A stretch of DNA of 64,000 nucleotides. Origin: Promicromonospora sp. MEB111. Lineage in GTDB: Bacteria; Actinomycetota; Actinomycetes; Actinomycetales; Cellulomonadaceae. Every line of letters starts with the position of its first letter. The stretch's first letter is position 1. The position numbers and the translations under genes are program-made. The notes below the pieces were generated by a model, which saw nothing but the letters and a program-made list of their open reading frames with translations, had not been told where the DNA came from and did not search any database. This document shows positions 1 through 64,000 of the stretch, piece after piece. The stretch lies in contig NZ_JARVSD010000008.1 of NCBI RefSeq assembly GCF_030209445.1, positions 62,001 through 126,000 of the forward strand. The letters are read 5' to 3'.

Positions 1-1
1 G

Positions 2-508
2 GTCGAACGGACCGTCGCGGATCTCGAGAAGGACCCGGACACCACCGAGGAGAACATCATGGCGAAGGACATGTTCGACGGCTTCGACCACACGCAGTAC
101 GAGCAGGAGGTCACCGAACGCTGGGGCCGCGACGCCTACCAGCGGGGCGACGCGTGGTGGCGCGGCCTCACCGCACGGGAGCAGGAGGAGTGGAAGGGGC
201 GGGTCGCGGCGCTCAGCAAGGACTGGGCCGACGCCGCGGTGGCGGGGACCGACCCGGCCTCGGACGAGGCCCAGGCCCTGGCCGCACGGCACGCCGAGTG
301 GCTCGCGTCCGTGCCGGGCACGCCGGGCGCGGGGCAGCCGCTGCCCGACCGCGGCTACCTGCTGGGCCTGGCCGACATGTACGTGGCGGACGACCGGTTC
401 GCCGCGAACTACGGCGGCACGGAGGGCGCGACGTTCGTCCGGGACGCGCTGCGGGTCTTCGCGGAGCGGGCCTATCCCGCCGTGGCCGACGCGGACGGTG
501 CGTACTGA
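2..508 (+). CDS. TipA-like MerR-family regulator, C-terminal TipAS domain (5' partial)
   Basis: The reading frame is open from base 2, so the gene begins before the window. An internal ATG at 59 is probably not the true start, because the codons before it also encode TipAS-like sequence (ERTVADLEKD, then a Met-rich stretch). The visible part matches the TipAS drug-recognition domain of TipA-type regulators: charged helix, FDHTQYEQEV, ERWGRDAYQRGDAWW, and a C-terminal helix with FAANYGGTEGATFVRDAL. In characterised TipA proteins this domain captures thiopeptides or other ligands and controls the N-terminal MerR DNA-binding domain, which is outside the window. The 3' end overlaps the convergent DinB gene by 37 bp. 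Confidence 0.85.
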   Translation, partial: VERTVADLEKDPDTTEENIMAKDMFDGFDHTQYEQEVTERWGRDAYQRGDAWWRGLTAREQEEWKGRVAALSKDWADAAVAGTDPASDEAQALAARHAEWLASVPGTPGAGQPLPDRGYLLGLADMYVADDRFAANYGGTEGATFVRDALRVFAERAYPAVADADGAY

Positions 509-1089
509 GCCCGGTACAGGTCGCGCAGCAGACAGATCTCGCCGCCGTGCGCCATGGCCTCGCGGTTGAGGTGGGTCACCAGCGCCGCCATCGGGAACTC
601 GGCGAACGCCACGCCCTTGGGGCCGATCGGGCGCATCAGCGACTCGTCGTCCAGAGCGGCGATCCCGGCCTGCCACGATCGGTAGCCCTCCTCGAGCACG
701 GCCAGGCCGCCGTCGGCCGTGACCGGGGCCTCGGGCCAGTGCCGCGCGTCGAACATGTCGGCGTCGGGCGGCGCGTCCGTCGGGCCGAACAAGGCCCGGG
801 CGCGCCGCCCGAACACGTCGCGGCCCACGTGCACCATGCGCCAGGCGATCGTCGTGACCGGCGGGATCTCCGGCTCGGGCACCTCGTGCTCGAGCCGGGG
901 CTCCCCGTCCGCCCCGGCGCGTACGCTCCATGCCGGCGAGGCGGGCTCCCACAGATACTCGGCGTCGGTGAGGCCCTCCAGGCGGGGCCACAGGTGGACG
1001 TCCCAGTAGAACGAGAGCTGGTCCAGGAGCAGGTCGCGCCACACGGCAGGGCGCGTTGTCGGCGGGATGGTCGGCTCCGTCGTGGTCAT
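472..1089 (-). CDS. DinB-family protein (DinB_2 / mycothiol-dependent isomerase-like fold)
   Basis: 205 residues. The start is the ATG at 1089 (MTTTEP); the open frame extends further upstream only into the divergent kinase gene. The helical pattern is typical of the DinB/YfiT superfamily: an N-terminal LLLDQLSFYWDVHLWPRLEGL helix, a TIAWRMVHVGRDVFGRR segment holding the first metal-ligand histidine, and a C-terminal VTHLNREAMAHGGEICLLRD helix with the usual H-x3-E-x2-AH-x2-E cluster. Members are metal-dependent and often use bacillithiol or mycothiol. The substrate cannot be told from sequence. The 3' end overlaps the upstream TipA-like gene on the other strand. Confidence 0.8.
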   Translation of the reverse strand: MTTTEPTIPPTTRPAVWRDLLLDQLSFYWDVHLWPRLEGLTDAEYLWEPASPAWSVRAGADGEPRLEHEVPEPEIPPVTTIAWRMVHVGRDVFGRRARALFGPTDAPPDADMFDARHWPEAPVTADGGLAVLEEGYRSWQAGIAALDDESLMRPIGPKGVAFAEFPMAALVTHLNREAMAHGGEICLLRDLYRAQYAPSASATAG

Positions 1090-1144
1090 GTTCGGACAGT
1101 ACGCCCGGTCTCTGACATCCGGTTTCAAAGGTAGCCTCTGCCCC

Positions 1145-2029
1145 ATGTGCGACACCGCCGCCAAAGCTCCGCAAAAACCCCCGGTGACCTGCTGGTTCGC
1201 AGGTCTCACGACGCTCGATGTGATCCACCGCAGCGCCGTCCGGCCCGGACCCAACGAGAAGATCACCGCCGTCCGTCAGGACGTCTCCGCGGGTGGCCCC
1301 GCGGCGAACGCCGCGGTCATCGCGGCGACGCTCGGGGCGCGTGCGCTCCTGATCAGCGCGATGGGCACCGGTCCGGTGGGTTCGGCCGCCCGGGGCGACC
1401 TGGAGCACCACGGGGTCGAGATCCACGACGCGGCGGGCGGCCGGGAGATCCCCATCGCCGTCTCGGCCGTGCTGGTCGACGACGTGACCGGCGACCGTTC
1501 GGTCGTCTCGCCGGACGCCACCCTCACCAACGGCCTCGACGTCACCCGCGTGGAGCTCGACGCCCTGCCGCGGCCCGACGTCGTCCTGCTCGACGGGCAC
1601 CACCCCGACCTGGCGCGGAGCGTGCTCGCGTACGCCCTCGCCCTCGAACCCCGCCCGCTCGTCGTGCTCGACGCCGGTCGTTGGCGCCCGGTCTTCGCGG
1701 ACCTGCTCGGTGCGGCCGACGTCGCCGCCCGGTCCGCGGACTTCCGGGCGCCCGACGACGCCGCCACGTCCCAGGCGGTCGTCACGACGCACGGATCCGC
1801 CCCCGTGACCTGGTGCGACAAGGACGGGCGGCACGGATCCACCTACGTGCCGAGCGTCGAGGTGCGCGACACCCTCGGCGCGGGCGACGCGTTCCACGGC
1901 GCCCTGTGCGTGGCGCTCGCCCAGGGCGCCGGGCTGGAGTCCGCGGTCCAGGAGGCGATCCGGGTGGCGTCCATCCGCGTGCAGCACGTCGGCCCCCGGT
2001 CCTGGCTGGAGTACGCGCCGTGCGCCTGA
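1145..2029 (+). CDS. PfkB-family carbohydrate/nucleoside kinase
   Basis: 294 residues with a ribokinase fold. The glycine motif GGPAANAA (residues 50-57) and the C-terminal PfkB signature DTLGAGDAFHG (242-252) with catalytic Asp and anion-hole glycines are intact. The ATG at 1145 is chosen; an earlier GTG in frame would run into the divergent DinB gene's promoter. It probably phosphorylates a sugar or nucleoside hydroxyl with ATP, but the substrate is not identifiable. It overlaps the next kinase gene by 10 bp, so the two are likely co-translated and may act on related substrates. Confidence 0.85.
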   Translation: MCDTAAKAPQKPPVTCWFAGLTTLDVIHRSAVRPGPNEKITAVRQDVSAGGPAANAAVIAATLGARALLISAMGTGPVGSAARGDLEHHGVEIHDAAGGREIPIAVSAVLVDDVTGDRSVVSPDATLTNGLDVTRVELDALPRPDVVLLDGHHPDLARSVLAYALALEPRPLVVLDAGRWRPVFADLLGAADVAARSADFRAPDDAATSQAVVTTHGSAPVTWCDKDGRHGSTYVPSVEVRDTLGAGDAFHGALCVALAQGAGLESAVQEAIRVASIRVQHVGPRSWLEYAPCA

Positions 2030-2658
2030 CCACCGCGGAGCTCGTCGAGCGCGCGGCCCGGCTCGCCGACGACGCCGGCCGGCGCGGCGAGGCCCGGGTG
2101 CTCGGCATCACCGGCCCGCCCGGCGCGGGAAAGTCGACCCTGGCCGCCGCCCTCGCCGACGGACTGGCGCCTGGTACGGCCGTGGTGGTCGGGATGGACG
2201 GCTTCCACCTGTCCAACGCCGTGCTGGAGGCCCGCGGCAGCCGCGCGCGCAAGGGCGCGATCGACACCTTCGACGACGCCGGCTACGCCGCCCTGATCGG
2301 CCGCATCGCGGGCCGCCGGCCGGGCAGCCCGCAGGTCTTCGCGCCGGAGTTCCGTCGCGAGATCGAGGAGCCCGTGGCGGCAGGAACCGTCGTCGCCGAC
2401 GAGCCGCTGGTGATCACGGAGGGCAACTACCTCCTCGCGGCCGACGGCGCCTGGCCCGCAGCCCGCGCCCGGATGGCAGAGGTCTGGTACGTCGACCTGC
2501 CCGACGCCGAGCGCCTGCGGCGCCTCGTCGCGCGCCACCACGCGTTCGGCAAGCCCCTGCCCGACGCCGAGGCGTGGGCCCGCGGCACCGACCAGCGCAA
2601 CGCCGACCTCATCGCCACCACCCGGGACGCCGCCGACCTCGTCGTGGAGTGGGTGTAG
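2020..2658 (+). CDS. P-loop nucleoside/nucleotide kinase family protein (PRK/uridine kinase-like)
   Basis: 212 residues from a GTG at 2020 that lies inside the last codons of the PfkB gene. Walker A GPPGAGKST is at residues 32-40. VVGMDGFHLSN and the KGAIDTFDDAGY region are typical of the fructose/uridine/pantothenate-kinase-like group (YggC/FrcK-type), followed by ITEGNYLL (Walker B region) and an arginine-rich lid RLRRLVARHH. Proteins of this type phosphorylate sugars or nucleosides. Tight coupling to the PfkB gene suggests a two-kinase carbohydrate or nucleoside module without its own transporter. Confidence 0.8.
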   Translation: MRLTTAELVERAARLADDAGRRGEARVLGITGPPGAGKSTLAAALADGLAPGTAVVVGMDGFHLSNAVLEARGSRARKGAIDTFDDAGYAALIGRIAGRRPGSPQVFAPEFRREIEEPVAAGTVVADEPLVITEGNYLLAADGAWPAARARMAEVWYVDLPDAERLRRLVARHHAFGKPLPDAEAWARGTDQRNADLIATTRDAADLVVEWV

Positions 2659-2666
2659 CCACCCGG

Positions 2667-3284
2667 TCAGCCGATCTCGAGGACCGCGACGCGCCACACC
2701 CCGCGCCGTGCCTCCAGCCGCACGGCCGCGGCGCGCACCCGTCCCTCGTCGTGCAGGATCACCGTCGCCTCCGCGGACGTGGCGCCCAGCCGGACCAGCC
2801 GCACGCGCCGTACCGCGGCCGGGTGCGCCTTGGGCCGCGGCGGCCGCACCTGCCGGGCCTCCCGCATGAGCCGGCCCCGCTCCAGCAGCTGGTCGTAGAC
2901 CTGTGGCGTCACCCACCGGGCGAGTTGCGCGGCGGGGCGCTCGCCGCGCAGCACCTCGACCGCGGCGCGGACCACGCGGCACACCTGCGCGGTGGGGTCG
3001 GGCAGGGTGGGGTCCGGCTCGGGCACCGGTCGGCCGGACAGCGCCTCCAGAGCAGCCGCCGCGTTCTGCAGCTCGGGGTACGGCGTGCCGCCGATCCGCA
3101 TGCGGCGCAGCCGCCGGCCGATGCCGGGTCCGGTGACCGGTCCTGCCGGCGGCACGGCGGGCCGCTGGGCGGGTAGCGCCGCCGCCCCGGTCGCCGGGCG
3201 TGGAGTAGTGCGGCGGGTGCGGGACGGCGTGGCGGGCTCCGTCGCGGTGTTCGTGGCCTCGGGTGGGCTGTCGAGCGTGGTCAT
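2667..3284 (-). CDS. Actinobacterial DUF6459-like (Rv3231-type) protein
   Basis: 205 residues. The first 65 residues are Pro/Thr/Ala-rich and probably disordered. The C-terminal 130 residues form a compact domain: VCRVVRAAVEVLRGERPAAQL, then a WVTPQVYDQLLERGRLM helix, then alternating strands ending VWRVAVLEIG. This resembles the conserved actinobacterial family often found beside the LysM membrane protein and secA. No catalytic motif is visible and no function is known. It lies 58 bp downstream of the LysM gene and is probably co-transcribed with it. Confidence 0.6.
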   Translation of the reverse strand: MTTLDSPPEATNTATEPATPSRTRRTTPRPATGAAALPAQRPAVPPAGPVTGPGIGRRLRRMRIGGTPYPELQNAAAALEALSGRPVPEPDPTLPDPTAQVCRVVRAAVEVLRGERPAAQLARWVTPQVYDQLLERGRLMREARQVRPPRPKAHPAAVRRVRLVRLGATSAEATVILHDEGRVRAAAVRLEARRGVWRVAVLEIG

Positions 3285-3342
3285 CCGGAATCTCCTGGGG
3301 GCGCGGTGCGGGTGCGAGGCGGTGCGGTGGGTCGGACGACTT

Positions 3343-4248
3343 TCAGGGCTGGTGCAGCACCGTGCCCGGGCGGATCAGGTCCGGGTCGGAGCCCAGCACC
3401 TGGCGGTTGGCGTCGTGCCAGCGGTCGACGGCCTCGGCGATCTCTGCGTCGGACGGCCCATCGTTGTCGGCCGGGCTGCCGGCCCGGGCCGACCGGTCGC
3501 CATCGGACGGCCTGTCGGCAGCGAGCCCGTCGGCGGCGATCGCCCACAGCGTGTCGCCCGTCTCGACCGTCACCGGTTCCCGGCCCGCTTCCGCACGCCG
3601 GTCCTGGTCCACCAGGGACGCTCGCCCGGGCGTCGACCCGGTGCCCGAGGCGACCGACCGGCCCGGGCGGCCCGTCGGCTCCCCGCTCATCGTGCTCGTC
3701 GGCCGCCAGCCGAGGTCGAGGACGACCGCGGGCCCCGCCTCCGCGGCGGGTACCCCGACGGCCTCCGGCAGGGCCATCGCCGTCGGCGCGGTGAGCGCCA
3801 GACCGAGCCCGGCACCCGCGGCGACCCGGGCCAGGCGCCGCACCACGGCCGGCGCGTGGCGGGCCACGGCGCGTTCCGCCGCCGCCCAGCGCCTGCCGCG
3901 CCGGTCCGCGAGGACGCAGGCCAGCGCGAGGAGCGCGTGCACTCCCGTCCAGCCGGCCACCGCCGTGCCGACGGCGACCGCCGCCAGCTCGACGACGTCC
4001 TCCACCGGGAACAGCGCCGCACCGAGGCCGGACCCCACCTGCCACGTGCGGGTGCCGAGGACACCGCACGCCGCGACGAGCGCCGTGCCGACGGCGAGCA
4101 GCCCGAGGAGCCCTCTCCAGGTGCCTCCGGTCTCCGCGTCCGCGTCCGAGGCCGGGGAGCCGGCCGTCGGGCGGTCGGGGTGCGATGGCTTCCGGCCGAC
4201 GTCGTGGCGGTCGGCAGCCGGTACGTGCTCAAGGGCGTGCGTCGACAT
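3343..4248 (-). CDS. LysM-domain membrane protein
   Basis: 301 residues from an ATG at 4248 preceded by a strong AGGGGGAA ribosome site. After about 45 polar residues come three hydrophobic segments (GLLGLLAVGTALVAACGVLG; VVELAAVAVGTAVAGWTGV continuing to LALACVLA; VAAGAGLGLALTAPTAMA). A Ser/Gly/Asp-rich linker follows, then a C-terminal LysM unit (VETGDTLWAIA ... NRQVLGSDPDLIRPGTVLHQP). LysM binds peptidoglycan, so the protein is likely anchored in the membrane with the LysM outside. It is upstream of the DUF6459-like gene in an apparent operon. Confidence 0.85.
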   Translation of the reverse strand: MSTHALEHVPAADRHDVGRKPSHPDRPTAGSPASDADAETGGTWRGLLGLLAVGTALVAACGVLGTRTWQVGSGLGAALFPVEDVVELAAVAVGTAVAGWTGVHALLALACVLADRRGRRWAAAERAVARHAPAVVRRLARVAAGAGLGLALTAPTAMALPEAVGVPAAEAGPAVVLDLGWRPTSTMSGEPTGRPGRSVASGTGSTPGRASLVDQDRRAEAGREPVTVETGDTLWAIAADGLAADRPSDGDRSARAGSPADNDGPSDAEIAEAVDRWHDANRQVLGSDPDLIRPGTVLHQP

Positions 4249-4383
4249 GGTTCCCCCTGCTGCGGTTCGATTCCTGACACTATGAGTCCGAACGGCACTG
4301 GTGATGACACTTGATGTCGTCCGGCGATCGTTATTCAACAGGGGTGTCAGGCGGGTGTCCACCGGAGAGCGGGATGCCTGTGG

Positions 4384-4956
4384 ATGGCGCAGGGTGTCTC
4401 CATGACATCCGTGCGCCCGACCGGCCCCACGCGCTGGGAGGCGCTCTTCAGCGATCTCGAGGCGCAGGCCCGCGCGCAGGTGGCGGCGGAGGCCGACGCG
4501 CTCGTGTCCGAGCTGACGCGCGCCGAGCACGCGACGATGACGCTCGCCGACAGGTTCCGCGCCGTCGTCGGCGCGGTGGTGACGGTCGAGCTGCTCGACG
4601 GCGCACCGTTGCGCGGCGTCGTGCTGGAGACGGCGGACGAGTGGGTGTTGCTCCAGGGGGTCCGGCCGGAGCCGGCGAGCCAGCACCTCGTGCCGCTGGC
4701 CGCGGTGGCGGCGGTGCACGGGCTGACCCGTCACGCGGCGTCCGCGACGTCGCGGCGGGACTCCGTCGGGCTGGGACCGGTGTTGCGGAGCCTGCAGCGC
4801 GACCGGGCGCGGGTCGCCGTGCGCACCCTGAGCGGGGTGTCGGCCGGGCGCATCGCACGCGTGGGCCGCGACCACCTGGACGTCGACCTGCTCGACGGGC
4901 GCGGAGCCCGGCTGGTTCCCTTCCCGGCCCTGCTGGTTGTCAGCGAGGCACCCTAA
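4384..4956 (+). CDS. Conserved actinobacterial protein of unknown function
   Basis: 190 residues from the ATG at 4384; an internal ATG at 4402 (MTSVRP) is an equally good start with an AGGG site nearby. It has an N-terminal helix (RWEALFSDLEAQARAQVAAEADALV) and then two beta-rich halves resembling a repeated SH3/Sm-like barrel (VVGAVVTVELLDGAPLRGVVL and VAVRTLSGVSAGRIARVG). No enzyme motif is present. Homologues are sometimes labelled Fis-family regulators, but I see no Fis helix-turn-helix here. It is convergent with the small HTH gene, with a terminator hairpin between them. Confidence 0.6.
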   Translation: MAQGVSMTSVRPTGPTRWEALFSDLEAQARAQVAAEADALVSELTRAEHATMTLADRFRAVVGAVVTVELLDGAPLRGVVLETADEWVLLQGVRPEPASQHLVPLAAVAAVHGLTRHAASATSRRDSVGLGPVLRSLQRDRARVAVRTLSGVSAGRIARVGRDHLDVDLLDGRGARLVPFPALLVVSEAP

Positions 4957-4984
4957 ACCGACTGGAATGCCCGGAAATGGACAG

Positions 4985-5023
4985 CGGGACCGGTCTCACC
5001 CCGTATGGAGTGTGCCGGTCCCG
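4985..5023. terminator. Bidirectional hairpin terminator
   Basis: Perfect 9-bp arms CGGGACCGG / CCGGTCCCG separated by 21 nt, between the convergent genes ending at 4956 (+) and 5056 (-). No long T-tract follows, as is usual in high-GC actinobacteria. Confidence 0.6.
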
Positions 5024-5055
5024 TCGGTGTACGACGCGGCCTTTCAGTCGTCTGC

Positions 5056-5274
5056 TCAGCCGTCAGCGGCCGCAGAGCCCTTGAGCCGCTCACGGCTCTT
5101 TGCGTACATACGCTCGATGTACGACTCGAGCTCGGCTGCCTCGACGCGCCAGACCTTCTTGGGCCCCACCTGGATGGCGGGAAGGTCGCCGGTACGAACC
5201 AGTGCGTAGCCCTGGGCCATCGAGATGTTGAGGGTCTCGACCACATCCGCCAGAGAGAGAAAGCGCTTTTCCAT
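5056..5274 (-). CDS. Small excisionase/AlpA-type helix-turn-helix DNA-binding protein
   Basis: 72 residues. LSLADVVETLNISMAQGYALVRTGDLPAIQVGPKKVWRV is a winged HTH of the MerR/excisionase (HTH_17) class: helix, turn, recognition helix, then the DLPAIQVG wing. A charged C-terminal helix (LESYIERMYAKSRERL) follows. In many actinobacteria a gene of this kind sits beside a SAF-domain gene and a CpaE-like ATPase gene, as here, where it is divergent from the SAF gene. It is probably a developmental or local regulator. It differs from BldC in sequence, so no name is given. Confidence 0.8.
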   Translation of the reverse strand: MEKRFLSLADVVETLNISMAQGYALVRTGDLPAIQVGPKKVWRVEAAELESYIERMYAKSRERLKGSAAADG

Positions 5275-5469
5275 GGGAACAGTGTGGCACGAGACACCGA
5301 CATGAGGGGGTTATCCACAAGAAGTGTTTATCTGATGCCGGATCGGCGGCGTTCGATCACTATGGTTCCGGCGCTCTGCCCAGGCTGTGCACCATTCTGA
5401 GCGGGTTCGGGGCTCAACTTCTACTCGACGCCCTACCCAAAGTCCACCAAAGTACGCGGAAGGACCGAG

Positions 5470-6159
5470 ATGACGTATGCCCCGGCCGCCCCGGCGCCCG
5501 CAGTCCGGGAGCAGGGCCTCCCCGAGCCGGTCGCGACCAGGCTGCGCAGGCCCGGCTGGCGCGACCCGCGGCTCGTGACCGGCCTCGTCATCGTCGCGCT
5601 GTCGGTCGCCTGCGGTTCCTGGGTGGTCTCGGCGGCGAGCCGCACCACCCCGGTCTTCGTGGCCGACGGTGCCCTCACGCCCGGCGCGCCCCTGACCGCC
5701 GAGTCGCTGCGGACGGTCGACGTCCGCCTCGGGTCCGGGACGGGCCGCTATCTGTCCGCCGCCGAGCCGTTGCCCGCGGACCTGGTGGTGCTCCGCGTGG
5801 TGGACGACGGCGAGCTGGTGCCGCTGACGGCCCTCGGCGCGGACGCCGACGTCCGCTCGGTCTCCGTCCCCGTGGGCTCGGGGCTGTCGGACCGCATCCG
5901 GGCCGGCGTGGTGGTGGACCTCTGGTTCGTCCCCGAGGTGCCCGTCACGCACGAGGCGGGCGCGGGTCGACCGGAGCCGGCCACGCTGGCGAAGGACGTG
6001 GTGGTCGAGCAGGTGGACGCGCAGGACGGCGCGATCGTCGTGGACGGCACGGTGACGCTGCACGTGCTGGTCCCGGAGGACTCCCTGCCGACCGTGCTGG
6101 CCGCGCTCTCCGACGCCGGCACCGTCGCCGTCGTGCCCGTGGCGGGCGGTGTCCGGTGA
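5470..6159 (+). CDS. SAF-domain membrane protein (CpaB/FlgA-like)
   Basis: 229 residues with a short cytoplasmic N-terminus, one membrane segment at about residues 36-56, then an extracytoplasmic SAF domain. The SAF part begins TPVFVADGALTPGAPLTAESLRTVDVRL, the usual 'two starts' with a following strand. SAF domains occur in CpaB/RcpC pilus-assembly proteins and FlgA. It overlaps the next gene by 4 bp (GTGA). There are no other pilus genes nearby. Confidence 0.8.
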   Translation: MTYAPAAPAPAVREQGLPEPVATRLRRPGWRDPRLVTGLVIVALSVACGSWVVSAASRTTPVFVADGALTPGAPLTAESLRTVDVRLGSGTGRYLSAAEPLPADLVVLRVVDDGELVPLTALGADADVRSVSVPVGSGLSDRIRAGVVVDLWFVPEVPVTHEAGAGRPEPATLAKDVVVEQVDAQDGAIVVDGTVTLHVLVPEDSLPTVLAALSDAGTVAVVPVAGGVR

Positions 6160-7457
6160 GCGAGGACCGGACGGTCACCGTCCTGGTCGCGGTGCAGGCA
6201 CCCGAGGAGGAGGCGGCGGTGGTGACCGTGCTCGGCGCGCAGCCGCGGATGACCGTCTCCCGGCGGTGCGCGGAGCTCGCCGAGCTCCTGGCCGCGGCCG
6301 AGGCGGGCGCGGGCACGGCCGCGGTCGTCTCCGGGGACCTGCCGGGCCTGGACCGGGACGCGGTGGCGCGGCTGCGGGGCGCGGGCCTGCGGGTCGTCGT
6401 GGTCGAGGATCCGGCAACGCCGGCCGCCCGCCTCGCAGGTCTGGGCTGCGACGCCGTGGTCGCGGGCGGTGACGCGGAGAACCTGGTCGCCGCGGTCCGC
6501 GGCGACGGCTCGGCCCACGACGCCGGACCCGCGGTGGGCGCTGCTCCAGCAGCCCTTCCCGACAGCGGGACCAGGCCCGGCATGCTCGTCGCCGTCTGGG
6601 GTCCGGCCGGATCGCCCGGCCGGACCACCACCGCCATCGAGCTCGCCGCGGCCCTCGCGGGGGTGGGCGCCACCGCGCCGCGCCGCTCCGGCCTGCTGCG
6701 CCGGCCGCGTCCGGTGCCCCCGGCGCACGGTGCGAGCACGGTGGTGCTGGCCGACGCCGACACCTACGCCTCCTCGGTGACCTCCCGCCTCGGCCTGCTC
6801 GACGACGCGCCCGGCCTGGCCGCCGCCGCCCGCGCGGCCGGCCAGGGTGTGCTCGACGTGCGGACGCTGGCCGGGCACGCCCCGGTGGCGCTGCCGGGTG
6901 TGCGCGTCCTGACGGGCATCACCCGGGCGTCCCGCTGGCCCGAGCTGCCCGCCAGCTCGCTCGACGTGGTGTTCCAGCGCAGCCGCGAGCTCGCGGCCTG
7001 GACCGTGGTCGACTGTGGCCCGGTGCTCGAGGCCGACGAGCTGCTCATGTACGACACGCGCGCACCGCAGCGCAACGGCGCGACCCTGAGCGCGCTCCAG
7101 GCCGCGGACGTCGTGGTCGTGGTCGGCAGCGCCGACCCCGTGGGGCTGCAGCGGCTGGTGCGCGGCCTGGAGGACCTGCGGGATGCCGCGGTGGCGATCC
7201 CGGCGGCCCGCGTCGTGGTCGTGAACCGGGTGCGGGTCTCCGCCGTCGGGCGCCGGGCCGAGGCCCAGGTGCGCGACGCCCTCGCGCGCTACGGGGGAGT
7301 GGGCGACGCACACCTCGTGCCGGACGACCCGGCCGGGCTCGACGCCGCGCTGCTGGCAGGCCGCGTGCTGGCCGAGTGCGCGCCGGGATCGCCCGCGCGG
7401 GCCGCGTTCGAGGGCCTCGCGACGCGGGTCCGGGAGCTCGTGCCCGCGGTGGTCTGA
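6156..7457 (+). CDS. CpaE/MinD-like P-loop protein with deviant Walker A
   Basis: 433 residues from a GTG overlapping the SAF gene stop. An N-terminal receiver-like domain (1-115) precedes a MinD/ParA-type domain. Its P-loop reads WGPAGSPGRTTTAIE (149-162), lacking the usual KGGxGKT lysines. Later motifs VLADADTYASSV, TVVDCGP and VVNRVRVS fit the SIMIBI fold. CpaE proteins position Tad pilus machinery; similar actinobacterial proteins are annotated as septum-site-determining. With SAF protein it probably forms a two-gene unit. Confidence 0.75.
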   Translation: MSEDRTVTVLVAVQAPEEEAAVVTVLGAQPRMTVSRRCAELAELLAAAEAGAGTAAVVSGDLPGLDRDAVARLRGAGLRVVVVEDPATPAARLAGLGCDAVVAGGDAENLVAAVRGDGSAHDAGPAVGAAPAALPDSGTRPGMLVAVWGPAGSPGRTTTAIELAAALAGVGATAPRRSGLLRRPRPVPPAHGASTVVLADADTYASSVTSRLGLLDDAPGLAAAARAAGQGVLDVRTLAGHAPVALPGVRVLTGITRASRWPELPASSLDVVFQRSRELAAWTVVDCGPVLEADELLMYDTRAPQRNGATLSALQAADVVVVVGSADPVGLQRLVRGLEDLRDAAVAIPAARVVVVNRVRVSAVGRRAEAQVRDALARYGGVGDAHLVPDDPAGLDAALLAGRVLAECAPGSPARAAFEGLATRVRELVPAVV

Positions 7458-7550
7458 GCGGCCCGGCGGCCCGCACGGGGCACATCGCGCGTAACAATCC
7501 GCCCGTCCGGCGCGGCTAGGCGGCGGAAAGTTGGCATCCGGCGCTAGGTT

Positions 7551-8351
7551 GTGCCCGTGGCCGCCGTGACGAAGGACAACTACGCCGACGACCTGCGTCT
7601 GGCGCACGTGATCGCCGACCAGGTCGATTCCATCACCATGTCCCGCTTCCGGGCGCTCGACCTCAAGGTGGAGACCAAGCCCGACCTGACGCCGGTGTCC
7701 GACGCCGACCGCGCGGCAGAGGACTTCATCCGCGGCCAGCTCGCCCGCGCGCGCACGCGCGACGCGATCGTCGGCGAGGAGTACGGCTCCGCGGGCAGCG
7801 GCGCGCGGCGCTGGATCGTGGACCCGATCGACGGCACCAAGAACTTCGTGCGCGGCGTCCCCGTGTGGGCCACGCTCATCGCGCTGGCCGACGGCGACGA
7901 GGTCGTCGTGGGCCTGGTCAGCGCACCCGCCCTCGGTCGGCGCTGGTGGGCGGCCAAGGGCTCGGGCGCGTGGACCGGCAAGTCGCTGGCGTCCGCGTCG
8001 CGGATGTCGGTCTCCGGCATCTCGCGCGTCGCCGACGCGTCGTTCAGCTACGCGTCCCTCGGCGGCTGGGAGGAGCGCGGGAAGCTGGACGGGTTCCTCG
8101 ACCTCACCCGCGCCTGCGCGCGGACCCGCGGGTACGGCGACTTCTGGTCGTACATGCTGGTGGCCGACGGCGCCGTCGACATCGCGGCCGAACCCGAGCT
8201 CGAGGTCTACGACATGGCCGCGCTCGTGCCGATCGTCACCGAGGCGGGCGGCACCTTCACGTCGCTCGACGGCCGGCCCGGCCCGTGGGGCGGGAACGCG
8301 GTGGCGACGAACGGCAAGCTGCACAAGGAAGCGCTCGACTTCCTCGGCTGA
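7551..8351 (+). CDS. hisN: Histidinol-phosphatase, inositol monophosphatase family
   Basis: 266 residues from a GTG at 7551; GTGs at 7557 and 7566 are also possible. The Mg-dependent IMPase motifs are intact: GEEYG, then WIVDPIDGTKNFVRGVP, and a C-terminal AEPELEVYDMAALVPIVTEAGG. The DLRLAHVIADQVDSITMSRF N-terminus and overall length match the actinobacterial HisN subgroup, which dephosphorylates L-histidinol phosphate in histidine biosynthesis. It stands alone, away from other his genes, as is common for this type. A related inositol-phosphatase role cannot be excluded. Confidence 0.85.
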   Translation: MPVAAVTKDNYADDLRLAHVIADQVDSITMSRFRALDLKVETKPDLTPVSDADRAAEDFIRGQLARARTRDAIVGEEYGSAGSGARRWIVDPIDGTKNFVRGVPVWATLIALADGDEVVVGLVSAPALGRRWWAAKGSGAWTGKSLASASRMSVSGISRVADASFSYASLGGWEERGKLDGFLDLTRACARTRGYGDFWSYMLVADGAVDIAAEPELEVYDMAALVPIVTEAGGTFTSLDGRPGPWGGNAVATNGKLHKEALDFLG

Positions 8352-8359
8352 CGGCGGCG

Positions 8360-8914
8360 TCAGGCGCGCGGGACGTCCTTGATCTCGCTCCAGTCGTACC
8401 AGAGCAGGTCGCGGTCCGTGACGCGCTGCAGCGCCTCGTCCAGCGCGGTGTCGGACTCCTCGCCCACCTCGGCCGTCGTCTCGGCGTCGCTCTCCTCGTC
8501 GGCTGCGGCCAGCACGTCGGCGATGTCGGCGCCGGCCTCCGGCTCGTCGACGTGCACGCAGACGATCGCCACCTGCTCGACCGTGCTGGTCACCTGGACC
8601 TCGGAGGCGACGGGCTCGTCGTCGTCCGCGCCGCCGGCCGGGACGGGGCCGACCGCCGCGTCCGGGACCTCCACCGTGATGATCACGCGCTGGTGCGGGG
8701 CGTCGGGCCGGCCGGCGATCAGTGCCAGCGAGTCGTCGGCGGCGTTGAGCGCGGCGACGTACTCCAGGCTCTCGGCGTCCTCGTCGGGCAGGGCGGCCTC
8801 GAGCTCCTTGGTCACGGCGTGGGCCCGGCGGGGCGCGACGGTCCAGCGGGCGGCGTCGGTGGCGTGGGAGACGGCGTCGAGCTCGTCGAGCGTGGCGGGC
8901 ACGTAGATGCGCAT
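8360..8914 (-). CDS. Conserved actinobacterial DUF6912-like protein
   Basis: 184 residues from the ATG at 8914 (MRIYVPATLDEL). The longer frame extends into the promoter of the next divergent gene. The protein starts with a short domain (MRIYVPATLDELDAVSH ... RRAHAVTKELEAALPDEDAESLEYVAA), then has an acidic, Ala/Glu-rich middle and ends WYDWSEIKDV. It has no catalytic motif or membrane segment. The architecture fits the actinobacterial family called DUF6912; its role is unknown. It converges with hisN with only 8 bp between stops. Confidence 0.6.
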   Translation of the reverse strand: MRIYVPATLDELDAVSHATDAARWTVAPRRAHAVTKELEAALPDEDAESLEYVAALNAADDSLALIAGRPDAPHQRVIITVEVPDAAVGPVPAGGADDDEPVASEVQVTSTVEQVAIVCVHVDEPEAGADIADVLAAADEESDAETTAEVGEESDTALDEALQRVTDRDLLWYDWSEIKDVPRA

Positions 8915-9042
8915 GTGCTCAGTCTGCCGTGTGTCGAGCCCACGCGAGTGGAGTGGCGGTGTCACCCAGTCCCCGTACTCTCGTGTCCGGCGCCGGGGCG
9001 GGACGCCGAGGGTAGTGGTAGCAGCCGAGGGCAGGAGACGAG

Positions 9043-9672
9043 ATGGGTGCCAAGACCGCGATGCTGGTGTACGCGGACGGAGACGTGGCGACGGGTCTGA
9101 CGGGCGCGGCCGAGTTCGCCGACGAGGCGAGCGCTGCCGAGCTGCTCGGCCTGCTGTGGCCACCGGCCCGGATCCGGCCGGACGGCGAGGAGCCCTGGGA
9201 CCTCGGGGACGCGGTGTTCCCGCCCGAGGGCCGGGCGTGCGCCCTGTCGACGCCCGAGGTGGACGTGCTGTGCGACCAGGCCCTCATGCTCGACCGGCCC
9301 TCCCAGCTGCCCGCCCACCTGGTCGACGCGAGCATGGGCCGCACCCTGTACCTGCACGCGATGCACAGCGTGGTGGACTGGTTCGCCTTCGCGGTGTGGC
9401 GGGACGGCACGCTCGTACGCTCGCTGAGCCTGTCCCCGGACGACGGCGTGCTGGAGGACAGGGGCGAGCGCCTCGCCTTCGAGCAGCCGTTCTGGGCGGG
9501 CGAGCACCCGGCCGGGGGTGACTACGCGCTCCCGTTCCACCCGCTGGAGCTGGGGGAGCACGCCCTGAGCGAGTTCTTCGGCTTCAACATCGAGGGGGCC
9601 GACGACGGCGGCCCGTCCGCCGGCCGGCTGGACCCGTGGGCCGTGGAGCTGTTCGGCTTCCAGGTGGTGTAA
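9043..9672 (+). CDS. DUF6928-like protein
   Basis: 209 residues, preceded by a GAGACGAG ribosome site. MGAKTAMLVYADGDVATGL followed by a long beta-rich body with WFAFAVWRDGTLVRSLSLSPDDGV and FEQPFWAGEHP matches the actinobacterial family DUF6928. It is soluble, with no signal peptide. No function is established. It lies 65 bp upstream of the glyoxalase-fold gene in the same direction. Confidence 0.65.
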   Translation: MGAKTAMLVYADGDVATGLTGAAEFADEASAAELLGLLWPPARIRPDGEEPWDLGDAVFPPEGRACALSTPEVDVLCDQALMLDRPSQLPAHLVDASMGRTLYLHAMHSVVDWFAFAVWRDGTLVRSLSLSPDDGVLEDRGERLAFEQPFWAGEHPAGGDYALPFHPLELGEHALSEFFGFNIEGADDGGPSAGRLDPWAVELFGFQVV

Positions 9673-9737
9673 CCGGGTCCAGCGCTCGACAGATCTCCGA
9701 AACACTCGTACATTTGTTCGAGAACGAGGAGGTCGTC

Positions 9738-10166
9738 ATGCCCGAACCCACCACAGCCCGTCCGACCGGGGTGGTCCCCATGCTGTCCTACCAGGACGGC
9801 GTGTCCGCCATGGACTGGCTCATCAAGGCCTTCGGCTTCACCGAGGCGGAACGCTGGCTGGACGACGACGGACATCTCTCCCACGGCGAGCTCGACGCCG
9901 GCGGCGGTCGCGTGATGCTCTCCGAGCTCGCGTCCTACGAGGGACCGGCCGAGCACCGCAAGCACTGCCGGGCCGCCGACGCGTGGCTGTCGACGCCCTG
10001 GGTGATCGACGGCGTGCTGGTCCACGTGGACGACGTCGAGGCCCACCTCGCCCACGCCCAGGCCGCCGGCGCGGGGGTGCTGTCGAAGATCGAGGAGGCG
10101 CCGTACGGCCGCTCGTACCGCGCGGAGGACCTGGAGGGGCACCGCTGGATGTTCCTCCAGCCCTGA
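9738..10166 (+). CDS. VOC (glyoxalase/bleomycin-resistance) superfamily protein
   Basis: 142 residues from the ATG at 9738 behind a strong GAGGAGG site. The sequence follows the PhnB-like VOC pattern: VVPMLSYQDGVSAMDWLIKAFGF, then HGELDAGGGRVMLSE, VHVDDVEAHLAHAQAAGA and SYRAEDLEGHRWMF. Two beta-alpha-beta-beta-beta units form a metal or ligand pocket. The catalysed reaction or bound ligand cannot be assigned. It converges on the endonuclease V-like gene with 8 bp between stops. Confidence 0.8.
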   Translation: MPEPTTARPTGVVPMLSYQDGVSAMDWLIKAFGFTEAERWLDDDGHLSHGELDAGGGRVMLSELASYEGPAEHRKHCRAADAWLSTPWVIDGVLVHVDDVEAHLAHAQAAGAGVLSKIEEAPYGRSYRAEDLEGHRWMFLQP

Positions 10167-10174
10167 CGTGTCGG

Positions 10175-10696
10175 CTACGCCGGGTCCCCGCCGCGGGCCA
10201 GCCGGTCCACGCGGCGCAGCGCGTCGGGGAACCGCGCCTCGCCGGCCATCTCCCGGACCAGGTCGGCCGCGGCGTCGAGCGGCATCCCCGACGCCGTGAC
10301 GTACAGGGGACGGGCGGACTGGCCGCGCAGCACCTCGGCGGCGTGCGACGCGGCGTGGAACCGGGTCTTGGCCACGCCGAGCACCACGGGGGCCAGTCCG
10401 GCGTCGGCCACGTGGGCGCCCAGCCCCGGGCTGCCGGCCGGGTCGAGGTCCACGTAACCGTCCACGATCAGCAGGTCCAGGGGTGCGATGCCGGCCAGCA
10501 CCTGGCGGAGCGGCGGCAGCTCGCGCTCGTAGAACCGCCCCGGCCGGTACTCCGCGACCTGCTCGACCAGCACGGAGCGCTCCTCGACCAGCGTCGCGAA
10601 CGTCGGGTCCTCGGCGACGACCAGCGCGGCCCGCGCCCCGCCGTCGTCCAGGTACTGCACGTCCACCGCGCCGTAGCGCGGGGTGCCGTCGGTCAT
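10175..10696 (-). CDS. Endonuclease V-like protein (nfi family, compact)
   Basis: 173 residues. Key endonuclease V blocks are recognisable: GAVDVQY (first catalytic Asp), YRPGRFYERELPPL (equivalent of the FRE-x-PPL block with catalytic Glu), LLIVDGYVDLDP (second Asp) and APVVLGVAKTRF. It is shorter than typical enzymes (about 220 residues), so nuclease activity at deoxyinosine is plausible but not proven. The start ATG at 10696 is 2 bp beyond the stop codon of rsgA, and the gene continues the aroA-rsgA transcript. Confidence 0.75.
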   Translation of the reverse strand: MTDGTPRYGAVDVQYLDDGGARAALVVAEDPTFATLVEERSVLVEQVAEYRPGRFYERELPPLRQVLAGIAPLDLLIVDGYVDLDPAGSPGLGAHVADAGLAPVVLGVAKTRFHAASHAAEVLRGQSARPLYVTASGMPLDAAADLVREMAGEARFPDALRRVDRLARGGDPA

Positions 10697-10698
10697 GG

Positions 10699-11814
10699 TC
10701 AGGCGTCCGAGCCGGTCCGGGACGACAGCAGGCGGCGGAACGAGGCGAGCCGGGCTGCCCGGGCCTGCCGCTCGTCGTCGGGGGAGGCCTCGACCCAGTC
10801 GTCGAGGGCGCAGTCCGGGGCGTCCGCGAGGTGCGTGCAGCCGCGGGGGCACTCCTGCGCCACCTCGTTCAGGTCCTCGAACGCCTGCAGCAGGTGCGCC
10901 ACCTCGACGTGCGCCAGGCCGAACGAGCGCACGCCCGGCGTGTCGATCACCCAGCCGTCGAAGGCCTCGCCAGGCTCGGCGCCACCCTCGCCGGGCGCGC
11001 CGTCGTCCTCGAGCTCGCCCTCCGGGGCCCCGACCGGGAGCCGCAGCGCGACCGCCGACGTCGAGGTGTGCCGGCCGCGCCCCGTCACGTCGTTGACCAC
11101 CCCGGTGGCCCGCCTCGCCTCGGGCACCAGCGCGTTGATCAGCGTCGACTTGCCGACGCCCGAGTGCCCCACGAGCACCGACACCAGGCCGCGCAGCCGG
11201 TCGCGCACCTCCTCGACGGACTCCGGCGTGAGCACCACGGCGCCGTCGTCGCCCGACGGCGCCCGCTGCGTCACCACGACCTCGACCCCGAGCGGCTCGT
11301 AGAGCTCGCGCAGGTGGTCGGGGGAGGCGAGATCGGCCTTGGTCAGGCACAGGAGCACCGACATCCCGGCGTCGTAGGCGGCCACGACGCAGCGATCGAT
11401 CATGCCGGTGCGCGGCTCCGGCTGGGCCAGCGCGGTGACGATGACGAGCTGGTCCGCGTTGGCGACGACGATCCGCTCGTAGGGGTCGGTGTCGTCGGCG
11501 GTGCGGCGCAGCGTGGCAGTGCGCTCCTGGATGCGCACGATCCGCGCGAGCGACCCTTCCTCGCCGGAGGTGTCGCCCACGACGTCGACCCGGTCGCCGA
11601 CGACGACCCGCGTGCGGGTGAGCTCGCGCGCTTTCATGGCGGTCACTGTCAGCGCCTCGTCCACGAGCAGCGTGTACCGCCCGCGGTCCACGCCGGTGAC
11701 CAGCCCGGTGACGGCGTCCGAGTGCTCGGGGCGCTGTTTGGTCCGGGGCCGGGACCCGCGCTTGGACGGGCGGGACCTGAAGTCCGACTCGTCGCGGATG
11801 TCGCGCCGGCCCAT
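10699..11814 (-). CDS. rsgA: Ribosome small-subunit-dependent GTPase RsgA
   Basis: 371 residues. This is a circularly permuted GTPase: N-terminal OB-like domain with VVVGDRVDVVG, then the G4 motif TKAD, G1 GHSGVGKST and G3 DTPGVRSFG. The C-terminal zinc knuckle CPRGCTH...C is also present. RsgA binds 30S subunits and hydrolyses GTP during late assembly. The spacer between G2 (GRGRHTST) and G3 holds an acidic 30-residue insertion (GAPEGELEDDGAPGEGG). The ATG overlaps the aroA stop by 1 bp, giving translational coupling. Confidence 0.95.
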   Translation of the reverse strand: MGRRDIRDESDFRSRPSKRGSRPRTKQRPEHSDAVTGLVTGVDRGRYTLLVDEALTVTAMKARELTRTRVVVGDRVDVVGDTSGEEGSLARIVRIQERTATLRRTADDTDPYERIVVANADQLVIVTALAQPEPRTGMIDRCVVAAYDAGMSVLLCLTKADLASPDHLRELYEPLGVEVVVTQRAPSGDDGAVVLTPESVEEVRDRLRGLVSVLVGHSGVGKSTLINALVPEARRATGVVNDVTGRGRHTSTSAVALRLPVGAPEGELEDDGAPGEGGAEPGEAFDGWVIDTPGVRSFGLAHVEVAHLLQAFEDLNEVAQECPRGCTHLADAPDCALDDWVEASPDDERQARAARLASFRRLLSSRTGSDA

Positions 11815-13130
11815 CAGCCCAGCATGCCCAGCCACATGCCCGTGAAGTCGGGCAAGGTCTTGGCCGTGGTGCCGATATTCTCCACCAGCACCCCTGGCAC
11901 GCGCAGGCCGAGCAGCGCGGCCGAGGTGGCCATGCGGTGGTCGGCGTACGTGCGCACGACGTCGCCGCGCAGCGGCCGCGGCGTGATGACCAGGCCGTCC
12001 CGGGTCTCCTCCGCCTGCCCGCCGAGCCGCGTGATCTCGCGGGCCAGCGCGGCCAGGCGGTCGGTCTCGTGACCCCGCAGGTGCGCGATGCCGCGCAACC
12101 GGGAGGGCGAGTCGGCGAGGGCCGCCAGCGCGGCGAACGTCGGTGCGAGCTCGCCGCCGGCGTGCAGGTCGACGTCGATCCCGTGGATCTCGCCCGTCCC
12201 GGTCACGGACAGGACGCCGTCGGCCAGGGTGGACGTGCCGCCCATGCGCTCCAGCAGCTCGGGCACCATGGCGCCCGGCTGGGTGGTCAGGGTCGGCCAG
12301 CCGGGGACCCGTACCGTGCCGCCCGCGACGAGGGCCGACGCGAGGAACGGTGCCGCGTTGGACAGGTCGGGCTCGACGCGCACGTCGCGGCCGGCGATGG
12401 GGCCGGGGCGCACGCTCCAGATGCCGTCCCGCGAGTCGTCGACCTCGACGCCGACGTCGCGCAGCGTCGCGACCGTCATCTCGATGTGGGGCAGGCTCGG
12501 CAGGGTGGCGCCGATGTGCCGCAGCGTGAGGCCACGCTCGTAACGCGCGGCGGCGAGGAGCAGCCCGGACACGAACTGCGAGGACCCCGAGGCGTCGACG
12601 TCCACGGAGCCGCCCGGCACGCTGCCGCGGCCCTCGACGGTGAAGGGGAGGTAGCTCGGCAGGTCGCCGGTGTCGCCCGTGCCCTCCGGGTCGTGCACCG
12701 TGATGCCGAGGGCGCGCAGCGCGGCGAGCACCGGCAGCATCGGCCGCACGCGGGCCTCGGGGTCGCCGTCGAACCGGACCGGGCCGTCGGCGAGGGCGGC
12801 GAACGGCGGCAGGAACCGCATCACCGTGCCGGCCAGGCCGGTGTCGACCTCGGTGCCGCCGGTGACGGGCCCCGGCGTGACGTGCAGCGTGCTCGGCTGG
12901 TCGCCCTCCTCGATCCGCGCGCCGAGGGCGCGCAGGGCGCCGATCATCAGGTCCGCGTCCCGGCTGCGCAGGGCGCCGCGCAGGGTGCCCGGGGAGTCCG
13001 CGAGGGCGGCGAGCACCAGGAGCCGGTTGGTCAGCGACTTGCTGCCGGGTACCTCGACCGTCGCGTCCAGCGGCGCGCCGGCGAGCGGCGCCTCCCATGT
13101 CGGTGCGGGCGCGGTGGTCGAAGAAGTCAT
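11814..13130 (-). CDS. aroA: 3-phosphoshikimate 1-carboxyvinyltransferase (EPSP synthase)
   Basis: 438 residues. It joins phosphoenolpyruvate to shikimate-3-phosphate, the sixth step of the shikimate pathway. [18 protein letters not shown] is the N-terminal substrate-binding motif, [13 protein letters not shown] is the conserved glycine/arginine loop, and LRGHETDRL plus the C-terminal [13 protein letters not shown] complete the active site. The first gene of an aroA-rsgA-endonuclease V-like operon, an arrangement seen widely in actinobacteria. Confidence 0.95.
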
Positions 13131-13221
13131 GTGCCGAGATTATCGCGGAGCGGAGCCGCGCGGCGGCTCGTGTCCGGCGCGCCGGTCACCGGGGGTGGCC
13201 TGCGCGTCCGGCACCCGGCGG

Positions 13222-13695
13222 TCACGCCTCGGCGGCCGCGGCCTTCTTCTCCGCGCGCGCCGCGCGAGCCTGCTGGACGCGCCACGACATGCCCGGCCGG
13301 CCCTCCAGGTCCGCACCCGCGATGAGAGCGGCGCCGACCGAGGCGAGGTTGTGCAGGAACCGGTCGGTGCGCGCGGGCCGCTCCGCCTTGGGTGCGGTGA
13401 AGGGCTGGTTCACGACGGCGAGCGGCAGCGTCAGCAGCGCGAGGGCGAGGGCGGAGGCGCGCGGCGCCTTGCCCAGCGCGAGCAGCGTGCCCGCCGTGGC
13501 GGTCGCGATCCCGTGCGCGCGCACGAGCGTGGCGACCTGCTTCTCGCTGAGCGGCTCGGCACCGAGTGCCTTGGTCGCCAGGGCCGATCCCGTGCGGGCG
13601 GCGGCCACGTGCTCGCTCGGCTTCCGGGCAGCCTGCACGCCGTCGTAGATGAACGAGGAGGCCAGCAGCGGTCGCGCGATGTGTCGAAGCAGCAT
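13222..13695 (-). CDS. DoxX-family membrane protein
   Basis: 157 residues from the ATG at 13695 ([19 protein letters not shown]). That N-terminus, a [18 protein letters not shown] segment and the [17 protein letters not shown] segment are typical DoxX membrane helices. The C-terminus is highly basic and Ala-rich ([14 protein letters not shown]). In mycobacteria DoxX-type proteins take part in membrane redox complexes with SodA and SseA. The gene is divergent from the sigR operon, which responds to thiol oxidation, so a redox role is plausible but inferred. Confidence 0.8.
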
Positions 13696-13751
13696 GGCTC
13701 CACCTTGGCAGATGCGGGCCGCGGTCGCAGCAGGATGCCGCGCGCGCCGCC

Positions 13752-13778
13752 GGGAATTCGAGGCCGTGGACGGCGGTT
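13752..13778 (+). promoter_or_regulatory. SigR/SigH-type promoter of sigR-rsrA
   Basis: GGGAAT at 13752-13757 and GTT at 13776-13778 are separated by exactly 18 bp, matching the known consensus for thiol-stress sigma factors (GGAAT-N18/19-GTT). Transcription would start about 13785, next to the GTG at 13788 that opens a long in-frame extension of sigR. This implies autoregulation. Confidence 0.8.
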
Positions 13779-14072
13779 GAAGCGGACGTGGAGCAATGCC
13801 TCGAGAAGGATGCGGTGAACGACACGGTGATCGGCACGGTGACAAACGCAACAACCAGCCCGGAGACCAGCGGCCTGCCCGGTGCGACGGCAGGTTCGTC
13901 GGCGGTCGCGCAGAGCGCTCCCCTGATGTTCGGAGCAGTCCCGACGCACCTCCTGGACGCCGGTACCGACTCGGCGAAGGGCACGGCGGACGTCCTGTCC
14001 GGCGCCGCCTCGAGCGCTTTCGGCGCCGTTCTGGCGAACACCGGCTGGCCGACGCGGCTAGGCTCAAGGGCG

Positions 14073-14846
14073 ATGACTGACACTTCCCGTGAGCAGAACC
14101 AGGGCGCAGGCGCCGATGCCGGCAGCGCCGACGTCGAGGCGCGCCCCGGCGAGGGTGCGAGCGAGGCCGTCGTCGGGACCACGGGACCGACCGAGGGCAC
14201 CGACGTGACCACCGACGTCGACCCCGAGGACGCCGAGGGAACCGAGCGGTCCCCCCAGGAGGAGGACTCGACGGCCCGCGCCGCGCGGTTCGAGCGGGAC
14301 GCCCTGCAGTACCTCGACCAGCTGTACTCCGCCGCGCTGCGCATGACGCGCAACCCCGCGGACGCGGAGGACCTGGTGCAGGAGACGTTCGCCAAGGCGT
14401 TCGCGGCGTTCCACCAGTACCGGCCGGGCACCAACCTGAAGGCCTGGCTGTACCGGATCCTCACGAACACGTTCATCAACAGCTACCGCAAGAAGCAGCG
14501 CGAGCCGCAGCAGTCCCAGGCGGAGGACGTCGAGGACTGGCAGATCGCGCGCGCGGCGTCGCACACGTCGCGCGGCCTGCGCTCGGCCGAGGCCGAGGCG
14601 CTGGACCGGCTCCCGGACAGCGATGTGAAGCGGGCGCTCGCCGAGCTCCCGGAGGACCGTCGGATGGTCGTCTACTACGCCGACGTCGAGGGCTTCCCCT
14701 ACAAGGAGATCGCGGAGATCATGGGGACGCCGATCGGGACCGTCATGTCCCGTCTGCACCGCGGACGCCGGCAGCTGCGTGAGCTCCTCGCCGACTACGC
14801 CGCTCAGCGAGGACTCGTCAGCCAGGCGCCCGGAGGTGCGCAGTGA
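14073..14846 (+). CDS. sigR: RNA polymerase sigma factor SigR/SigH, thiol-oxidative stress ECF family
   Basis: 257 residues from the ATG at 14073 with an AAGGG site. After about 65 acidic residues, region 2 reads [19 protein letters not shown], with [17 protein letters not shown] and [24 protein letters not shown]. Region 4 contains [41 protein letters not shown]. This is the SigR group that controls thioredoxin and mycothiol genes. The frame stays open upstream to a GTG at 13788, adding 95 residues; in Streptomyces an upstream start produces an unstable, stress-induced long isoform. The stop overlaps rsrA by 4 bp. Confidence 0.93.
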
Positions 14847-15127
14847 ACAACATCAAACCCGTACCGCACGACACGGCGGGGGAGTCCGAGTGCGAACACG
14901 CACTGACGCACCTGTACGAGTACCTGGACTCCGAGATGACGCCGGACGACGAGCAGCGCATGCGCGCCCACGTCGCCCACTGCTCGCCGTGCCTGGCGGA
15001 GCTGAGCGTCGAGGACCTGGTCAAGCAGCTCGTGAAGCGGTCGTGCAGCGAGCGCGCGCCGGACACCCTGCGCGTACGGATCCACGAGCAGCTGACGGTG
15101 ATGTCAGTGGTCTCGGTGGCCGACTGA
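14843..15127 (+). CDS. rsrA: Mycothiol-system zinc anti-sigma factor RsrA
   Basis: 94 residues from a GTG that overlaps the sigR stop (GTGA). The ZAS motif is clear: an early Cys in [16 protein letters not shown], then HVAHCSPC (H-x3-C-x2-C). In its relatives these residues bind zinc and form a disulfide on oxidation, releasing SigR. The short length and position directly after sigR confirm the assignment. A terminator follows within 25 bp. Confidence 0.93.
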
Positions 15128-15148
15128 CGCAGCAGCCCGAGGCATGAC

Positions 15149-15183
15149 AAAGGGCCGGTACCCCGTGGGGGTGCCGGCCCTTT
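15149..15183. terminator. Bidirectional terminator between rsrA and the bL37 gene
   Basis: A long hairpin: AAAGGGCCGG and CCGGCCCTTT arms perfectly paired, with CCCC/GGGG continuing inward around a 3-nt loop. The A-run and T-run at the ends let it work in both directions between the two convergent genes. Confidence 0.85.
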
Positions 15184-15204
15184 CGCATGCTCAGGCTGTT
15201 CGCC

Positions 15205-15279
15205 TCAGGCGTTGGGACGCTTGCCGTGGTTGGCGGCCGAGCCCTTGCGGCTACGGCGCTTGCGACCGCGCTTGCTCAT
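15205..15279 (-). CDS. 50S ribosomal protein bL37
   Basis: A 24-codon gene. The minus strand reads MSKRGRKRRSRK, then GSAANHGKRPNA and TGA. This matches the tiny lysine/arginine-rich bL37 protein found by structure in mycobacterial ribosomes, including the conserved ANHGKRPN C-terminus. An AGGAG site lies 6 bp upstream of the ATG. It is too short for most gene finders. It stands alone and converges with sigR-rsrA across the terminator. Confidence 0.92.
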   Translation of the reverse strand: MSKRGRKRRSRKGSAANHGKRPNA

Positions 15280-15369
15280 GGGTGTCTCCTGACAGGTGAC
15301 GGACTGAATGGCTCAATGGTCCCACAGATCCGGGGGTTGTCAGGCCGCACGGGGTTGTCAGGTCGAGTA

Positions 15370-15410
15370 ACGCGATATATCGTGTCTGGCATCAACGCGA
15401 TATATCGCGT
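15370..15410. promoter_or_regulatory. Twin palindromic operators, probably for the PadR regulator
   Basis: ACGCGATATATCGTGT (15370-15385) and the perfect palindrome ACGCGATATATCGCGT (15395-15410) are two copies of the same 16-bp box, 25 bp centre to centre. They end 26 bp before the start of the first DUF4097 gene. The A/T core inside a GC-rich genome, two near-identical copies and a PadR gene in the same operon point to autoregulation. Confidence 0.75.
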
Positions 15411-15436
15411 TCAGGACCTGACCATCGGAGGCACTC

Positions 15437-16303
15437 ATGAGCACGGACAGCTGGACCGTCACCGGTCCGCAGACCATCGAGCTGAGCGACGTGACCACCG
15501 TGGACGCCCACGTCGTCGACGGCCGGCTGGACGTCGTCGCCCACGACGAGCCCGTCGTCCGCGTCGAGGTGCACTCGGTCGAGGGCCGGTCCCTGGAGGT
15601 CCGCCTCGAGGACGGCCGCCTGGTCATCGAGCACGAGAGCGGCCTCAGCGGCTGGGGCTCGTTCATGAAGCGGTTCGCCGACTTCGGCGGCAAGGCACGC
15701 GCCGACATCCACGTCGCGGTACCCGCCGGCACCGCGGTGCGCCTGGGCACGATCCGCGGCGAGTGCCTCCTGGCGGGCACGACGGCCGGGGCGTCCGCGT
15801 CCACCGTCTCCGGGTCCCTGCTGGTCTCCCGCACGGCCGGCGACCTCAGGCTGAACACCGTCTCCGGCGAGGTGACGGTCCGCGACCACGTGGGCGACAT
15901 CACGAGCAATACCGTGTCCGCCGACGTCGTGGTGAGCGGGTCCGCCGAGTCCGTCGTGTCGTCGTCGGTCTCCGGGGACGTGACGATCGACCTGGCGACC
16001 CAGCCGCGGTCGGTCAAGGTCAACTCGGTGTCCGGGAACCTGCTGCTGCGCGTGCCGGACGACGGCGCGGTGGCCGTGTCCGCGCAGAGTGTCAGCGGGC
16101 GCGTGACGGTGGGCGGCGCCCAGTTCTCCGGCGGCGGCGGTGCCACGTTCTCCGGCGTCGGCCGCACCGATGCCGGGCCTGCCGGCCCGGGGACCACCCG
16201 GCTGCGGGCCACCAGCGTCTCCGGCGAGGTCACCGTCGTCGGCTTCCCGCAGGACGCCCCCGTCGACGCCACCCCCGCGGACCACTCGACCGTGGAGCTG
16301 TGA
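15437..16303 (+). CDS. DUF4097-family beta-solenoid protein
   Basis: 288 residues. After an N-terminal strand-rich part (WTVTGPQTIELSDVTTVDAHVV) the protein has repeated VSG-containing strands (STVSGSLLV, NTVSGEVTV, SSVSGDVTI, NSVSGNLLL, QSVSGRVTV, TSVSGEVTV) about 20 residues apart. This is the adhesin-like right-handed beta-helix of DUF4097. There is no signal peptide, so it is probably cytoplasmic or membrane-peripheral. It is first in a three-gene operon; its stop overlaps the PadR start (ATGA). Confidence 0.85.
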   Translation: MSTDSWTVTGPQTIELSDVTTVDAHVVDGRLDVVAHDEPVVRVEVHSVEGRSLEVRLEDGRLVIEHESGLSGWGSFMKRFADFGGKARADIHVAVPAGTAVRLGTIRGECLLAGTTAGASASTVSGSLLVSRTAGDLRLNTVSGEVTVRDHVGDITSNTVSADVVVSGSAESVVSSSVSGDVTIDLATQPRSVKVNSVSGNLLLRVPDDGAVAVSAQSVSGRVTVGGAQFSGGGGATFSGVGRTDAGPAGPGTTRLRATSVSGEVTVVGFPQDAPVDATPADHSTVEL

Positions 16304-16989
16304 TGCCACCGGTCTTCGCCCACGGCGAGCTGCGCCTCTACCTCCTGGTGCTGCTCATGGACGGGCCCCGGCACGGGTACGAGCTCATCACCGAGCTCAC
16401 CCGGCGCTTCGGCGGCACGTACCGCCCCAGCGCGGGGACCATCTACCCGCGGCTGGCCCGGCTCGAGGAGGAAGGGCTGGTGCGCCGTTCCGCGCCGGGA
16501 CCCGGCACGGCCGGACCCTCCGGCGCCGGGCGCAAGGGTACCTACGAGCTCACCCCCGCCGGCCAGGCCGAGCTCGACTCCCGCCTCGACGACGTCAAGC
16601 GCCTGGAGCGCAGCGTCGCCGAGACGGTACGCAGCCTCGCGGACGACGTGCGGGCCGACATCCGCGACACGATGCGCGGCCTGCGGGCCGAGCTCGCCGC
16701 CGCGGCGCAGGAGGTGCGCACCCGCCCGCGACCGGGCCCCGACACCACGCCGGACCCGCGCCGCACCCAGTCCAACTCGCTGCGGCACGACGCCGAGGCG
16801 GTGCTGCAGCGGTTCCGCAACGACGTGCTGGCCGACCTGCGGGAGGCCGACGTCGCCGGTACGGTGTCGGCGCTGACCGTCGAGACGCTGCGCACCGTCC
16901 TCGACTCGGCGCGTGCCGCGATCCGTGGGACCCTGCCGAACAGCGCGAGCAGCTCACCGCCCGCCGCACACCGCACGAGCCCGCAGTGA
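16303..16989 (+). CDS. PadR-family transcriptional regulator
   Basis: 228 residues. The N-terminal winged helix is typical: ELRLYLLVLLMDGPRHGYELITELTRRFGGTYRPSAGTIYPRLARLEEEGLV, with Y-x-x-S-x-G-T-I-Y-P as the recognition region. A wing of small residues (PGPGTAGPSGAGRKGTYELT) and a long C-terminal helical part (about 110-228) follow. PadR proteins are usually repressors released by small ligands. It sits between two DUF4097 genes and probably binds the two palindromes upstream of the first one. Confidence 0.9.
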   Translation: MPPVFAHGELRLYLLVLLMDGPRHGYELITELTRRFGGTYRPSAGTIYPRLARLEEEGLVRRSAPGPGTAGPSGAGRKGTYELTPAGQAELDSRLDDVKRLERSVAETVRSLADDVRADIRDTMRGLRAELAAAAQEVRTRPRPGPDTTPDPRRTQSNSLRHDAEAVLQRFRNDVLADLREADVAGTVSALTVETLRTVLDSARAAIRGTLPNSASSSPPAAHRTSPQ

Positions 16990-17030
16990 CCAGATCAGTG
17001 ACCCCCCATCCCCATGAACGGAGCACAGCG

Positions 17031-17828
17031 ATGACCACCGAGTCCTGGAGCGTGGCCGCACCGCAGACCATCGAGGTCGGCGGCGCCACGACCCTGACCG
17101 TCCGACTGACGAACGGCCGCGCTGAGATCGTGGCCGACCCGAACCGCACGTCCGGTGCCGTCGTGGAGGTTCTCGAGGTCTCGACGCGGCCGCTGCAGAT
17201 CCTCGCCGAGCACGGCAACCTCCGGGTCGCGTACGACTTCCCGGGCCTCGAGGGCTTCGTGGACCGGTTCCGCGGCCTCAAGGACCAGGACAGCGCCGTC
17301 GTGCGGATCACCGTGCCGGCCACGTCCGTGGTCGACGTCGCGACCGTGGGCGCCGAGGTGGTGGTGACCGGCGCGCAGGCCGGCGTGAACGTCAAGACCG
17401 CGGGCGGCGCCATCACGGTCACCGGGACCACCGGTTCCGTGACCACCAAGTCCGGCACGGGGGCCGTCAGCATCGCCGAGCACTCGGGCGACGCGTCGGC
17501 CACGACCGTGTCCGGCGCCGTGTCGCTCGCAGGTGCCCTGGGCCGGGTCTCGGTCCAGACCGTGTCCGGTGCGGTCGACGTCACCGCCGTCGGCACCACG
17601 CCGCTGGTCAACGCCAAGACGGTCTCCGGCGCGGCGGCGGTCCAGCTCGACGCCGGCGCACCGGTCAACCTCCGCGCACGCAGCGTGACGGGCAAGGTCG
17701 TGATCGACGGGGCGCAGGCGACGTCGAGCGCGCAGCGCACCGTCGTCGTCGACCACGCGGAGCCGGGCGCCGCGGCCTACATCTCGACCAACACGGTCTC
17801 GGGAACGGCCACGATCACCCGCGGCTGA
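17031..17828 (+). CDS. DUF4097-family beta-solenoid protein (second paralogue)
   Basis: 265 residues from the ATG at 17031. MTTESWSVAAPQTIEVGG closely parallels the start of the first DUF4097 gene, and the body again has VSG repeats (TTVSGAVSL, QTVSGAVDV, KTVSGAAAV, NTVSGTATI). The pair therefore arose by duplication, with the PadR gene between them. It lacks a signal peptide. The gap after PadR is 41 bp, and a perfect hairpin terminator follows the stop. Confidence 0.85.
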   Translation: MTTESWSVAAPQTIEVGGATTLTVRLTNGRAEIVADPNRTSGAVVEVLEVSTRPLQILAEHGNLRVAYDFPGLEGFVDRFRGLKDQDSAVVRITVPATSVVDVATVGAEVVVTGAQAGVNVKTAGGAITVTGTTGSVTTKSGTGAVSIAEHSGDASATTVSGAVSLAGALGRVSVQTVSGAVDVTAVGTTPLVNAKTVSGAAAVQLDAGAPVNLRARSVTGKVVIDGAQATSSAQRTVVVDHAEPGAAAYISTNTVSGTATITRG

Positions 17829-17848
17829 CCCCGGTCGCCGTAGTGCAG

Positions 17849-17880
17849 GAAGCCCGGGTCACCTTGGTGACCCGGGCTTC
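17849..17880 (+). terminator. Terminator after the DUF4097-PadR operon
   Basis: A perfect 15-bp inverted repeat, GAAGCCCGGGTCACC and its complement, around a TT loop, 20 bp after the stop codon. Confidence 0.85.
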
Positions 17881-17889
17881 CGGCGTGCG

Positions 17890-18071
17890 CCTCCGGCGCA
17901 CGCTCTGCTTGTTGGTCGCCTGAGCCTGCGGTTCCGCTCCGGGCGGGTGCCTCGTTCCTCGGCCCCCACCCTGCGCTGCACCTCCGGCGCACGCTCTGCT
18001 TGTTGGTCGCCTGAGCCTGCGGTTCCGCTCCGGGCGGCTGCCTCGTTCCTCGGCCCCCACCCTGCGCTGCA
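17890..18071. repeat. Tandem 91-bp direct repeat, two copies
   Basis: Copy 1 (17890-17980) and copy 2 (17981-18071) are identical apart from one base I can see (GGGCGGG versus GGGCGGC). A third copy begins with CCTCCGGC and then runs into the end of the SGNH-like gene. Each unit includes CTCTGCTTGTTGG and GGTTCCGCTCCGGG. It lies between two convergent genes; I see no gene in it. Confidence 0.9.
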
Positions 18072-18079
18072 CCTCCGGC

Positions 18080-18688
18080 TCAGGCGACCTCGTCCTGGGG
18101 CAGGCCCAGCCAGCTGTGCCACCCCGTGTGCAGCACGAGCCACGCCATGAGGCCGTAGCCCGCCTGGCCGGGGTAGGTGCCCCCGCCCTGCGCCAGGTCG
18201 GCCAGCCACTGCTCGTGCTGCGCCAGCGGCGTGTACGTGTCGACGTACGGCACGCGGCGCCGGCTGGCGACGTCGGCGAACGCGTCGGAGAGCTCCGCGA
18301 TCCGGTCGCCCTCCGCGGGCGCACCGGGCGGCGGCCCGACGACGAACGCCGCCGTGCGGTTCGAGTCCGCGACGTCGAGGATGTTCGCCAGGTTCAGGCG
18401 TGAGCGCGCGACCGTGAGCCCCGCGGCGACGTCATGCCGCCCCAGGGCCACGACCAGGCGGTTCTCGACCTCGGAGTCCGGGCCGAACCGCGCCGCGGTC
18501 TCGGCCTCCCAGCGGGCGCCGAGCTGCGTGCTGTTCTCGCCGGGGACGGCGAGCGTGAAGAGCATTGCGGTCCGGGAAAAGTGGGTGCGCGCGACGACGC
18601 GGCCGGTCCAGCCGAGCGCACGGGCGTCTCCGACACCCGTGGCCAGCTCGTCACCGACGACGCAGATGCGCACCTCGCGATCCTGCAA
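18080..18688 (-). CDS. SGNH/GDSL-like protein lacking the usual catalytic residues
   Basis: 202 residues from a TTG at 18688, chosen because AAGGAGA lies 5 bp upstream and the protein then starts at the first strand (QDREVRICVVGDELATG). The fold pattern is that of GDSL hydrolases: block I VVGDELATGVGDARALGWTGRV, block III VALGRHDV, last block GGTYPGQAGYGLMAW. The nucleophile Ser of GDS is Glu, the Asn of block III is His, and no DxxH pair is visible. It may bind rather than hydrolyse a ligand, or use other residues. Confidence 0.7.
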   Translation of the reverse strand: MQDREVRICVVGDELATGVGDARALGWTGRVVARTHFSRTAMLFTLAVPGENSTQLGARWEAETAARFGPDSEVENRLVVALGRHDVAAGLTVARSRLNLANILDVADSNRTAAFVVGPPPGAPAEGDRIAELSDAFADVASRRRVPYVDTYTPLAQHEQWLADLAQGGGTYPGQAGYGLMAWLVLHTGWHSWLGLPQDEVA

Positions 18689-18815
18689 CGGACTCTCCTT
18701 GCCTGTTCCCGGCAGCCTGGCGGACGGCCGGTTCCCCATTGTGGTGCACGGAGCGCGGCCGATCGGTGACAACGCGCCGACGGCCGCGTGCCGCGTCGCG
18801 ACAACGCGGAGGTCG

Positions 18816-19760
18816 TCAGAGCAGGGTCATCCCCCAGCGGACGCCGTGGTGCTCGTCCGGGGCGAGGTGCACGAGTCGCTCGCCGGTGCGGAAGGCGTCC
18901 GCGACGCAGGTCATGGGCTCGGCGGCCAGCCCCATCCGACGGCGGCCCGGTTCGATGTGGTCGCCCGTGCAGACCTGCCAGACGTCCTGCGACTCGTCCA
19001 TCCAGACCGCGGCCGTCCTCCCGTCCGGGCCGGTCAGGTGGGCCCAGGACAGGCCGTTCTCGTCGCGGGTCACGTCCACGTAGGCGTCGTCCAGGTCGAC
19101 GCCGGCGGCGCTGCGCGCCTCGCGCAGGTCGAACATGCCCGACGCCGGCTCGGTACCGGTCGGCAGCAGCCGCTCGTCGGTCGTCACGCGGGTCGCGGCG
19201 TCCAGCCGCAGGGTGCACTCGTCCAGGTCCGCGCCGCCCGTGGACAGCCAGGGGTGGAACCCGCACCCGTACGGCGCGGTGTCGGCGCCCACGTTGGTGA
19301 CGTCGAGGGTGATCTCGAGACCGGCGTCGGACAGGGAGTAGCGCATCTGCGCCACGAGCTGGAACGGGTAGCCGGGCCGTGCCACGAGCTCGAGCTCGAG
19401 CGTGACGGCGGAGCCCGTGTGCTCCACGACGGACCAGCGGTCGAACGCCGCCAGGCCGTGCAGCGCGGTGTTGCGCGCCGGCTCGGTCACGGGGAGCTGG
19501 TGGCTCACGCCGCCGTACTCGTAGGCGCCGTCCCGCAGCCGGTTGGGCCAGGGGATGAGGACCGCGCAGTTGAACACGGGGTTGATCTCGTCCGCGCCGA
19601 ACGGCACCACGACATCACGGCCGTCCACCGAGTACTCTCGCAGCGCCGCACCCACCTGGGTGACGGTGGCGCGATGGCCCGCGTGGCTGATGCGGAACTG
19701 GTCCCCGGAAGGATGGGGCCTTGCGGCAGCAACCGGAGGAATTTCTGTCGTCACACTCAC
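18816..19760 (-). CDS. Aldose 1-epimerase family protein
   Basis: 314 residues from the GTG at 19760; a second GTG two codons later is equally possible. The galactose mutarotase fold is shown by NPVFNCAVLIPWPNRLRDGAYEYGG, NTALHGLA (first catalytic-site His), YGCGFHPWLSTGG (second His) and the C-terminal EPMTCVADAFRTGE. It interconverts alpha and beta anomers of hexoses or a related sugar. It diverges from the aldo/keto reductase gene, sharing a 168-bp promoter region. Confidence 0.88.
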   Translation of the reverse strand: MSVTTEIPPVAAARPHPSGDQFRISHAGHRATVTQVGAALREYSVDGRDVVVPFGADEINPVFNCAVLIPWPNRLRDGAYEYGGVSHQLPVTEPARNTALHGLAAFDRWSVVEHTGSAVTLELELVARPGYPFQLVAQMRYSLSDAGLEITLDVTNVGADTAPYGCGFHPWLSTGGADLDECTLRLDAATRVTTDERLLPTGTEPASGMFDLREARSAAGVDLDDAYVDVTRDENGLSWAHLTGPDGRTAAVWMDESQDVWQVCTGDHIEPGRRRMGLAAEPMTCVADAFRTGERLVHLAPDEHHGVRWGMTLL

Positions 19761-19928
19761 ACCGTAACCGTAGGGCAATTCTCGCCTGCGCCACGTAGCG
19801 TGAGACAGCAGACTAGAGAGCAGGCTAGACGGTCGGGCCCCACCCAGCACGCAGGGCCCCGCTGAACGACTGGACCCGACGGCGGGTCCGCGCGGGCAGC
19901 TCTGCCCGCCCCAGCAGTAGGAGGAACC

Positions 19929-20924
19929 ATGGAACAGCAGGTACTCGGACGGACTGGTCGGCTCGTATCGGCCGTGGGCCTGGGCACCTGGCAGCTCGGC
20001 GCCGACTGGGGAGAGGTCAGCGAGAGCGATGCCCACGCCGTTCTCGAGGCCTCGCTCGAGGCCGGGGTGACCTTCTTCGACACGGCGGACGTCTACGGCG
20101 ACGGCCGCAGCGAGCAGGTGATCGGCGCGTTCCTCAAGGAGCACCCCGAGGCCGGGATCACCGTGGCCACGAAGATGGGCCGGCGCATGGACCAGGTGCC
20201 GGAGAACTACGTGCTGGAGCACTTCCGCGAGTGGACCGACCGCTCCCGGCAGAACCTCGGCGTCGACCGCCTGGACCTGGTGCAGCTGCACTGCCCGCCC
20301 ACGGCCGTCTACTCCACGGACGCCGTGTACGACGCGCTCGACGAGCTCGTGTCCGACGGCGTCATCGCGGCGTACGGCGTGAGCGTCGAGAAGACCACGG
20401 AGGCCCTGGAGGCCATCGCGCGTCCGAACGTCGCCTCCGTGCAGATCATCCTCAACGCGTTCCGGCTCAAGCCGCTCGACGAGGTGCTGCCCGCGGCGTC
20501 CGCGGCGGGCGTCGGCATCATCGCGCGGGTGCCGCTCGCCTCCGGGCTGCTCTCCGGCAAGTACACCAAGGACACGGTGTTCGCGGAGAACGACCACCGC
20601 AGCTTCAACCGTGACGGCGCCGCCTTCGACGTCGGCGAGACGTTCTCCGGCGTGCCCTACGAGGTGGGTCTCGAGGCGGCGGCCCGGTTCACCGAGCTGT
20701 CCCGGGAGATCCTGGGCGACACCCTCACGCCGGCCCAGGCCGCGATCGCGTGGGCGTGGCAGCGGCCGGGCGTCTCGTCCGTCATCCCGGGCGCGCGCAA
20801 CGTGGAGCAGGCCCGGGCCAACGCCGCTGCGGGCGACGCCGCGACGCTGGGCCCGCTGTTCATGTCGGGCGTGCGGGAGATCTACGACGAGCTGATCAAG
20901 GAGCACGTCCACGACCGGTGGTGA
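19929..20924 (+). CDS. Aldo/keto reductase
   Basis: 331 residues, with a strong AGGAGGAA site. The catalytic tetrad is visible: D and Y in FFDTADVYGDGRSE, K in VATKMGR and H in LVQLHCPP. The NADPH phosphate-binding end includes SVIPGARNVEQARAN. It belongs to the AKR superfamily (AKR11/12-like with a YgdR-type layout) and reduces aldehydes or ketones with NADPH. The substrate is unknown. It is transcribed away from the epimerase gene and ends in a long hairpin shared with kgd. Confidence 0.9.
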   Translation: MEQQVLGRTGRLVSAVGLGTWQLGADWGEVSESDAHAVLEASLEAGVTFFDTADVYGDGRSEQVIGAFLKEHPEAGITVATKMGRRMDQVPENYVLEHFREWTDRSRQNLGVDRLDLVQLHCPPTAVYSTDAVYDALDELVSDGVIAAYGVSVEKTTEALEAIARPNVASVQIILNAFRLKPLDEVLPAASAAGVGIIARVPLASGLLSGKYTKDTVFAENDHRSFNRDGAAFDVGETFSGVPYEVGLEAAARFTELSREILGDTLTPAQAAIAWAWQRPGVSSVIPGARNVEQARANAAAGDAATLGPLFMSGVREIYDELIKEHVHDRW

Positions 20925-20933
20925 CACCGCTCG

Positions 20934-20983
20934 CACACGCCAAAGGGCGGGCACCCCGTGGGGTGCCCGCCCTTCGGCGTGTG
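20934..20983. terminator. Long bidirectional terminator between the aldo/keto reductase gene and kgd
   Basis: Arms of 24 bp with a single mismatch around a 2-nt GT loop; they include CACACGCC, AAAGGGCGGGCACCCC and their complements. It lies 9 bp after one stop codon and 7 bp before the other. Confidence 0.9.
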
Positions 20984-20990
20984 CGGACTG

Positions 20991-23900
20991 TCAGCCGCGG
21001 GTGAAGGCCTGCTCCAGCAGCGTCTTCTGCTGTGCCTGGTGCAGCTTCGCGGTACCGGCCGCCGTCGAGGCCGACGCCGGGCGGGAGACCACCTTGACGT
21101 ACGGCACGTCCAGCGGCAGCGCCAGGTGGATGAAGCCCCACGCGCCCTGGTTCTGCGGCTCGTCCTGCACCCAGACCACCTCGGCTTCGCCGTACTTGGC
21201 GATCTCGGCGCGGATCTGCGCCTCCGGGAACGGGTAGAGCTGCTCCAGGCGGACGATGGCCACGCCCTCGTCACCGCGCTTGGTGCGCTCGGCGAGGAGG
21301 TCGTAGTACACGCGGCCAGTGCAGAGGATCACGCGGTCGACCTTGGCGGCGTCTGCCGTCGAGTCCGCGATGACCTCCTGGAACGTGCCCGAGGTGAAGT
21401 CCTCCACCGCGGACGCCGCCGCCTTGAGGCGCAGCAGCTGCTTGGGCGTGAACACCACCAGCGGACGGCGCGGCCGGGCGTAGGCCTGGCGGCGCAGCAG
21501 GTGGAAGTACGACGCCGGCGTGGACGGCTGCGCGATGGTGATGTTGTCCTCGGCGCCGAGCTGCAGGAACCGCTCGATGCGGGCCGACGAGTGGTCGGGC
21601 CCCTGGCCCTCGTAGCCGTGCGGCAGCAGCATGACCACCGACGACGACTGGCCCCACTTCTGCTCGGCGGACGAGATGAACTCGTCGATCACCGTCTGGG
21701 CGCCGTTGACGAAGTCGCCGAACTGCGCCTCCCAGAGCACCAGGGCGTCCGGGCGCTCCACCGAGTAGCCGTACTCGAAGCCGAGCGCCGCGTACTCCGA
21801 CAGCGAGGAGTCGTAGACCCAGAACTTGGCCTGGTCGCCCGACAGGTACAGCAGCGGGGTCCACTCGGCGCCGGTCTCCCGGTCGTGGAGCACCGCGTGC
21901 CGCTGCACGAACGTGCCGCGCCGCGAGTCCTGCCCGGCGAGGCGCACCGGGGTGCCCTCCGCGAGCAGCGAGCCGAAGGCCGCGAGCTCGCCGAAGCCCC
22001 AGTCGATGCCGCCTTCCTTGGCCATGAGCTGGCGCTTCTCCAGCAGCTGGGCCAGCTTCGGGTGGACCGTGAAGCCCTCCGGCGGCGTGGTGTGCACGTC
22101 GCCGACCCGCTGCAGCGCGTCGTGGGAGATCGCGGTCTGCCAGCCGACCATCGTGCCGGCGTCCTCGCGCTGCGACTCGGGGCGCTCCAGGCCCGCGAGG
22201 TGCTCCGTCTCCGGGGCGGGCGTGAAGCCGGACTTGGTCTCGGTGAAGACCCGCTCGAGCTGCGACTGGTAGTCCTGCAGCGCGTGCTCGGCCTCCTCCA
22301 CGGTGATGTCACCGCGCGCGACCAGGTTCTCGGTGTACAGCTTGCGCACCGAGCGCTTGGTCTCGATGAGGTTGTACATGAGCGGCTGCGTCATCGACGG
22401 GTCGTCGCCCTCGTTGTGCCCGCGGCGGCGGTAGCAGATGAGGTCGATGATGACGTCCTGGCCGAACTGCTCGCGGAACGCGAAGGCGAGCTCCGCGGTG
22501 CGGACCACGGCCTCGGGGTCGTCACCGTTCACGTGCATGACCGGGACCTGGTAGCCCTTGGCGACGTCGGTCGCGTAGGTGGTCGACCGCGACGCCGTCG
22601 GGCCGGTGGTGAAGCCCACCTGGTTGTTGACGACCACGTGGATGGTGCCGCCGGTGCGGTACCCGCGCAGCTGCGACAGGTTCAGCACCTCGGGGACCAC
22701 GCCCTGGCCGGCGAACGCCGCGTCGCCGTGCACCAGGATCGGCAGCACGGAGAAGCCGTCGCCACCGAGGTCGATGCGGTCCTGCTTGGCGCGGACGATG
22801 CCCTCGAGCACCGGGTCCACGGCCTCCAGGTGCGACGGGTTGGCCGCGAGGTAGACGCGCGTGGTGGCGCCGGACTCGGAGGTGAAGGTGCCCTCGGTGC
22901 CGAGGTGGTACTTCACGTCACCGGAGCCCTGGACGCTCTTGGGGTCGAGCTGGCCCTCGAACTCCTTGAAGATCTGGCCGTAGCTCTTGCCCGCGATGTT
23001 CGCCAGCACGTTGAGGCGGCCGCGGTGGGCCATGCCGATGCCGACCTCGTCGAGGCCGCCCTCGGCGGCGCGCGACAGGATCGCGTCGAGCAGCGGGATC
23101 AGGGACTCGCCGCCCTCCAGCGAGAAGCGCTTCTGCCCCACGAACTTGGTCTGCAGGAACGTCTCGAACGCCTCGGCGGAGTTCAGCCGGCGCAGGATGC
23201 GCAGCTGGTCCTCGCGCGGGGTCTTGGCGTAGCCGGCCTCCAGGCGTTCCTGGAGCCACTTGCGCTGACCCGGGTCGGCGATGTGCATGTACTCGATGCC
23301 GATGGTGCGGCAGTACGAGTCGCGGAGCAGGCCGAGGATGTCGCGCAGCGTCGCCTTCGGCTTGGGGCCGAAGCCCGCCGTCGGGAACGTGCGGTCCAGG
23401 TCCCACAGCGTCAGGCCGTGGGTCTGGATGTCCAGGTCGGGGTGCTTGCGCTGGCGGTAGGCCAGCGGGTCGGTGTCGGCCATGAGGTGACCGCGCGAGC
23501 GGTACGCCTGCACGACCTCGGCGATCTTGGCCGGCTTGGCGGCCTCGACGTCGGCGTCGACCGTGTTGTCGCGCACCCAGCGCACGGGCTCGTACGGGAC
23601 GCGCAGCGCCGCGAAGACGCGGTCGTAGAAGCCGTCCAGGCCGAGCAGCTTGTTCGAGATGATCTTCAGGAACTCGCCGGACTGGGCGCCCTGGATGATG
23701 CGGTGGTCGTAGGTCGACGTGACCGTCATGACCTTCGAGATGCCCATGCGGGCGAGCTGCTCCTCGGACGCGCCGGCGAACTCCGCCGGGTAGTCCATGG
23801 CGCCGACGCCGATGATGGTGCCCTGACCCTGCATGAGGCGGGGCACCGAGTGCACGGTGCCGATGCCGCCCGGGTTGGTCAGCGAGATCGTGGTGCCCTG

Positions 23901-24815
23901 GAAGTCCGGCACGCCGAGCTTGTTGCCGCGGGCCTTGCGGACCAGCTCCTCGTAGGCCGCCCAGAACTCGGCGAAGTCGAGCTCCTCGGCCTTCTTGATG
24001 CTGGGCACCAGGAGCTGGCGCGAGCCGTCCGGCTTGGCCAGGTCGATCGCGAGGCCGAAGCCCACGTGCGCCGGCTGGTTCACGCCCGGCTTGCCGTCGA
24101 CCGGCTCGTAGTGGGCGTTCATGACGGGCATGTCGGCCAGCGCCTCGACCAGCGCGAAGCCGATGAGGTGCGTGAACGAGATCTTGCCGCCGCGTCCGCG
24201 CTTGAGGTGGTTGTTGATGACGATGCGGTTGTCGACCATCAGCTTGGCGGGCACGGCGCGCACCGAGGTGGCGGTGGGGACCTCCAGCGAGGCCTCCATG
24301 TTCGTGACCACGCGCGCGGCGGGGCCGCGCAGCTTCTGGATGTCGTCGACGGCGTCCGGGTGCGCCACGGGGCGCTCGAACGTGTCCGCGTAGTGGGTGG
24401 TGGGCGGCGTGGCGATCGGGCTGGCCGGGTTGACCTTCGGGTCGGCCGGCAGGGCCTTCTCCCGCACCGGCTGCTCGGCCTCGGCGGCGGCGGTGCCGCC
24501 GGTCACCGGGCCGGCGCTCGGGGCGGGTGCCTCGGGCACGGGCGTCGCGGCGGGCGCGGCAACCGGGGCGGACGCGGCGGGCGCGGCCGTAGGTGCCGCG
24601 GTCGGTGTCGGGGAGGCCGGGGCGGGCGCCGTGGCGCCGTCCTTGGCGGAACCGTTCTCGCCCGGCGTGTAGTCGGCGAAGAAGTCCCACCACGCGGGGT
24701 CCACCGCGTTCTTGTCCTTCAGGTACTGCTGGTAGAGCTCGTCCACAAGCCATTCGTTGGCTCCGAATGACGAGCTCGCCACGCTGATCGACTCTGAACC
24801 AGCCTTAGGGGACAC
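20991..24815 (-). CDS. kgd: Multifunctional 2-oxoglutarate decarboxylase / dehydrogenase E1-E2 (Kgd)
   Basis: 1274 residues from the GTG at 24815 ([12 protein letters not shown]), the start usual in relatives; the frame stays open 70 codons further but without family-like sequence. An N-terminal E1-like tail ([21 protein letters not shown]) is followed by an Ala/Pro-rich linker. Next is an E2 acyltransferase domain with YDHRIIQGA (about residue 370), then the thiamine-diphosphate E1 part with [14 protein letters not shown] and [13 protein letters not shown]. As in other actinobacteria it lacks a lipoyl domain and would work with a separate E2/E3 and the FHA inhibitor GarA/OdhI. It operates in the TCA cycle. 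Confidence 0.95.
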
Positions 24816-25089
24816 GCGCGGATCGCCCACCTTCACCACAGTTGCGTTCGTCGCGCGCCGCACAGGGGTCACAGCGCGCACAGCCCGAATGGTTTTCGGA
24901 CCCTCCAAGGGTAGGCCCTCCGCGCTCCGCGGGGGGCGTGATCCCGCGGGTGTTGCGGGCGGGTCCGGTGTCAAAGAAGTAGGTTCGTCATGTTTCTCGC
25001 ACCCAGAGCAAAACCAGGGCAACATTCGGCCTCGAAGTCCCCAACGTGGTGTTACGGGGTTTCGCCCGGCACGGACAATCTTTGGCGTC

Positions 25090-25105
25090 TGTGACAGAAA
25101 TCACG
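25090..25105. promoter_or_regulatory. CRP/GlxR-like binding site upstream of kgd
   Basis: TGTGA-CAGAAA-TCACG matches the CRP-family consensus TGTGA-N6-TCACA in nine of ten core positions. It lies about 275 bp upstream of kgd in a 374-bp gap that otherwise shows no gene. A 6-bp stem GCAGCC/GGCTGC at 25133-25147 is also in the gap. In Corynebacterium GlxR controls many TCA genes; the link here is inferred. Confidence 0.45.
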
Positions 25106-25189
25106 GGACTCCGTCTCACGTTCTGGCGCCTCGCAGCCCTAGGCTGCTGGGTTTCTCGTCGGACGCCGCCGGGCGGGACGTCGCCCGGC

Positions 25190-26434
25190 TCAGACCGTGT
25201 GCGTCGTCGTGACACCCGGTGCCGGGTGGGCCCGCGCGGGGAGCGTGACGCGCATCGTCGCGCCGCGGTCGGAGTCGACCACCTCGACGTGCCCGCCGTG
25301 CAGCTCGACCGCCCAGCGGACGATCGCGAGGCCGATCCCGGTGCCGCCGCTCGACCCGACGGTGCCCGACCCGACGGTGCCGTCGGCGCCGCTCATCGTG
25401 TCGACCAGGGACTCGTCGACGGTGCCGGCCCGCCCCTTGTCGCCCTTGTCGCCCCGGTTCCGGCCGCCCCGGCGGCTGACGCCCCGGCCGCCGCCGTCGC
25501 GCCCCCCGTCACCGCGCTGCGCGCCGGTCGACCCGGTGCCGCGGACGAACCGCTGGAAGATCCGCTCGCGGTCGGCGGCGGCGATGCCGGGCCCCTCGTC
25601 GCTCACCTCCAGCACGATGTCCGACCCCTCCGTGCCGTCCACGGGGTACGCGTCCAGCCGGACGACGCCGCCCTGCGGCGAGTGCCGGATGGCGTTCTGC
25701 AGCAGGTTGATGACCACCTGGTGCAGGCGTTCCGCGTCGCCCTCGATGGTCAGGTCCTCGGGGGTCACGTCGATGACGTAGTGCAGGTCCTTGGCGGCGT
25801 CGACCATCTGGAGGTCCTCGGCGCAGTGCTCCAGGAAGTCGCCGACGGCGATCTCGCCGACGTTCAGGGCCGAGGCGCCCGCCTCGATCCGGGAGAGGTC
25901 CAGCAGATAGGTGACGAGCCGGGTCAGCCGCTCGGTCTGGGCGTGCGCCTGCTCCAGCGCGGCCGGGGTGGGCTGCACCACGCCGTCCACCATGTTCTCG
26001 AGCTGGGCCTGGAGCGCGGCGACGGGCGTGCGCAGCTCGTGCGACACGTTCGCGATGAGGTCGCGGCGGGTCTGCTCCACCGAGGCCAGGTCCTCCGCCA
26101 TGCGGTTGAAGGCGTGCGCGAGCTGACCCACCTCGTCGCTGCTCGTCGCGCGTACCCGGCGGGTGTAGTCGCCGTCGGCCATGGCCTGGACGGCCTCGGT
26201 GATCTCCCGCAGGGGCGACGTCATGCCGCGGGCCAGGATCTGGGTGACCAGCAGCGACAGGATGATGGCCAGGGGGAAGGTGCGGCTCGGCCCCAGGGAC
26301 GCCTGGAGGCCGAGCCAGGTGATGAGCACAGCGGCCGTCACGGTGGCCGCGACGAGCACGCCGAGCTTGATCTTGAGCGAGCGCAGGGGGTCGAGCGGCC
26401 GCACGTCGGGGACGCGGGGCACGTGCGGTCTCAT
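25190..26434 (-). CDS. Sensor histidine kinase with enlarged ATP lid
   Basis: 414 residues. Two membrane segments ([20 protein letters not shown] and [16 protein letters not shown]) with only a few residues between them leave almost no external sensor. A HAMP domain follows, then HisKA with the phosphorylated His in NVSHELRTP, and an ATPase domain: N box [13 protein letters not shown]1 [10 protein letters not shown] box RIFQRFVRG and G2 [10 protein letters not shown]. Between F and G2 lies an insertion of about 65 residues rich in Gly, Arg, Asp and Ser. It partners with the response regulator 16 bp upstream. Confidence 0.9.
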
Positions 26435-26450
26435 CGGAACGACACCCGTG

Positions 26451-27224
26451 CTACTGGTTGGCGGGCGGCTCGAACGCGTACCCGACGCCGTGGACGGTCC
26501 GGATCAGGTCCGGACCGAGCTTGCGCCGCAGCGCCTTGATGTGGGAGTCGACGGTGCGGGTGCCGCTGGCGTCGGCCCAGTCCCAGACCTCGGCGAGCAG
26601 GCGCTCGCGCGTGAGCACGGTCTTGGGGGAGCCGGCGAGCATGACGAGCAGCTCGAACTCCGTGGGGGTCAGGTGCACTTCCTCGCCCCCGCGGTAGACA
26701 CGGCGCTGGGCGCGGTCCACGGTCACGTCGCCCATCGTCATGGGCGGGTCGGCGGGCGTGGTCGCGGCGGCCTGGGCCGCGCGGTCGACCCGGCGCAGCA
26801 GGGCCTTGATCCGTGCCACCAGCTCGCGCATGGAGAACGGCTTGGTCATGTAGTCGTCGGCGCCCACGCCCAGACCGACCAGCATGTCGGTCTCGTCGTC
26901 GCGTGCGGTGAGCATCAGGATCGGGGTGGGGTGCTCCGCCTGGATGCGGCGTGTGACCTCGAGCCCGTCGATGCCCGGGAGCATCACGTCGAGCACCACG
27001 AGGTCGGGGCGCAGCCGGGAGGCGGCGTCGACGCCGGACAGGCCGTCGCGCGCGACCTCGACGCGCCAGCCCTCGGCGGACAACCGCTGGGCGATCGCGG
27101 TCGCGATCGTGGGCTCGTCCTCCACCACGAGGACGGTCGCGCTCTGCTGACCGGTCGAGGTGGCGGCCGACGCCGCGCCGGCCTGCTGCGGGGCCCCAGA
27201 CGGCTGGGGAGTACCAGATGACAT
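26451..27224 (-). CDS. OmpR-family response regulator
   Basis: 257 residues. A Ser/Gly/Ala-rich 28-residue leader precedes a receiver domain: VLVVEDEPTIA (acidic pocket), LVVLDVMLPG (phospho-acceptor Asp), LTARDDE and MTKPFS (Lys). The C-terminal winged helix contains LTPTEFELLVMLAGSPKTVLTRERLLAEVW and RTVDSHIKALRRKLG. It is upstream of the histidine kinase gene in one operon, divergent from the CBS-domain genes. The regulon is unknown. Confidence 0.92.
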   Translation of the reverse strand: MSSGTPQPSGAPQQAGAASAATSTGQQSATVLVVEDEPTIATAIAQRLSAEGWRVEVARDGLSGVDAASRLRPDLVVLDVMLPGIDGLEVTRRIQAEHPTPILMLTARDDETDMLVGLGVGADDYMTKPFSMRELVARIKALLRRVDRAAQAAATTPADPPMTMGDVTVDRAQRRVYRGGEEVHLTPTEFELLVMLAGSPKTVLTRERLLAEVWDWADASGTRTVDSHIKALRRKLGPDLIRTVHGVGYAFEPPANQ

Positions 27225-27397
27225 AGGTCAATCATGCCCGTACCTGCCTGATAAGACACTGAAGCCAGCCTGAGAGTCGGACCCCGAGGCGCTCGGAGCG
27301 CTGTTCCCGCTACGATCTATCGCACGATGATCGAGCGACATCCAGACCGAGAACCCTGGACCCATCAGGACCCCCGCAGTGCCCTCCGGAGGGCGAG

Positions 27398-28879
27398 ATG
27401 ACCGGCGACTGGATCATGGTCGCCGTCGGCGTCCTCCTCACGGCCGGTACTGCCGTCTTCGTGGCGGGAGAGTTCTCCCTCGTCACCATCGACCCCGCCG
27501 TGATCGGCGACTCCGACGACTCGGAGGGAGACAGACCCGGCGGGTCCCGGTCTGCCTCCTCGTCCGACCCGGGCCCCGGCGCCCGGCCCGGTTCCGGTAC
27601 CCAGCCCGCCTTCGGGAACGGCATGCGGGACCGCAGCGTGCGTACCGCGCTGCGCCACCTCTCCACCGAGCTGAGCTCGGCCCAGGTCGGCATCACGCTG
27701 ACCACCATCCTGCTCGGCTACACCGCCCAGCCGGCGCTGAACTCCCTGATCTCGGCCGCCTTCGGGTCGACCTCCGTGCCGACGGCGGTCTCCGCCGGCC
27801 TCGCGGGTGTCCTGGCCCTCATCCTGGTGAACGCGTTCTCCATGGTCTGCGGCGAGCTGATCCCCAAGAACTTCGCGCTGTCGGCCCCGCTGGCCACCGC
27901 GCGGCTCGTGGTGCCGATCCAGCGCGTGTTCACCATCACCTTCAAGCCGCTGATCGCGGTGCTCAACGGTTCGGCCAACGCGCTGCTGCGCCGCCTCGGC
28001 GTCGAGCCCCGCGAGGAGCTGTCCGGGGCGCGCTCCGCGTCCGAGCTCGCCTCGCTGGTGCGCCGCTCCGCCGAGGAGGGCACGCTCGAGGAGTCGGTGG
28101 CGACCCTGCTGACCAACTCGATCGAGCTGGACACCCTCAGCGCGCGCGACGTCATGACCGACCGCCTGCGCATGTCCGTCGTGGACCGGGACGCGACGGC
28201 GGAGGACGTCGTCGCGCTCGCCCGGCGCACCGGGCACTCGCGGTTCCCCGTGATCGGGGAGGACCGCGACGACATCGTCGGCCTGGTGCACCTGCGCCGC
28301 GCCGTCGGCGTGCCGCACGACCGGCGGGCCGAGGTGCCCGCGGCCGCTCTCATGGTGGACGCGCCCCGTGTCCCCGAGACGGTGCGCCTGGGCCCCCTGC
28401 TCGTGGAGCTGCGCGGGTTCGGGCTGCAGATGGCCGTGGTCGTGGACGAGTACGGCGGCACGTCCGGTGTCGTGACGCTGGAGGACGTCGTCGAGGAGCT
28501 GGTGGGCGACGTCGCCGACGAGCACGACCCCCGCCGTGCCGGCGCCTCCCGCGCCGCCGACGGGTCGTGGATCGTGCCGGGCGTGCTGCGGCCCGACGAG
28601 CTCGACGAGTACACCAACATCGAGGTCCCCGAGGGGGCCGCGTACGAGACGCTCGGCGGCCTCGTGATGGCAGAGCTGGGCCGCGTTCCCGTGGTGGGCG
28701 ACGAGGTCGTGGTGGGACAGGCAGGCCCGCAGGGCCTGCACGCCCGGGTTGCGCTGCGCGTCGAGGCCATGGACGGCCGGCGCGTCGAGCGCCTCCGCGT
28801 CCGCCCGCTGCCCGACGACGGCCCGCCCGACGGCGCCGGCCTCGACCGGACCGGCTCCGGGAAGGGGGCGAACCGATGA
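27398..28879 (+). CDS. CNNM/CorC-type hemolysin-family transporter with CBS domains
   Basis: 493 residues. An N-terminal DUF21 (CNNM) membrane domain has VAVGVLLTAGTAVFVAGEFSLV and, after a 50-residue Gly/Ser/Pro loop, VRTALRHLSTELSSAQVGIT and NAFSMVCGELIPKNFAL. It is followed by two CBS units (ARDVMTDRLRM; VVVDEYGGTSGVVTLEDVVEELVGD) and a CorC_HlyC domain. This family moves or senses Mg2+ or other divalent cations. It overlaps its downstream paralogue by 4 bp (ATGA). Confidence 0.9.
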   Translation: MTGDWIMVAVGVLLTAGTAVFVAGEFSLVTIDPAVIGDSDDSEGDRPGGSRSASSSDPGPGARPGSGTQPAFGNGMRDRSVRTALRHLSTELSSAQVGITLTTILLGYTAQPALNSLISAAFGSTSVPTAVSAGLAGVLALILVNAFSMVCGELIPKNFALSAPLATARLVVPIQRVFTITFKPLIAVLNGSANALLRRLGVEPREELSGARSASELASLVRRSAEEGTLEESVATLLTNSIELDTLSARDVMTDRLRMSVVDRDATAEDVVALARRTGHSRFPVIGEDRDDIVGLVHLRRAVGVPHDRRAEVPAAALMVDAPRVPETVRLGPLLVELRGFGLQMAVVVDEYGGTSGVVTLEDVVEELVGDVADEHDPRRAGASRAADGSWIVPGVLRPDELDEYTNIEVPEGAAYETLGGLVMAELGRVPVVGDEVVVGQAGPQGLHARVALRVEAMDGRRVERLRVRPLPDDGPPDGAGLDRTGSGKGANR

Positions 28880-29922
28880 GCACCACCACCGCACTCGTCA
28901 TCGGCCTCGTGCTGCTCGCGGGGAACGCGTTCTTCGTGGGCGCCGAGTTCGCCGTCATCTCCGCGCGCCGCAGCGCCATCGAGCCGCTCGCCGCGGCCGG
29001 TGACCGGCGCGCCGTCACCGTCCTGTGGGCCATGGAGCACGTGTCGCTCATGCTGGCCTGCGCGCAGCTCGGCGTGACCGTCTGCTCCACCGGGCTGGGC
29101 ATCGTGGCGGAGCCCGCCATCGCGCAGCTCCTGGAGGGGCCGCTGCACGGCCTCGGCGTGAGCGAGGACCTCACGCACCCGATCGCGCTGGTCATCGCGC
29201 TGTCGCTGGTCGTGTACCTGCACGTCGTGCTCGGGGAGATGGTGCCCAAGAACCTGGCGGTCTCCGGTCCGGACCGGGCGGTCATGTGGTTCGGGCCGCC
29301 GCTCGTGCTCCTGGGCCGGGCGCTCCGCCCCGTCATCCTGGGCCTGAACTGGATCGCGAACCACGCGGTGCGGCTCGCCGGCGTGGAGCCCAAGGACGAG
29401 GTCGCCTCGGCGTTCACCGCGCAGGAGGTCCAGTCCATCGTGGAGCACTCCCAGGCGGAGGGTGTGCTGCGCGACGAGCAGGGACTGCTGACGGGCGCCA
29501 TCGAGTTCTCCAACCGCACCGCGCGCGACGTCATGGTGCCGGTCGGCGGCCTGGTCGCCGTGGACGAGACCAGCACGCCCGACGACGTCGAGCGGCTCGT
29601 CTCCAAGCACGGCTTCAGCCGGTTCCCGGTCGTGACGCGCCGGGACGACGGCGACGAGCTCGTCGGCTACCTGCACCTCAAGGACGTCCTGTACGCGACC
29701 GGGCCCGCCCGGTTCGAGCCGGTCGCCGTCTGGCGCGTACGCGCTCTGGCGGCCGTCGCGCCCGACGACGAGGTCGAGGACGCGCTGCGCGTGATGCAGC
29801 GCTCGGGCTCGCACCTGGCGCGGGTCGAGGGGCCGGACGGCGAGGTGCTCGGCGTGGTGTTCCTCGAGGACATCCTCGAGGAGCTCGTGGGCGAGGTGCG
29901 TGACGCGATGCAGCGCCGCTGA
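28876..29922 (+). CDS. CNNM/CBS-domain hemolysin-family protein (second paralogue)
   Basis: 348 residues. The DUF21 domain begins TTALVIGLVLLAGNAFFVGAEFAVISARRSAIE and includes ACAQLGVTVCSTGLGIVAEPA and LGEMVPKNLAVS. Two CBS modules follow (ARDVMVPVGGLVAV; ARVEGPDGEVLGVVFLEDILEELVGEV). It lacks the C-terminal CorC_HlyC domain of the upstream gene, ending just after the second CBS. The pair most likely forms a heteromeric divalent-cation system. Confidence 0.9.
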   Translation: MSTTTALVIGLVLLAGNAFFVGAEFAVISARRSAIEPLAAAGDRRAVTVLWAMEHVSLMLACAQLGVTVCSTGLGIVAEPAIAQLLEGPLHGLGVSEDLTHPIALVIALSLVVYLHVVLGEMVPKNLAVSGPDRAVMWFGPPLVLLGRALRPVILGLNWIANHAVRLAGVEPKDEVASAFTAQEVQSIVEHSQAEGVLRDEQGLLTGAIEFSNRTARDVMVPVGGLVAVDETSTPDDVERLVSKHGFSRFPVVTRRDDGDELVGYLHLKDVLYATGPARFEPVAVWRVRALAAVAPDDEVEDALRVMQRSGSHLARVEGPDGEVLGVVFLEDILEELVGEVRDAMQRR

Positions 29923-30040
29923 TGCCGGGACGGGCGCGACCGTCCACAGGCCGGGCTTGGCAGCCGGGCCGACCCAGGTTAATGTCACGTGCACATAACG
30001 GAACGCGAGGGGGCCGCGGACACATGACGACGGAGGACGA

Positions 30041-30904
30041 GTGGAGTCCACGGCTGTGACGAGTGCGCCCGTGCTCATGACGCGTCGAGAGCGGCGCGAG
30101 GCGGAGCAGCACACGCAGGCGATGCGCAAGGTGACGTCGTTCGACCGGCTGGTCACCGGAGCGGTTCCCCGGGCACCGCGGCCCACGTCCTCGGTCCCCG
30201 CCGGGCAGCGGCTCATCTCCCGGGCCGCCGTGGTCGGCACCCTCGCGGCCGCGACCATCGCGGCGCCGTTCGCGCAGGCGGTCGACAAGCCGGGCGACTC
30301 CCCGTTCGACGTCGAGGCCCCACCCACCGGACCGACGGTGCTCGACCTGGTGACGCAGCCCGTGGAGCGGCCGGAGACCTCGGGATCCGTGGTCCGCGCC
30401 GAGGCCCTCGCCCGGCCCGAGTCGGCCGCCAGCCGCTCGCTCGACCGCAGCCCCCTGCCGGACTGCGACGTCAACGCCTCCGTGGACGGGACGAACGGTG
30501 GGCTCGCCGACCACTCGCTGTGCGAGCTGTGGCAGCCGGGGGAGTACCTCCGGCCCGACGCCGCGATGTCGCTCAGCGCGCTCAACGAGGCGTTCCGCGC
30601 GTCGTTCGGCCGCGAGCTGTGCCTGGTGGCGAGCTACCGCGACCTGAGCACGCAGTACGAGCTCAAGGCGTCCCGCGGCTACTACGCCGCGTCCCCGGGC
30701 ACCTCCATGCACGGCTGGGGCCTGGCGATCGACCTGTGCTCCAAGGAGACGGGCGACAGCGACGTCTTCTCGTGGCTGTGGGCCAACGCGCCGGCGTACG
30801 GCTGGCAGAACCCGTCCTGGGCGCAGCTCGGCGGCAGCAAGTACGAGCCGTGGCACTGGGAGTTCGTGACCGGCGTCGTCGAGAAGGGCGAGTGGCGGGG
30901 CTGA
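30041..30904 (+). CDS. Secreted M15-family D,D-carboxypeptidase (VanY-like)
   Basis: 287 residues from a GTG at 30041 behind GGAGG; an internal ATG (MTRRERREAEQ) is also possible. A basic N-terminus leads into a signal-anchor (SRAAVVGTLAAATIAAPFAQA). After a variable linker, a VanY domain shows YRDLSTQYELK, the zinc motif SMHGWGLAIDLC and EPWHWEF. Such enzymes trim D-Ala from peptidoglycan stems. Two cysteines near the domain start may form a disulfide. A second M15 gene is at 43.8-45.6 kb. Confidence 0.88.
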   Translation: MESTAVTSAPVLMTRRERREAEQHTQAMRKVTSFDRLVTGAVPRAPRPTSSVPAGQRLISRAAVVGTLAAATIAAPFAQAVDKPGDSPFDVEAPPTGPTVLDLVTQPVERPETSGSVVRAEALARPESAASRSLDRSPLPDCDVNASVDGTNGGLADHSLCELWQPGEYLRPDAAMSLSALNEAFRASFGRELCLVASYRDLSTQYELKASRGYYAASPGTSMHGWGLAIDLCSKETGDSDVFSWLWANAPAYGWQNPSWAQLGGSKYEPWHWEFVTGVVEKGEWRG

Positions 30905-30935
30905 CGGTGCCAGCGGTGCCTCGGAGCCGCCTCGC

Positions 30936-31607
30936 TCAGAGGCGCAGGTGGGTGTTGGGCCCGAAGTCCTGCCGGAAGGTCGGCCCCTGCTCCGCGAGCT
31001 CCGTGGCGAACGACGGCGCCCACGCGCTGTAGGGCTCCATGGCCAGCGACTCGTTGGAGAACCGGCGGTCGTCGGTGATCTCCGTGACGCAGAAGTCCGG
31101 GATCTGCAGGCCGGTGACGGGGCCGGAGCGCTCGCACTCGGCCACCACCAACGGGTGGTTGGGCCCGCCGAAGACGTCGATCGACCAGCCGTCCGCCCCG
31201 AGCCACGCGGCGTAGCGGACCTTGACGATCGGGGCGCCGCCCCGGCGCACCAGCTCCACGCCGACGCGCGGGTCCAGCTCGCGCTCCGCCTCGTAGCGGG
31301 TGCCCCCGACCGCCGGGCCCTTGACGGTGACAGCGGCGAAGTCGATGTCCGCGACGTGCGCGCGGAGCAGCTCGGCCGGATCGGTGCCGGCGGTCAGGTC
31401 GGCGTCGACGTCGCCCGCCTGGACCCGGACGCGCAGGGCGTAGCCGTCGTCGGCCAGGAAGTACGACTGGACGATGAGGGCCGGCGCGTCCTTGAGCTCG
31501 GCCGGCAGGTCGCGCACGAAGAACCGGCGCTCGAACTCGAAGTCGGCATAGCCGCGGTCAGGATCGGGGTCGGGGGCGGCCGGCCCGTCGAAGAGGTCGT
31601 CGCTCAT
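30936..31607 (-). CDS. CYTH-domain (triphosphate tunnel metalloenzyme) protein
   Basis: 223 residues. FEFERRFFVRDLP carries the ExExR/K metal-binding start of the CYTH/TTM fold, and later strands (YALRVRVQAGDVDADL, VTVKGPAVGGTRYEAERELD, VKVRYAAWL, LVVAECERSG) supply the alternating Arg/Lys/Glu of the tunnel. TTM enzymes hydrolyse tripolyphosphate or triphosphorylated nucleotides, or make cAMP in class IV cyclases; which applies here is unclear. It converges with the M15 gene. Confidence 0.8.
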   Translation of the reverse strand: MSDDLFDGPAAPDPDPDRGYADFEFERRFFVRDLPAELKDAPALIVQSYFLADDGYALRVRVQAGDVDADLTAGTDPAELLRAHVADIDFAAVTVKGPAVGGTRYEAERELDPRVGVELVRRGGAPIVKVRYAAWLGADGWSIDVFGGPNHPLVVAECERSGPVTGLQIPDFCVTEITDDRRFSNESLAMEPYSAWAPSFATELAEQGPTFRQDFGPNTHLRL

Positions 31608-31661
31608 GAGAGGTCCCTCGCCATGCTCGGCAGATGATTCTCGGCGGATGATCCCAGAAGT

Positions 31662-32222
31662 CTACGCAACCGGCTTCGCCTGGGGCGCGTGGCCGGCGAC
31701 GAACTCGGTCAGCGCCGCGGAGAGCTCCTCCGGACGGGTCGCGATGCTCCCGGGCTTCAAGACCACGGGGGTGCCGACCGCGAGAGAGTTCACCGAGGCG
31801 GCGATGCGCCGGACGACGGTGCGCTGGCGGACCACGACGGCGCGCGGGTCGGCGACGTCCACGGCGAGCACCCGTCGGAAGGCCAGCCGGGTCTCCCGGA
31901 CGCCCGTCACCTCGGACCAGAGCACCTGCTCGACGCCGAGGTTGGGCAGCCAGTCGGTGAGGCCGTCGTCGTCGAGCGTGAGCACGGGCCACGCGGGCAG
32001 CAGCAGGCGGCGCACCACGATGAGGCCGAGGCCGGTGAAGACCAGCACGCCGATCGCGCTCACGGAGACCACGGTCAGCGCCGCCGGTGAGCCGCTGGTC
32101 TGCGCGGCGTCGAAGCCGAGGCGGGTGGCGATCGCGCAGAGCACCACCAGCGCGAGGGTGGTGAGGGCGAGCGTGACGACGTGCGCTCGGGACGGGTAGA
32201 AGTCGACGGATTCGTCGGGCAT
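31662..32222 (-). CDS. Membrane PH-like domain protein
   Basis: 186 residues. Two adjacent membrane helices (VTLALTTLALVVLCAIATRLGF and LTVVSVSAIGVLVFTGLGLIVV) are followed by a cytoplasmic beta-rich domain (PVLTLDDDGLTDWLPNLGVEQVLWSEVTGVRE), the pattern of STM3941/PH-like membrane proteins. There is no catalytic motif. It is probably transcribed with the CYTH gene 54 bp downstream. Function is unknown. Confidence 0.7.
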   Translation of the reverse strand: MPDESVDFYPSRAHVVTLALTTLALVVLCAIATRLGFDAAQTSGSPAALTVVSVSAIGVLVFTGLGLIVVRRLLLPAWPVLTLDDDGLTDWLPNLGVEQVLWSEVTGVRETRLAFRRVLAVDVADPRAVVVRQRTVVRRIAASVNSLAVGTPVVLKPGSIATRPEELSAALTEFVAGHAPQAKPVA

Positions 32223-32294
32223 ATCCGGACACTAGCGGCCCGCAGGGGCGGATCGGTAGCCCGGGGTCGCCGGGGCCCGGGCTCGGCGGTCGGG

Positions 32295-33116
32295 TCAGGC
32301 CAGCAGGAGGCGCGCGCCCGCCGCGGACGTCGCGATCAGCACGACCGTGCTGAACACCGGGCCCGAGATGCGGTGGGCCACGAGCTTGCCCAGCACGAGG
32401 CCGGCGACCAGGCCGGGCAGGAGGACGAGCGAGACGTGCAGCGACGCGGGGGAGACCAGCCCCAGCCCGGCGCTGAACGGGAGCTTGGCCACGTTCACCG
32501 TGAGGAAGAACAGTGCGACCGTGCCCAGCAGACCGGCGCGCGAGATCCCGGCCCGCAGCAGGTAGAGGCTCATGGGCGGTCCGCCGGCGTTGGCGATCAT
32601 GGTCGAGACCCCGGCCGTGGCCCCGAGCGCGGTGCGGATGACCCGCTCGCGGAGGCGAGGGCGGGTGGGGGCGGCGTCGCCGTCGGGCACAGGCTCCGGC
32701 GTGGGACCGGCGGGGCGGCGCGGTCGGCGGCGCGCGCGGCGCGCGGCGAGCTGCCGGACCAGGTCGCCGAGCCCGGCGAGGAGGAGCAGCGCTCCGACGA
32801 TCCGGGCGCTGACGTCGGGCGGGGCCCAGCGCAGCGCCGCGAAGCCGACGATCAGCCCGAGCGTGACGCTCGGGAGCAGACCCCGCAGGACACGCCACCG
32901 GACGTCCCGGCCGTATGCGCTGACGGCGACGAGGTCGCCGACGATGAGCAGGGGCAATGCGACCCCGGCGGCCTGGACCGGCGGGAGCACCGAGGCGATG
33001 ACGGCCGCTCCGAACGCGCCGAGCGGCGGCAGGCCGGTCTTGGACAGGCCCATGAGGAGTGCGGCGACCGTGCCGCCGACGACGACGGTGACGGTGAGGT
33101 CCAGTGCGGGGTCCAT
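32295..33116 (-). CDS. TauE/SafE-family sulfite/anion exporter
   Basis: 273 residues, about eight hydrophobic helices. The conserved loops GLSKTGLPPLGAFGAAVIA and MIANAGGPPMSLYLLRAGISRAGLLGT mark the TauE/SafE (DUF81) fold. Members export sulfite, sulfoacetate or other organic anions. A basic, Arg-rich cytoplasmic loop (LVRQLAARRARRRPRRPAG) sits in the middle. No sulfur genes are nearby, so the substrate is open. Confidence 0.88.
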   Translation of the reverse strand: MDPALDLTVTVVVGGTVAALLMGLSKTGLPPLGAFGAAVIASVLPPVQAAGVALPLLIVGDLVAVSAYGRDVRWRVLRGLLPSVTLGLIVGFAALRWAPPDVSARIVGALLLLAGLGDLVRQLAARRARRRPRRPAGPTPEPVPDGDAAPTRPRLRERVIRTALGATAGVSTMIANAGGPPMSLYLLRAGISRAGLLGTVALFFLTVNVAKLPFSAGLGLVSPASLHVSLVLLPGLVAGLVLGKLVAHRISGPVFSTVVLIATSAAGARLLLA

Positions 33117-33188
33117 GACGGGGTGGACTCTACGGCGGAACGACGACGGACCGCCGTGGCCGCTCGCCCCGCGGGACCCTCCTCGACA

Positions 33189-33230
33189 TGTCAGACGTAC
33201 AGGTCACCGGAGGGACCTGTACGTCTGACA
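33189..33230. terminator. 17-bp inverted repeat, terminator of terC
   Basis: TGTCAGACGTACAGGTC and its exact complement around an 8-nt loop, 12 bp past the terC stop on the minus strand. It lies in the 125-bp gap before the TauE gene, which shows nothing else. Confidence 0.7.
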
Positions 33231-33241
33231 CGTACCTCGGG

Positions 33242-34348
33242 TCAGTGCGCCCCGGGGCGGGAGGTGCTGGAGGCGTCCTCGGCCTCGCCGGCCGGCTCGG
33301 TGGTCGTGGCCGCGTCGAGCTCCTGGGTGCCCGGCTCGGTGCCGGCGTCTGCCGCGTCGTCGTTGCGCGTCGCGTGGAGGCTGGTGAAGGTGACGATGAC
33401 GAGCACGCCGATGATCACGCCGAGCGAGGCCAGGGTCGGGATCTCCGGCACGCCGGCCCAGATGCCGTGGGCCCAGTGCAGCACGAGCTTGACGCCGATG
33501 AAGGCGAGGATCGTCGCGAGGCCGTAGCCGAGGTGCACGAGCTTGCTCAGGGCGCCCTGGAGCACGAAGTACAGGGCACGCAGGCCGAGCAGGGCGAACG
33601 CGTTGGTCGCGAACACGAGGTACGGGTCGCTGGTGATGCCGTAGACGGCAGGCACCGAGTCGACGGCGAAGACGACGTCGGCGGCGAAGATCGCGACGAC
33701 CACGACCGCCAGGGGCGTGAGCATGCGCTTGCCGCCCTCGCGCACCGAGAGCGCAGGGCCGCGGTAGTCGTCCGTGACGGGCATGAAGCGGCGGATCACC
33801 TTGACCGACCGCAGCTCGGAGACGTCGATCGCGTGGTCGTCGCCCTTGACCTGGTCACGGAGGATCTTGACCGCGGTGGCCAGCAGGATCGCGCCGAAGA
33901 GCAGGAAGGCCCAGCTCAGGTTGGCCAGGACGGCCGCGCCGAGCGCGATGAAGACGCCGCGGAGCACCAGCGCGCCGACGATGCCGAGCAGGAGCACGCG
34001 CTGCTGCAGAGCCTTGGGTACCGCGAAGGCGCTGAGCAGCAGCATGAACACGAAGAGGTTGTCCACGGACAGCGACTTCTCGACGAGGTACCCGGTGAGG
34101 TACTGCACGCCGGTCGACGAACCGAAGGTGGCCCAGATCCAGCCGCCGAACGCGAGCGGGAGGGCGATGTAGAAGGCGCTCCAGCCGAGGGCCTCCCGCA
34201 TCGAGACCTCGTGCGGGCGCCGGGTGATGAGGAAATCGACGACGACCAGAGCGATGACGGCGACGATGGTGACGGCCCACATCGTGGGGGTGGCCACCGT
34301 GGTCAGGCCGGAGGCAGGGGCAGCAGAACTCGTCAGCGAGGCGAGCAA
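33242..34348 (-). CDS. TerC-family integral membrane protein (manganese/metal export)
   Basis: 368 residues from a TTG at 34348 with GGAG 8 bp upstream. The TerC core has acidic residues in membrane helices: VEKSLSVDNLFVFMLLL, FAADVVFAVDSVPAVYGITSDPYLVFATNAFALLGLRALYFVL. These are typical of the Alx/YkoY/MeeF group that exports Mn2+ to load secreted metalloenzymes. The C-terminal tail is Ala/Thr/Glu-rich. A yybP-ykoY riboswitch precedes the gene, strongly supporting a manganese role. Confidence 0.9.
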   Translation of the reverse strand: MLASLTSSAAPASGLTTVATPTMWAVTIVAVIALVVVDFLITRRPHEVSMREALGWSAFYIALPLAFGGWIWATFGSSTGVQYLTGYLVEKSLSVDNLFVFMLLLSAFAVPKALQQRVLLLGIVGALVLRGVFIALGAAVLANLSWAFLLFGAILLATAVKILRDQVKGDDHAIDVSELRSVKVIRRFMPVTDDYRGPALSVREGGKRMLTPLAVVVVAIFAADVVFAVDSVPAVYGITSDPYLVFATNAFALLGLRALYFVLQGALSKLVHLGYGLATILAFIGVKLVLHWAHGIWAGVPEIPTLASLGVIIGVLVIVTFTSLHATRNDDAADAGTEPGTQELDAATTTEPAGEAEDASSTSRPGAH

Positions 34349-34359
34349 GGAGTCTCCAA

Positions 34360-34472
34360 AGATAGGTCGGCTCCGAGGTCTCCTTCGCCTTGCTGAGCAA
34401 GGCCGCCGCCCGAGGCGCTGGTAGCGCCGTAATGACCGGGACGGTGTTGGGAAGTACTCCCCCCGCGCAGCA
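34360..34472 (-). promoter_or_regulatory. yybP-ykoY manganese riboswitch upstream of terC
   Basis: Read on the minus strand, the leader has GGGGAGTAC (34455-34463), GTCATTACGG, and finally GCGAAGGAGACCTC (34375-34388) between paired segments such as GGCCTTGC/GCAAGGC and GGCGCTACCAGCGCC. The GGGGAGUA and GGAGACC internal loops are the two conserved Mn2+-binding loops of the yybP-ykoY class. It ends about 12 bp before the terC TTG, where it could control ribosome access. The outer helix P1 is weak by eye. Confidence 0.8.
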
Positions 34473-34473
34473 A

Positions 34474-34696
34474 ACTGTACGGCATGTCTCCCGAAAGGGG
34501 CAGACAGGCCGGGTGCTCGGGGTCGATCCGGAGGTGCCCGCTCGGGGTGTCGGCCCGGGGTGTCGGGTCGGGGGAACGCCGAGGTTTCGCCCGCTGCGTT
34601 GATCGAGCGTATCCGTTGCGGACGCTAGCCTCGCAAACAGATAGGTGCAGCTAGGAGCTGGTGTGGCGCTCTTGCCCCGCGAGGATGGAGTCCGTG
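34474..34696. other. Intergenic region between terC leader and the EVE-DUF3883 gene
   Basis: No gene is visible. TACAGT on the minus strand (34474-34479) could be the -10 box for terC, just before the riboswitch. The composition becomes visibly less GC-rich towards the right, where the accessory island begins near 34620. TTGCGG and TAGCCT (about 34614-34633) could be a weak promoter for the island gene. Confidence 0.4.
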
Positions 34697-35722
34697 ATGA
34701 TCAACGAATGGTGGGCACTGGCGTCCGATCAGCGGTACTGGATGGAGACGATCAAGCGCCGCGACTATGGCGATGCCATCCGCGCGCCACACCGGAAGCA
34801 GAACGGCGCGGCCATGCCCTACTACGAGCTCGTGAAGTTCGTGCGCGACGGAGATGTCGTTCTGCATTGGGATACCGAGCGTCCCTTCGGCGCCCCGTCC
34901 GCATTCGTCGGGTGGTCGGTCGTCGATGGCGCCCCTTATGACACCGACAATGTCGTCTATAGCGACGCTTCGCCCACGACTGGCACGGAAGCCCTTCTCC
35001 GCGACTACACCGCGTTCCGGCAGCCGCTCGACTATCACCAGCTCAATGACCGATTCGCAAAGGTTCGTGCTCTCCGTGATCAGTTGGCGAGCCAGGTTGA
35101 CGGCACGAACTACTTTCCGTTCAACATCCGGAAGGACGGCACACTCCGCGCTGGGCAGGGCAACTACCTGACGAAGTTCCCGGTAGAGCTGTTCGACGCC
35201 TTGCCCGAGCTGGCGGAAGCGCGGCGTGGCGCCCAGATTCCGAGAGTGGAAACCCGGTACGCAGGCTGGTCCCGGGAGGCGCGTGGGGACCGGCGCCAGG
35301 CCACTGAGGCTGGCTACATCGCTGACGCCAAGGTTCGCCGTGCGATCGAGATGCAAGCGGTACATCAGGCGATGGCCTACTACGAGGCTCTTGGCTACGA
35401 CTGCCTCGACGTGGGTGCGTCACGTCCCTACGACCTGCACCTGACCCGAGCCGGCGTCGACGGCGAGCGGCACATCGAGGTCAAAGGGTCGATGGGAGAG
35501 GCGGCGGAGGTCGAACTGACGATTGGCGAGGTGAACCACGCTCGCGACTTCCAACCCACGGATCTCTTCATAGTCGGCGGCATCACGTGGAAACGGGAGG
35601 GCGACAGCGTCGTTACCGAGCCGGGGCAAGCCCGCGTGATCGAGAACTGGACGCCGCGGAACTTGTCATTAAGGCCCATTCGGTTCCGCCACACCGTCCC
35701 ACGGGCAGTGTCCATCGAGTGA
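34697..35722 (+). CDS. EVE-like + DUF3883 protein, candidate modification-dependent restriction nuclease
   Basis: 341 residues from the ATG at 34697 (GGAG 6 bp upstream); a GTG at 34661 behind AGGAG would add 12 residues. Residues 2-90 (NEWWALASDQRYWME ... AAMPYYELVKFVRDGDVVLHW ... FVGWSVVDG) match the EVE/PUA-like modified-base reader at the front of many restriction enzymes, and YFPFNIRKDGTL (139-150) recurs there too. Residues 213-305 are DUF3883, related to PD-(D/E)xK nucleases: E220, D246 and E261-V-K263 form the likely catalytic set. The lower GC and tRNA-site neighbourhood suggest transfer. No methyltransferase is nearby, as expected of type IV restriction. Confidence 0.75.
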   Translation: MINEWWALASDQRYWMETIKRRDYGDAIRAPHRKQNGAAMPYYELVKFVRDGDVVLHWDTERPFGAPSAFVGWSVVDGAPYDTDNVVYSDASPTTGTEALLRDYTAFRQPLDYHQLNDRFAKVRALRDQLASQVDGTNYFPFNIRKDGTLRAGQGNYLTKFPVELFDALPELAEARRGAQIPRVETRYAGWSREARGDRRQATEAGYIADAKVRRAIEMQAVHQAMAYYEALGYDCLDVGASRPYDLHLTRAGVDGERHIEVKGSMGEAAEVELTIGEVNHARDFQPTDLFIVGGITWKREGDSVVTEPGQARVIENWTPRNLSLRPIRFRHTVPRAVSIE

Positions 35723-35836
35723 CCGGAACCGTATGCGCAAAACACGGTGCGACCAAGGGGCGCGCGATGAGTATGGTTCGCGCCGTCGAGCGGCACTGCC
35801 ATGCTTTCGGTGGAACCGGCGAGCTGCACATGACGC

Positions 35837-35871
35837 GAGACGGCCTCGGACCTGGAGCCCAGGGCCGTCTC
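35837..35871 (+). terminator. Terminator hairpin after the EVE-DUF3883 gene
   Basis: 9-bp arms GAGACGGCC / GGCCGTCTC with a 17-nt loop, followed by TTCGT. It lies 115 bp after the stop; no gene is visible in between. Confidence 0.55.
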
Positions 35872-35941
35872 TTCGTGCCTCACGGGTCGCTGACCTGTGG
35901 TGGGGAGAGTGGTGGGGAACCACTCCCGGCTCGGGACAGCG

Positions 35942-35984
35942 AAAGGGCCCCTCATCTGGCGTGATGCCTGGTGAGGGGCCCTTT
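35942..35984. terminator. Hairpin next to the truncated tRNA copy
   Basis: 13-bp arms AAAGGGCCCCTCA / TGAGGGGCCCTTT with a T-run on both strands. On the minus strand it directly follows the tRNA 3'-half copy, so it may be the original chromosomal terminator of the tRNA-Arg gene. Confidence 0.7.
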
Positions 35985-35991
35985 TCGGGTG

Positions 35992-36034
35992 GTGCGCTTG
36001 AAGGGATTCGAAACCCCGACCTTCTGCTCCGGAG
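35992..36034 (-). repeat. 43-bp copy of the 3' half of tRNA-Arg(CCG): att-site scar
   Basis: Identical to 37221-37263 at 41 of 43 positions (the T-arm and acceptor 3' half plus the anticodon region), ending at GGAG. It lacks the 5' half, so it is not a tRNA. This is the usual mark of an element that integrated at the 3' end of a tRNA gene. Confidence 0.85.
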
Positions 36035-36081
36035 CCGAAAACGGTCGCCGATCCGCCTTCCCCGTCGAGGTCCGCTCGCCG

Positions 36082-36164
36082 CAGACCTGTTCAGACCTGT
36101 ACAGGTCTGTCCGGGCATGGTCGCCCACATGGGCCAGCAGTTAGGCCAGCAGATAGCCCAGCAG
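36082..36164. repeat. Palindrome and 12-bp-period direct repeats inside the relic element
   Basis: CAGACCTGT (36082-36090) precedes a perfect 18-bp palindrome CAGACCTGTACAGGTCTG (36092-36109). Then three 9-bp units with 12-bp period follow: GGCCAGCAG-TTA-GGCCAGCAG-ATA-GCCCAGCAG (36132-36164). A fourth GGCCAGCAG is at 37132-37140 near the other end. They resemble recombinase arm-type sites or regulator iterons. I see no gene between 35723 and 36281. Confidence 0.6.
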
Positions 36165-36281
36165 CCGGACCGCCGCGCGACTCACAACGAAGGCGGCCGG
36201 TTGGGCTCGCTGCCTGGCGGCCCGCACCAGTGAGAGCGCCCGGACGTGACGGAATCACCGCCTGAGACGCCGGTGTCGCGG

Positions 36282-36674
36282 TCAGTCGTGAGAGACGTAG
36301 ATTCCGTTCACGCTCCGCATGAAGTCGTCCTTCTGTGCGGACGACAGCGCCTCGGGGGCGAACTGCACAACGATCCAGCTTGAGCGGAGCGCGTCGGGCA
36401 GCGCGTTCACGGCCTCCTTGGCATCGTCCTGGCCTGCGAACATCAATACAGTCGAGGTCTCGGATCGCACTGCCCACCGGCAGGGTAGATCCTCGTTGCA
36501 GACGTCCGCAGTGGCGTCGTGGGCACCGGGCATGAGGTATGGGTCACCTTCGGCGTTCGGTAAGAAGGCAGCCTGGGGAATCTCATCTCGGGTCTCCCAA
36601 GTGGCAGCCACCAACCATGCGGCCGCAGCGATGAGCGCAACGAGCAAGGCAGCGAGCCATCGTGATCGTGTCAT
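36282..36674 (-). CDS. Small membrane-anchored protein of unknown function
   Basis: 130 residues from the ATG at 36674 (GAGG 6 bp upstream). A basic start and hydrophobic segment (RWLAALLVALIAAAAWLVAATW) form a signal anchor. The outside part has two cysteines (DVCNEDLPCRWAV) likely to bond, then VLMFAGQDDAKEAVNALPDALRSSWIVVQFAP. I recognise no family. It is the only apparently intact gene between the two tRNA-derived repeats and has lower GC than the chromosome. Confidence 0.6.
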   Translation of the reverse strand: MTRSRWLAALLVALIAAAAWLVAATWETRDEIPQAAFLPNAEGDPYLMPGAHDATADVCNEDLPCRWAVRSETSTVLMFAGQDDAKEAVNALPDALRSSWIVVQFAPEALSSAQKDDFMRSVNGIYVSHD

Positions 36675-36886
36675 AGCGTCCTCACCACTTGTGCAGGTGG
36701 GCCTGCCGGGCCCACCGGGACCTATTCGCACGAGCCTTCTCCAGGTCCCAGTGCAGACCGGCGAGCCAGACAGGGTAGCCCAACGCCACCGTGACCGTCC
36801 GCGAGCTACGGGCTGAACCGTAGGCACCTCCGGCCCCACTGCCTCAGACATGCGTGCCTCCCAGCACTTCGAGGATCGGTGGGTAG

Positions 36887-37132
36887 ATGGTGCTCTCCGG
36901 GATGAACTTTGCTAGGTCCGACCCATGCGACGCTGGCGTTCTCCGCGACGTCGCGATTCTCCGCCTCACCGGCGAGGTAGTGCTCTCCCAGGGAGAGGTT
37001 CCGATCGAGGAGGTCTCGCGGCTCGTCGAGCACAGCGACATCGGGACGACGGAGAACGTAGATCGGCACGAGCTCCGGCCCGTTCTCCAGAACGGAGCAC
37101 GAGTGATGGACGGCGTACTCAGCAGCCCATAG
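36887..37132 (+). pseudogene. Remnant of a tyrosine recombinase (integrase) C-terminus
   Basis: The frame ending at 37132 reads VVLSQGEVPIEEVSRLVEHS, then DIGTTENVDRHELRPVLQNGARVMDGVLSS. This lines up with the end of actinobacterial phage/plasmid integrases (LLSDAGVPIEEISRLVGHS ... VTEKVYRHQLRPVIQTGA). The GHS box has become EHS and the catalytic Tyr of VYRH is Asp. Upstream sequence has no integrase core, so only a decayed tail remains, 90 bp from the tRNA-Arg gene, where such genes normally sit. Confidence 0.75.
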
Positions 37133-37176
37133 GCCAGCAGTGGCCGAGAGGGGGTCGGGAGAGCGGGGAAAACAAC

Positions 37177-37210
37177 AGGCCGTGACCAGCAAACGCGCTG
37201 GTCACGGCCT
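37177..37210 (-). terminator. Terminator of tRNA-Arg
   Basis: Perfect 14-bp arms AGGCCGTGACCAGC / GCTGGTCACGGCCT around a 6-nt loop, followed on the minus strand by TGTTGTTTT. It is 12 bp beyond the tRNA 3' end. Confidence 0.85.
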
Positions 37211-37221
37211 ATTTCCGTCTG

Positions 37222-37294
37222 TGCGCCTGAAGGGATTCGAACCCCCGACCTTCTGCTCCGGAGGCAGACGCTCTATCCACTGAGCTACAGGCGC
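37222..37294 (-). tRNA. tRNA-Arg (anticodon CCG)
   Basis: 73 nt on the minus strand: acceptor GCGCCTG pairs with CAGGCGC and discriminator A; D-arm GCTCAGTGGATAGAGC; anticodon arm CTGCC-TCCGGAG-GGCAG giving CCG; T-arm GGGGG-TTCGAAT-CCCTT. CCA is not encoded. It reads arginine codon CGG and serves as the integration site of the neighbouring relic element. Confidence 0.95.
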
Positions 37295-37562
37295 GTGACC
37301 GTTGTCCGGGGAGGCGATGCTCCCCTAACGGCCGAAGCGAGACTACCAGGTGAGCGGCCCGGAGTGTGCATCGGGCGGTGTGACCCGCGCTGCCGTTCGG
37401 GCCGGGGGAGCATGCCACGTGAGACCCGGTGGCGGGCAGGAGAGGTGTGGATTGCCCGGCAACCTTCTCTCGACCGCGTGCGTCTGTGTGCCGTGAATCT
37501 TCGATGTGCTCGAGACCTGAGGCGTACGGACGGGTACGCGGACGACGAACGAGGTGGTGGAC
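37295..37562. other. Intergenic region upstream of the ECF sigma operon
   Basis: No gene is seen. It contains the tRNA promoter side (minus) and a likely ECF promoter at 37458-37486 (listed separately). Composition returns to high GC here, marking the right edge of the island. Confidence 0.5.
37458..37486 (+). promoter_or_regulatory. Candidate ECF-type promoter (autoregulatory)
   Basis: GGCAACC (37458-37464), a 16-bp spacer and CGTCTG (37481-37486) follow the AAC...CGTC pattern of ECF sigma factor promoters. The start would be near 37493, about 70 bp before the sigma gene. Confidence 0.5.
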
Positions 37563-38156
37563 ATGGCGAGTGACGACGCGGCGGTCCTCGACGACCCCCG
37601 TGCCAGGGTGGTGACCACGGGTACGGCGGCGGAGCGGTTCACGGTGTTCGCACGGGAGCGGTCGCCCGAGCTGTCCCGGATCGCCTACCTGCTGTGCGGC
37701 GACGCGCACCGGGCCGCCGACCTGGTGCAGCTCGCACTGGAACGGACCTACCGGGCCTGGGGCCGGGTGGGCGACGGCGACCCGTTCGCCTACGCGCGGC
37801 GGGTGATAGCCACGGCCCGGATCGACAGCTGGCGACGGACCCGGCGCGACGTCCTGGTGGCCCCGGCCGACCTGCGACCCGGTGCCGCGTCGGACGGCAC
37901 GCAGCACGTCGTCGACCGCGACGCGCTGGTGGGGGCACTCCGGCAGCTCCCGGCGGGACAGCGGCGCGTCGTCGTCCTGCGGTACCTGCTGGACCGGACC
38001 GAGAAGCAGACGGCGGAGGACCTCGGGATCTCCGTGGGGGCCGTGAAGTCGGGCGCGTCCCGCGGCCTCGACCGGCTGCGGGCGGTCCTCGGCACCGGCC
38101 AGTCGGCGGCCGCCCAGGCCGGCACACCCAACACCTCGCGAAAGGAGGCGCAGTGA
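37563..38156 (+). CDS. ECF sigma factor, SigE-like actinobacterial family
   Basis: 197 residues from the ATG at 37563 with GAGG upstream. Region 2: SRIAYLLCGDAHRAADLVQLALERTYRAWGRV; region 4: LRQLPAGQRRVVVLRYLLDRTEKQTAEDLGISVGAVKSGASRGLDRLR. The 'SigE-family' pattern (LLCGDxHxAEDLVQ) is common in Streptomyces and relatives. Its stop overlaps the next gene's ATG (TGATG), so it is translationally coupled to its probable membrane-bound antagonist. Confidence 0.9.
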   Translation: MASDDAAVLDDPRARVVTTGTAAERFTVFARERSPELSRIAYLLCGDAHRAADLVQLALERTYRAWGRVGDGDPFAYARRVIATARIDSWRRTRRDVLVAPADLRPGAASDGTQHVVDRDALVGALRQLPAGQRRVVVLRYLLDRTEKQTAEDLGISVGAVKSGASRGLDRLRAVLGTGQSAAAQAGTPNTSRKEAQ

Positions 38157-39697
38157 TGAAGGAGCAGAGCGACACGCTGGTGACCCTGATCCACGACGCG
38201 GCGGGCCAGGTCGGGCCCGTGGCCGGGATCGACGGCGAGATGATGGCCCGGCGAGCGATCCGGCACGAGCGCACCCGGCGCGGGGTGATCGGCGGCGCCG
38301 TGGCGCTCGCCGTCGCGGCGGTCGTGACCGTCGGCGGCCTGGTCGCGACCGGCAGGCAGACGCTGCCGGCCGGATGGCCCTTCGGGGGCGGGTGGCACGA
38401 CGTGTCCGGGGGCGGGCTGCTGCTGTCGGTGCCGGCTGACTGGGATGCGTACGACCAGGGCGAGGGCTACCCCTCCTGGGGCACGGACGAGAAGGACGGC
38501 GCGTTCGACCCCGCGGCGGTCACGTCGGCCGTGACGGTCGTGCCCGTCGACGAGGGCGGGGCGCTGACGGAGGCGGACGGCGACGTGGTCGAGACCGACG
38601 TGCCGGGCGCGGCGTCGGCGCAGTACCTGTTGATGGAGGAGGGCTGGACGGGCGGTCCGGAAGGAGCGCTGGACGTCGAGCTGGAGTCCGGGCGAACCGT
38701 CCGCGTCCTCGTGGTCCTGCCCGACGCGCCGGAGTCCGCGGGGCTGTTCGAGCGGCTCGTCGAGGGCGTCCGGGTCGACCCTGACGCGACCGAGGATGAT
38801 CTGGAGGGACAGGGGCCGATGCTCGACGTCATCGAGGAGCACCCCGCGGACTGGGCGGTCCAGGAGCACCAGGGCCTGAGCTTCGCGGTGCCGGGCGACT
38901 GGGTGGAGGACGAGCTGTCCGCCACCCGGGAGGACAACTGGCCGACCGTGTCGATGGACGACGCCGACGGGGAGCTGCGACTGCAGGTGACCACGTCCGG
39001 GGCCTCACCTGGCCCGGACGAGGAGTTCGGGTACGCGTACGGTCTCGACCTGCCCCCGGGCGCCGACCGCGCCGGCGCCGAGCTGGACCCGCAGGACGGG
39101 ACGCTCCACGCCTTTGTCGAGGTCCGACGGGCCGGAGGGCGTACCTACTCGATCGACGTCTACGTCCCGGAGGGCGCGGACGGCGACCGGGTCGTGAGCA
39201 CGATCGCCGGCAGCCTGGAGTTCACGCCGGAAGCGGACGACCTGCCCGCCTACGAGGACCTGATCGACGCCCGGGCGCTCGTGGACGCCGCACCGGCCGT
39301 CCCGCAGGACTGGGTGGTCGTGTCCGACGTCCCGGGCATGCGCCTGCGGGTGCCGTCGGACTGGATCGACCAGGCCGGAGGCGACGGCACGATCGCGCGC
39401 TACGCCCCGGGTGACCAGGACGAAGGCGTGGGCGCCTTGATCGAGGAGGCCGGGATCCTCGGCAACGGCGAGATCCCGGTCGGCGGGTACCGGCTGGATG
39501 TCCCGGGAGCGGAGCGTGCGATCGTCCGGATGACCGACTACACCGCCTACGGGGAGGCCGAGGCCGCGGCGTTCAACGCCCGGGCCGAGGTGGAGCTCCC
39601 CGACGGCAGGTTCGTGCAGCTCACCTACGACGGGCCGCCGGACTCCGGCGAGCGGTTCTGGCAGATGCTCGGCACCCTCGAGGTGGGCACGGACTGA
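38156..39697 (+). CDS. Membrane protein with three repeated extracellular domains, probable ECF antagonist
   Basis: 513 residues; strong AAAGGAGG site. A 42-residue cytoplasmic start is followed by one membrane helix (RGVIGGAVALAVAAVVTVGGLVA, residues 43-65). Outside there are three units of about 150 residues. Each opens with the same hydrophobic-Pro-x-DW motif (LLLSVPADWDAY at about 88, LSFAVPGDWVED at about 238, LRLRVPSDWIDQ at about 392) and ends with a hydrophobic strand (FERLVEGVRV, VVSTIAGSLEF, FWQMLGTLEV). This resembles PsbP/LpqN-like repeats. No zinc motif is present. The coupling to the sigma gene suggests an anti-sigma sensor. Confidence 0.75.
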   Translation: MKEQSDTLVTLIHDAAGQVGPVAGIDGEMMARRAIRHERTRRGVIGGAVALAVAAVVTVGGLVATGRQTLPAGWPFGGGWHDVSGGGLLLSVPADWDAYDQGEGYPSWGTDEKDGAFDPAAVTSAVTVVPVDEGGALTEADGDVVETDVPGAASAQYLLMEEGWTGGPEGALDVELESGRTVRVLVVLPDAPESAGLFERLVEGVRVDPDATEDDLEGQGPMLDVIEEHPADWAVQEHQGLSFAVPGDWVEDELSATREDNWPTVSMDDADGELRLQVTTSGASPGPDEEFGYAYGLDLPPGADRAGAELDPQDGTLHAFVEVRRAGGRTYSIDVYVPEGADGDRVVSTIAGSLEFTPEADDLPAYEDLIDARALVDAAPAVPQDWVVVSDVPGMRLRVPSDWIDQAGGDGTIARYAPGDQDEGVGALIEEAGILGNGEIPVGGYRLDVPGAERAIVRMTDYTAYGEAEAAAFNARAEVELPDGRFVQLTYDGPPDSGERFWQMLGTLEVGTD

Positions 39698-39705
39698 CGG
39701 TCGTT

Positions 39706-39754
39706 CCGGACGGCGGTGGTGCATCCCGGTGTGGGGTGTGCCACCGCCGTCCGG
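39706..39754 (+). terminator. Terminator of the ECF sigma operon
   Basis: 14-bp perfect arms CCGGACGGCGGTGG / CCACCGCCGTCCGG with further weak pairing inside the loop, 8 bp after the stop codon. Confidence 0.8.
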
Positions 39755-39794
39755 CGCCTGTGGACAACCGGGGCGGGGCACCCGGCCCGGCCGA

Positions 39795-39800
39795 TAGAAT
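39795..39800 (+). promoter_or_regulatory. -10 box for a leaderless argS transcript
   Basis: TAGAAT at 39795-39800 places the transcription start at about 39807, the first base of the argS GTG. No ribosome-binding site precedes the GTG. A convincing -35 box is not seen. Confidence 0.5.
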
Positions 39801-39806
39801 CGATCC

Positions 39807-41468
39807 GTGACCCCCACCGAGCTCTCCGAAGCGCTGAGCGCTGCCCTTGCCGCGGCCGTCGCCGACGGCACACTCGCCCTGCCTGCCGATGCCGTCCCGG
39901 CCTCGGTCCACGTGGAGCGACCCAGGCAGCGAGAGCACGGGGACTGGGCCACGAACGTGGCCCTCCAGCTCGCGAAGAAGGCGGGCACGACGCCGCGGGC
40001 GCTCGCGGAGGACCTGGCGGCGCGCCTGGGCGCGACCCCGGGCATCAAGTCCGTCGGCGTCGCCGGCCCGGGCTTCCTCAACATCACGCTCGACGCGGCC
40101 GTGGCGGGCGAGCTCGCCCGCACCATCGTGGAGGCCGGCTCGGCGTACGGCCGGGGCGAGGCCCTGACCGGCCAGGTGATCAACCTTGAGTTCATCAGCG
40201 CCAACCCGACCGGCCCGCTGCACATCGGGCACACCCGGTGGGCCGCGCTGGGCGACTCGCTGGGGCGCATCCTCCGCGCCGCGGGCGCCGACGTGACCGC
40301 CGAGTACTACATCAACGACGCGGGCGCCCAGATGGACCGCTTCGGGGAGTCCGTGCTGGCGCGTGCCACGGACGGCGAGGTGCCCGAGGGCGGCTACCGC
40401 GGCGAGTACGTCAAGGAGCTCGCGGCCAAGGTGCTCGCGGACCGCCCGGACCTGCCCGAGCTGCCGCACGACGAGGCCGTCGCGGTGGCCCGCGAGTCGG
40501 GCTACGCGCACCAGCTCGCCGAGATCCGCGAGGTGCTGGAGAGCTTCGGCGTGCACTTCGACGTCTGGTTCTCCGAGCGGGACCTGCACAGCTCGGGCGC
40601 CGTCGAGAAGGCCGTGGCCCGCCTGCGCGAGCAGGGGCACGTGTTCGACCAGGAGGGCGCGGTCTGGCTGCGCACCACCGACTTCACCGACGACAAGGAC
40701 CGCGTGATGGTCCGGGCGAACGGCGAGCCCACCTACTTCGCGTCGGACGCCGCGTACTACCTGTCCAAGAAGGACCGTGGGTTCCCGGGCAAGATCTACC
40801 TGCTCGGCGCCGACCACCACGGGTACGTCAACCGGCTCAAGGCCATCGCGGCGTGCGCCGGGGACGACCCGGAGACGAACATCGAGGTGCTGATCGGCCA
40901 GCTCGTCAACGTCGGCGGCGCCAAGCTGTCCAAGCGCGCCGGCAACATCATCGAGCTGCGCGACCTGGTCGACTGGATCGGCAAGGACGCCGTGCGCTAC
41001 TCGCTCGCGCGCTACCCCGCGGACACGCCGCTGGAGCTGCAGGGCGAGGACATGCTCAAGCAGACCAACGACAACCCGGTCTTCTACGTCCAGTACGCGC
41101 ACAGCCGCACGGTGCAGATCGGCGCGAAGGCCGTGGAGCGCGGCGTGCGTCGCGCGGACGGGTTCGACCCGGCGCAGCTCTCGCACGCCTCGGAGGCGGC
41201 GCTGATCGGCCGCCTCACCGAGTTCCCGCGGATCGTGGCGCAGGCCGCCGAGCTGCGCGAGCCGCACCGCGTGGCCCGCTACCTGGAGGCCCTCGCCGGC
41301 GACTTCCACTCCTGGTACAACGACGACGAGAAGCTGCGCGTCACGCCGTACCCGGACGAGGAGGTCACGGACGCGCACCGGGCGCGGCTCTGGCTGAACG
41401 ACGCCGTCCGCACGGTCCTGGCCAACGGCCTCGACCTGCTGGGCGTGAGCGCCCCGGAGCGGATGTGA
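39807..41468 (+). CDS. argS: Arginyl-tRNA synthetase
   Basis: 553 residues from a GTG, probably on a leaderless mRNA. Class I signature NPTGPLHIGHTRWAALGDS (HIGH box) and the KMSKS equivalent KLSKRAGN are intact. The N-terminal additional domain of ArgS (residues 1-110) and the C-terminal anticodon-binding domain with a DALRF-like helix are complete. It charges tRNA-Arg; interestingly a tRNA-Arg gene lies 2.5 kb upstream. The stop overlaps lysA by 4 bp (GTGA). Confidence 0.96.
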   Translation: MTPTELSEALSAALAAAVADGTLALPADAVPASVHVERPRQREHGDWATNVALQLAKKAGTTPRALAEDLAARLGATPGIKSVGVAGPGFLNITLDAAVAGELARTIVEAGSAYGRGEALTGQVINLEFISANPTGPLHIGHTRWAALGDSLGRILRAAGADVTAEYYINDAGAQMDRFGESVLARATDGEVPEGGYRGEYVKELAAKVLADRPDLPELPHDEAVAVARESGYAHQLAEIREVLESFGVHFDVWFSERDLHSSGAVEKAVARLREQGHVFDQEGAVWLRTTDFTDDKDRVMVRANGEPTYFASDAAYYLSKKDRGFPGKIYLLGADHHGYVNRLKAIAACAGDDPETNIEVLIGQLVNVGGAKLSKRAGNIIELRDLVDWIGKDAVRYSLARYPADTPLELQGEDMLKQTNDNPVFYVQYAHSRTVQIGAKAVERGVRRADGFDPAQLSHASEAALIGRLTEFPRIVAQAAELREPHRVARYLEALAGDFHSWYNDDEKLRVTPYPDEEVTDAHRARLWLNDAVRTVLANGLDLLGVSAPERM

Positions 41469-42826
41469 CCGGCGCGCCCTGGTCCACCGGTGTCGGCCGG
41501 CTGCCGGACGGCGCGCTGGCCGTCGCCGGCGTGGACGTCCGCGACCTCGCCGCCGAGCACGGCACGCCCGCCTACGTGCTGGACGAGGCCGATTTCCGGA
41601 TGCGCGCCCGCGCGTACCGCACGGCGTTCGAGGCCGCGTTCGGCGCGGTCGGCGCGGGTGTGGACGTCTACTACGCCGGCAAGGCGCTGCTCACCGTGGC
41701 CGTCGCGCGCTGGGCGCGCGAGGAGGGGCTGCGGGTCGACACCGCCTCCAGCGGTGAGCTCGCCGTGGCGCTGCGGGCCGAGGTACCCGGGGCGGAGATC
41801 GGCCTGCACGGCAACAACAAGTCCGACGCCGAGATCCTGCGTGCCCTGGACGCCGGGGTGGGCCGCATCATCGTGGACTCGCTGGTCGAGATCGAGCGCG
41901 TCGCGCGGCTCGCGGCGGAGCGCGGGGTCGTGGCGCCGGTGATGGTCCGCGTGACCACGGGCGTGCACGCCGGCGGCCACGAGTACATCGCGACGGCCCA
42001 CGAGGACCAGAAGTTCGGCCTCTCCGTTAACGCGGCGGACGGGGCGGAGAGCCCCGCGATGGCCGCCCTGCTGCAGGTGCTCAAGCACCCCGAGCTGAGG
42101 CTGCTCGGCATCCACTCCCACATCGGCTCGCAGATCCTCGACCCGGACGGGTTCGAGGCCGCCGCCCGCGTGGTGCTGCGCCTGCGCGCCGACCTGGCCG
42201 AGCGGTCGGGCGAGCTGGTCGACGAGGTCGACCTCGGCGGGGGGTACGGCATCGCCTACCTGCCGGGCGACGTCGCGCTCGACCCGGAGCGCGTGGCGAA
42301 GGACATCGCGCAGTCGGTCGCCGGGGTGTGCCAGGAGCTGGGCACGAGCCTGCCGCGGTTCTCGATCGAGCCCGGCCGGGCGATCGTCGGCCCCGCGGGC
42401 CTCACGCTGTACACGGTCGGCACGGTCAAGCCCGTCACAGTCTCGGCCGACGACGGCGCGGACTTCACGCGCACCTACGTGTCCGTCGACGGCGGCATGA
42501 GCGACAACATCCGCCCGGCCCTGTACGGCGCGGCGTACCACGCCGAGGTCGTGGGCCGGACGTCGGCGGCGGAGACCGTGCTGGCGCGGGTGGTCGGCAA
42601 GCACTGCGAGTCCGGCGACATCGTGGTGCACGAGGTGCGCCTGCCCGCCGACGTGCGCGCGGGCGACCTGCTCGCCGTGGCCGCCACCGGTGCCTACGGG
42701 CGCTCGATGGCGTCGAACTACAACATGCTGCCCCGCCCGCCCGTGGTCGCGGTGGCCGGCGGAGCCTCGCGGGTGCTGGTGCGGCGCGAGACCGAGGACG
42801 ACCTGCTGGGCCTCGACCAGGGCTGA
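41465..42826 (+). CDS. lysA: Diaminopimelate decarboxylase
   Basis: 453 residues from a GTG overlapping argS. The PLP enzyme of group IV decarboxylases: VYYAGKALLT holds the Schiff-base Lys, LGIHSHIGSQILD is the conserved His loop, EVDLGGGYGIAY and IEPGRAIVG bind phosphate, and VVGKHCESGDIV provides the Cys-Glu pair contributed to the dimer partner. It makes lysine from meso-diaminopimelate. The argS-lysA order is typical of actinobacteria, often followed by hom-thrC, but here a convergent gene follows. Confidence 0.96.
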   Translation: MTGAPWSTGVGRLPDGALAVAGVDVRDLAAEHGTPAYVLDEADFRMRARAYRTAFEAAFGAVGAGVDVYYAGKALLTVAVARWAREEGLRVDTASSGELAVALRAEVPGAEIGLHGNNKSDAEILRALDAGVGRIIVDSLVEIERVARLAAERGVVAPVMVRVTTGVHAGGHEYIATAHEDQKFGLSVNAADGAESPAMAALLQVLKHPELRLLGIHSHIGSQILDPDGFEAAARVVLRLRADLAERSGELVDEVDLGGGYGIAYLPGDVALDPERVAKDIAQSVAGVCQELGTSLPRFSIEPGRAIVGPAGLTLYTVGTVKPVTVSADDGADFTRTYVSVDGGMSDNIRPALYGAAYHAEVVGRTSAAETVLARVVGKHCESGDIVVHEVRLPADVRAGDLLAVAATGAYGRSMASNYNMLPRPPVVAVAGGASRVLVRRETEDDLLGLDQG

Positions 42827-42829
42827 ACC

Positions 42830-42855
42830 GGGTGCCGGCCGCGCGGCCGGCACCC
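42830..42855. terminator. 26-bp perfect palindrome after lysA
   Basis: GGGTGCCGGCCGC and its exact complement with no loop, filling the 32-bp gap between lysA and the next convergent gene. It probably serves as a terminator for both. Confidence 0.75.
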
Positions 42856-42858
42856 AGG

Positions 42859-43728
42859 TCAGACGCCCTGGGCGTCGTCCACGTGGCACCCCTCGGCGGT
42901 GTCCTCGTAGTCGTCGATGTGCCCTTCGATCTGCTTGCCCAGCTCCTCCAGCTGGACGCTGAGCGCATCGATCTCGGAGCCGATGGTCTCCGCCGCGGAG
43001 ATGTCGCCTGCGTTGATCGCGGCCATGAAGTCGTTCAGCCCTTCCAGGTAGACGACCGTCTTGTCGTCCAGCTTGGCCGAGACCTCGAGCATGGCGTCCG
43101 CGTCGTCGATCGCGCCGATGCAGGCGGTCGCCGTGGTCTCGGCCCGCTCCTTGGCGATCTCCAGGTCGTCGATCGTCGCGCGGGCCTCGGCGAGGGTCTC
43201 CTCCGCGCCCGCCAGGTCCGCCGAGAGCGCCGCCGCACGCGACTGCCAGTCGTTCGTCGAGACCACGCCGAGCGCGCCCCACACCACGGCCGCGATCAGC
43301 AGCACCACCAGCACGAGGGTGACGGCGTGGTTCTTGACGAACGCCACGGCGCCTCCGAGCGCCTGCCCCGGCGCCGGAGCGTCCGGGGCGCCAGGTCCGG
43401 TCGGTGCCACCGCTGACGGCTCCGGCGCTCCAGCCGGCCCGGCCGCGTCGGCATCTTCAGCCGGCCCGGCCGCGTCGGCCGCGGGCGGCGCCGCGCTCTC
43501 GGCGGTCAGCACCTGGCCGGCCGCCGGCTCCGCTCCGTCGTTCGCGACCTGGCCGGCCGCCGGCTCCGCTCCGTCGTTCGCGACCGGGTCGTTCGCGACC
43601 GGCCCGGCCGCCGTCGTGCTGCCGTTCGTGGCGTCGGAGACGGAGCCGTTCGATGCGTCCGGAGCCGGAAGGGGCTCGCCGGACGGATTCAGTTCTGGAG
43701 CGCGGGTCGCGCTCTCGTCGTCGGACAT
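42859..43728 (-). CDS. Membrane protein with acidic low-complexity N-terminus and coiled-coil-like exterior
   Basis: 289 residues from the ATG at 43728. The first 125 are Ala/Pro/Gly/Asp-rich and include two identical 12-residue units (VANDGAEPAAGQ), encoded by a 36-bp tandem repeat at 43511-43582. One membrane helix (HAVTLVLVVLLIAAVVWGALGVV) follows. The C-terminal 130 residues are helical and acidic (LAGAEETLAEARATIDDLEIAKERAE), likely an extracellular coiled coil with two cysteines (ACIGAI, GCHVDD). No family recognised. Confidence 0.65.
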   Translation of the reverse strand: MSDDESATRAPELNPSGEPLPAPDASNGSVSDATNGSTTAAGPVANDPVANDGAEPAAGQVANDGAEPAAGQVLTAESAAPPAADAAGPAEDADAAGPAGAPEPSAVAPTGPGAPDAPAPGQALGGAVAFVKNHAVTLVLVVLLIAAVVWGALGVVSTNDWQSRAAALSADLAGAEETLAEARATIDDLEIAKERAETTATACIGAIDDADAMLEVSAKLDDKTVVYLEGLNDFMAAINAGDISAAETIGSEIDALSVQLEELGKQIEGHIDDYEDTAEGCHVDDAQGV

Positions 43729-43788
43729 GGGCGCACCGTATCCGGCCAAAAGGGCGAAAGCCGACGTATTTGAGCCGGAGGTGAAAGA

Positions 43789-45564
43789 TCACCCGGCCTG
43801 GTTCGTGGCCCCGCTCGCGCTGCCGCCCCCGAGCAGGCCGCCGACGACTCCGCCGACCACGCCCTCGACCGTGTCGCCGACCAGGCCGACCGTGCCGCCG
43901 ACCACGTCCTCGACCAGGCCCGAGCCGGTGGGGGAGTCCGGGTCCTCCTGCGCGGGCGGTTCGGTCGGCGTGGGCTCGGCCGGGGCCGGCGGCTCGGGAG
44001 CGGTCGGCGTGCTGCCGCCCGGTTCCGCCGACGAGTCGCCGGAGACCTCGGTCCCACCGGATCCGCCGTCCTGCCCGCCGTCCGAGCCGGTGCCGGAGCC
44101 GGCCCTGCCGCCGGACGCCGGCCGCTTCGTGGCCGCGGCCTCCTCCGCGGGCCGGGAGCCCAGGTTCGCCGGATCGGTCCGGGACGCCGGGACCGACCCC
44201 CACGTGCCGACGTCGGCCGGATCGATGGCCCGGTTCGGTATCGAGCCCGCCGCGAAGAACTCGAAGTGCCACGGCTCCGGCTTGGCGCCGTCGAGCCGGG
44301 CCCAGGACGGGTTGTCCCAGCCGTAGTCGGGCGCGTGCAGGCGCAGCCACACGTACTCGGGGGAGCTGCCGCCGGCGACGGGGTCGCCCAGGTCGATCGC
44401 GAGGCCCCAGCCGTGGTTCGACGTGCCGGGGATCGCGGCCAGGTGCGGCTTGGTCCCCTTGACCACCACCTGCATGTCGTACGAGCGGTAGGAGTCCGTC
44501 AGCGGGATCGGGTGGCCGAACTCGTCCTCGAAGCGTGCGCTGAGAGCCGTCAGCCGCTCGGCCGCGTCGCAGCGCAGCAGGTGGCCGGGCGCGAAGGGCA
44601 GCGCGCAGAGCACGTCCGCGGGGATGCGGCCGTTGGCGTACCCCGCGGTGGAGTCGCCGTAGGCCGCCACGGTCTCCAGCAGGTTGCGGCGCAGCGAGGT
44701 GCCCGCGTCCGGCAGCGTGTCGATCAGCGCGGTGGGCGACGACGGGTCGAGCATGTTGGCGAGCCGCATCGCGGCGACGGCCACTTCGTCGAACGTCACG
44801 TAGCCCGGCCCCTCGTCGGGGACGGCGCGCTTCGGCGGGAAGGCCTCGGACGGGCCCCACTCCGGGGCCCTGCTCTGGTGGAGCGCGCTCGTGACGGTCC
44901 GGGACACCTGCTCGGCCCGCACCGCCTCGGCCGCGGGGGTCGCCGTGCCCGACTCGCCCGCCGCCGGCGCCGACTCGACCCGGAGCGGCCGGTCGGCCTC
45001 GGCCAGGGCGAGCTGTTGCGCCTGGTAGGTCGTGTAGAGCATGCCGAGCTCCGCGGCGGCCTGGGCGACGCCGGGGCTGGGTGACGAGCTCTGCCGCAGC
45101 GTCCGCTCGGCGCGGTCCAGGACGGCGAGGACCTGGCTGACGGTGACGCCGTCCGCCGGGGTGGCCGGTGCGGTGACCGGTGCGGTCACGGCCTGCCGGA
45201 CGGCGCCCAGCCGCACCGCAGCCTGTCCCGCGCCGGACGCCGCGGGCACCGCCGACACACCCGCCGTCGACGCGCCGAGGAGCCCGGCGCCCGCCGTCGG
45301 GACGCTCGCGGACGCGCTGACGAGCACCCCGCCGGTCACCGCGAGGGCGACGACGCCGGTCCAGGCGCAGCGCCCGTGGCGGCCCCGGGTTGCGCGGCGC
45401 CGGCCGTCGGATCGGCGGAACGCCGCTCCCGGCTGGGACGACTGCGAGCCTGACACCCCTGGCCCTGACGCCCCCGGCTCGGCAGCACCGGCATGAGGCC
45501 TGCCCGGACCGCCCTCGCCCGACGTCCGGTCCACCGGCTGTGCACCGTTCGGCTGTTCGCTCAC
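43789..45564 (-). CDS. Secreted M15-family D,D-carboxypeptidase with disordered C-terminal tail
   Basis: 591 residues from the GTG at 45564 behind AAGGGGG. A 65-residue polar N-terminus, signal helix (TGVVALAVTGGVLVSASASVP) and helical middle precede the VanY domain: TDSYRSYDMQ, zinc motif TSNHGWGLAIDLG and KPEPWHFEFF. The last 140 residues are a Gly/Ser/Pro/Glu-rich tail ending in hydrophobic Gly-Val repeats (VEDVVGGTVGLVGDTV, VEGVVGGVVGGLLGG), possibly for surface association. It is twice the length of the M15 protein at 30 kb. Confidence 0.82.
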   Translation of the reverse strand: MSEQPNGAQPVDRTSGEGGPGRPHAGAAEPGASGPGVSGSQSSQPGAAFRRSDGRRRATRGRHGRCAWTGVVALAVTGGVLVSASASVPTAGAGLLGASTAGVSAVPAASGAGQAAVRLGAVRQAVTAPVTAPATPADGVTVSQVLAVLDRAERTLRQSSSPSPGVAQAAAELGMLYTTYQAQQLALAEADRPLRVESAPAAGESGTATPAAEAVRAEQVSRTVTSALHQSRAPEWGPSEAFPPKRAVPDEGPGYVTFDEVAVAAMRLANMLDPSSPTALIDTLPDAGTSLRRNLLETVAAYGDSTAGYANGRIPADVLCALPFAPGHLLRCDAAERLTALSARFEDEFGHPIPLTDSYRSYDMQVVVKGTKPHLAAIPGTSNHGWGLAIDLGDPVAGGSSPEYVWLRLHAPDYGWDNPSWARLDGAKPEPWHFEFFAAGSIPNRAIDPADVGTWGSVPASRTDPANLGSRPAEEAAATKRPASGGRAGSGTGSDGGQDGGSGGTEVSGDSSAEPGGSTPTAPEPPAPAEPTPTEPPAQEDPDSPTGSGLVEDVVGGTVGLVGDTVEGVVGGVVGGLLGGGSASGATNQAG

Positions 45565-45919
45565 TGGTCAACGCCCCCTTGCGTATGACATCGGCGCCGG
45601 CGGACCACGGTCCGCCCGCCGACCGGTCGGGGCAGCGGAGCGGTCCGGAGACCCGCTGCCGTCCGTCGAAGAACGCCCAGGGTAGCGCTACTGACGGTAT
45701 GTGCAACAACCGGAATGTCGCGCTTGCCGGCCCCACCCTGGCGGCACCCGCGCGCACTCCGCGCGCACCCCACGCGGCGCCCCGCGAGAGTGCCCGACGC
45801 CGCGCCGGTCTCACCCCAGGGGTGGTGGGGCGCCGAGAGAGCGGCGACCGGCACGGCGTCGGGCGGTGGAAGGGACGCCCCGCCACAGCGGGGCGTCCCA
45901 GCCTGAGGTCGACCGGCGG
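45565..45919. other. 355-bp intergenic region with a structured leader and a terminator
   Basis: No gene. On the minus strand, TTGCAC and TACCCT (about 45680-45710, 16-bp spacing) could be the promoter of the M15 gene. Its leader of about 120 nt can form two hairpins: GGCAGCGG/CCGCTGCC (45631-45660) and GGCGGACC/GGTCCGCC (45599-45616). I cannot match it to a known riboswitch. The aceB terminator is at the right end. Confidence 0.5.
45872..45899 (-). terminator. Terminator of aceA-aceB
   Basis: 12-bp perfect arms GGGACGCCCCGC / GCGGGGCGTCCC with a CACA loop, 20 bp beyond the aceB stop. Confidence 0.8.
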
Positions 45920-47802
45920 CTACGGCCGGTCGACGGGCGAGCCCACCAGGTGCCCCTGGTAGGCCGGGCTCGTGAGGAACGCCGGGAAGTCGTCCTCGAG
46001 AGCGACGCCCCGGAAGATCTCGGCCGCGTCGTCGATCCGGTTGCCGTGGCCGTGCGGCAGCGAGGCCACGACGTCGAGCAGGATGGCCTCGACGCGCTCC
46101 CGGGTCACGGGCTGCCGGTCGTCGTCGGTCACGGTGCCCGACGCGATCCACTGCCACACCTGGGACCGGGAGATCTCCGCGGTGGCTGCGTCCTCCATGA
46201 GGCTGTCCAGCGCGGCGGCCCCGGTACCGCGGAGCCACGCGTCGAGGTAGCGCACGGCCACCGAGACGTTCGAGCGCAGCCCGGCGGACGTCACGGTCGC
46301 CCCGGCCCGCCGCGCCGACGCGACGTCGAGCAGCTCGTGCTGCCCCACGGCGACGTCGGGCCGCAGGCGGGTGACCTGGTTCGGCGCGTCGCCGAGCACG
46401 GCGTCGAACTCGGCCTCGGCCACCGGGATGAGGTCGGGGTGGGCCACCCAGGTGCCGTCGAAGCCGTCGCCGGCCTCGCGCTTCTTGTCCACGGCGACCT
46501 GCTGGAACGCCTGCCGCGTGACCTCCGGGTTGCGGCGGTCGGGGATGAACGCGCTCATGCCGCCGATGGCGTGCGCGCCGCGCTTGTGGCAGGTGGCCAC
46601 CAGCAGCTCGGTGTACGCGCGCATGAACGGCGCCGTCATGGTGACCTGGGCGCGGTCGGGCAGCACGTACGAGTCGCCGCGCGTGCGGAAGCACTTGATC
46701 ACCGAGAACAGGTAGTCCCAGCGGCCGGCGTTCAGCCCGGCGCAGTGGTCACGCAGCTCGTAGAGGATCTCCTCCATCTCGAACGCCGCGGGGAGCGTCT
46801 CGATGAGCACCGTGGCGCGCACGGTGCCGCGCGGGATGCCGAGCGCGTCCTGCGCCACCTCGAAGACCTCGTTCCACAGCCGCGCCTCCCGGTAGCCCTC
46901 GAGCTTGGGCAGGTAGAAGTACGGGCCACGGCCGCGGGCGACGAGCTCGGCGGCATTGTGGAAGAAGTAGAGACCGAAGTCCACGAGGCTGCCGAGCGTG
47001 CTGCTCGTGATGCCGTTCGCGTCCGTGTACCGCAGGTGCGCCTCGTCGAGGTGCCAGCCGCGCGGGCGGAACACGATGGTCGGGAGGTCCACGAGGTCGG
47101 CCGACCGCAGCGTGTACTCCTTGCCGCCCTCGTTCGTGAAGCTGAGCGTGCCGCGGATCGCGTCGTGCAGCGCGAGCTGCCCCTCGATCACGTTGGGCCA
47201 CGTGGGGCTGGACGCGTCCTCGGCGTCGGCCAGCCAGCACCGGGCGCCCGAGTTGAGCGCGTTGATGGTCATCTTCGGGTCGGTGGGACCCGTGATCTCG
47301 ACGCGCCGGTCCTCCAGGCCGGGCGCGTTGCGCGATCCGGCCACCCGCCAGTCCGGGTCGTCCCGCACCGGCCGCGTCGAGGCCCGGAAGTCCGGGTCGC
47401 TGCCGTCGGCGATGTCCTGGCGGCGCAGCTGGCGCTGCGCGATCAGCTCGTCGCGGCGGGCGTCGAACCGGTCGTGGAGCAGGGCGAGGAACGCCAGGGC
47501 CTCCGGCGTCAGGATCTCGCCGTACCGCGGCCCGACGGCCGCGGTCACGGTGATCACGCCCCGGCGGGCGCCGGTCCCCGAGGCGCCCACCCCGCCGTTC
47601 GGCAGCGTGCTGGGGGCCGAGCTCCGGGGCGCGGGAGCCGGGGCGGGCACCTGCGTGGGAGCGGGGGTCGACGGGGTGGACGCGGTGCGGGGCGCCGTGG
47701 CGGACCCGGTGCGGGCCGCCGGCGGGGTGCCGATCCCGGCCAGGCCGGCGTCGGCGTCGTAGGGGCTGGTGCCCTGGGCGCGGGTGTCGATGGTGGCGGT
47801 CA

Positions 47803-47803
<1 letters not shown>
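45920..47803 (-). CDS. aceB: Malate synthase A with N-terminal low-complexity extension
   Basis: 627 residues, against about 530 for typical MSA enzymes. The first 85 residues are Pro/Ala/Thr-rich and not part of the fold. The core contains ADAEDASSPTWPNVIEGQLAL (catalytic Asp region), RPRGWHLDEAH, LIETLPAAFEMEEILYELRDHCAGLNAGRWDY (Glu/Asp metal ligands) and a GGMSAFIP loop. It condenses glyoxylate with acetyl-CoA to malate. The ATG overlaps the aceA stop by one base, so both glyoxylate-shunt enzymes are made from one message. Confidence 0.93.
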
Positions 47804-49161
<1,358 letters not shown>

Positions 49162-49190
49162 GGCGGGTCTCCTTCTCGGGACGGAACGTT

Positions 49191-49211
49191 GTCACCGCGT
49201 CTGCCGGTGAC
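49191..49211. promoter_or_regulatory. Inverted repeat in the aceA/ramB control region
   Basis: GTCACCG (49191-49197) and CGGTGAC (49205-49211) separated by 7 bp, 30 bp before the aceA start in the 141-bp divergent gap. It may be an operator or an mRNA hairpin. A CTGCT-CA-AGCAG palindrome and GCCTTTGCC (near 49290, loosely like a RamB half-site) are also in this gap. Confidence 0.45.
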
Positions 49212-49302
49212 GTGTTACGACCATCTGCCCTCCGCGACCCCCTGCTCAAGCAGATCCGCGCAGAAGTTTTCGTGTTCTTCTGTTGATCGGAAGCCTTTGC
49301 CT

Positions 49303-50928
49303 ATGTCACCCTCTGGCATGGCAGGAAGCACCGAGAATCGCGGAACCGCCCGAAACGCGGCATCCTCGCGTTCCCCGCAGAGCGGGCAGAGCGGTCAGCC
49401 GCGCCGGCAGGCGGCGGGCGCCACGCGCCGTCCGGTGGCGCGCCCCGCGCCTGGCGCGGCGGCGGGTGCCGCAGGCGGCCCGACGGCGGACGGCGAGCCG
49501 GACGCGCTCACGATCGGCCGGCGCATCCGCTACCTGCGGACGAGCAAGGGCATGACGCTCGAAGACCTCGCCGGCGCGATCGACCGCGCCCCGTCGCAGG
49601 TCAGCACGCTGGAGAACGGGAAGCGGGAGCCCAAGTTCTCCCAGCTCCAGGCCATCGCCCGGGCGCTCGGCGCCGGGGTGGACGACCTCCTGTCGGCCGA
49701 GCCGCCGTCGGAGCGGGACGCGCTGGAGATCGAGCTGGAGCGGGTGCAGCGCGGCCCGCTGTTCGCGTCGCTCGGGATCGACGGTGTGCGGATCGGCAAG
49801 TCGCTGCCCACCGACGCGCTCGGCACCATCCTGGCGCTGCACCGGGAGCTGGAGCGCCTGCACACCGAGCGTGCGGCCACCCCCGAGGAGGCGCGCCGGG
49901 CCAACGGCGAGCTCCGCGACGACATGCGCGCCAAGGACAACTACCTGCCCGAGCTGGAGCAGGTCGCCAAGGAGCTGCTCGCCGACGTGGGGCACACCTC
50001 CGGGCCGCTGCCGCAGCGGATGGCCGCGGAGATCGCCGCGCACCTGGGCTTCACCCTGCACTACGTGAGCGACCTGCCGCACTCGACGCGGTCGGTGATC
50101 GACACCCGCAACCGCCGCGTCTACCTGCCGTCCAAGGGGTTCCGTGGCCGCTCGAACACCCGATCGGCGCTGCTCCAGGCGCTCGCCTCGCACGTGCTCG
50201 ACCACACCGAGCCGGGCCACTACGGCGAGTTCCTGCGCCAGCGGGTCGAGGCCAACTACCTCGCGGCGGCCCTGATGGTGCCGGAGAAGCCGGGCGTGAA
50301 GTTCCTGCGCGACGCCAAGGACGAGCGCTCCATCGCGATCGAGGACCTGCGCGACGCGTTCGGGGTGTCGTTCGAGACCGCCGCGCACCGGTTCACGAAC
50401 CTCGCCACGCGGCACCTCGGCATCCCGGTGCACTTCATGAAGGTCCACGAGTCGGGGATCCTGCACAAGGCGTACGAGAACGACGGCGTGCGGTTCCCCT
50501 CGGACGCCCTGGGCGCCGTCGAGGGCCAGCACGTGTGCAAGCAGTGGACGGCGCGCCAGGTGTTCGACGTCGAGGACCGGTTCAACCCGTACGCGCAGTA
50601 CACGGACACGCCGTCGGGCACGTACTGGTGCACCTCGCGCGTGGAGAACACGTCGGACGGCGCCTTCTCGGTGTCGGTCGGCGTGCCGTTCGCGCACGTC
50701 AAGTGGTTCTCCGGCCGCGAGACGACGGTCCGGTCGGCCTCGCGGTGCCCCGACGAGTCGTGCTGCCGGCGTCCGCCCGCGGACCTGACCGAGAAGTGGG
50801 GCGACTTCGCCTGGCCCTCCGCCCGGCCGCACGCGTCGATGCTCGCCGCGATGCCCTCGGGCGCGTACCCGGGCGTGGAGACCACGGAGGTCTACACGTT
50901 CCTGGAAAGGCACGCCCCCGAGGGCTGA
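49303..50928 (+). CDS. ramB: RamB-type acyl-responsive transcriptional regulator
   Basis: 541 residues from the ATG at 49303; 49318 is also possible. A 65-residue Ala/Arg/Gly-rich leader is followed by an XRE helix-turn-helix (IGRRIRYLRTSKGMTLEDLAGAIDRAPSQVSTLENGKREP). An ImmA/IrrE-like zinc-peptidase-fold and the C-terminal short-chain fatty acyl regulator domain with conserved cysteines (CKQW, YWCTSR, CPDESCC) follow. In Corynebacterium and Mycobacterium RamB represses aceA, aceB and acetate genes. Its position opposite aceAB fits exactly. Confidence 0.92.
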   Translation: MSPSGMAGSTENRGTARNAASSRSPQSGQSGQPRRQAAGATRRPVARPAPGAAAGAAGGPTADGEPDALTIGRRIRYLRTSKGMTLEDLAGAIDRAPSQVSTLENGKREPKFSQLQAIARALGAGVDDLLSAEPPSERDALEIELERVQRGPLFASLGIDGVRIGKSLPTDALGTILALHRELERLHTERAATPEEARRANGELRDDMRAKDNYLPELEQVAKELLADVGHTSGPLPQRMAAEIAAHLGFTLHYVSDLPHSTRSVIDTRNRRVYLPSKGFRGRSNTRSALLQALASHVLDHTEPGHYGEFLRQRVEANYLAAALMVPEKPGVKFLRDAKDERSIAIEDLRDAFGVSFETAAHRFTNLATRHLGIPVHFMKVHESGILHKAYENDGVRFPSDALGAVEGQHVCKQWTARQVFDVEDRFNPYAQYTDTPSGTYWCTSRVENTSDGAFSVSVGVPFAHVKWFSGRETTVRSASRCPDESCCRRPPADLTEKWGDFAWPSARPHASMLAAMPSGAYPGVETTEVYTFLERHAPEG

Positions 50929-50948
50929 GCGGATTCGGCAGCGCTGCG

Positions 50949-52244
50949 TCAGCAGCCCGTGACCAGGTCGTACACCCCCTCCGACGTCTCCCGCAGGGTC
51001 GTCACGGTCGCGTTCCCCTGGCCGAGATAGTCCAGGGAGCCGACGGCGTAGAACGGGTTGTACGGGTTGATGCCGTACGACGTGGCCCGGCCCGCGGCCT
51101 GGTGCTGGGCGTTCGTGGCCGCGCCGCAGAACAGGCCCGGCGGGTCCGTGGGCGGGTCGGTGGGCGGGTCCGTCGGCGGGTCGGTGGGCTCGGCCGACCG
51201 GTCCACGCGCCGGTTGTTGTCGAAGAAGAAGTCCGTCACGTAGGCGGGGTAGTTCACCGAGCTCGTCGAGATGTACGAGCCGCCCGGCCCGCCGCCGGCC
51301 GGCCACGCGTGGCCCACGTTCGTGTTGGCGATGAGGGAGACGCGCGGCCCCGCGGCGTCGGACCACAGCGTTCCGCTGCCGGCGGTGTTCGTGCCGGGCA
51401 GCCCCGCCAGGGAGAACGACGACTGGCTGGACGCGCCGTAGATACCGGCCATGACCTGCGCGTTCAGCGTGTTGTAACCGGTCGCGACGGTCGTGTCGGA
51501 CGACCCGTACACCACCGACGTCACCTGCGTGCCGAAGCCCGGCGACCCGGTCGAGGCGAAGTTGCGGCAGACGGTGGTGGCCTGCGCCTGCGTGGTCGCC
51601 ACCGACCCGATCTGGCCGGACGTCGTGCCGACCGTGGGGCCGGCGTTGATGCCGATCCCCGCGAAGACGTCGGGCGCGAGGCAGCCCATGACCATGGTCT
51701 CGCCGCCGCCGGAGGAGAGCCCGGAGAGGTACACCTGGTTGGGGTCGATCCCGAGCGAGGCGTCCCCGAGCAGGTCGTCGACGAGCTGCAGCAGGTTGTC
51801 GTCGTGCCGCGCCGGGTTGGCCCGCGAGTGCGAGGTGTCGTAGTAGTCCCAGCAGCCGAGCAGCACGCCGCCGTTCGGCGCCGCGGGGACGGCCACGACC
51901 ATGCCGTGCTCGTCGGCCGTCGTGGTCCAGTTGCCGCCGCTCCTGAGGTTGGCCGACGTCTGCACGCAGCCGTGCAGGTTGATCATCAGCGCCCGCCCGG
52001 CCGCCAGCGCGGGTTCCGAGGTCGGCACGTAGAGCTGCGTGGTCATCCCGCCCGCCGTGCGGGACGACCAGGCGCCGGCCGCGGCGACCTGCTCGACGGC
52101 GGTGGGCGCGCCGGGCTGGGCGGCCGCGGTCGTGCTCGCGACGGCGGCCGCCGCGGGCGGGACGAGCGCCACGGCGACGGCCGCGATCCAGACGAGCGCA
52201 CGGCGGCCGGGTCGGCCGGGCGGGCGCGGGGACGGGTGTGTCAT
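50949..52244 (-). CDS. Secreted poly(3-hydroxybutyrate) depolymerase
   Basis: 431 residues from the ATG at 52244 (GGAGG 6 bp upstream). A signal peptide (ALVWIAAVAVALVPPAAAAVAS) leads to an esterase_PHB domain: LMINLHGCVQT oxyanion region, lipase box GLSSGGG, and NTNVGHAWPAG with the catalytic His. A (TDPP)4 linker joins a C-terminal module (CGAATNAQHQAAGRATSYG ... VTTLRETSEGVYDLVTGC), which resembles the PHB-binding end domain of short-chain-length PHA depolymerases. It would release 3-hydroxybutyrate outside the cell. Head-to-head with the ABC operon; it converges on ramB. Confidence 0.85.
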   Translation of the reverse strand: MTHPSPRPPGRPGRRALVWIAAVAVALVPPAAAAVASTTAAAQPGAPTAVEQVAAAGAWSSRTAGGMTTQLYVPTSEPALAAGRALMINLHGCVQTSANLRSGGNWTTTADEHGMVVAVPAAPNGGVLLGCWDYYDTSHSRANPARHDDNLLQLVDDLLGDASLGIDPNQVYLSGLSSGGGETMVMGCLAPDVFAGIGINAGPTVGTTSGQIGSVATTQAQATTVCRNFASTGSPGFGTQVTSVVYGSSDTTVATGYNTLNAQVMAGIYGASSQSSFSLAGLPGTNTAGSGTLWSDAAGPRVSLIANTNVGHAWPAGGGPGGSYISTSSVNYPAYVTDFFFDNNRRVDRSAEPTDPPTDPPTDPPTDPPGLFCGAATNAQHQAAGRATSYGINPYNPFYAVGSLDYLGQGNATVTTLRETSEGVYDLVTGC

Positions 52245-52325
52245 GCGAACCTCCACGTCGAGGTCGTGCTGCCCGAGGCGCTCCGATGCGCGGGGTCAGC
52301 CGGACATCTGCGGACATTAGGTGCG

Positions 52326-52430
52326 ACCTGAATCACCTGTCAATAGTTCACCCGGCCGGTTCCGCGGGCGGATGGGTTGACACGAGATGCCCGTCTCGTC
52401 CACTATCTCCGCAACCTGAATCGCCTCTCA
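52326..52430. promoter_or_regulatory. Promoter and repeated 17-bp boxes of the ABC-transporter operon
   Basis: TTGACA (52377-52382), an 18-bp spacer and CACTAT (52401-52406) make a good housekeeping promoter with start near 52413. The box ACCTGAATCACCTGTCA (52326-52342) recurs as ACCTGAATCGCCTCTCA (52414-52430), on either side of the promoter; the second also contains CCTGA...TCAGG. These are likely operators, possibly for the TetR protein of this operon. Confidence 0.6.
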
Positions 52431-52489
52431 GGTTTGGGCGACGTAGCCCGCACCCCACGAGCGGCGACCACCCGAAGAAGGGCAGAGTC

Positions 52490-53692
52490 ATGCGGACGAG
52501 GAAGTCCCTCATGGCCGTCGCCGCCGCGGCGGTGACGGGCCTGGCGCTCGCAGCGTGCGCGCCGACCGGCGCGACCACCGGCGGCAGCGGCGACGACGGC
52601 GCGGACGCGGTGCCGATCGACGTCGGCATCGTCTACTCGGAGTCCGGGCCGCTCGCCGCCTACGGCGCGGCCTACAAGCAGGGGTTCGAGGCGGGCATCG
52701 AGTACGCCACCGACGGCACCGGGACGGTGGCCGGCCACGAGCTCAACGTCACGTTCCACGACGACGCCGGCGACCCCGAGAAGGCGGTCTCGCAGGCGAA
52801 GGACCTGATCGGCAAGGGCTACCAGATCCTGGGCGGCACGGTCGTCTCGGGCGTGGCGCTGCCGCTCGCCGAGCAGGCCGAACAGAACAAGGTCCTGTAC
52901 GTCTCCGGCCCCGCGGCCGTGGACACGCTCACCGGCATCAACCGCTACACGTTCCGCAGCGGCCGGCAGTCGCTGCAGGACGTCGCCGCGGCGGGCACGT
53001 TCGTGGACCCGGAAGGCGCGAAGGTCGTCGTCTTCGCCCAGGACAACGCGTTCGGGCAGGGCAACCTCGCCGCGGTCGAGGGCGTGCTGGGCGGCCAGGG
53101 CGCGGAGGTCTCCTCGGTGCTGGTGCCCGAGGACGCGACCGAGTTCACGCCCTTCGCCAAGAAGGTGCTCGACGCCGAGGCCGACATGGTCTTCGTGGCC
53201 TGGGCCGGCGCCACGACGGGCGCGATGTGGCAGGGCCTGGACCAGCAGGGCGTGCTCGACGAGACCACCGTCGTCACGGGCCTGGGCGACGTGGCCACCT
53301 ACGGCGCCTACGGCGACGCTGCCCAGAAGGTCAGCTTCCTCAACCACTACTTTCCCGGCGCGGCGGGCACCGAGACCGAGACCGCGATGCTGGACACCGT
53401 CGAGGCGGCCGGCGGCACGCCGGACCTGTTCACGCCGGACGGCTTCGTGGCGGCGCAGCTCGTCGTGCACGCGATCGAGGAGGGCGCCGGCGACGTCGAG
53501 GCGATGGTCGACGCGCTGGAGGGTTATACGTTCGAGGGCCCCAAGGGCGAGACCACGGTCCGCGCCTCCGACCACGCGCTGATCCAGCCGATGTACCAGG
53601 CCAAGCTGGTCAAGGACGGCGACGCCTGGACGCCGGAGCTGGTCGAGGTCATCGACGGCGAGGCCGTCGCGCCCGCCGAGGCGACCGACTGA
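52490..53692 (+). CDS. ABC transporter substrate-binding lipoprotein (branched-chain amino-acid type)
   Basis: 400 residues. Signal peptide with lipobox LALAACAP, Cys about 23. The mature part is the Leu/Ile/Val-binding fold (Peripla_BP_6): IDVGIVYSESGPLAAYGAAYKQGFE, HELNVTFHDDAGDPEKAVSQAKDLI, VVFAQDNAFGQGNL. Proteins of this family bind amino acids, amides, urea or aromatic and fatty acids. It is first in an eight-gene operon and overlaps the next gene by 1 bp. Confidence 0.9.
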   Translation: MRTRKSLMAVAAAAVTGLALAACAPTGATTGGSGDDGADAVPIDVGIVYSESGPLAAYGAAYKQGFEAGIEYATDGTGTVAGHELNVTFHDDAGDPEKAVSQAKDLIGKGYQILGGTVVSGVALPLAEQAEQNKVLYVSGPAAVDTLTGINRYTFRSGRQSLQDVAAAGTFVDPEGAKVVVFAQDNAFGQGNLAAVEGVLGGQGAEVSSVLVPEDATEFTPFAKKVLDAEADMVFVAWAGATTGAMWQGLDQQGVLDETTVVTGLGDVATYGAYGDAAQKVSFLNHYFPGAAGTETETAMLDTVEAAGGTPDLFTPDGFVAAQLVVHAIEEGAGDVEAMVDALEGYTFEGPKGETTVRASDHALIQPMYQAKLVKDGDAWTPELVEVIDGEAVAPAEATD

Positions 53693-54477
53693 TGGCAGCG
53701 GGTGGCGAGCCGGTCCTCGAGACGGCCGGGCTCGGGCTGACGATCGGCGGCGCGCGGATCCTCGACGGGGTGGACCTCCGGGTGGGGCGCGGCGAGCTGC
53801 TGGGCGTGATCGGTCCGAACGGCGCGGGCAAGACCACGCTGTTCAACCTGATCAGCGGGATCTACCGGGCCACGAGTGGCCGCGTGCTGCTCGGGGGCCG
53901 GGACGTGACCGCGGCGTCCGTCGCCGTCCGGGCCCGCGCCGGCCTGGGCCGGACGTTCCAGACGTCGAGCCTGTTCCCGCGGCTGTCCGTCGTGGAGAAC
54001 GTCCGGCTCGCCACCCAGCGCCGCCTCGGCGGCAGCCTCTCGGTCCTGAGCTTTCCCCGGCGCGGCGACGTCGCGTCGGTGGAGGCCGCCGAGCACCTGG
54101 GCACGGTGGGTCTGACCCACCGGTCCGACGCCGCGGCCGGCGACCTGTCCCACGGCGACAAGCGCAAGCTGGAGATCGCCGTGCTGCTGGCCATGGACTC
54201 GTCGGTGGTGCTGCTGGACGAGCCGATGGCGGGCGTGGCGACGGGCGACGTCGCCGGGCTGGTCGAGGTGATCCGGTCCATCAACGACTCCGGCCGCACG
54301 GTGCTCATGGTGGAGCACCACATGGACGTGGTGCTAGGCCTGGCCGACCGGGTCGCCGTCATGCACCACGGCGAGCTGCTGACCTGCGACGTCCCGGAGA
54401 AGGTCATGGCGGACGAGACGGTGCAGTCCGCCTACCTGGGCACGACGGCCGGCTCGACCGCGGGGAGTGCCGCATGA
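53692..54477 (+). CDS. LivG-type ABC transporter ATP-binding protein
   Basis: 261 residues. Walker A GPNGAGKTT, GRTFQTSSLFPRLSVVENV (Q-loop region), signature LSHGDKRKLEIA in the LivG style, Walker B VVLLDEPMAG and switch His in VEHHMDVV. It powers import of the ligand bound by the lipoprotein. Stop and start overlaps with both neighbours (ATGA). Confidence 0.93.
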   Translation: MAAGGEPVLETAGLGLTIGGARILDGVDLRVGRGELLGVIGPNGAGKTTLFNLISGIYRATSGRVLLGGRDVTAASVAVRARAGLGRTFQTSSLFPRLSVVENVRLATQRRLGGSLSVLSFPRRGDVASVEAAEHLGTVGLTHRSDAAAGDLSHGDKRKLEIAVLLAMDSSVVLLDEPMAGVATGDVAGLVEVIRSINDSGRTVLMVEHHMDVVLGLADRVAVMHHGELLTCDVPEKVMADETVQSAYLGTTAGSTAGSAA

Positions 54478-55235
54478 GCGGGCCGAACGTGCTGGAGGTG
54501 CGCGGCCTGTCGGCGCGCATCGCCGGGCAGCAGGTGGTGCACGACGTGTCGTTCGAGGTCCCGGCCTCCGGCGTCACCGCGGTGCTCGGCCGCAACGGCG
54601 TCGGCAAGACGTCCAGCCTGCGGGCGATCCTCGGCCTGATCGAACGCTCGGGCGAGGTGCTGCTCGACGGCGTCCGCGTGGACGCCGAGCGCACGGACCG
54701 CATCGTCCGGCGCGGCGTGGGCTACGTGCCGGAGGACCGCGAGGTGTTCGCGGGCCTGACGGTGGCGGAGAACCTCCGGCTCGCGGAACGCGGCGGTTCC
54801 ACGGCGGAGCACCGCGAGCTCGTCGACACCCTGTTCCCGGACCTGGTCAGGCGCGCCGGACAGCGTGCGGGCACGCTCTCGGGCGGGCAGCAGCAGATGG
54901 TCTCCCTGGCACGGGCGCTGCTCAACGAGAACCGGATCCTCCTCGTGGACGAGCCCACCAAGGGGCTCGCCCCGCGGATCGTGACCGAGGTGGCCGAGAC
55001 CCTGGCCGCGGCCGCCCGGACCGTGCCCGTGCTGCTCGTGGAGCAGAACCTGCAGGTCGTCGAGCGGCTGGCCGAGCGCGTCGTGGTCATCGACGCCGGA
55101 CGCGTGGTGCACACGGGCCCGGCGCGGGCCCTGCTCGACGACCCCGACCTGGTCCAGCGGCTGCTGGGAGTCTCGGCCGGCGAGCACGACCCGTCCGGCG
55201 AGGAAGCAGCGACCACCGCGGAGGCCGGCCGATGA
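54474..55235 (+). CDS. LivF-type ABC transporter ATP-binding protein
   Basis: 253 residues. Walker A GRNGVGKTS, GYVPEDREVFAGLTVAENL, signature LSGGQQQMVSLARAL, Walker B ILLVDEPTKGLAP and the LivF-typical VLLVEQNLQ switch. It forms a heterodimer with the upstream LivG-type subunit. A Ser/Ala/Glu-rich tail ends the protein. Confidence 0.93.
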   Translation: MSGPNVLEVRGLSARIAGQQVVHDVSFEVPASGVTAVLGRNGVGKTSSLRAILGLIERSGEVLLDGVRVDAERTDRIVRRGVGYVPEDREVFAGLTVAENLRLAERGGSTAEHRELVDTLFPDLVRRAGQRAGTLSGGQQQMVSLARALLNENRILLVDEPTKGLAPRIVTEVAETLAAAARTVPVLLVEQNLQVVERLAERVVVIDAGRVVHTGPARALLDDPDLVQRLLGVSAGEHDPSGEEAATTAEAGR

Positions 55236-56107
55236 GCACCCTGATCCTCCTGCTCGCCACGGGCCTCGGCCTGGGCGGACTGTACTTCCTCGTCGCCTCG
55301 GGCCTGTCCCTGATCTACGGCCTGATGGGCGTGCTGAACTTCGCGCACGGTTCGTTCCTCACGCTCGGCGCGTTCGTCGGGCTGGCGGCCGGCAACCTCG
55401 TCGGCGCGGGCACCTGGGGCGGGCTCCTGTTGGGCCTCGTGGTGGGCGCGCTGACCGGCGCGGCCGCGGCGACCGCCACCGAGCTGGGCCTCATCCGTCC
55501 GCTCTACGACCGGCACATCGAGCAGGTGCTCGTCACCGTGGGCCTCTCGCTCGCCACGGTCGCCCTGTTCGAGGGGATCTGGGGGCCGAACCCCCGGAAC
55601 GTCACGCGCACCGAGTGGCTCGCCTCGACCACGGACGTGCTGGGCGCGCACGTGCCGAACACCGCGTTCCTCAACGTGCTCGCGGCGGCCGCCGTGCTCG
55701 GCGGCATCGTCGCGTTCCTGCGGTACACGCGGTACGGCCTGATCATCCGCGCCGGCGTCGAGAACCGGGCCATGGTCACGGCACTCGGCATCGACGTGCG
55801 CCGCGCGTTCACGCTCGTCTTCGCCGTGGGCGGGGCCGCGGCCGGCCTGGGTGGCGTGCTGGCCACGCAGTCGCTGAACTACGTCTCCCCGCACATGGGC
55901 GCGAGCCTGCTGATCTTCGCGTTCATCGTCACGGTGATCGGCGGCATGGGCTCGCTGACCGGGGCCGCGGTGGCGTCCGTCGTCGTCGCCGTGCTGCAGC
56001 AGCTCGCGAACTTCTACCTGAACAACACGGGCGACCTGATCGTCGTCCTGCTCCTGGCGCTCGTGCTGCTCGTGCGCCCGTCCGGACTGATGGGGAGGCC
56101 CGCATGA
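55232..56107 (+). CDS. LivH-type ABC transporter permease
   Basis: 291 residues with about eight membrane helices. The EAA-like coupling region GLIIRAGVENRAMVTALGIDVRR and the LSLIYGLMGVLNFAHGSFLTLGAF motif are characteristic of LivH. It is in the inner membrane and pairs with the LivM-type permease encoded next. Confidence 0.92.
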   Translation: MSTLILLLATGLGLGGLYFLVASGLSLIYGLMGVLNFAHGSFLTLGAFVGLAAGNLVGAGTWGGLLLGLVVGALTGAAAATATELGLIRPLYDRHIEQVLVTVGLSLATVALFEGIWGPNPRNVTRTEWLASTTDVLGAHVPNTAFLNVLAAAAVLGGIVAFLRYTRYGLIIRAGVENRAMVTALGIDVRRAFTLVFAVGGAAAGLGGVLATQSLNYVSPHMGASLLIFAFIVTVIGGMGSLTGAAVASVVVAVLQQLANFYLNNTGDLIVVLLLALVLLVRPSGLMGRPA

Positions 56108-57195
56108 CCCGCGCAAGCACCCGCCTCGGTGGCCTGGCGCTCCTGGTGCTGCTCGCCTGCCTGCCGCTGCTCGCGCTCCCGGTGCCGGGCGTGCTGCCCG
56201 GGTACACCTACGAGCCCGGCACGCTCCAGCTCCTCGCCCTGTGCTGGCTGACGGCGGCGCTCGCGCTGTCCTACCACCTGCTGTTCGGGGTGGCGGGCCT
56301 GATGAGCTTCGGGCACGCGCTCTACTTCGCGGCCGGGATCTACGGGCTGGCGATCGTGCTGGACCGCACCGACGTGCCGCTCCTGCCCGCCGCCGCACTG
56401 GTACTGGTGGGCGGCGTGGCCCTCGCGTTCGTCGTGGGCGCCATCTCCCTGCGCGTCACCGGCATCTCGTTCGCGATGGTCACGCTCGCGTTCGCCCAGG
56501 CGGGCAACGTGCTGGTGCGCCGCGACCAGGGCGACCTGACCGGCGGCGAGGAGGGCCTCGCGCTCGCGACCGACGGCGTGCCCGCCGCCCTGGTGGGCGT
56601 GGTCAACACCCGCAACCTGTACTGGCTGGCGCTCGCGGTGCTGCTGGTGGTCTACCTGGTGGTGCTGTGGATCGAGCGCAGCCGGGCGGGGCACATGGCC
56701 GCGGCCGTGCGCGAGAACGAGGTGCGCGTGCGGATCATCGGCGGCCGCCCGTACCTGACCAAGCTCGTGGTGTTCGTGCTGGCGGCATCGCTCGCGACCG
56801 TGGTCGGGATGGCGTACCTGCTGCTGCAGTCCGGCGCGTCGCCGGCGACGTCGACCGCGGACTTCACGCTCACGCTCCTGGTCATGGTGGTGCTGGGCGG
56901 CGTCGGGTCGCGGTGGGGCGCGGTCGTGGGGGCGGTGCTCTACACGCTGCTGGACCAGCGCCTCGCCGAGCTCGCGCACTCCGAGGCCGTGGCCGGGCTG
57001 CCGGCCGTGCTGCGGATCCCGCTGTCGGAGCCGATGTTCCTGCTGGGCACGTGCTTCGTGCTGGTCGTGATCTTCCTGCCGGGCGGGCTGGCGGGCGCGG
57101 CCGAGCGGCTGGCCGCGCGCCGTCGGCCCGGGAGCGACAGGGACGGGAGCGGCCCCGCGCCCGGAGTGCCCGCCCCCGAGGGGGCGGTCGCATGA
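56104..57195 (+). CDS. LivM-type ABC transporter permease
   Basis: 363 residues with about ten helices; HLLFGVAGLMSFGHALYFAAGIYG and SRAGHMAAAVRENEVRVRIIGG are LivM signatures. A charged C-terminal tail (AARRRPGSDRDGSG) is cytoplasmic. It overlaps the acyl-CoA ligase gene by 4 bp, linking uptake and activation of the substrate. Confidence 0.92.
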   Translation: MTRASTRLGGLALLVLLACLPLLALPVPGVLPGYTYEPGTLQLLALCWLTAALALSYHLLFGVAGLMSFGHALYFAAGIYGLAIVLDRTDVPLLPAAALVLVGGVALAFVVGAISLRVTGISFAMVTLAFAQAGNVLVRRDQGDLTGGEEGLALATDGVPAALVGVVNTRNLYWLALAVLLVVYLVVLWIERSRAGHMAAAVRENEVRVRIIGGRPYLTKLVVFVLAASLATVVGMAYLLLQSGASPATSTADFTLTLLVMVVLGGVGSRWGAVVGAVLYTLLDQRLAELAHSEAVAGLPAVLRIPLSEPMFLLGTCFVLVVIFLPGGLAGAAERLAARRRPGSDRDGSGPAPGVPAPEGAVA

Positions 57196-58739
57196 GCGAC
57201 CTGCACACGCTGGGCCGGTGGCCGCGCGACCGCGCGCTGGCCACGCCCGACCGGGTGGCCGTGGACGACCGCGGCGTCACCCTGACATATCGCGCCCTGG
57301 ACGCGCGAGCCACGGCACTGGCGGCCCGGCTGCTCGACGCCGGGTACGTGGCGGGCGACCGGATCGCCACCGTCACCGGCAACAGCTCCGACCAGGTGGT
57401 GCTGTTCTTCGCCTGCGCCAAGGCCGGGCTCGTGCTCGCGCCGCTGTCGTGGCGGCTGTCCCCGCACGAGCTCGCGGCGCAGCTCGACCAGGCCGACCCC
57501 GCGCTCGTGCTCGTCGAGGAGGAGTGCGGCACCCTGGCGGACGCCGCGCTCGAACGGCTGCCGCTGCCGCCGTCGCGCACGGCGCTCGGGCCGCACGGCG
57601 TGGAGGCGCGCGTGCCCGCGCCCACGCGGCGGACGTCGCTCGCGGAGCCGTCCGCCGGAGCGCGGGGCCGGGTGGTGCGCGACGACGACCCGCTGCTGCT
57701 GGTGTTCACGTCCGGCACGGGCGGCGCCTCGCGGGGTGCGCTGCTCACCCACGCGAACTGCTTCTGGAACAACCTGTCGCTGTCCCGGACGGTCGAGCTG
57801 ACCAGCACGGACGTGGTGCTCTCGGTGCTGCCCCAGTTCCACGTGGGCGGCTGGAACATCCAGCCGCTGCTGGCCTGGTGGACGGGCGCCACCGTGGTGC
57901 TGGAGCGCACCTTCGAGCCCGAGCGCGTGCTGCGCCTGGTCGCCGACCGGCGCGTCACCACGATGATGGGCGTGCCCACCAACTACCTGCTGCTTGCCGA
58001 GCACCCCGGCTTCGCGGCGGCCGACCTGAGCTCGCTGCGGCACGCGGTGGTGGGCGGCGCGCCCATGCCGGAGCCGCTGCTGCGCGCCTGGCACCGGCGC
58101 GGCGTCGCGCTCACCCAGGGTTACGGGCTCACCGAGGCGGGCCCCAACGTGCTCTGCCTGCCCGACGACGTGGCGCGCGACCGCGTCGGCTCCGCCGGCG
58201 TGCCGTACCCGCACGTCGAGGTGGCGGTGGCCGACCCGGTCACCGGCGAGCATCTCGTGGGCACCGCCACGGGCGAGCTGCTGGTGCGCGGCCCGAGCGT
58301 GTTCGCGGGCTACTTCCGGGAGCCGGAGGCGACGGCGGCGTCGTTCGCGGGCGGCTGGCTGCGCACCGGTGACCTGGTGGAACGCGACGCCGACGGGTAC
58401 TACCGCGTGGTCGACCGGCTCAAGGACGTGTTCATCACGGGCGGCGAGAACGTCACCCCGGCCGAGGTGGAGGCGGCGCTGCGCCGGCACCCCGCCGTGG
58501 CGGACGCCGCCGTGGTGGGCGTGCCCGACGAGCGCTGGGGCGAGGTGGGCCACGCGTTCGTGGTGCCGCGCGGCGGGCTGCTCACCGACGCGGAGGATCT
58601 CGCGGCCTTCTGCCGGCGCGAGCTGGCCGGCTACAAGGTGCCGCGGCACTTCGACCTCGTCCCGGACCTGCCACGCTCGTCCCTGAACAAGGTGGTGCGC
58701 TCGGCGCTCCACGTACGCCCTGCCAAGGAGGCCCGGTGA
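57192..58739 (+). CDS. AMP-forming acyl-CoA synthetase (ligase)
   Basis: 515 residues of the ANL superfamily. P-loop LLLVFTSGTGGASRGA (most relatives have TGxPKG; here the Lys is Arg), A5 motif QGYGLTEAGPNV, A7 WLRTGDLVERDADGYY, A8 DRLKDVFITGGENVTPAEVE, and A10 Lys in RSSLNKVVR. It activates a carboxylic acid to its CoA thioester. The acid is probably whatever the ABC system imports; fatty, aromatic or dicarboxylic acids are all possible. Confidence 0.9.
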   Translation: MSDLHTLGRWPRDRALATPDRVAVDDRGVTLTYRALDARATALAARLLDAGYVAGDRIATVTGNSSDQVVLFFACAKAGLVLAPLSWRLSPHELAAQLDQADPALVLVEEECGTLADAALERLPLPPSRTALGPHGVEARVPAPTRRTSLAEPSAGARGRVVRDDDPLLLVFTSGTGGASRGALLTHANCFWNNLSLSRTVELTSTDVVLSVLPQFHVGGWNIQPLLAWWTGATVVLERTFEPERVLRLVADRRVTTMMGVPTNYLLLAEHPGFAAADLSSLRHAVVGGAPMPEPLLRAWHRRGVALTQGYGLTEAGPNVLCLPDDVARDRVGSAGVPYPHVEVAVADPVTGEHLVGTATGELLVRGPSVFAGYFREPEATAASFAGGWLRTGDLVERDADGYYRVVDRLKDVFITGGENVTPAEVEAALRRHPAVADAAVVGVPDERWGEVGHAFVVPRGGLLTDAEDLAAFCRRELAGYKVPRHFDLVPDLPRSSLNKVVRSALHVRPAKEAR

Positions 58740-59389
58740 GCACCATCTCCCAGCCCATGACCAAGGGGGAGCGCACCCGCGCGCGCATCCTCGTCGCCGC
58801 CGAGCGGGTGTTCGCCGAGCTCGGCTTCCACGACGCCTCGATCGTGAAGATCACGGAGGCGGCCGGGGTGGGGCAGGGCACGTTCTACCTGTACTTCACC
58901 TCGAAGATCGAGATCTTCGACGAGGTGGTCGAGGACCTGAACCGGCGCGTGCGGCACGCGATGATCGCGGCGTCCTCGCAGGCGTCGGGACGGATCGAGG
59001 CGGAGCGGGCGGGGTTCCGCGCCTTCTTCGAGTTCACGGCCGAGCATCCGGCGCTGTACCGGATCGTGCGGCAGGCGGAGTTCGTCTCGCCGGGCGCGCT
59101 GCGCCTGCACTACACGCGGATCGTCGAGGGGTACCGCGACGGGCTCGCCAAGGCGCAGGCCGCGGGCGAGGTCGGCGACATCGACCCCGAGGTGGCCGCG
59201 TGGGCGCTCATGGGCATCGGCGAGATCGTCGGCATGCGGTGGGTCCTGTGGGGCCCCGACGTCGAGCCCGGCGGCCCGACGTCGGCCGTCCCGCCCGAGG
59301 TGTTCGACCAGGCGATGAGGTTCATCGAGCGGGCGCTGGCGCCCGGCGGCACCGGCCCCGGCCGGAGCGAGGGGGAGAAGCGTCCATGA
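58736..59389 (+). CDS. TetR-family transcriptional regulator
   Basis: 217 residues from a GTG that overlaps the ligase stop. HTH: RARILVAAERVFAELGFHDASIVKITEAAGVGQGTFYLYFTSKIEIFDEVV. The C-terminal ligand domain (FFEFTAEHPALYRIVRQAEFVSP) resembles fatty-acyl-sensing members. It likely represses its own operon and binds the 17-bp boxes near 52.3-52.4 kb, with an acyl-CoA or free acid as inducer (inferred). Confidence 0.9.
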   Translation: MSTISQPMTKGERTRARILVAAERVFAELGFHDASIVKITEAAGVGQGTFYLYFTSKIEIFDEVVEDLNRRVRHAMIAASSQASGRIEAERAGFRAFFEFTAEHPALYRIVRQAEFVSPGALRLHYTRIVEGYRDGLAKAQAAGEVGDIDPEVAAWALMGIGEIVGMRWVLWGPDVEPGGPTSAVPPEVFDQAMRFIERALAPGGTGPGRSEGEKRP

Positions 59390-60378
59390 GCGTCGTCGAC
59401 CAGGTGGAGGCCACCGGCTCGCACACCTACACCACCCACGACGTGGCGGTGGCGGGCGGCGCGCTGCGGGTGGGCGTCTGGGAGCCGACGGCGCCCGAGG
59501 CGACCGGCCCCGACGGCGCGCCCCTGCCCGCCGTCGTGCTGGTGCACGGCATCACCGCCTCGCACCGCGCCTGGCCCGCGGTCGTCTCCGCGTTGCCCGG
59601 GCGCCGCGTCGTCGCGCCCGACCTGCGCGGCCGCGGCCGCAGCAACACGCTGCCCGGCCCGTACGGCATGGCCGCGCACGCCGACGACGTCGCGGCCGTG
59701 ATCGGGGCGCTCGCGGCCGGGCCGGCGGTCGTCGTCGGACACTCCATGGGCGGTTTCGTGTCGCTCGTGCTGACGCACCGGCACCCGGACCTCGTGGCCC
59801 GGCTCGTGCTCGTCGACGGCGGTCTGCCCATCCCGCTGCCGCCGGGGGTGCCGGACGGCGCGACGCCCGAGGAGCTGGTGCGGGCGCTGCTCGGCCCCGC
59901 GATCGAGCGGCTGACCCAGACCTTCCCGAGCGCCGAGGCGTACCGGGAGTTCTGGCGGGCGCACCCCGCCTTCGCCCGGTGGAACCCCGTCGTGGAGCAG
60001 TACGTGGACTACGACCTGGCGGAGTACCCGCCGGTGGGTGCTGCCGTTGCCGGGTCGCCGGGCGCGCCGGTGCTCCGGCCCGCGACGTCGCCCGACGCCG
60101 TCGCCGCGGACTCGGCCGACTCCGCACGGGGCGACGCCGTGCCCGCCGCGCTCGCCTGGGCCGCCGAGACCGGCCTGCCGATCACGTTCCTGCGGGCGCC
60201 GCGCGGCCTGCTCGACCAGCCCGGCGGCATGTACCCGGCCGACACCGTCGCGGAGTGGTTGGGCCGGCTCCCCGGGCTGACGGCGAGCGAGGTGCTCGGC
60301 GTGAACCACTACACGATCATCATGGCGGAGCCGGGCATCTCGGCGGTGAGGGCCGCGGTGACCACCGTCGAGGGCTGA
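59386..60378 (+). CDS. Alpha/beta hydrolase
   Basis: 330 residues. Oxyanion HG in VVLVHGITASHRAW, nucleophile elbow GHSMGG, LVLVDGGLP strand, and the C-terminal catalytic His in GVNHYTI. The acid residue is not certain. Between cap and C-terminus there is a 35-residue Ala/Pro/Asp-rich insertion (PGAPVLRPATSPDAVAADSA). It could free the imported acid from an ester or act on a CoA-pathway product. Last gene of the operon that starts at 52490. Confidence 0.85.
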   Translation: MSVVDQVEATGSHTYTTHDVAVAGGALRVGVWEPTAPEATGPDGAPLPAVVLVHGITASHRAWPAVVSALPGRRVVAPDLRGRGRSNTLPGPYGMAAHADDVAAVIGALAAGPAVVVGHSMGGFVSLVLTHRHPDLVARLVLVDGGLPIPLPPGVPDGATPEELVRALLGPAIERLTQTFPSAEAYREFWRAHPAFARWNPVVEQYVDYDLAEYPPVGAAVAGSPGAPVLRPATSPDAVAADSADSARGDAVPAALAWAAETGLPITFLRAPRGLLDQPGGMYPADTVAEWLGRLPGLTASEVLGVNHYTIIMAEPGISAVRAAVTTVEG

Positions 60379-60450
60379 CCGACGCCCCGGCGAGCGGCCG
60401 CGGATCGAGATGCCGCGGGGGAGCGCCGCGGGGTGACCACCGCTTCTGCG

Positions 60451-60575
60451 GAGGTGGCCGGGTGGGCTGAATCCCGTTCGTTCCGGCTACGGACTTTCTG
60501 GCTCTGCCGGACTGTCTGGCAAGGCCGTATTCAACGGGTCCGGGGTGGACAAAGTTCAGCCCACCCGGCCACCTC
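60451..60575. repeat. 125-bp element with 21-bp perfect terminal inverted repeats
   Basis: GAGGTGGCCGGGTGGGCTGAA (first 20 shown in part by GAGGTGGCCGGGTGGGCTGA) at 60451-60471 is matched exactly in reverse complement at 60555-60575. Inside, CCCGTT and AACGGG pair again. The 83-bp interior is less GC-rich and has no coding potential. It could be a MITE-like insertion or a large terminator between convergent genes. No clear target duplication is visible. Confidence 0.75.
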
Positions 60576-60654
60576 TCCCGGTGTGTGCCTCACCCCGTCG
60601 AGCTCCGCGCCGCCCGCCGGGCCGCGCCTCTGGTCCGGCGATGGTCCAGCGCCG

Positions 60655-61584
60655 TCAGGCCTCCGGGCGCCGGCCCAGCATGCGGTCGCGCTGAAGGTTC
60701 ATCTCGTCGGCCAGCACCTGGACGACAGCCGCCACGGCCGGCCGGCGCCAGGACTCGCTGCGGATCACGGCCCAGTAGGGCAGGCGTTCGGTGACCTCGT
60801 CGGGCAGGAGGCGCACCAGGTCGTCGTGCCGGTCGGCCATGAAGCAGGGCAGGAACCCGAGCCCCGCGCCCGCGCGCGTGGCCTCGACGTGCACGAACAC
60901 GTTGGTCGAGGCCAACGCGTCCGGCATGCCCGGCACGAGGCGGCGCGGGGCGTCGAGGTCGTTCACCTGGAGCATCGAGTCGACGAAGTAGACCAGGCCG
61001 TGCCGCGACATCTCCTCGACCGTGGTGGGCGTGCCGTGCCGCGCCAGGTAGTCCCGCGAGCCGTACATGCCGAGCACGTACTCGCCCAGGCGCACGGCCT
61101 TGGCCCGCTGCACCTTCGGGTCCCCGACCACGACGTCGATGTCGACCCCCGAGCGGTGGTGGGTCGCCACGCGGGTGACCGTGACGAGCTCGACCGACAG
61201 CTCGGGGTGCGCGCCCCGCAGCCGGGCGATGGCGGGGGAGGCGACGTACGCGCTGAACCCGTCCGTGGCGGTCATGCGCACCACGCCGGTGACCGGGTCG
61301 GCCTCGGCGTCGCCCCCGACGAGCCGGTCCACGGCGTCCGACACGGCCTCGCCCGCCCGGGCCGCGCGCCGGCCGAGCGTCGTGAGCTCCCAGCCGTCCG
61401 CCCCGCGCACCAGGAGGCGCCCGCCGAGGGCGCGCTCCAGCGCCGTGATGTTGCGGGCGACGGTGGTGTGGTTGACGCCGAGCGCCTGCGCCGCCGTCGT
61501 GTACCGGCCGGTGCGCGCCACGGCGAGCAGCACCAGGAGCTGGTCGGCGACCTGGCCGGCCGGCGGGTCGTTGCGGGCTGACAT
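60655..61584 (-). CDS. LysR-family transcriptional regulator
   Basis: 309 residues. Winged HTH: DQLLVLLAVARTGRYTTAAQALGVNHTTVARNITALERALGGRLLVR, then a LysR substrate-binding domain (MTATDGFSAYVASPAIARLRGAHPELSVELVT). It diverges from the transporter-dehydrogenase-CoA-transferase operon and most likely controls it through the TGTGCA palindromes in the shared 166-bp gap. The ligand is probably 3-hydroxybutyrate or a related acid (inferred). Confidence 0.9.
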   Translation of the reverse strand: MSARNDPPAGQVADQLLVLLAVARTGRYTTAAQALGVNHTTVARNITALERALGGRLLVRGADGWELTTLGRRAARAGEAVSDAVDRLVGGDAEADPVTGVVRMTATDGFSAYVASPAIARLRGAHPELSVELVTVTRVATHHRSGVDIDVVVGDPKVQRAKAVRLGEYVLGMYGSRDYLARHGTPTTVEEMSRHGLVYFVDSMLQVNDLDAPRRLVPGMPDALASTNVFVHVEATRAGAGLGFLPCFMADRHDDLVRLLPDEVTERLPYWAVIRSESWRRPAVAAVVQVLADEMNLQRDRMLGRRPEA

Positions 61585-61601
61585 GCCGTGACGTTACCAA
61601 G

Positions 61602-61650
61602 TGTGCATCCGTGCACATGCCGTCTGCCGACTTCGTCATTGCTGTGCACA
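61602..61650. promoter_or_regulatory. TGTGCA-type palindromic operators for the LysR regulator
   Basis: TGTGCA-TCCG-TGCACA (61602-61617) and TGTGCACA (61643-61650) share the same half-site and lie in the divergent promoter region. The first is 18 bp upstream of the lysR-type gene; both are about 100-150 bp upstream of the transporter gene. Confidence 0.6.
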
Positions 61651-61750
61651 GTGCTTCCCCGGAACACTCGGCGAGTCACAGGTGGCGGGCTGCGCGGATC
61701 GCGCGGGCCGGCCGCACACCGTGTCAGAGTCGACACCTAGGAGCAGCAGC

Positions 61751-63115
61751 ATGTCCGCACAGCAGGGCACACAAGCACCGGACGACCGGTCGCTGATCAG
61801 GCGCATCGTCGCCGCCTCGATGGCCGGCACCGTCGTCGAGTGGTACGACTTCTTCCTCTACGCGACCGCCGCGGCGCTCGTGTTCAACAAGGTGCTCATG
61901 CCCGAGACGGGCAACGCCTACGACGCGATCATCGCCGCGTTCGTCACCTACGCCGTCGGCTTCCTCGCCCGCCCGCTGGGCGGCATCATCTTCGGCCACC
62001 TGGGCGACAAGCTCGGGCGCAAGTACACGCTGCAGTTCACGATCGTGCTGATCGGCGTGGCGACCGTGCTCATGGGCTGCCTGCCCACGTTCCAGCAGGT
62101 CGGCTTCCTCGCCCCGGCGCTCCTGGTGGTCCTGCGCTTCGTCCAGGGCGTCGCGCTCGGCGGCGAGTGGGGCGGCGCCGTGCTGCTCGTGGCCGAGCAC
62201 AGCAAGGACTCCGAGCGGGCCCGCTGGACGGCGTGGCCGCAGGCCGGCGTCCCCGCGGGCAACCTGCTCGCGACCGTCGTGCTCTACACGATGTCGGCCA
62301 CCCTGACGGACGAGGCGTTCCTCGCCTGGGGCTGGCGCGTGGCGTTCTGGCTGTCGGCGGTGGTCATCGTCGTGGGTTACTACGTGCGCACCCGGGTCTC
62401 CGACGCCCCCATCTACGAGGAGGCGAAGGCCGAGATCGACGAGGGCGCCAAGGGCTACGGCGTGCTCGAGGTGATCAAGCGTTACCCGCGCGGCGTGCTC
62501 ACGGGCATGGGCCTGCGGTTCGCGGAGAACATCCTGTACTACCTCGTGGTCAGCTTCTCGATCGTCTACCTCGGTACCGCGCTCGGCATGGACACCACCC
62601 GCATCCTCGGTGTGGTCGCGGCCGCGCACGCCTTCCACTTCGTGGTGATCCTCGCCGTGGGCCGCCTCGCCGACAGCATCGGCCGCAAGCCGCTGTACAT
62701 CGCGGGTGCCGTGCTCGGCGCGACCTGGTGCTGGTTCGCCTTCCCGGCGATGGACACCAAGAACGTCTGGGTCATCCTCGCCGTGCTCATGGCCGGGCTG
62801 CTGTTCCACGCCCTGATGTACGCGGTGCAGCCGGCCATCATGGCCGAGATGTTCCCGACCCGGATGCGGTACTCCGGCGTCTCGATCAGCTACCAGGTCA
62901 CCTCCATCGTGGCCGGCTCGCTGGCCCCGATCCTCGCCACGACGTGGCTCAAGAACACCGGCTCCTGGTGGCCCACCGCCGTCTACATGGCCATCGCGGC
63001 GGTCATCACCCTGATCGCGGCGCTCGCGCTGCGCGAGACCAAGGGCGCGTCCCTGCACGCCCTGGACGCCGAGGACCAGGCCCGCGAGCGGGAGCTCGCG
63101 GAGGGCCGTTCGTGA
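61751..63115 (+). CDS. MHS-family (major facilitator) organic acid:H+ symporter
   Basis: 454 residues, 12 helices. MAGTVVEWYDFFLYATAAALVF and LARPLGGIIFGHLGDKLGRKYTL are the metabolite:H+ symporter signatures; RFVQGVALGGEWGGAVLLVAEH is also typical. Relatives move shikimate, proline-betaine, citrate or hydroxybutyrate. Coupling by 4 bp to a 3-hydroxybutyrate-type dehydrogenase gene suggests uptake of 3-hydroxybutyrate. The ATG at 61751 has AGGAG 9 bp upstream. Confidence 0.9.
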   Translation: MSAQQGTQAPDDRSLIRRIVAASMAGTVVEWYDFFLYATAAALVFNKVLMPETGNAYDAIIAAFVTYAVGFLARPLGGIIFGHLGDKLGRKYTLQFTIVLIGVATVLMGCLPTFQQVGFLAPALLVVLRFVQGVALGGEWGGAVLLVAEHSKDSERARWTAWPQAGVPAGNLLATVVLYTMSATLTDEAFLAWGWRVAFWLSAVVIVVGYYVRTRVSDAPIYEEAKAEIDEGAKGYGVLEVIKRYPRGVLTGMGLRFAENILYYLVVSFSIVYLGTALGMDTTRILGVVAAAHAFHFVVILAVGRLADSIGRKPLYIAGAVLGATWCWFAFPAMDTKNVWVILAVLMAGLLFHALMYAVQPAIMAEMFPTRMRYSGVSISYQVTSIVAGSLAPILATTWLKNTGSWWPTAVYMAIAAVITLIAALALRETKGASLHALDAEDQARERELAEGRS

Positions 63116-63861
63116 GCCCGACCCTGGAGGGCCGCAGGGCGCTGGTGACGGGCGGCGCGAGCGGCATCGGCGCCGCGTGCGTGCGGGAGCTCGCCGCCCG
63201 CGGCGCGCACGTCACGGTGGCCGATCTCGACGGCGACGGCGCCAAGGCCGTCGCGGAGGAGGTGGGCGGCGAGGCCTGGGTGGTCGACCTGTCCGACACC
63301 CGGGCGCTCGACGACCTGAGCCTGGAGACCGACGTGCTGGTGAACAACGCCGGCATCCAGCGGGTCAGCCCCATCGAAGACTTCGTGCCGGACGACTTCC
63401 GGCTGGTCCAGCGGATCATGCTGGAGGCGCCGTTCCTGCTGGTGCGCGCGGTGCTGCCCGGCATGTACGCGCGGGGCTGGGGGCGGGTGGTCAACATCTC
63501 GTCGGTACACGGGCTGGTGGCCTCGCCGTTCAAGTCGGCGTACGTGGCGGCCAAGCACGGGCTGGAGGGCCTGTCCAAGGTGACGGCCCTGGAGGGCGGC
63601 GAGCACGGCGTCACCAGCGTGTGCGTCAACCCCGGCTACGTGCGCACGCCGCTGGTGGAGAAGCAGATCGCCGAGCAGGCGCGGGTGCACGGGATCGCGG
63701 AGTCCGAGGTGATGTCGCGGGTCATGCTCGCGGAGTCGGCGGTGAAGCGGCTGGTGGAACCGCACGAGGTCGCCGCCCTGGTGGGCTGGCTCACGGGGCC
63801 GGAGGCCGCGATGGTCTCCGGCGCCTCGTGGACCATCGACGGCGGCTGGAGCGCGCGATGA
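63112..63861 (+). CDS. Short-chain dehydrogenase, probable 3-hydroxybutyrate dehydrogenase
   Basis: 249 residues from a GTG. TGGASGIGAACVREL binds NAD, Asp in VADLDG prefers NAD(H), NNAGIQ, and catalytic Ser-Tyr-Lys in NISSVHG and SAYVAAKHG. NNAGIQRVSPIEDF, SSVHGLVASPFKSAYVAAKHG, and the C-terminal SGASWTIDGGW agree closely with D-3-hydroxybutyrate dehydrogenases. It would oxidise 3-hydroxybutyrate to acetoacetate. It lies between the transporter and CoA-transferase genes. Confidence 0.88.
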   Translation: MSPTLEGRRALVTGGASGIGAACVRELAARGAHVTVADLDGDGAKAVAEEVGGEAWVVDLSDTRALDDLSLETDVLVNNAGIQRVSPIEDFVPDDFRLVQRIMLEAPFLLVRAVLPGMYARGWGRVVNISSVHGLVASPFKSAYVAAKHGLEGLSKVTALEGGEHGVTSVCVNPGYVRTPLVEKQIAEQARVHGIAESEVMSRVMLAESAVKRLVEPHEVAALVGWLTGPEAAMVSGASWTIDGGWSAR

Positions 63862-63940
63862 GTCGCCGCCCGGGCCGTGATGGGTGTGACACTGGCACAT
63901 GGCATGACCTGCCGGTACTGACCTGATGAAGGAGTCAACG

Positions 63941-64000
63941 ATGACTGTGGCACGCACCGGGTTCGACAAGGTGGTCGCGAGCGCGGCCGAGGCGGTGGCC
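63941..64000 (+). CDS. 3-oxoacid CoA-transferase subunit A, N-terminus (3' partial)
   Basis: The ATG at 63941 follows GAAGGAG. The 20 visible residues include FDKVVASAAEAVA, the well-conserved start of SCOT/ScoA subunits. The gene runs off the window. It would transfer CoA from succinyl-CoA to acetoacetate, completing 3-hydroxybutyrate use. Confidence 0.75.
   Translation, partial: MTVARTGFDKVVASAAEAVA

Follow-up and report, generated by a model that had tools for sequence, protein, structure and literature searches.

The sigR gene of Promicromonospora sp. MEB111 is probably (at roughly three chances in four) controlled by a leaderless form of the SigR/SigR' two-isoform switch, in which one promoter (p1) would give the short sigma factor and a second, stress-fired promoter (p2) an unstable long form. 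This leaderless SigR'-like isoform, already advanced in the first-pass annotation, is supported by the sequence, namely by the promoter, the start codon locked to it, the reading frame and the conservation of the arrangement in 72 of 72 genomes. In the proposed mechanism, the vegetative p1, with its TAGGCT box, would produce transcripts beginning at or near the ATG at 14073, and these would yield the short sigma factor. Thiol stress would inactivate RsrA, and the SigR so freed would fire p2 (GGGAAT-N18-GTT), and the resulting transcript would begin on the GTG at 13788 or no more than a few bases away, the ribosome starting at this 5' end. The product of this message would be SigR with 95 extra residues, probably unstructured; it would probably boost the response and then be removed, by analogy with the Clp-degraded SigR' of Streptomyces. 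We infer translation of the long form from the GTG at 13788 on the basis of the sequence, and its instability through Clp on the basis of the analogy. Promoter choice would then, on the best reading, be isoform choice, each form being made by leaderless initiation.

The sigR locus and its two candidate promoters

The gene at 14073 in the window (the whole stretch of 64,000 nucleotides that was analysed) is a SigR/SigH thiol-stress ECF sigma factor: the translation of its long form matches TIGR02947 (SigR/SigH, SigH_actino) with 361.2 bits against a cutoff of 251.55. The short isoform occupies positions 14073 to 14846 of the plus strand. Its stop is overlapped by the start of rsrA (14843 to 15127, plus strand), which encodes the adjoining zinc anti-sigma factor; this open reading frame matches the RsrA profile TIGR03988 (83.6 bits, cutoff 62.5) and the HxxxCxxC motif is legible in its translation. 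Upstream, a gene that by eye looks like DoxX (13222 to 13695, minus strand) diverges from the long sigR form, so that p2 lies inside a short divergent intergenic space, and aroA is found farther away on the minus strand (11814 to 13130). End-to-end matches to the whole long form were limited, in the search of named genomes, to Promicromonospora iranensis and P. thailandica.

The SigR-type autopromoter p2 is read directly on the plus strand at 13752 to 13778, as GGGAAT (13752 to 13757), an 18-nucleotide spacer and GTT (13776 to 13778). The GTG predicted to start the long isoform (13788 to 13790) comes 9 nt after the GTT and is in frame with sigR. From there the frame is open for 95 codons (13788 to 14072, plus strand), which make up the N-terminal extension, up to the ATG at 14073. 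All these positions and the open frame agree with the first-pass annotation, which had also argued that such an overlap of promoter, start and frame is unlikely to be due to chance. That argument holds: the exact motif has only 11 sites (8 forward and 3 reverse) in the 6.23-Mb genome and its reversed control one, which makes a chance copy just upstream of sigR unlikely, and the start codon is locked to the GTT in 72 of 72 genomes. The same annotation had placed the start point at about 13785, at or near the GTG; the proximity to the GTG stands, while the family-wide lock would move the position itself to 13788 or a base next to it. The distance between the GTT motif and the start point is deduced from the locked offset. 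The accessible portions of PMC3489674, PMC4340878, PMC12960844 and PMC5288332 do not say how far a start point lies from a SigR-type -10 motif. The dependence of p2 on SigR is likewise deduced from its motif.

The short form is preceded by a -10-like box, TAGGCT, at 14059 to 14064 of the plus strand, 8 nt before its ATG. In all 72 family genomes, a search for TANNNT-N8-ATG/GTG in frame finds such a box with exactly 8 nt between it and the start codon of the short form (TAGGCT in 69, TACGCT in 2 and TACTCT in 1), and for this reason both isoforms may be leaderless. A scan for the sigma-70 consensus returned no full promoter in positions 13690 to 14100 of the window. The SigR' model requires a separate promoter for the short form, of which the conserved -10-like box is a candidate element.

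Among the open reading frames listed downstream of the 11 exact motif sites of this genome, no Clp gene was recognised by eye. One of the promoter-like sites elsewhere in the genome (L271 / L205, C32:180932-180970) reads GGGAAT-N18-GTT with an ATG exactly 9 nt on; this ATG opens a frame of 271 codons with the look, by eye, of an F420-type oxidoreductase. Another, also outside the window (L268, C11:199144-199182), reads GGGAAC-N18-GTT and is followed by an ATG 9 nt later; roughly 90 nt downstream of this site comes the match to an ECF paralogue (L019) that is 41% identical to SigR. This paralogue may be a second ECF gene read in leaderless form from an ECF promoter. Beyond rsrA, the minus strand encodes a 24-residue protein, MSKRGRKRRSRKGSAANHGKRPNA (15205 to 15279), which resembles the small ribosomal protein bL37. 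The palindrome CGATATATCG occurs twice (15373 to 15382 and 15398 to 15407) before a gene at 15437, beyond which there is a regulator that by eye resembles PadR; judged by eye, the palindromes between 15373 and 15407 are likely operators.

Distribution of the locked start in the family and beyond

A sigR match at E <= 1e-55 was obtained in 194 of 200 family genomes. Seventy-two of these 194 were examined, covering 22 of 25 genera: 13 from the genus, 17 best-match loci, 40 picked for genus spread among the places listed, and 2 more. The p2 motif (GGAAT-N18/19-GTT) was called blind to the start codon. All 72 genomes have a SigR-type promoter, an in-frame ATG or GTG 8-10 nt after the GTT and an open frame. 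The hexamer is GGGAAT in 66 of them and CGGAAT in 6, the spacer is of 18 or 19 nt, and the extension ranges from 20 to 102 codons. The offset of the start from the GTT is 9 nt in 58 genomes, 10 nt in 11 and 8 nt in 3, whereas at the other offsets of the next 60 nt an ATG or GTG in any frame is found in about 2.5 of 72 genomes per offset on average. GTG is the start codon in 53 cases and ATG in 19, these two codons being the ones that the survey looked for.

The open frame alone was discarded as evidence, because 57 of the 72 genomes have frame +2 open as well; in a single GC-rich genome, an open frame of such a length says little by itself. The non-random part is that the start codon is locked to the GTT and in frame. 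An initial pass, with a slightly stricter motif, had parsed 93 loci, five of them without the strict motif, and had found the start in frame and the frame open in 88 of the 88 genus and family loci that had it. Five loci (L003, L094, L157, L175 and L178) had been left out of that pass since their core was not parsed; the 72-genome survey dropped none. Among the loci of the initial pass, the offset stays at 8-10 nt with spacers of 18 and 19 nt alike, and being constant whatever the spacer it behaves as a transcription start would. The family-wide lock thus suggests that the p2 transcript starts at or next to the GTG at 13788. Among the named relatives, one, Timonella senegalensis (L094), which we assume to belong to the same family, lacks the promoter; the set of named relatives overlaps the 72-genome sample. 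On this comparative evidence, p2 with its locked start is general to the sampled family.

Outside the family, 93 distinct loci, a few of which are unplaced metagenome bins, were assigned long starts by simple and loose rules, so that the counts are rough: 88 have a predicted long start and 5 have none. Thirty of these starts lie 7-11 nt after the GTT (27 of them at 8-10 nt) and 58 lie farther downstream, behind a stretch resembling a Shine-Dalgarno (SD) sequence. The latter group includes a Streptacidiphilus locus (L118) and three loci that genome size suggests are Streptomyces-like (L248, L251 and L252), whose predicted, SD-led long start is situated 44-60 nt after the GTT, in agreement with the published SigR' as far as the available text of PMC5472188 describes it. 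Across actinobacteria, what varies would therefore seem to be the route by which the long start is reached.

Constraint on the extension and the competing readings

All 13 genomes of the genus that were searched have sigR, and each retains the promoter, the reading frame and the sequence GTT-GA-N7-GTGGAG. The distance from GTG to ATG varies between 225 and 306 nt and is always a multiple of three; the 13 extensions hold no stop in frame 0, 73 in frame +1 and 2 in frame +2. Stops or frameshifts in relatives were what the first-pass annotation had named as contrary evidence, and the frame is intact both in the 13 genomes of the genus and in all 72 sampled from the family. Within the genus, pN/pS is as high as 0.655 for the whole extension, a point against the long isoform; it is 0.672 for the short-form linker and 0.025 for the sigma domain. 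Overall, the extension evolves much as the short-form linker does and far faster than the sigma domain.

Two blocks on the plus strand stand out for constraint on their amino acids. The block FGAVP(T/A)HLL (13929 to 13955) has a pS of 0.40 and a pN of 0.04 in the genus, values that mark it as being under strong constraint at the protein level. A 12-residue block (14031 to 14066; pS 0.21, pN 0.04) is, by the same measure, clearly constrained in its amino acids, and it overlaps a promoter-like box, as its LGS codons hold the -10-like box of p1. Finally, codons 1-19 (13788 to 13844, plus strand) are conserved at silent sites too in the genus alignment: columns 1-18 have a pS of about 0.09, the 9-column windows that follow, up to the 12-residue block, one of 0.33-0.55, and this silent-site conservation breaks off sharply at codon 19. 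In the two 9-column windows of codons 2-19, pS is 0.09 and 0.09 and pN 0.08 and 0.16. Conservation there is about as strong at silent as at amino-acid sites, so the stretch alone does not show coding. An RNA structure was considered for this 5' stretch and rejected, as positions 13788-13847 have a z-score of -0.10 and the 13 sequences contain no compensatory pair.

Several readings may be weighed against these patterns. One is that positions 13788-14072 are an untranslated leader of p2, the short SigR alone being made and the open frame being an accident of GC richness. The frequently open frame +2, the overall pN/pS and the conservation of the 5' 57 nt as DNA in the genus would suit a leader. 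Against it stand the in-frame ATG or GTG that all 72 genomes have at GTT+8-10, the protein-level constraint on FGAVPAHLL, and indels in threes with 73 stops in frame +1 and none in frame 0, and we regard it as very improbable. The main rival within the long-isoform idea is instead that translation begins at the GTG of codon 10 (13815 to 13817, plus strand), an alternative in-frame start that follows the SD-like AGAAGGA; the long isoform would then have 86 extra residues, and the first 27 nt would be a short leader. All 13 genus genomes share AGAAGGA and this GTG without variation, the DNA motif is unchanged even in the genome where codon 6 has turned from Glu to Lys (L004), and the silent-site constraint of codons 2-19 also fits. 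The spacing from AAGGA to the GTG of codon 10 is, however, merely 4 nt, and all 72 genomes, from 22 genera, keep an in-frame start codon at GTT+8-10, so that the codon-10 start seems quite unlikely.

The extension was also considered as a conserved domain, a candidate that was set aside: a profile of the genus extension has no match outside the genus at E <= 0.01 (13 of 200 genomes match, with 26 candidates scored per genome, among the matches listed), and AlphaFold gives residues 1-158 of the long form a pLDDT below 50. The extension is accordingly predicted by the model to be disordered.

The N-terminal end of the long form is marked by cysteine. Cys4 (codon TGC, 13797 to 13799, plus strand) is a Cys in 13 of 13 genus genomes. 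Over the 72 family genomes, residues 2-7 contain 48 Cys among 432 positions against 2 among the other 3480 positions of the extension, although these counts come from related sequences and are not independent events. Forty-four of the 48 are at residue 3 or 4, and their codons are TGC (38) and TGT (10). Such a Cys is found in 48 of the 72 genomes and is missing from 24; it occurs in at least one genome of 19 of 22 genera, the sampled genomes of three genera (g3, g11 and g15) being without it, and is missing from some genomes of eight others (g6, g7, g8, g9, g14, g20, g21 and g24). In other families, residues 2-8 have a Cys in 17 of 88 loci, and the 1936 residues that follow contain 9. The bias is a lead rather than a mechanism, and the open-access literature listings returned no report of a near-N-terminal Cys in SigR. 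A further motif, [LVI][ED][RK] in residues 3-11, is enriched both in the family (17 of 72 loci; mean 0.7 and maximum 3 in 200 shuffles) and elsewhere (19 of 88 loci; shuffle mean 1.4, maximum 5). As a shared N-terminal motif it was rejected, because it is present in a minority of loci and was chosen post hoc; it stands as a lead only.

The Cys bias bears on a reading in which the long form is made but does not serve mainly as a short-lived feedback product: the extension would alter RsrA binding or promoter choice, or sense thiols through its Cys. The packing of Cys into residues 2-7 and the conservation of FGAVPAHLL in the genus would be in keeping with such a function, whereas the 24 family genomes without the Cys and an extension that is predicted to be disordered and differs between genera speak against it. 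This altered function is compatible with the leaderless start of the preferred reading, and we consider it unlikely. Rather unlikely, too, is the more specific conjecture that the Cys makes the stress-induced isoform a second thiol sensor within the sigma factor itself. Oxidation or mycothiolation of the Cys, or how much charged Cys-tRNA is supplied at the leaderless start, would in that case set the amount or the survival of SigR', and the long form would read, independently of RsrA, how far the thiol pool has recovered. The sharp bias at the front end would offer a site, simple to mutate, for asking whether the sigma factor, besides RsrA, senses thiols.

Comparison with known systems and implications

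The closest precedent is the Streptomyces SigR', an unstable isoform derived from sigRp2 and started at an upstream ATG between two promoters (Kim et al. 2009, as reported in the accessible parts of PMC5472188 and PMC4921905). Its extension of 55-58 residues makes SigR' a Clp substrate (same sources), and the short SigR is translated from a GTC codon behind a strong RBS (PMC5472188, in its accessible part). The two systems share, within what these texts cover, the upstream SigR-type promoter, the in-frame upstream start and rsrA in the operon. In Streptomyces the stable short form also has its own promoter farther downstream, to which the -10-like box before the ATG at 14073 may correspond. 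Unlike in Streptomyces, both starts of the present system look leaderless and the extension has 20-102 residues rather than 55-58.

According to the available portion of PMC4633059, leaderless initiation in mycobacteria has a 5'-terminal ATG or GTG as its necessary and sufficient condition. The sequence suggests a 5'-terminal ATG or GTG here as well, and applying the mycobacterial 5'-RTG rule to Promicromonospora is an extrapolation. What differs from the mycobacterial case is that leaderless initiation is here predicted to let the choice of promoter decide which isoform of a single gene is made. The SigH-RshA system of Corynebacterium has the same pair of sigma and anti-sigma factors and the same type of promoter consensus (PMC3489674, consulted in part). 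The part of that source covering C. glutamicum assigns the mapped sigH promoters to SigA and places a SigH-type promoter before rshA, whereas the SigR-type promoter of the present locus is upstream of sigR itself.

The leaderless arrangement of the known SigR' isoform system appears to be new, and no leaderless isoform of SigR came up in the open-access literature listings. The locked starts suggest that the annotated starts of sigR in this family merit a check. If the leaderless two-isoform reading is true, then across a bacterial family each promoter would deliver its own start codon at the 5' end of the message, and promoter choice alone would set which protein is made.
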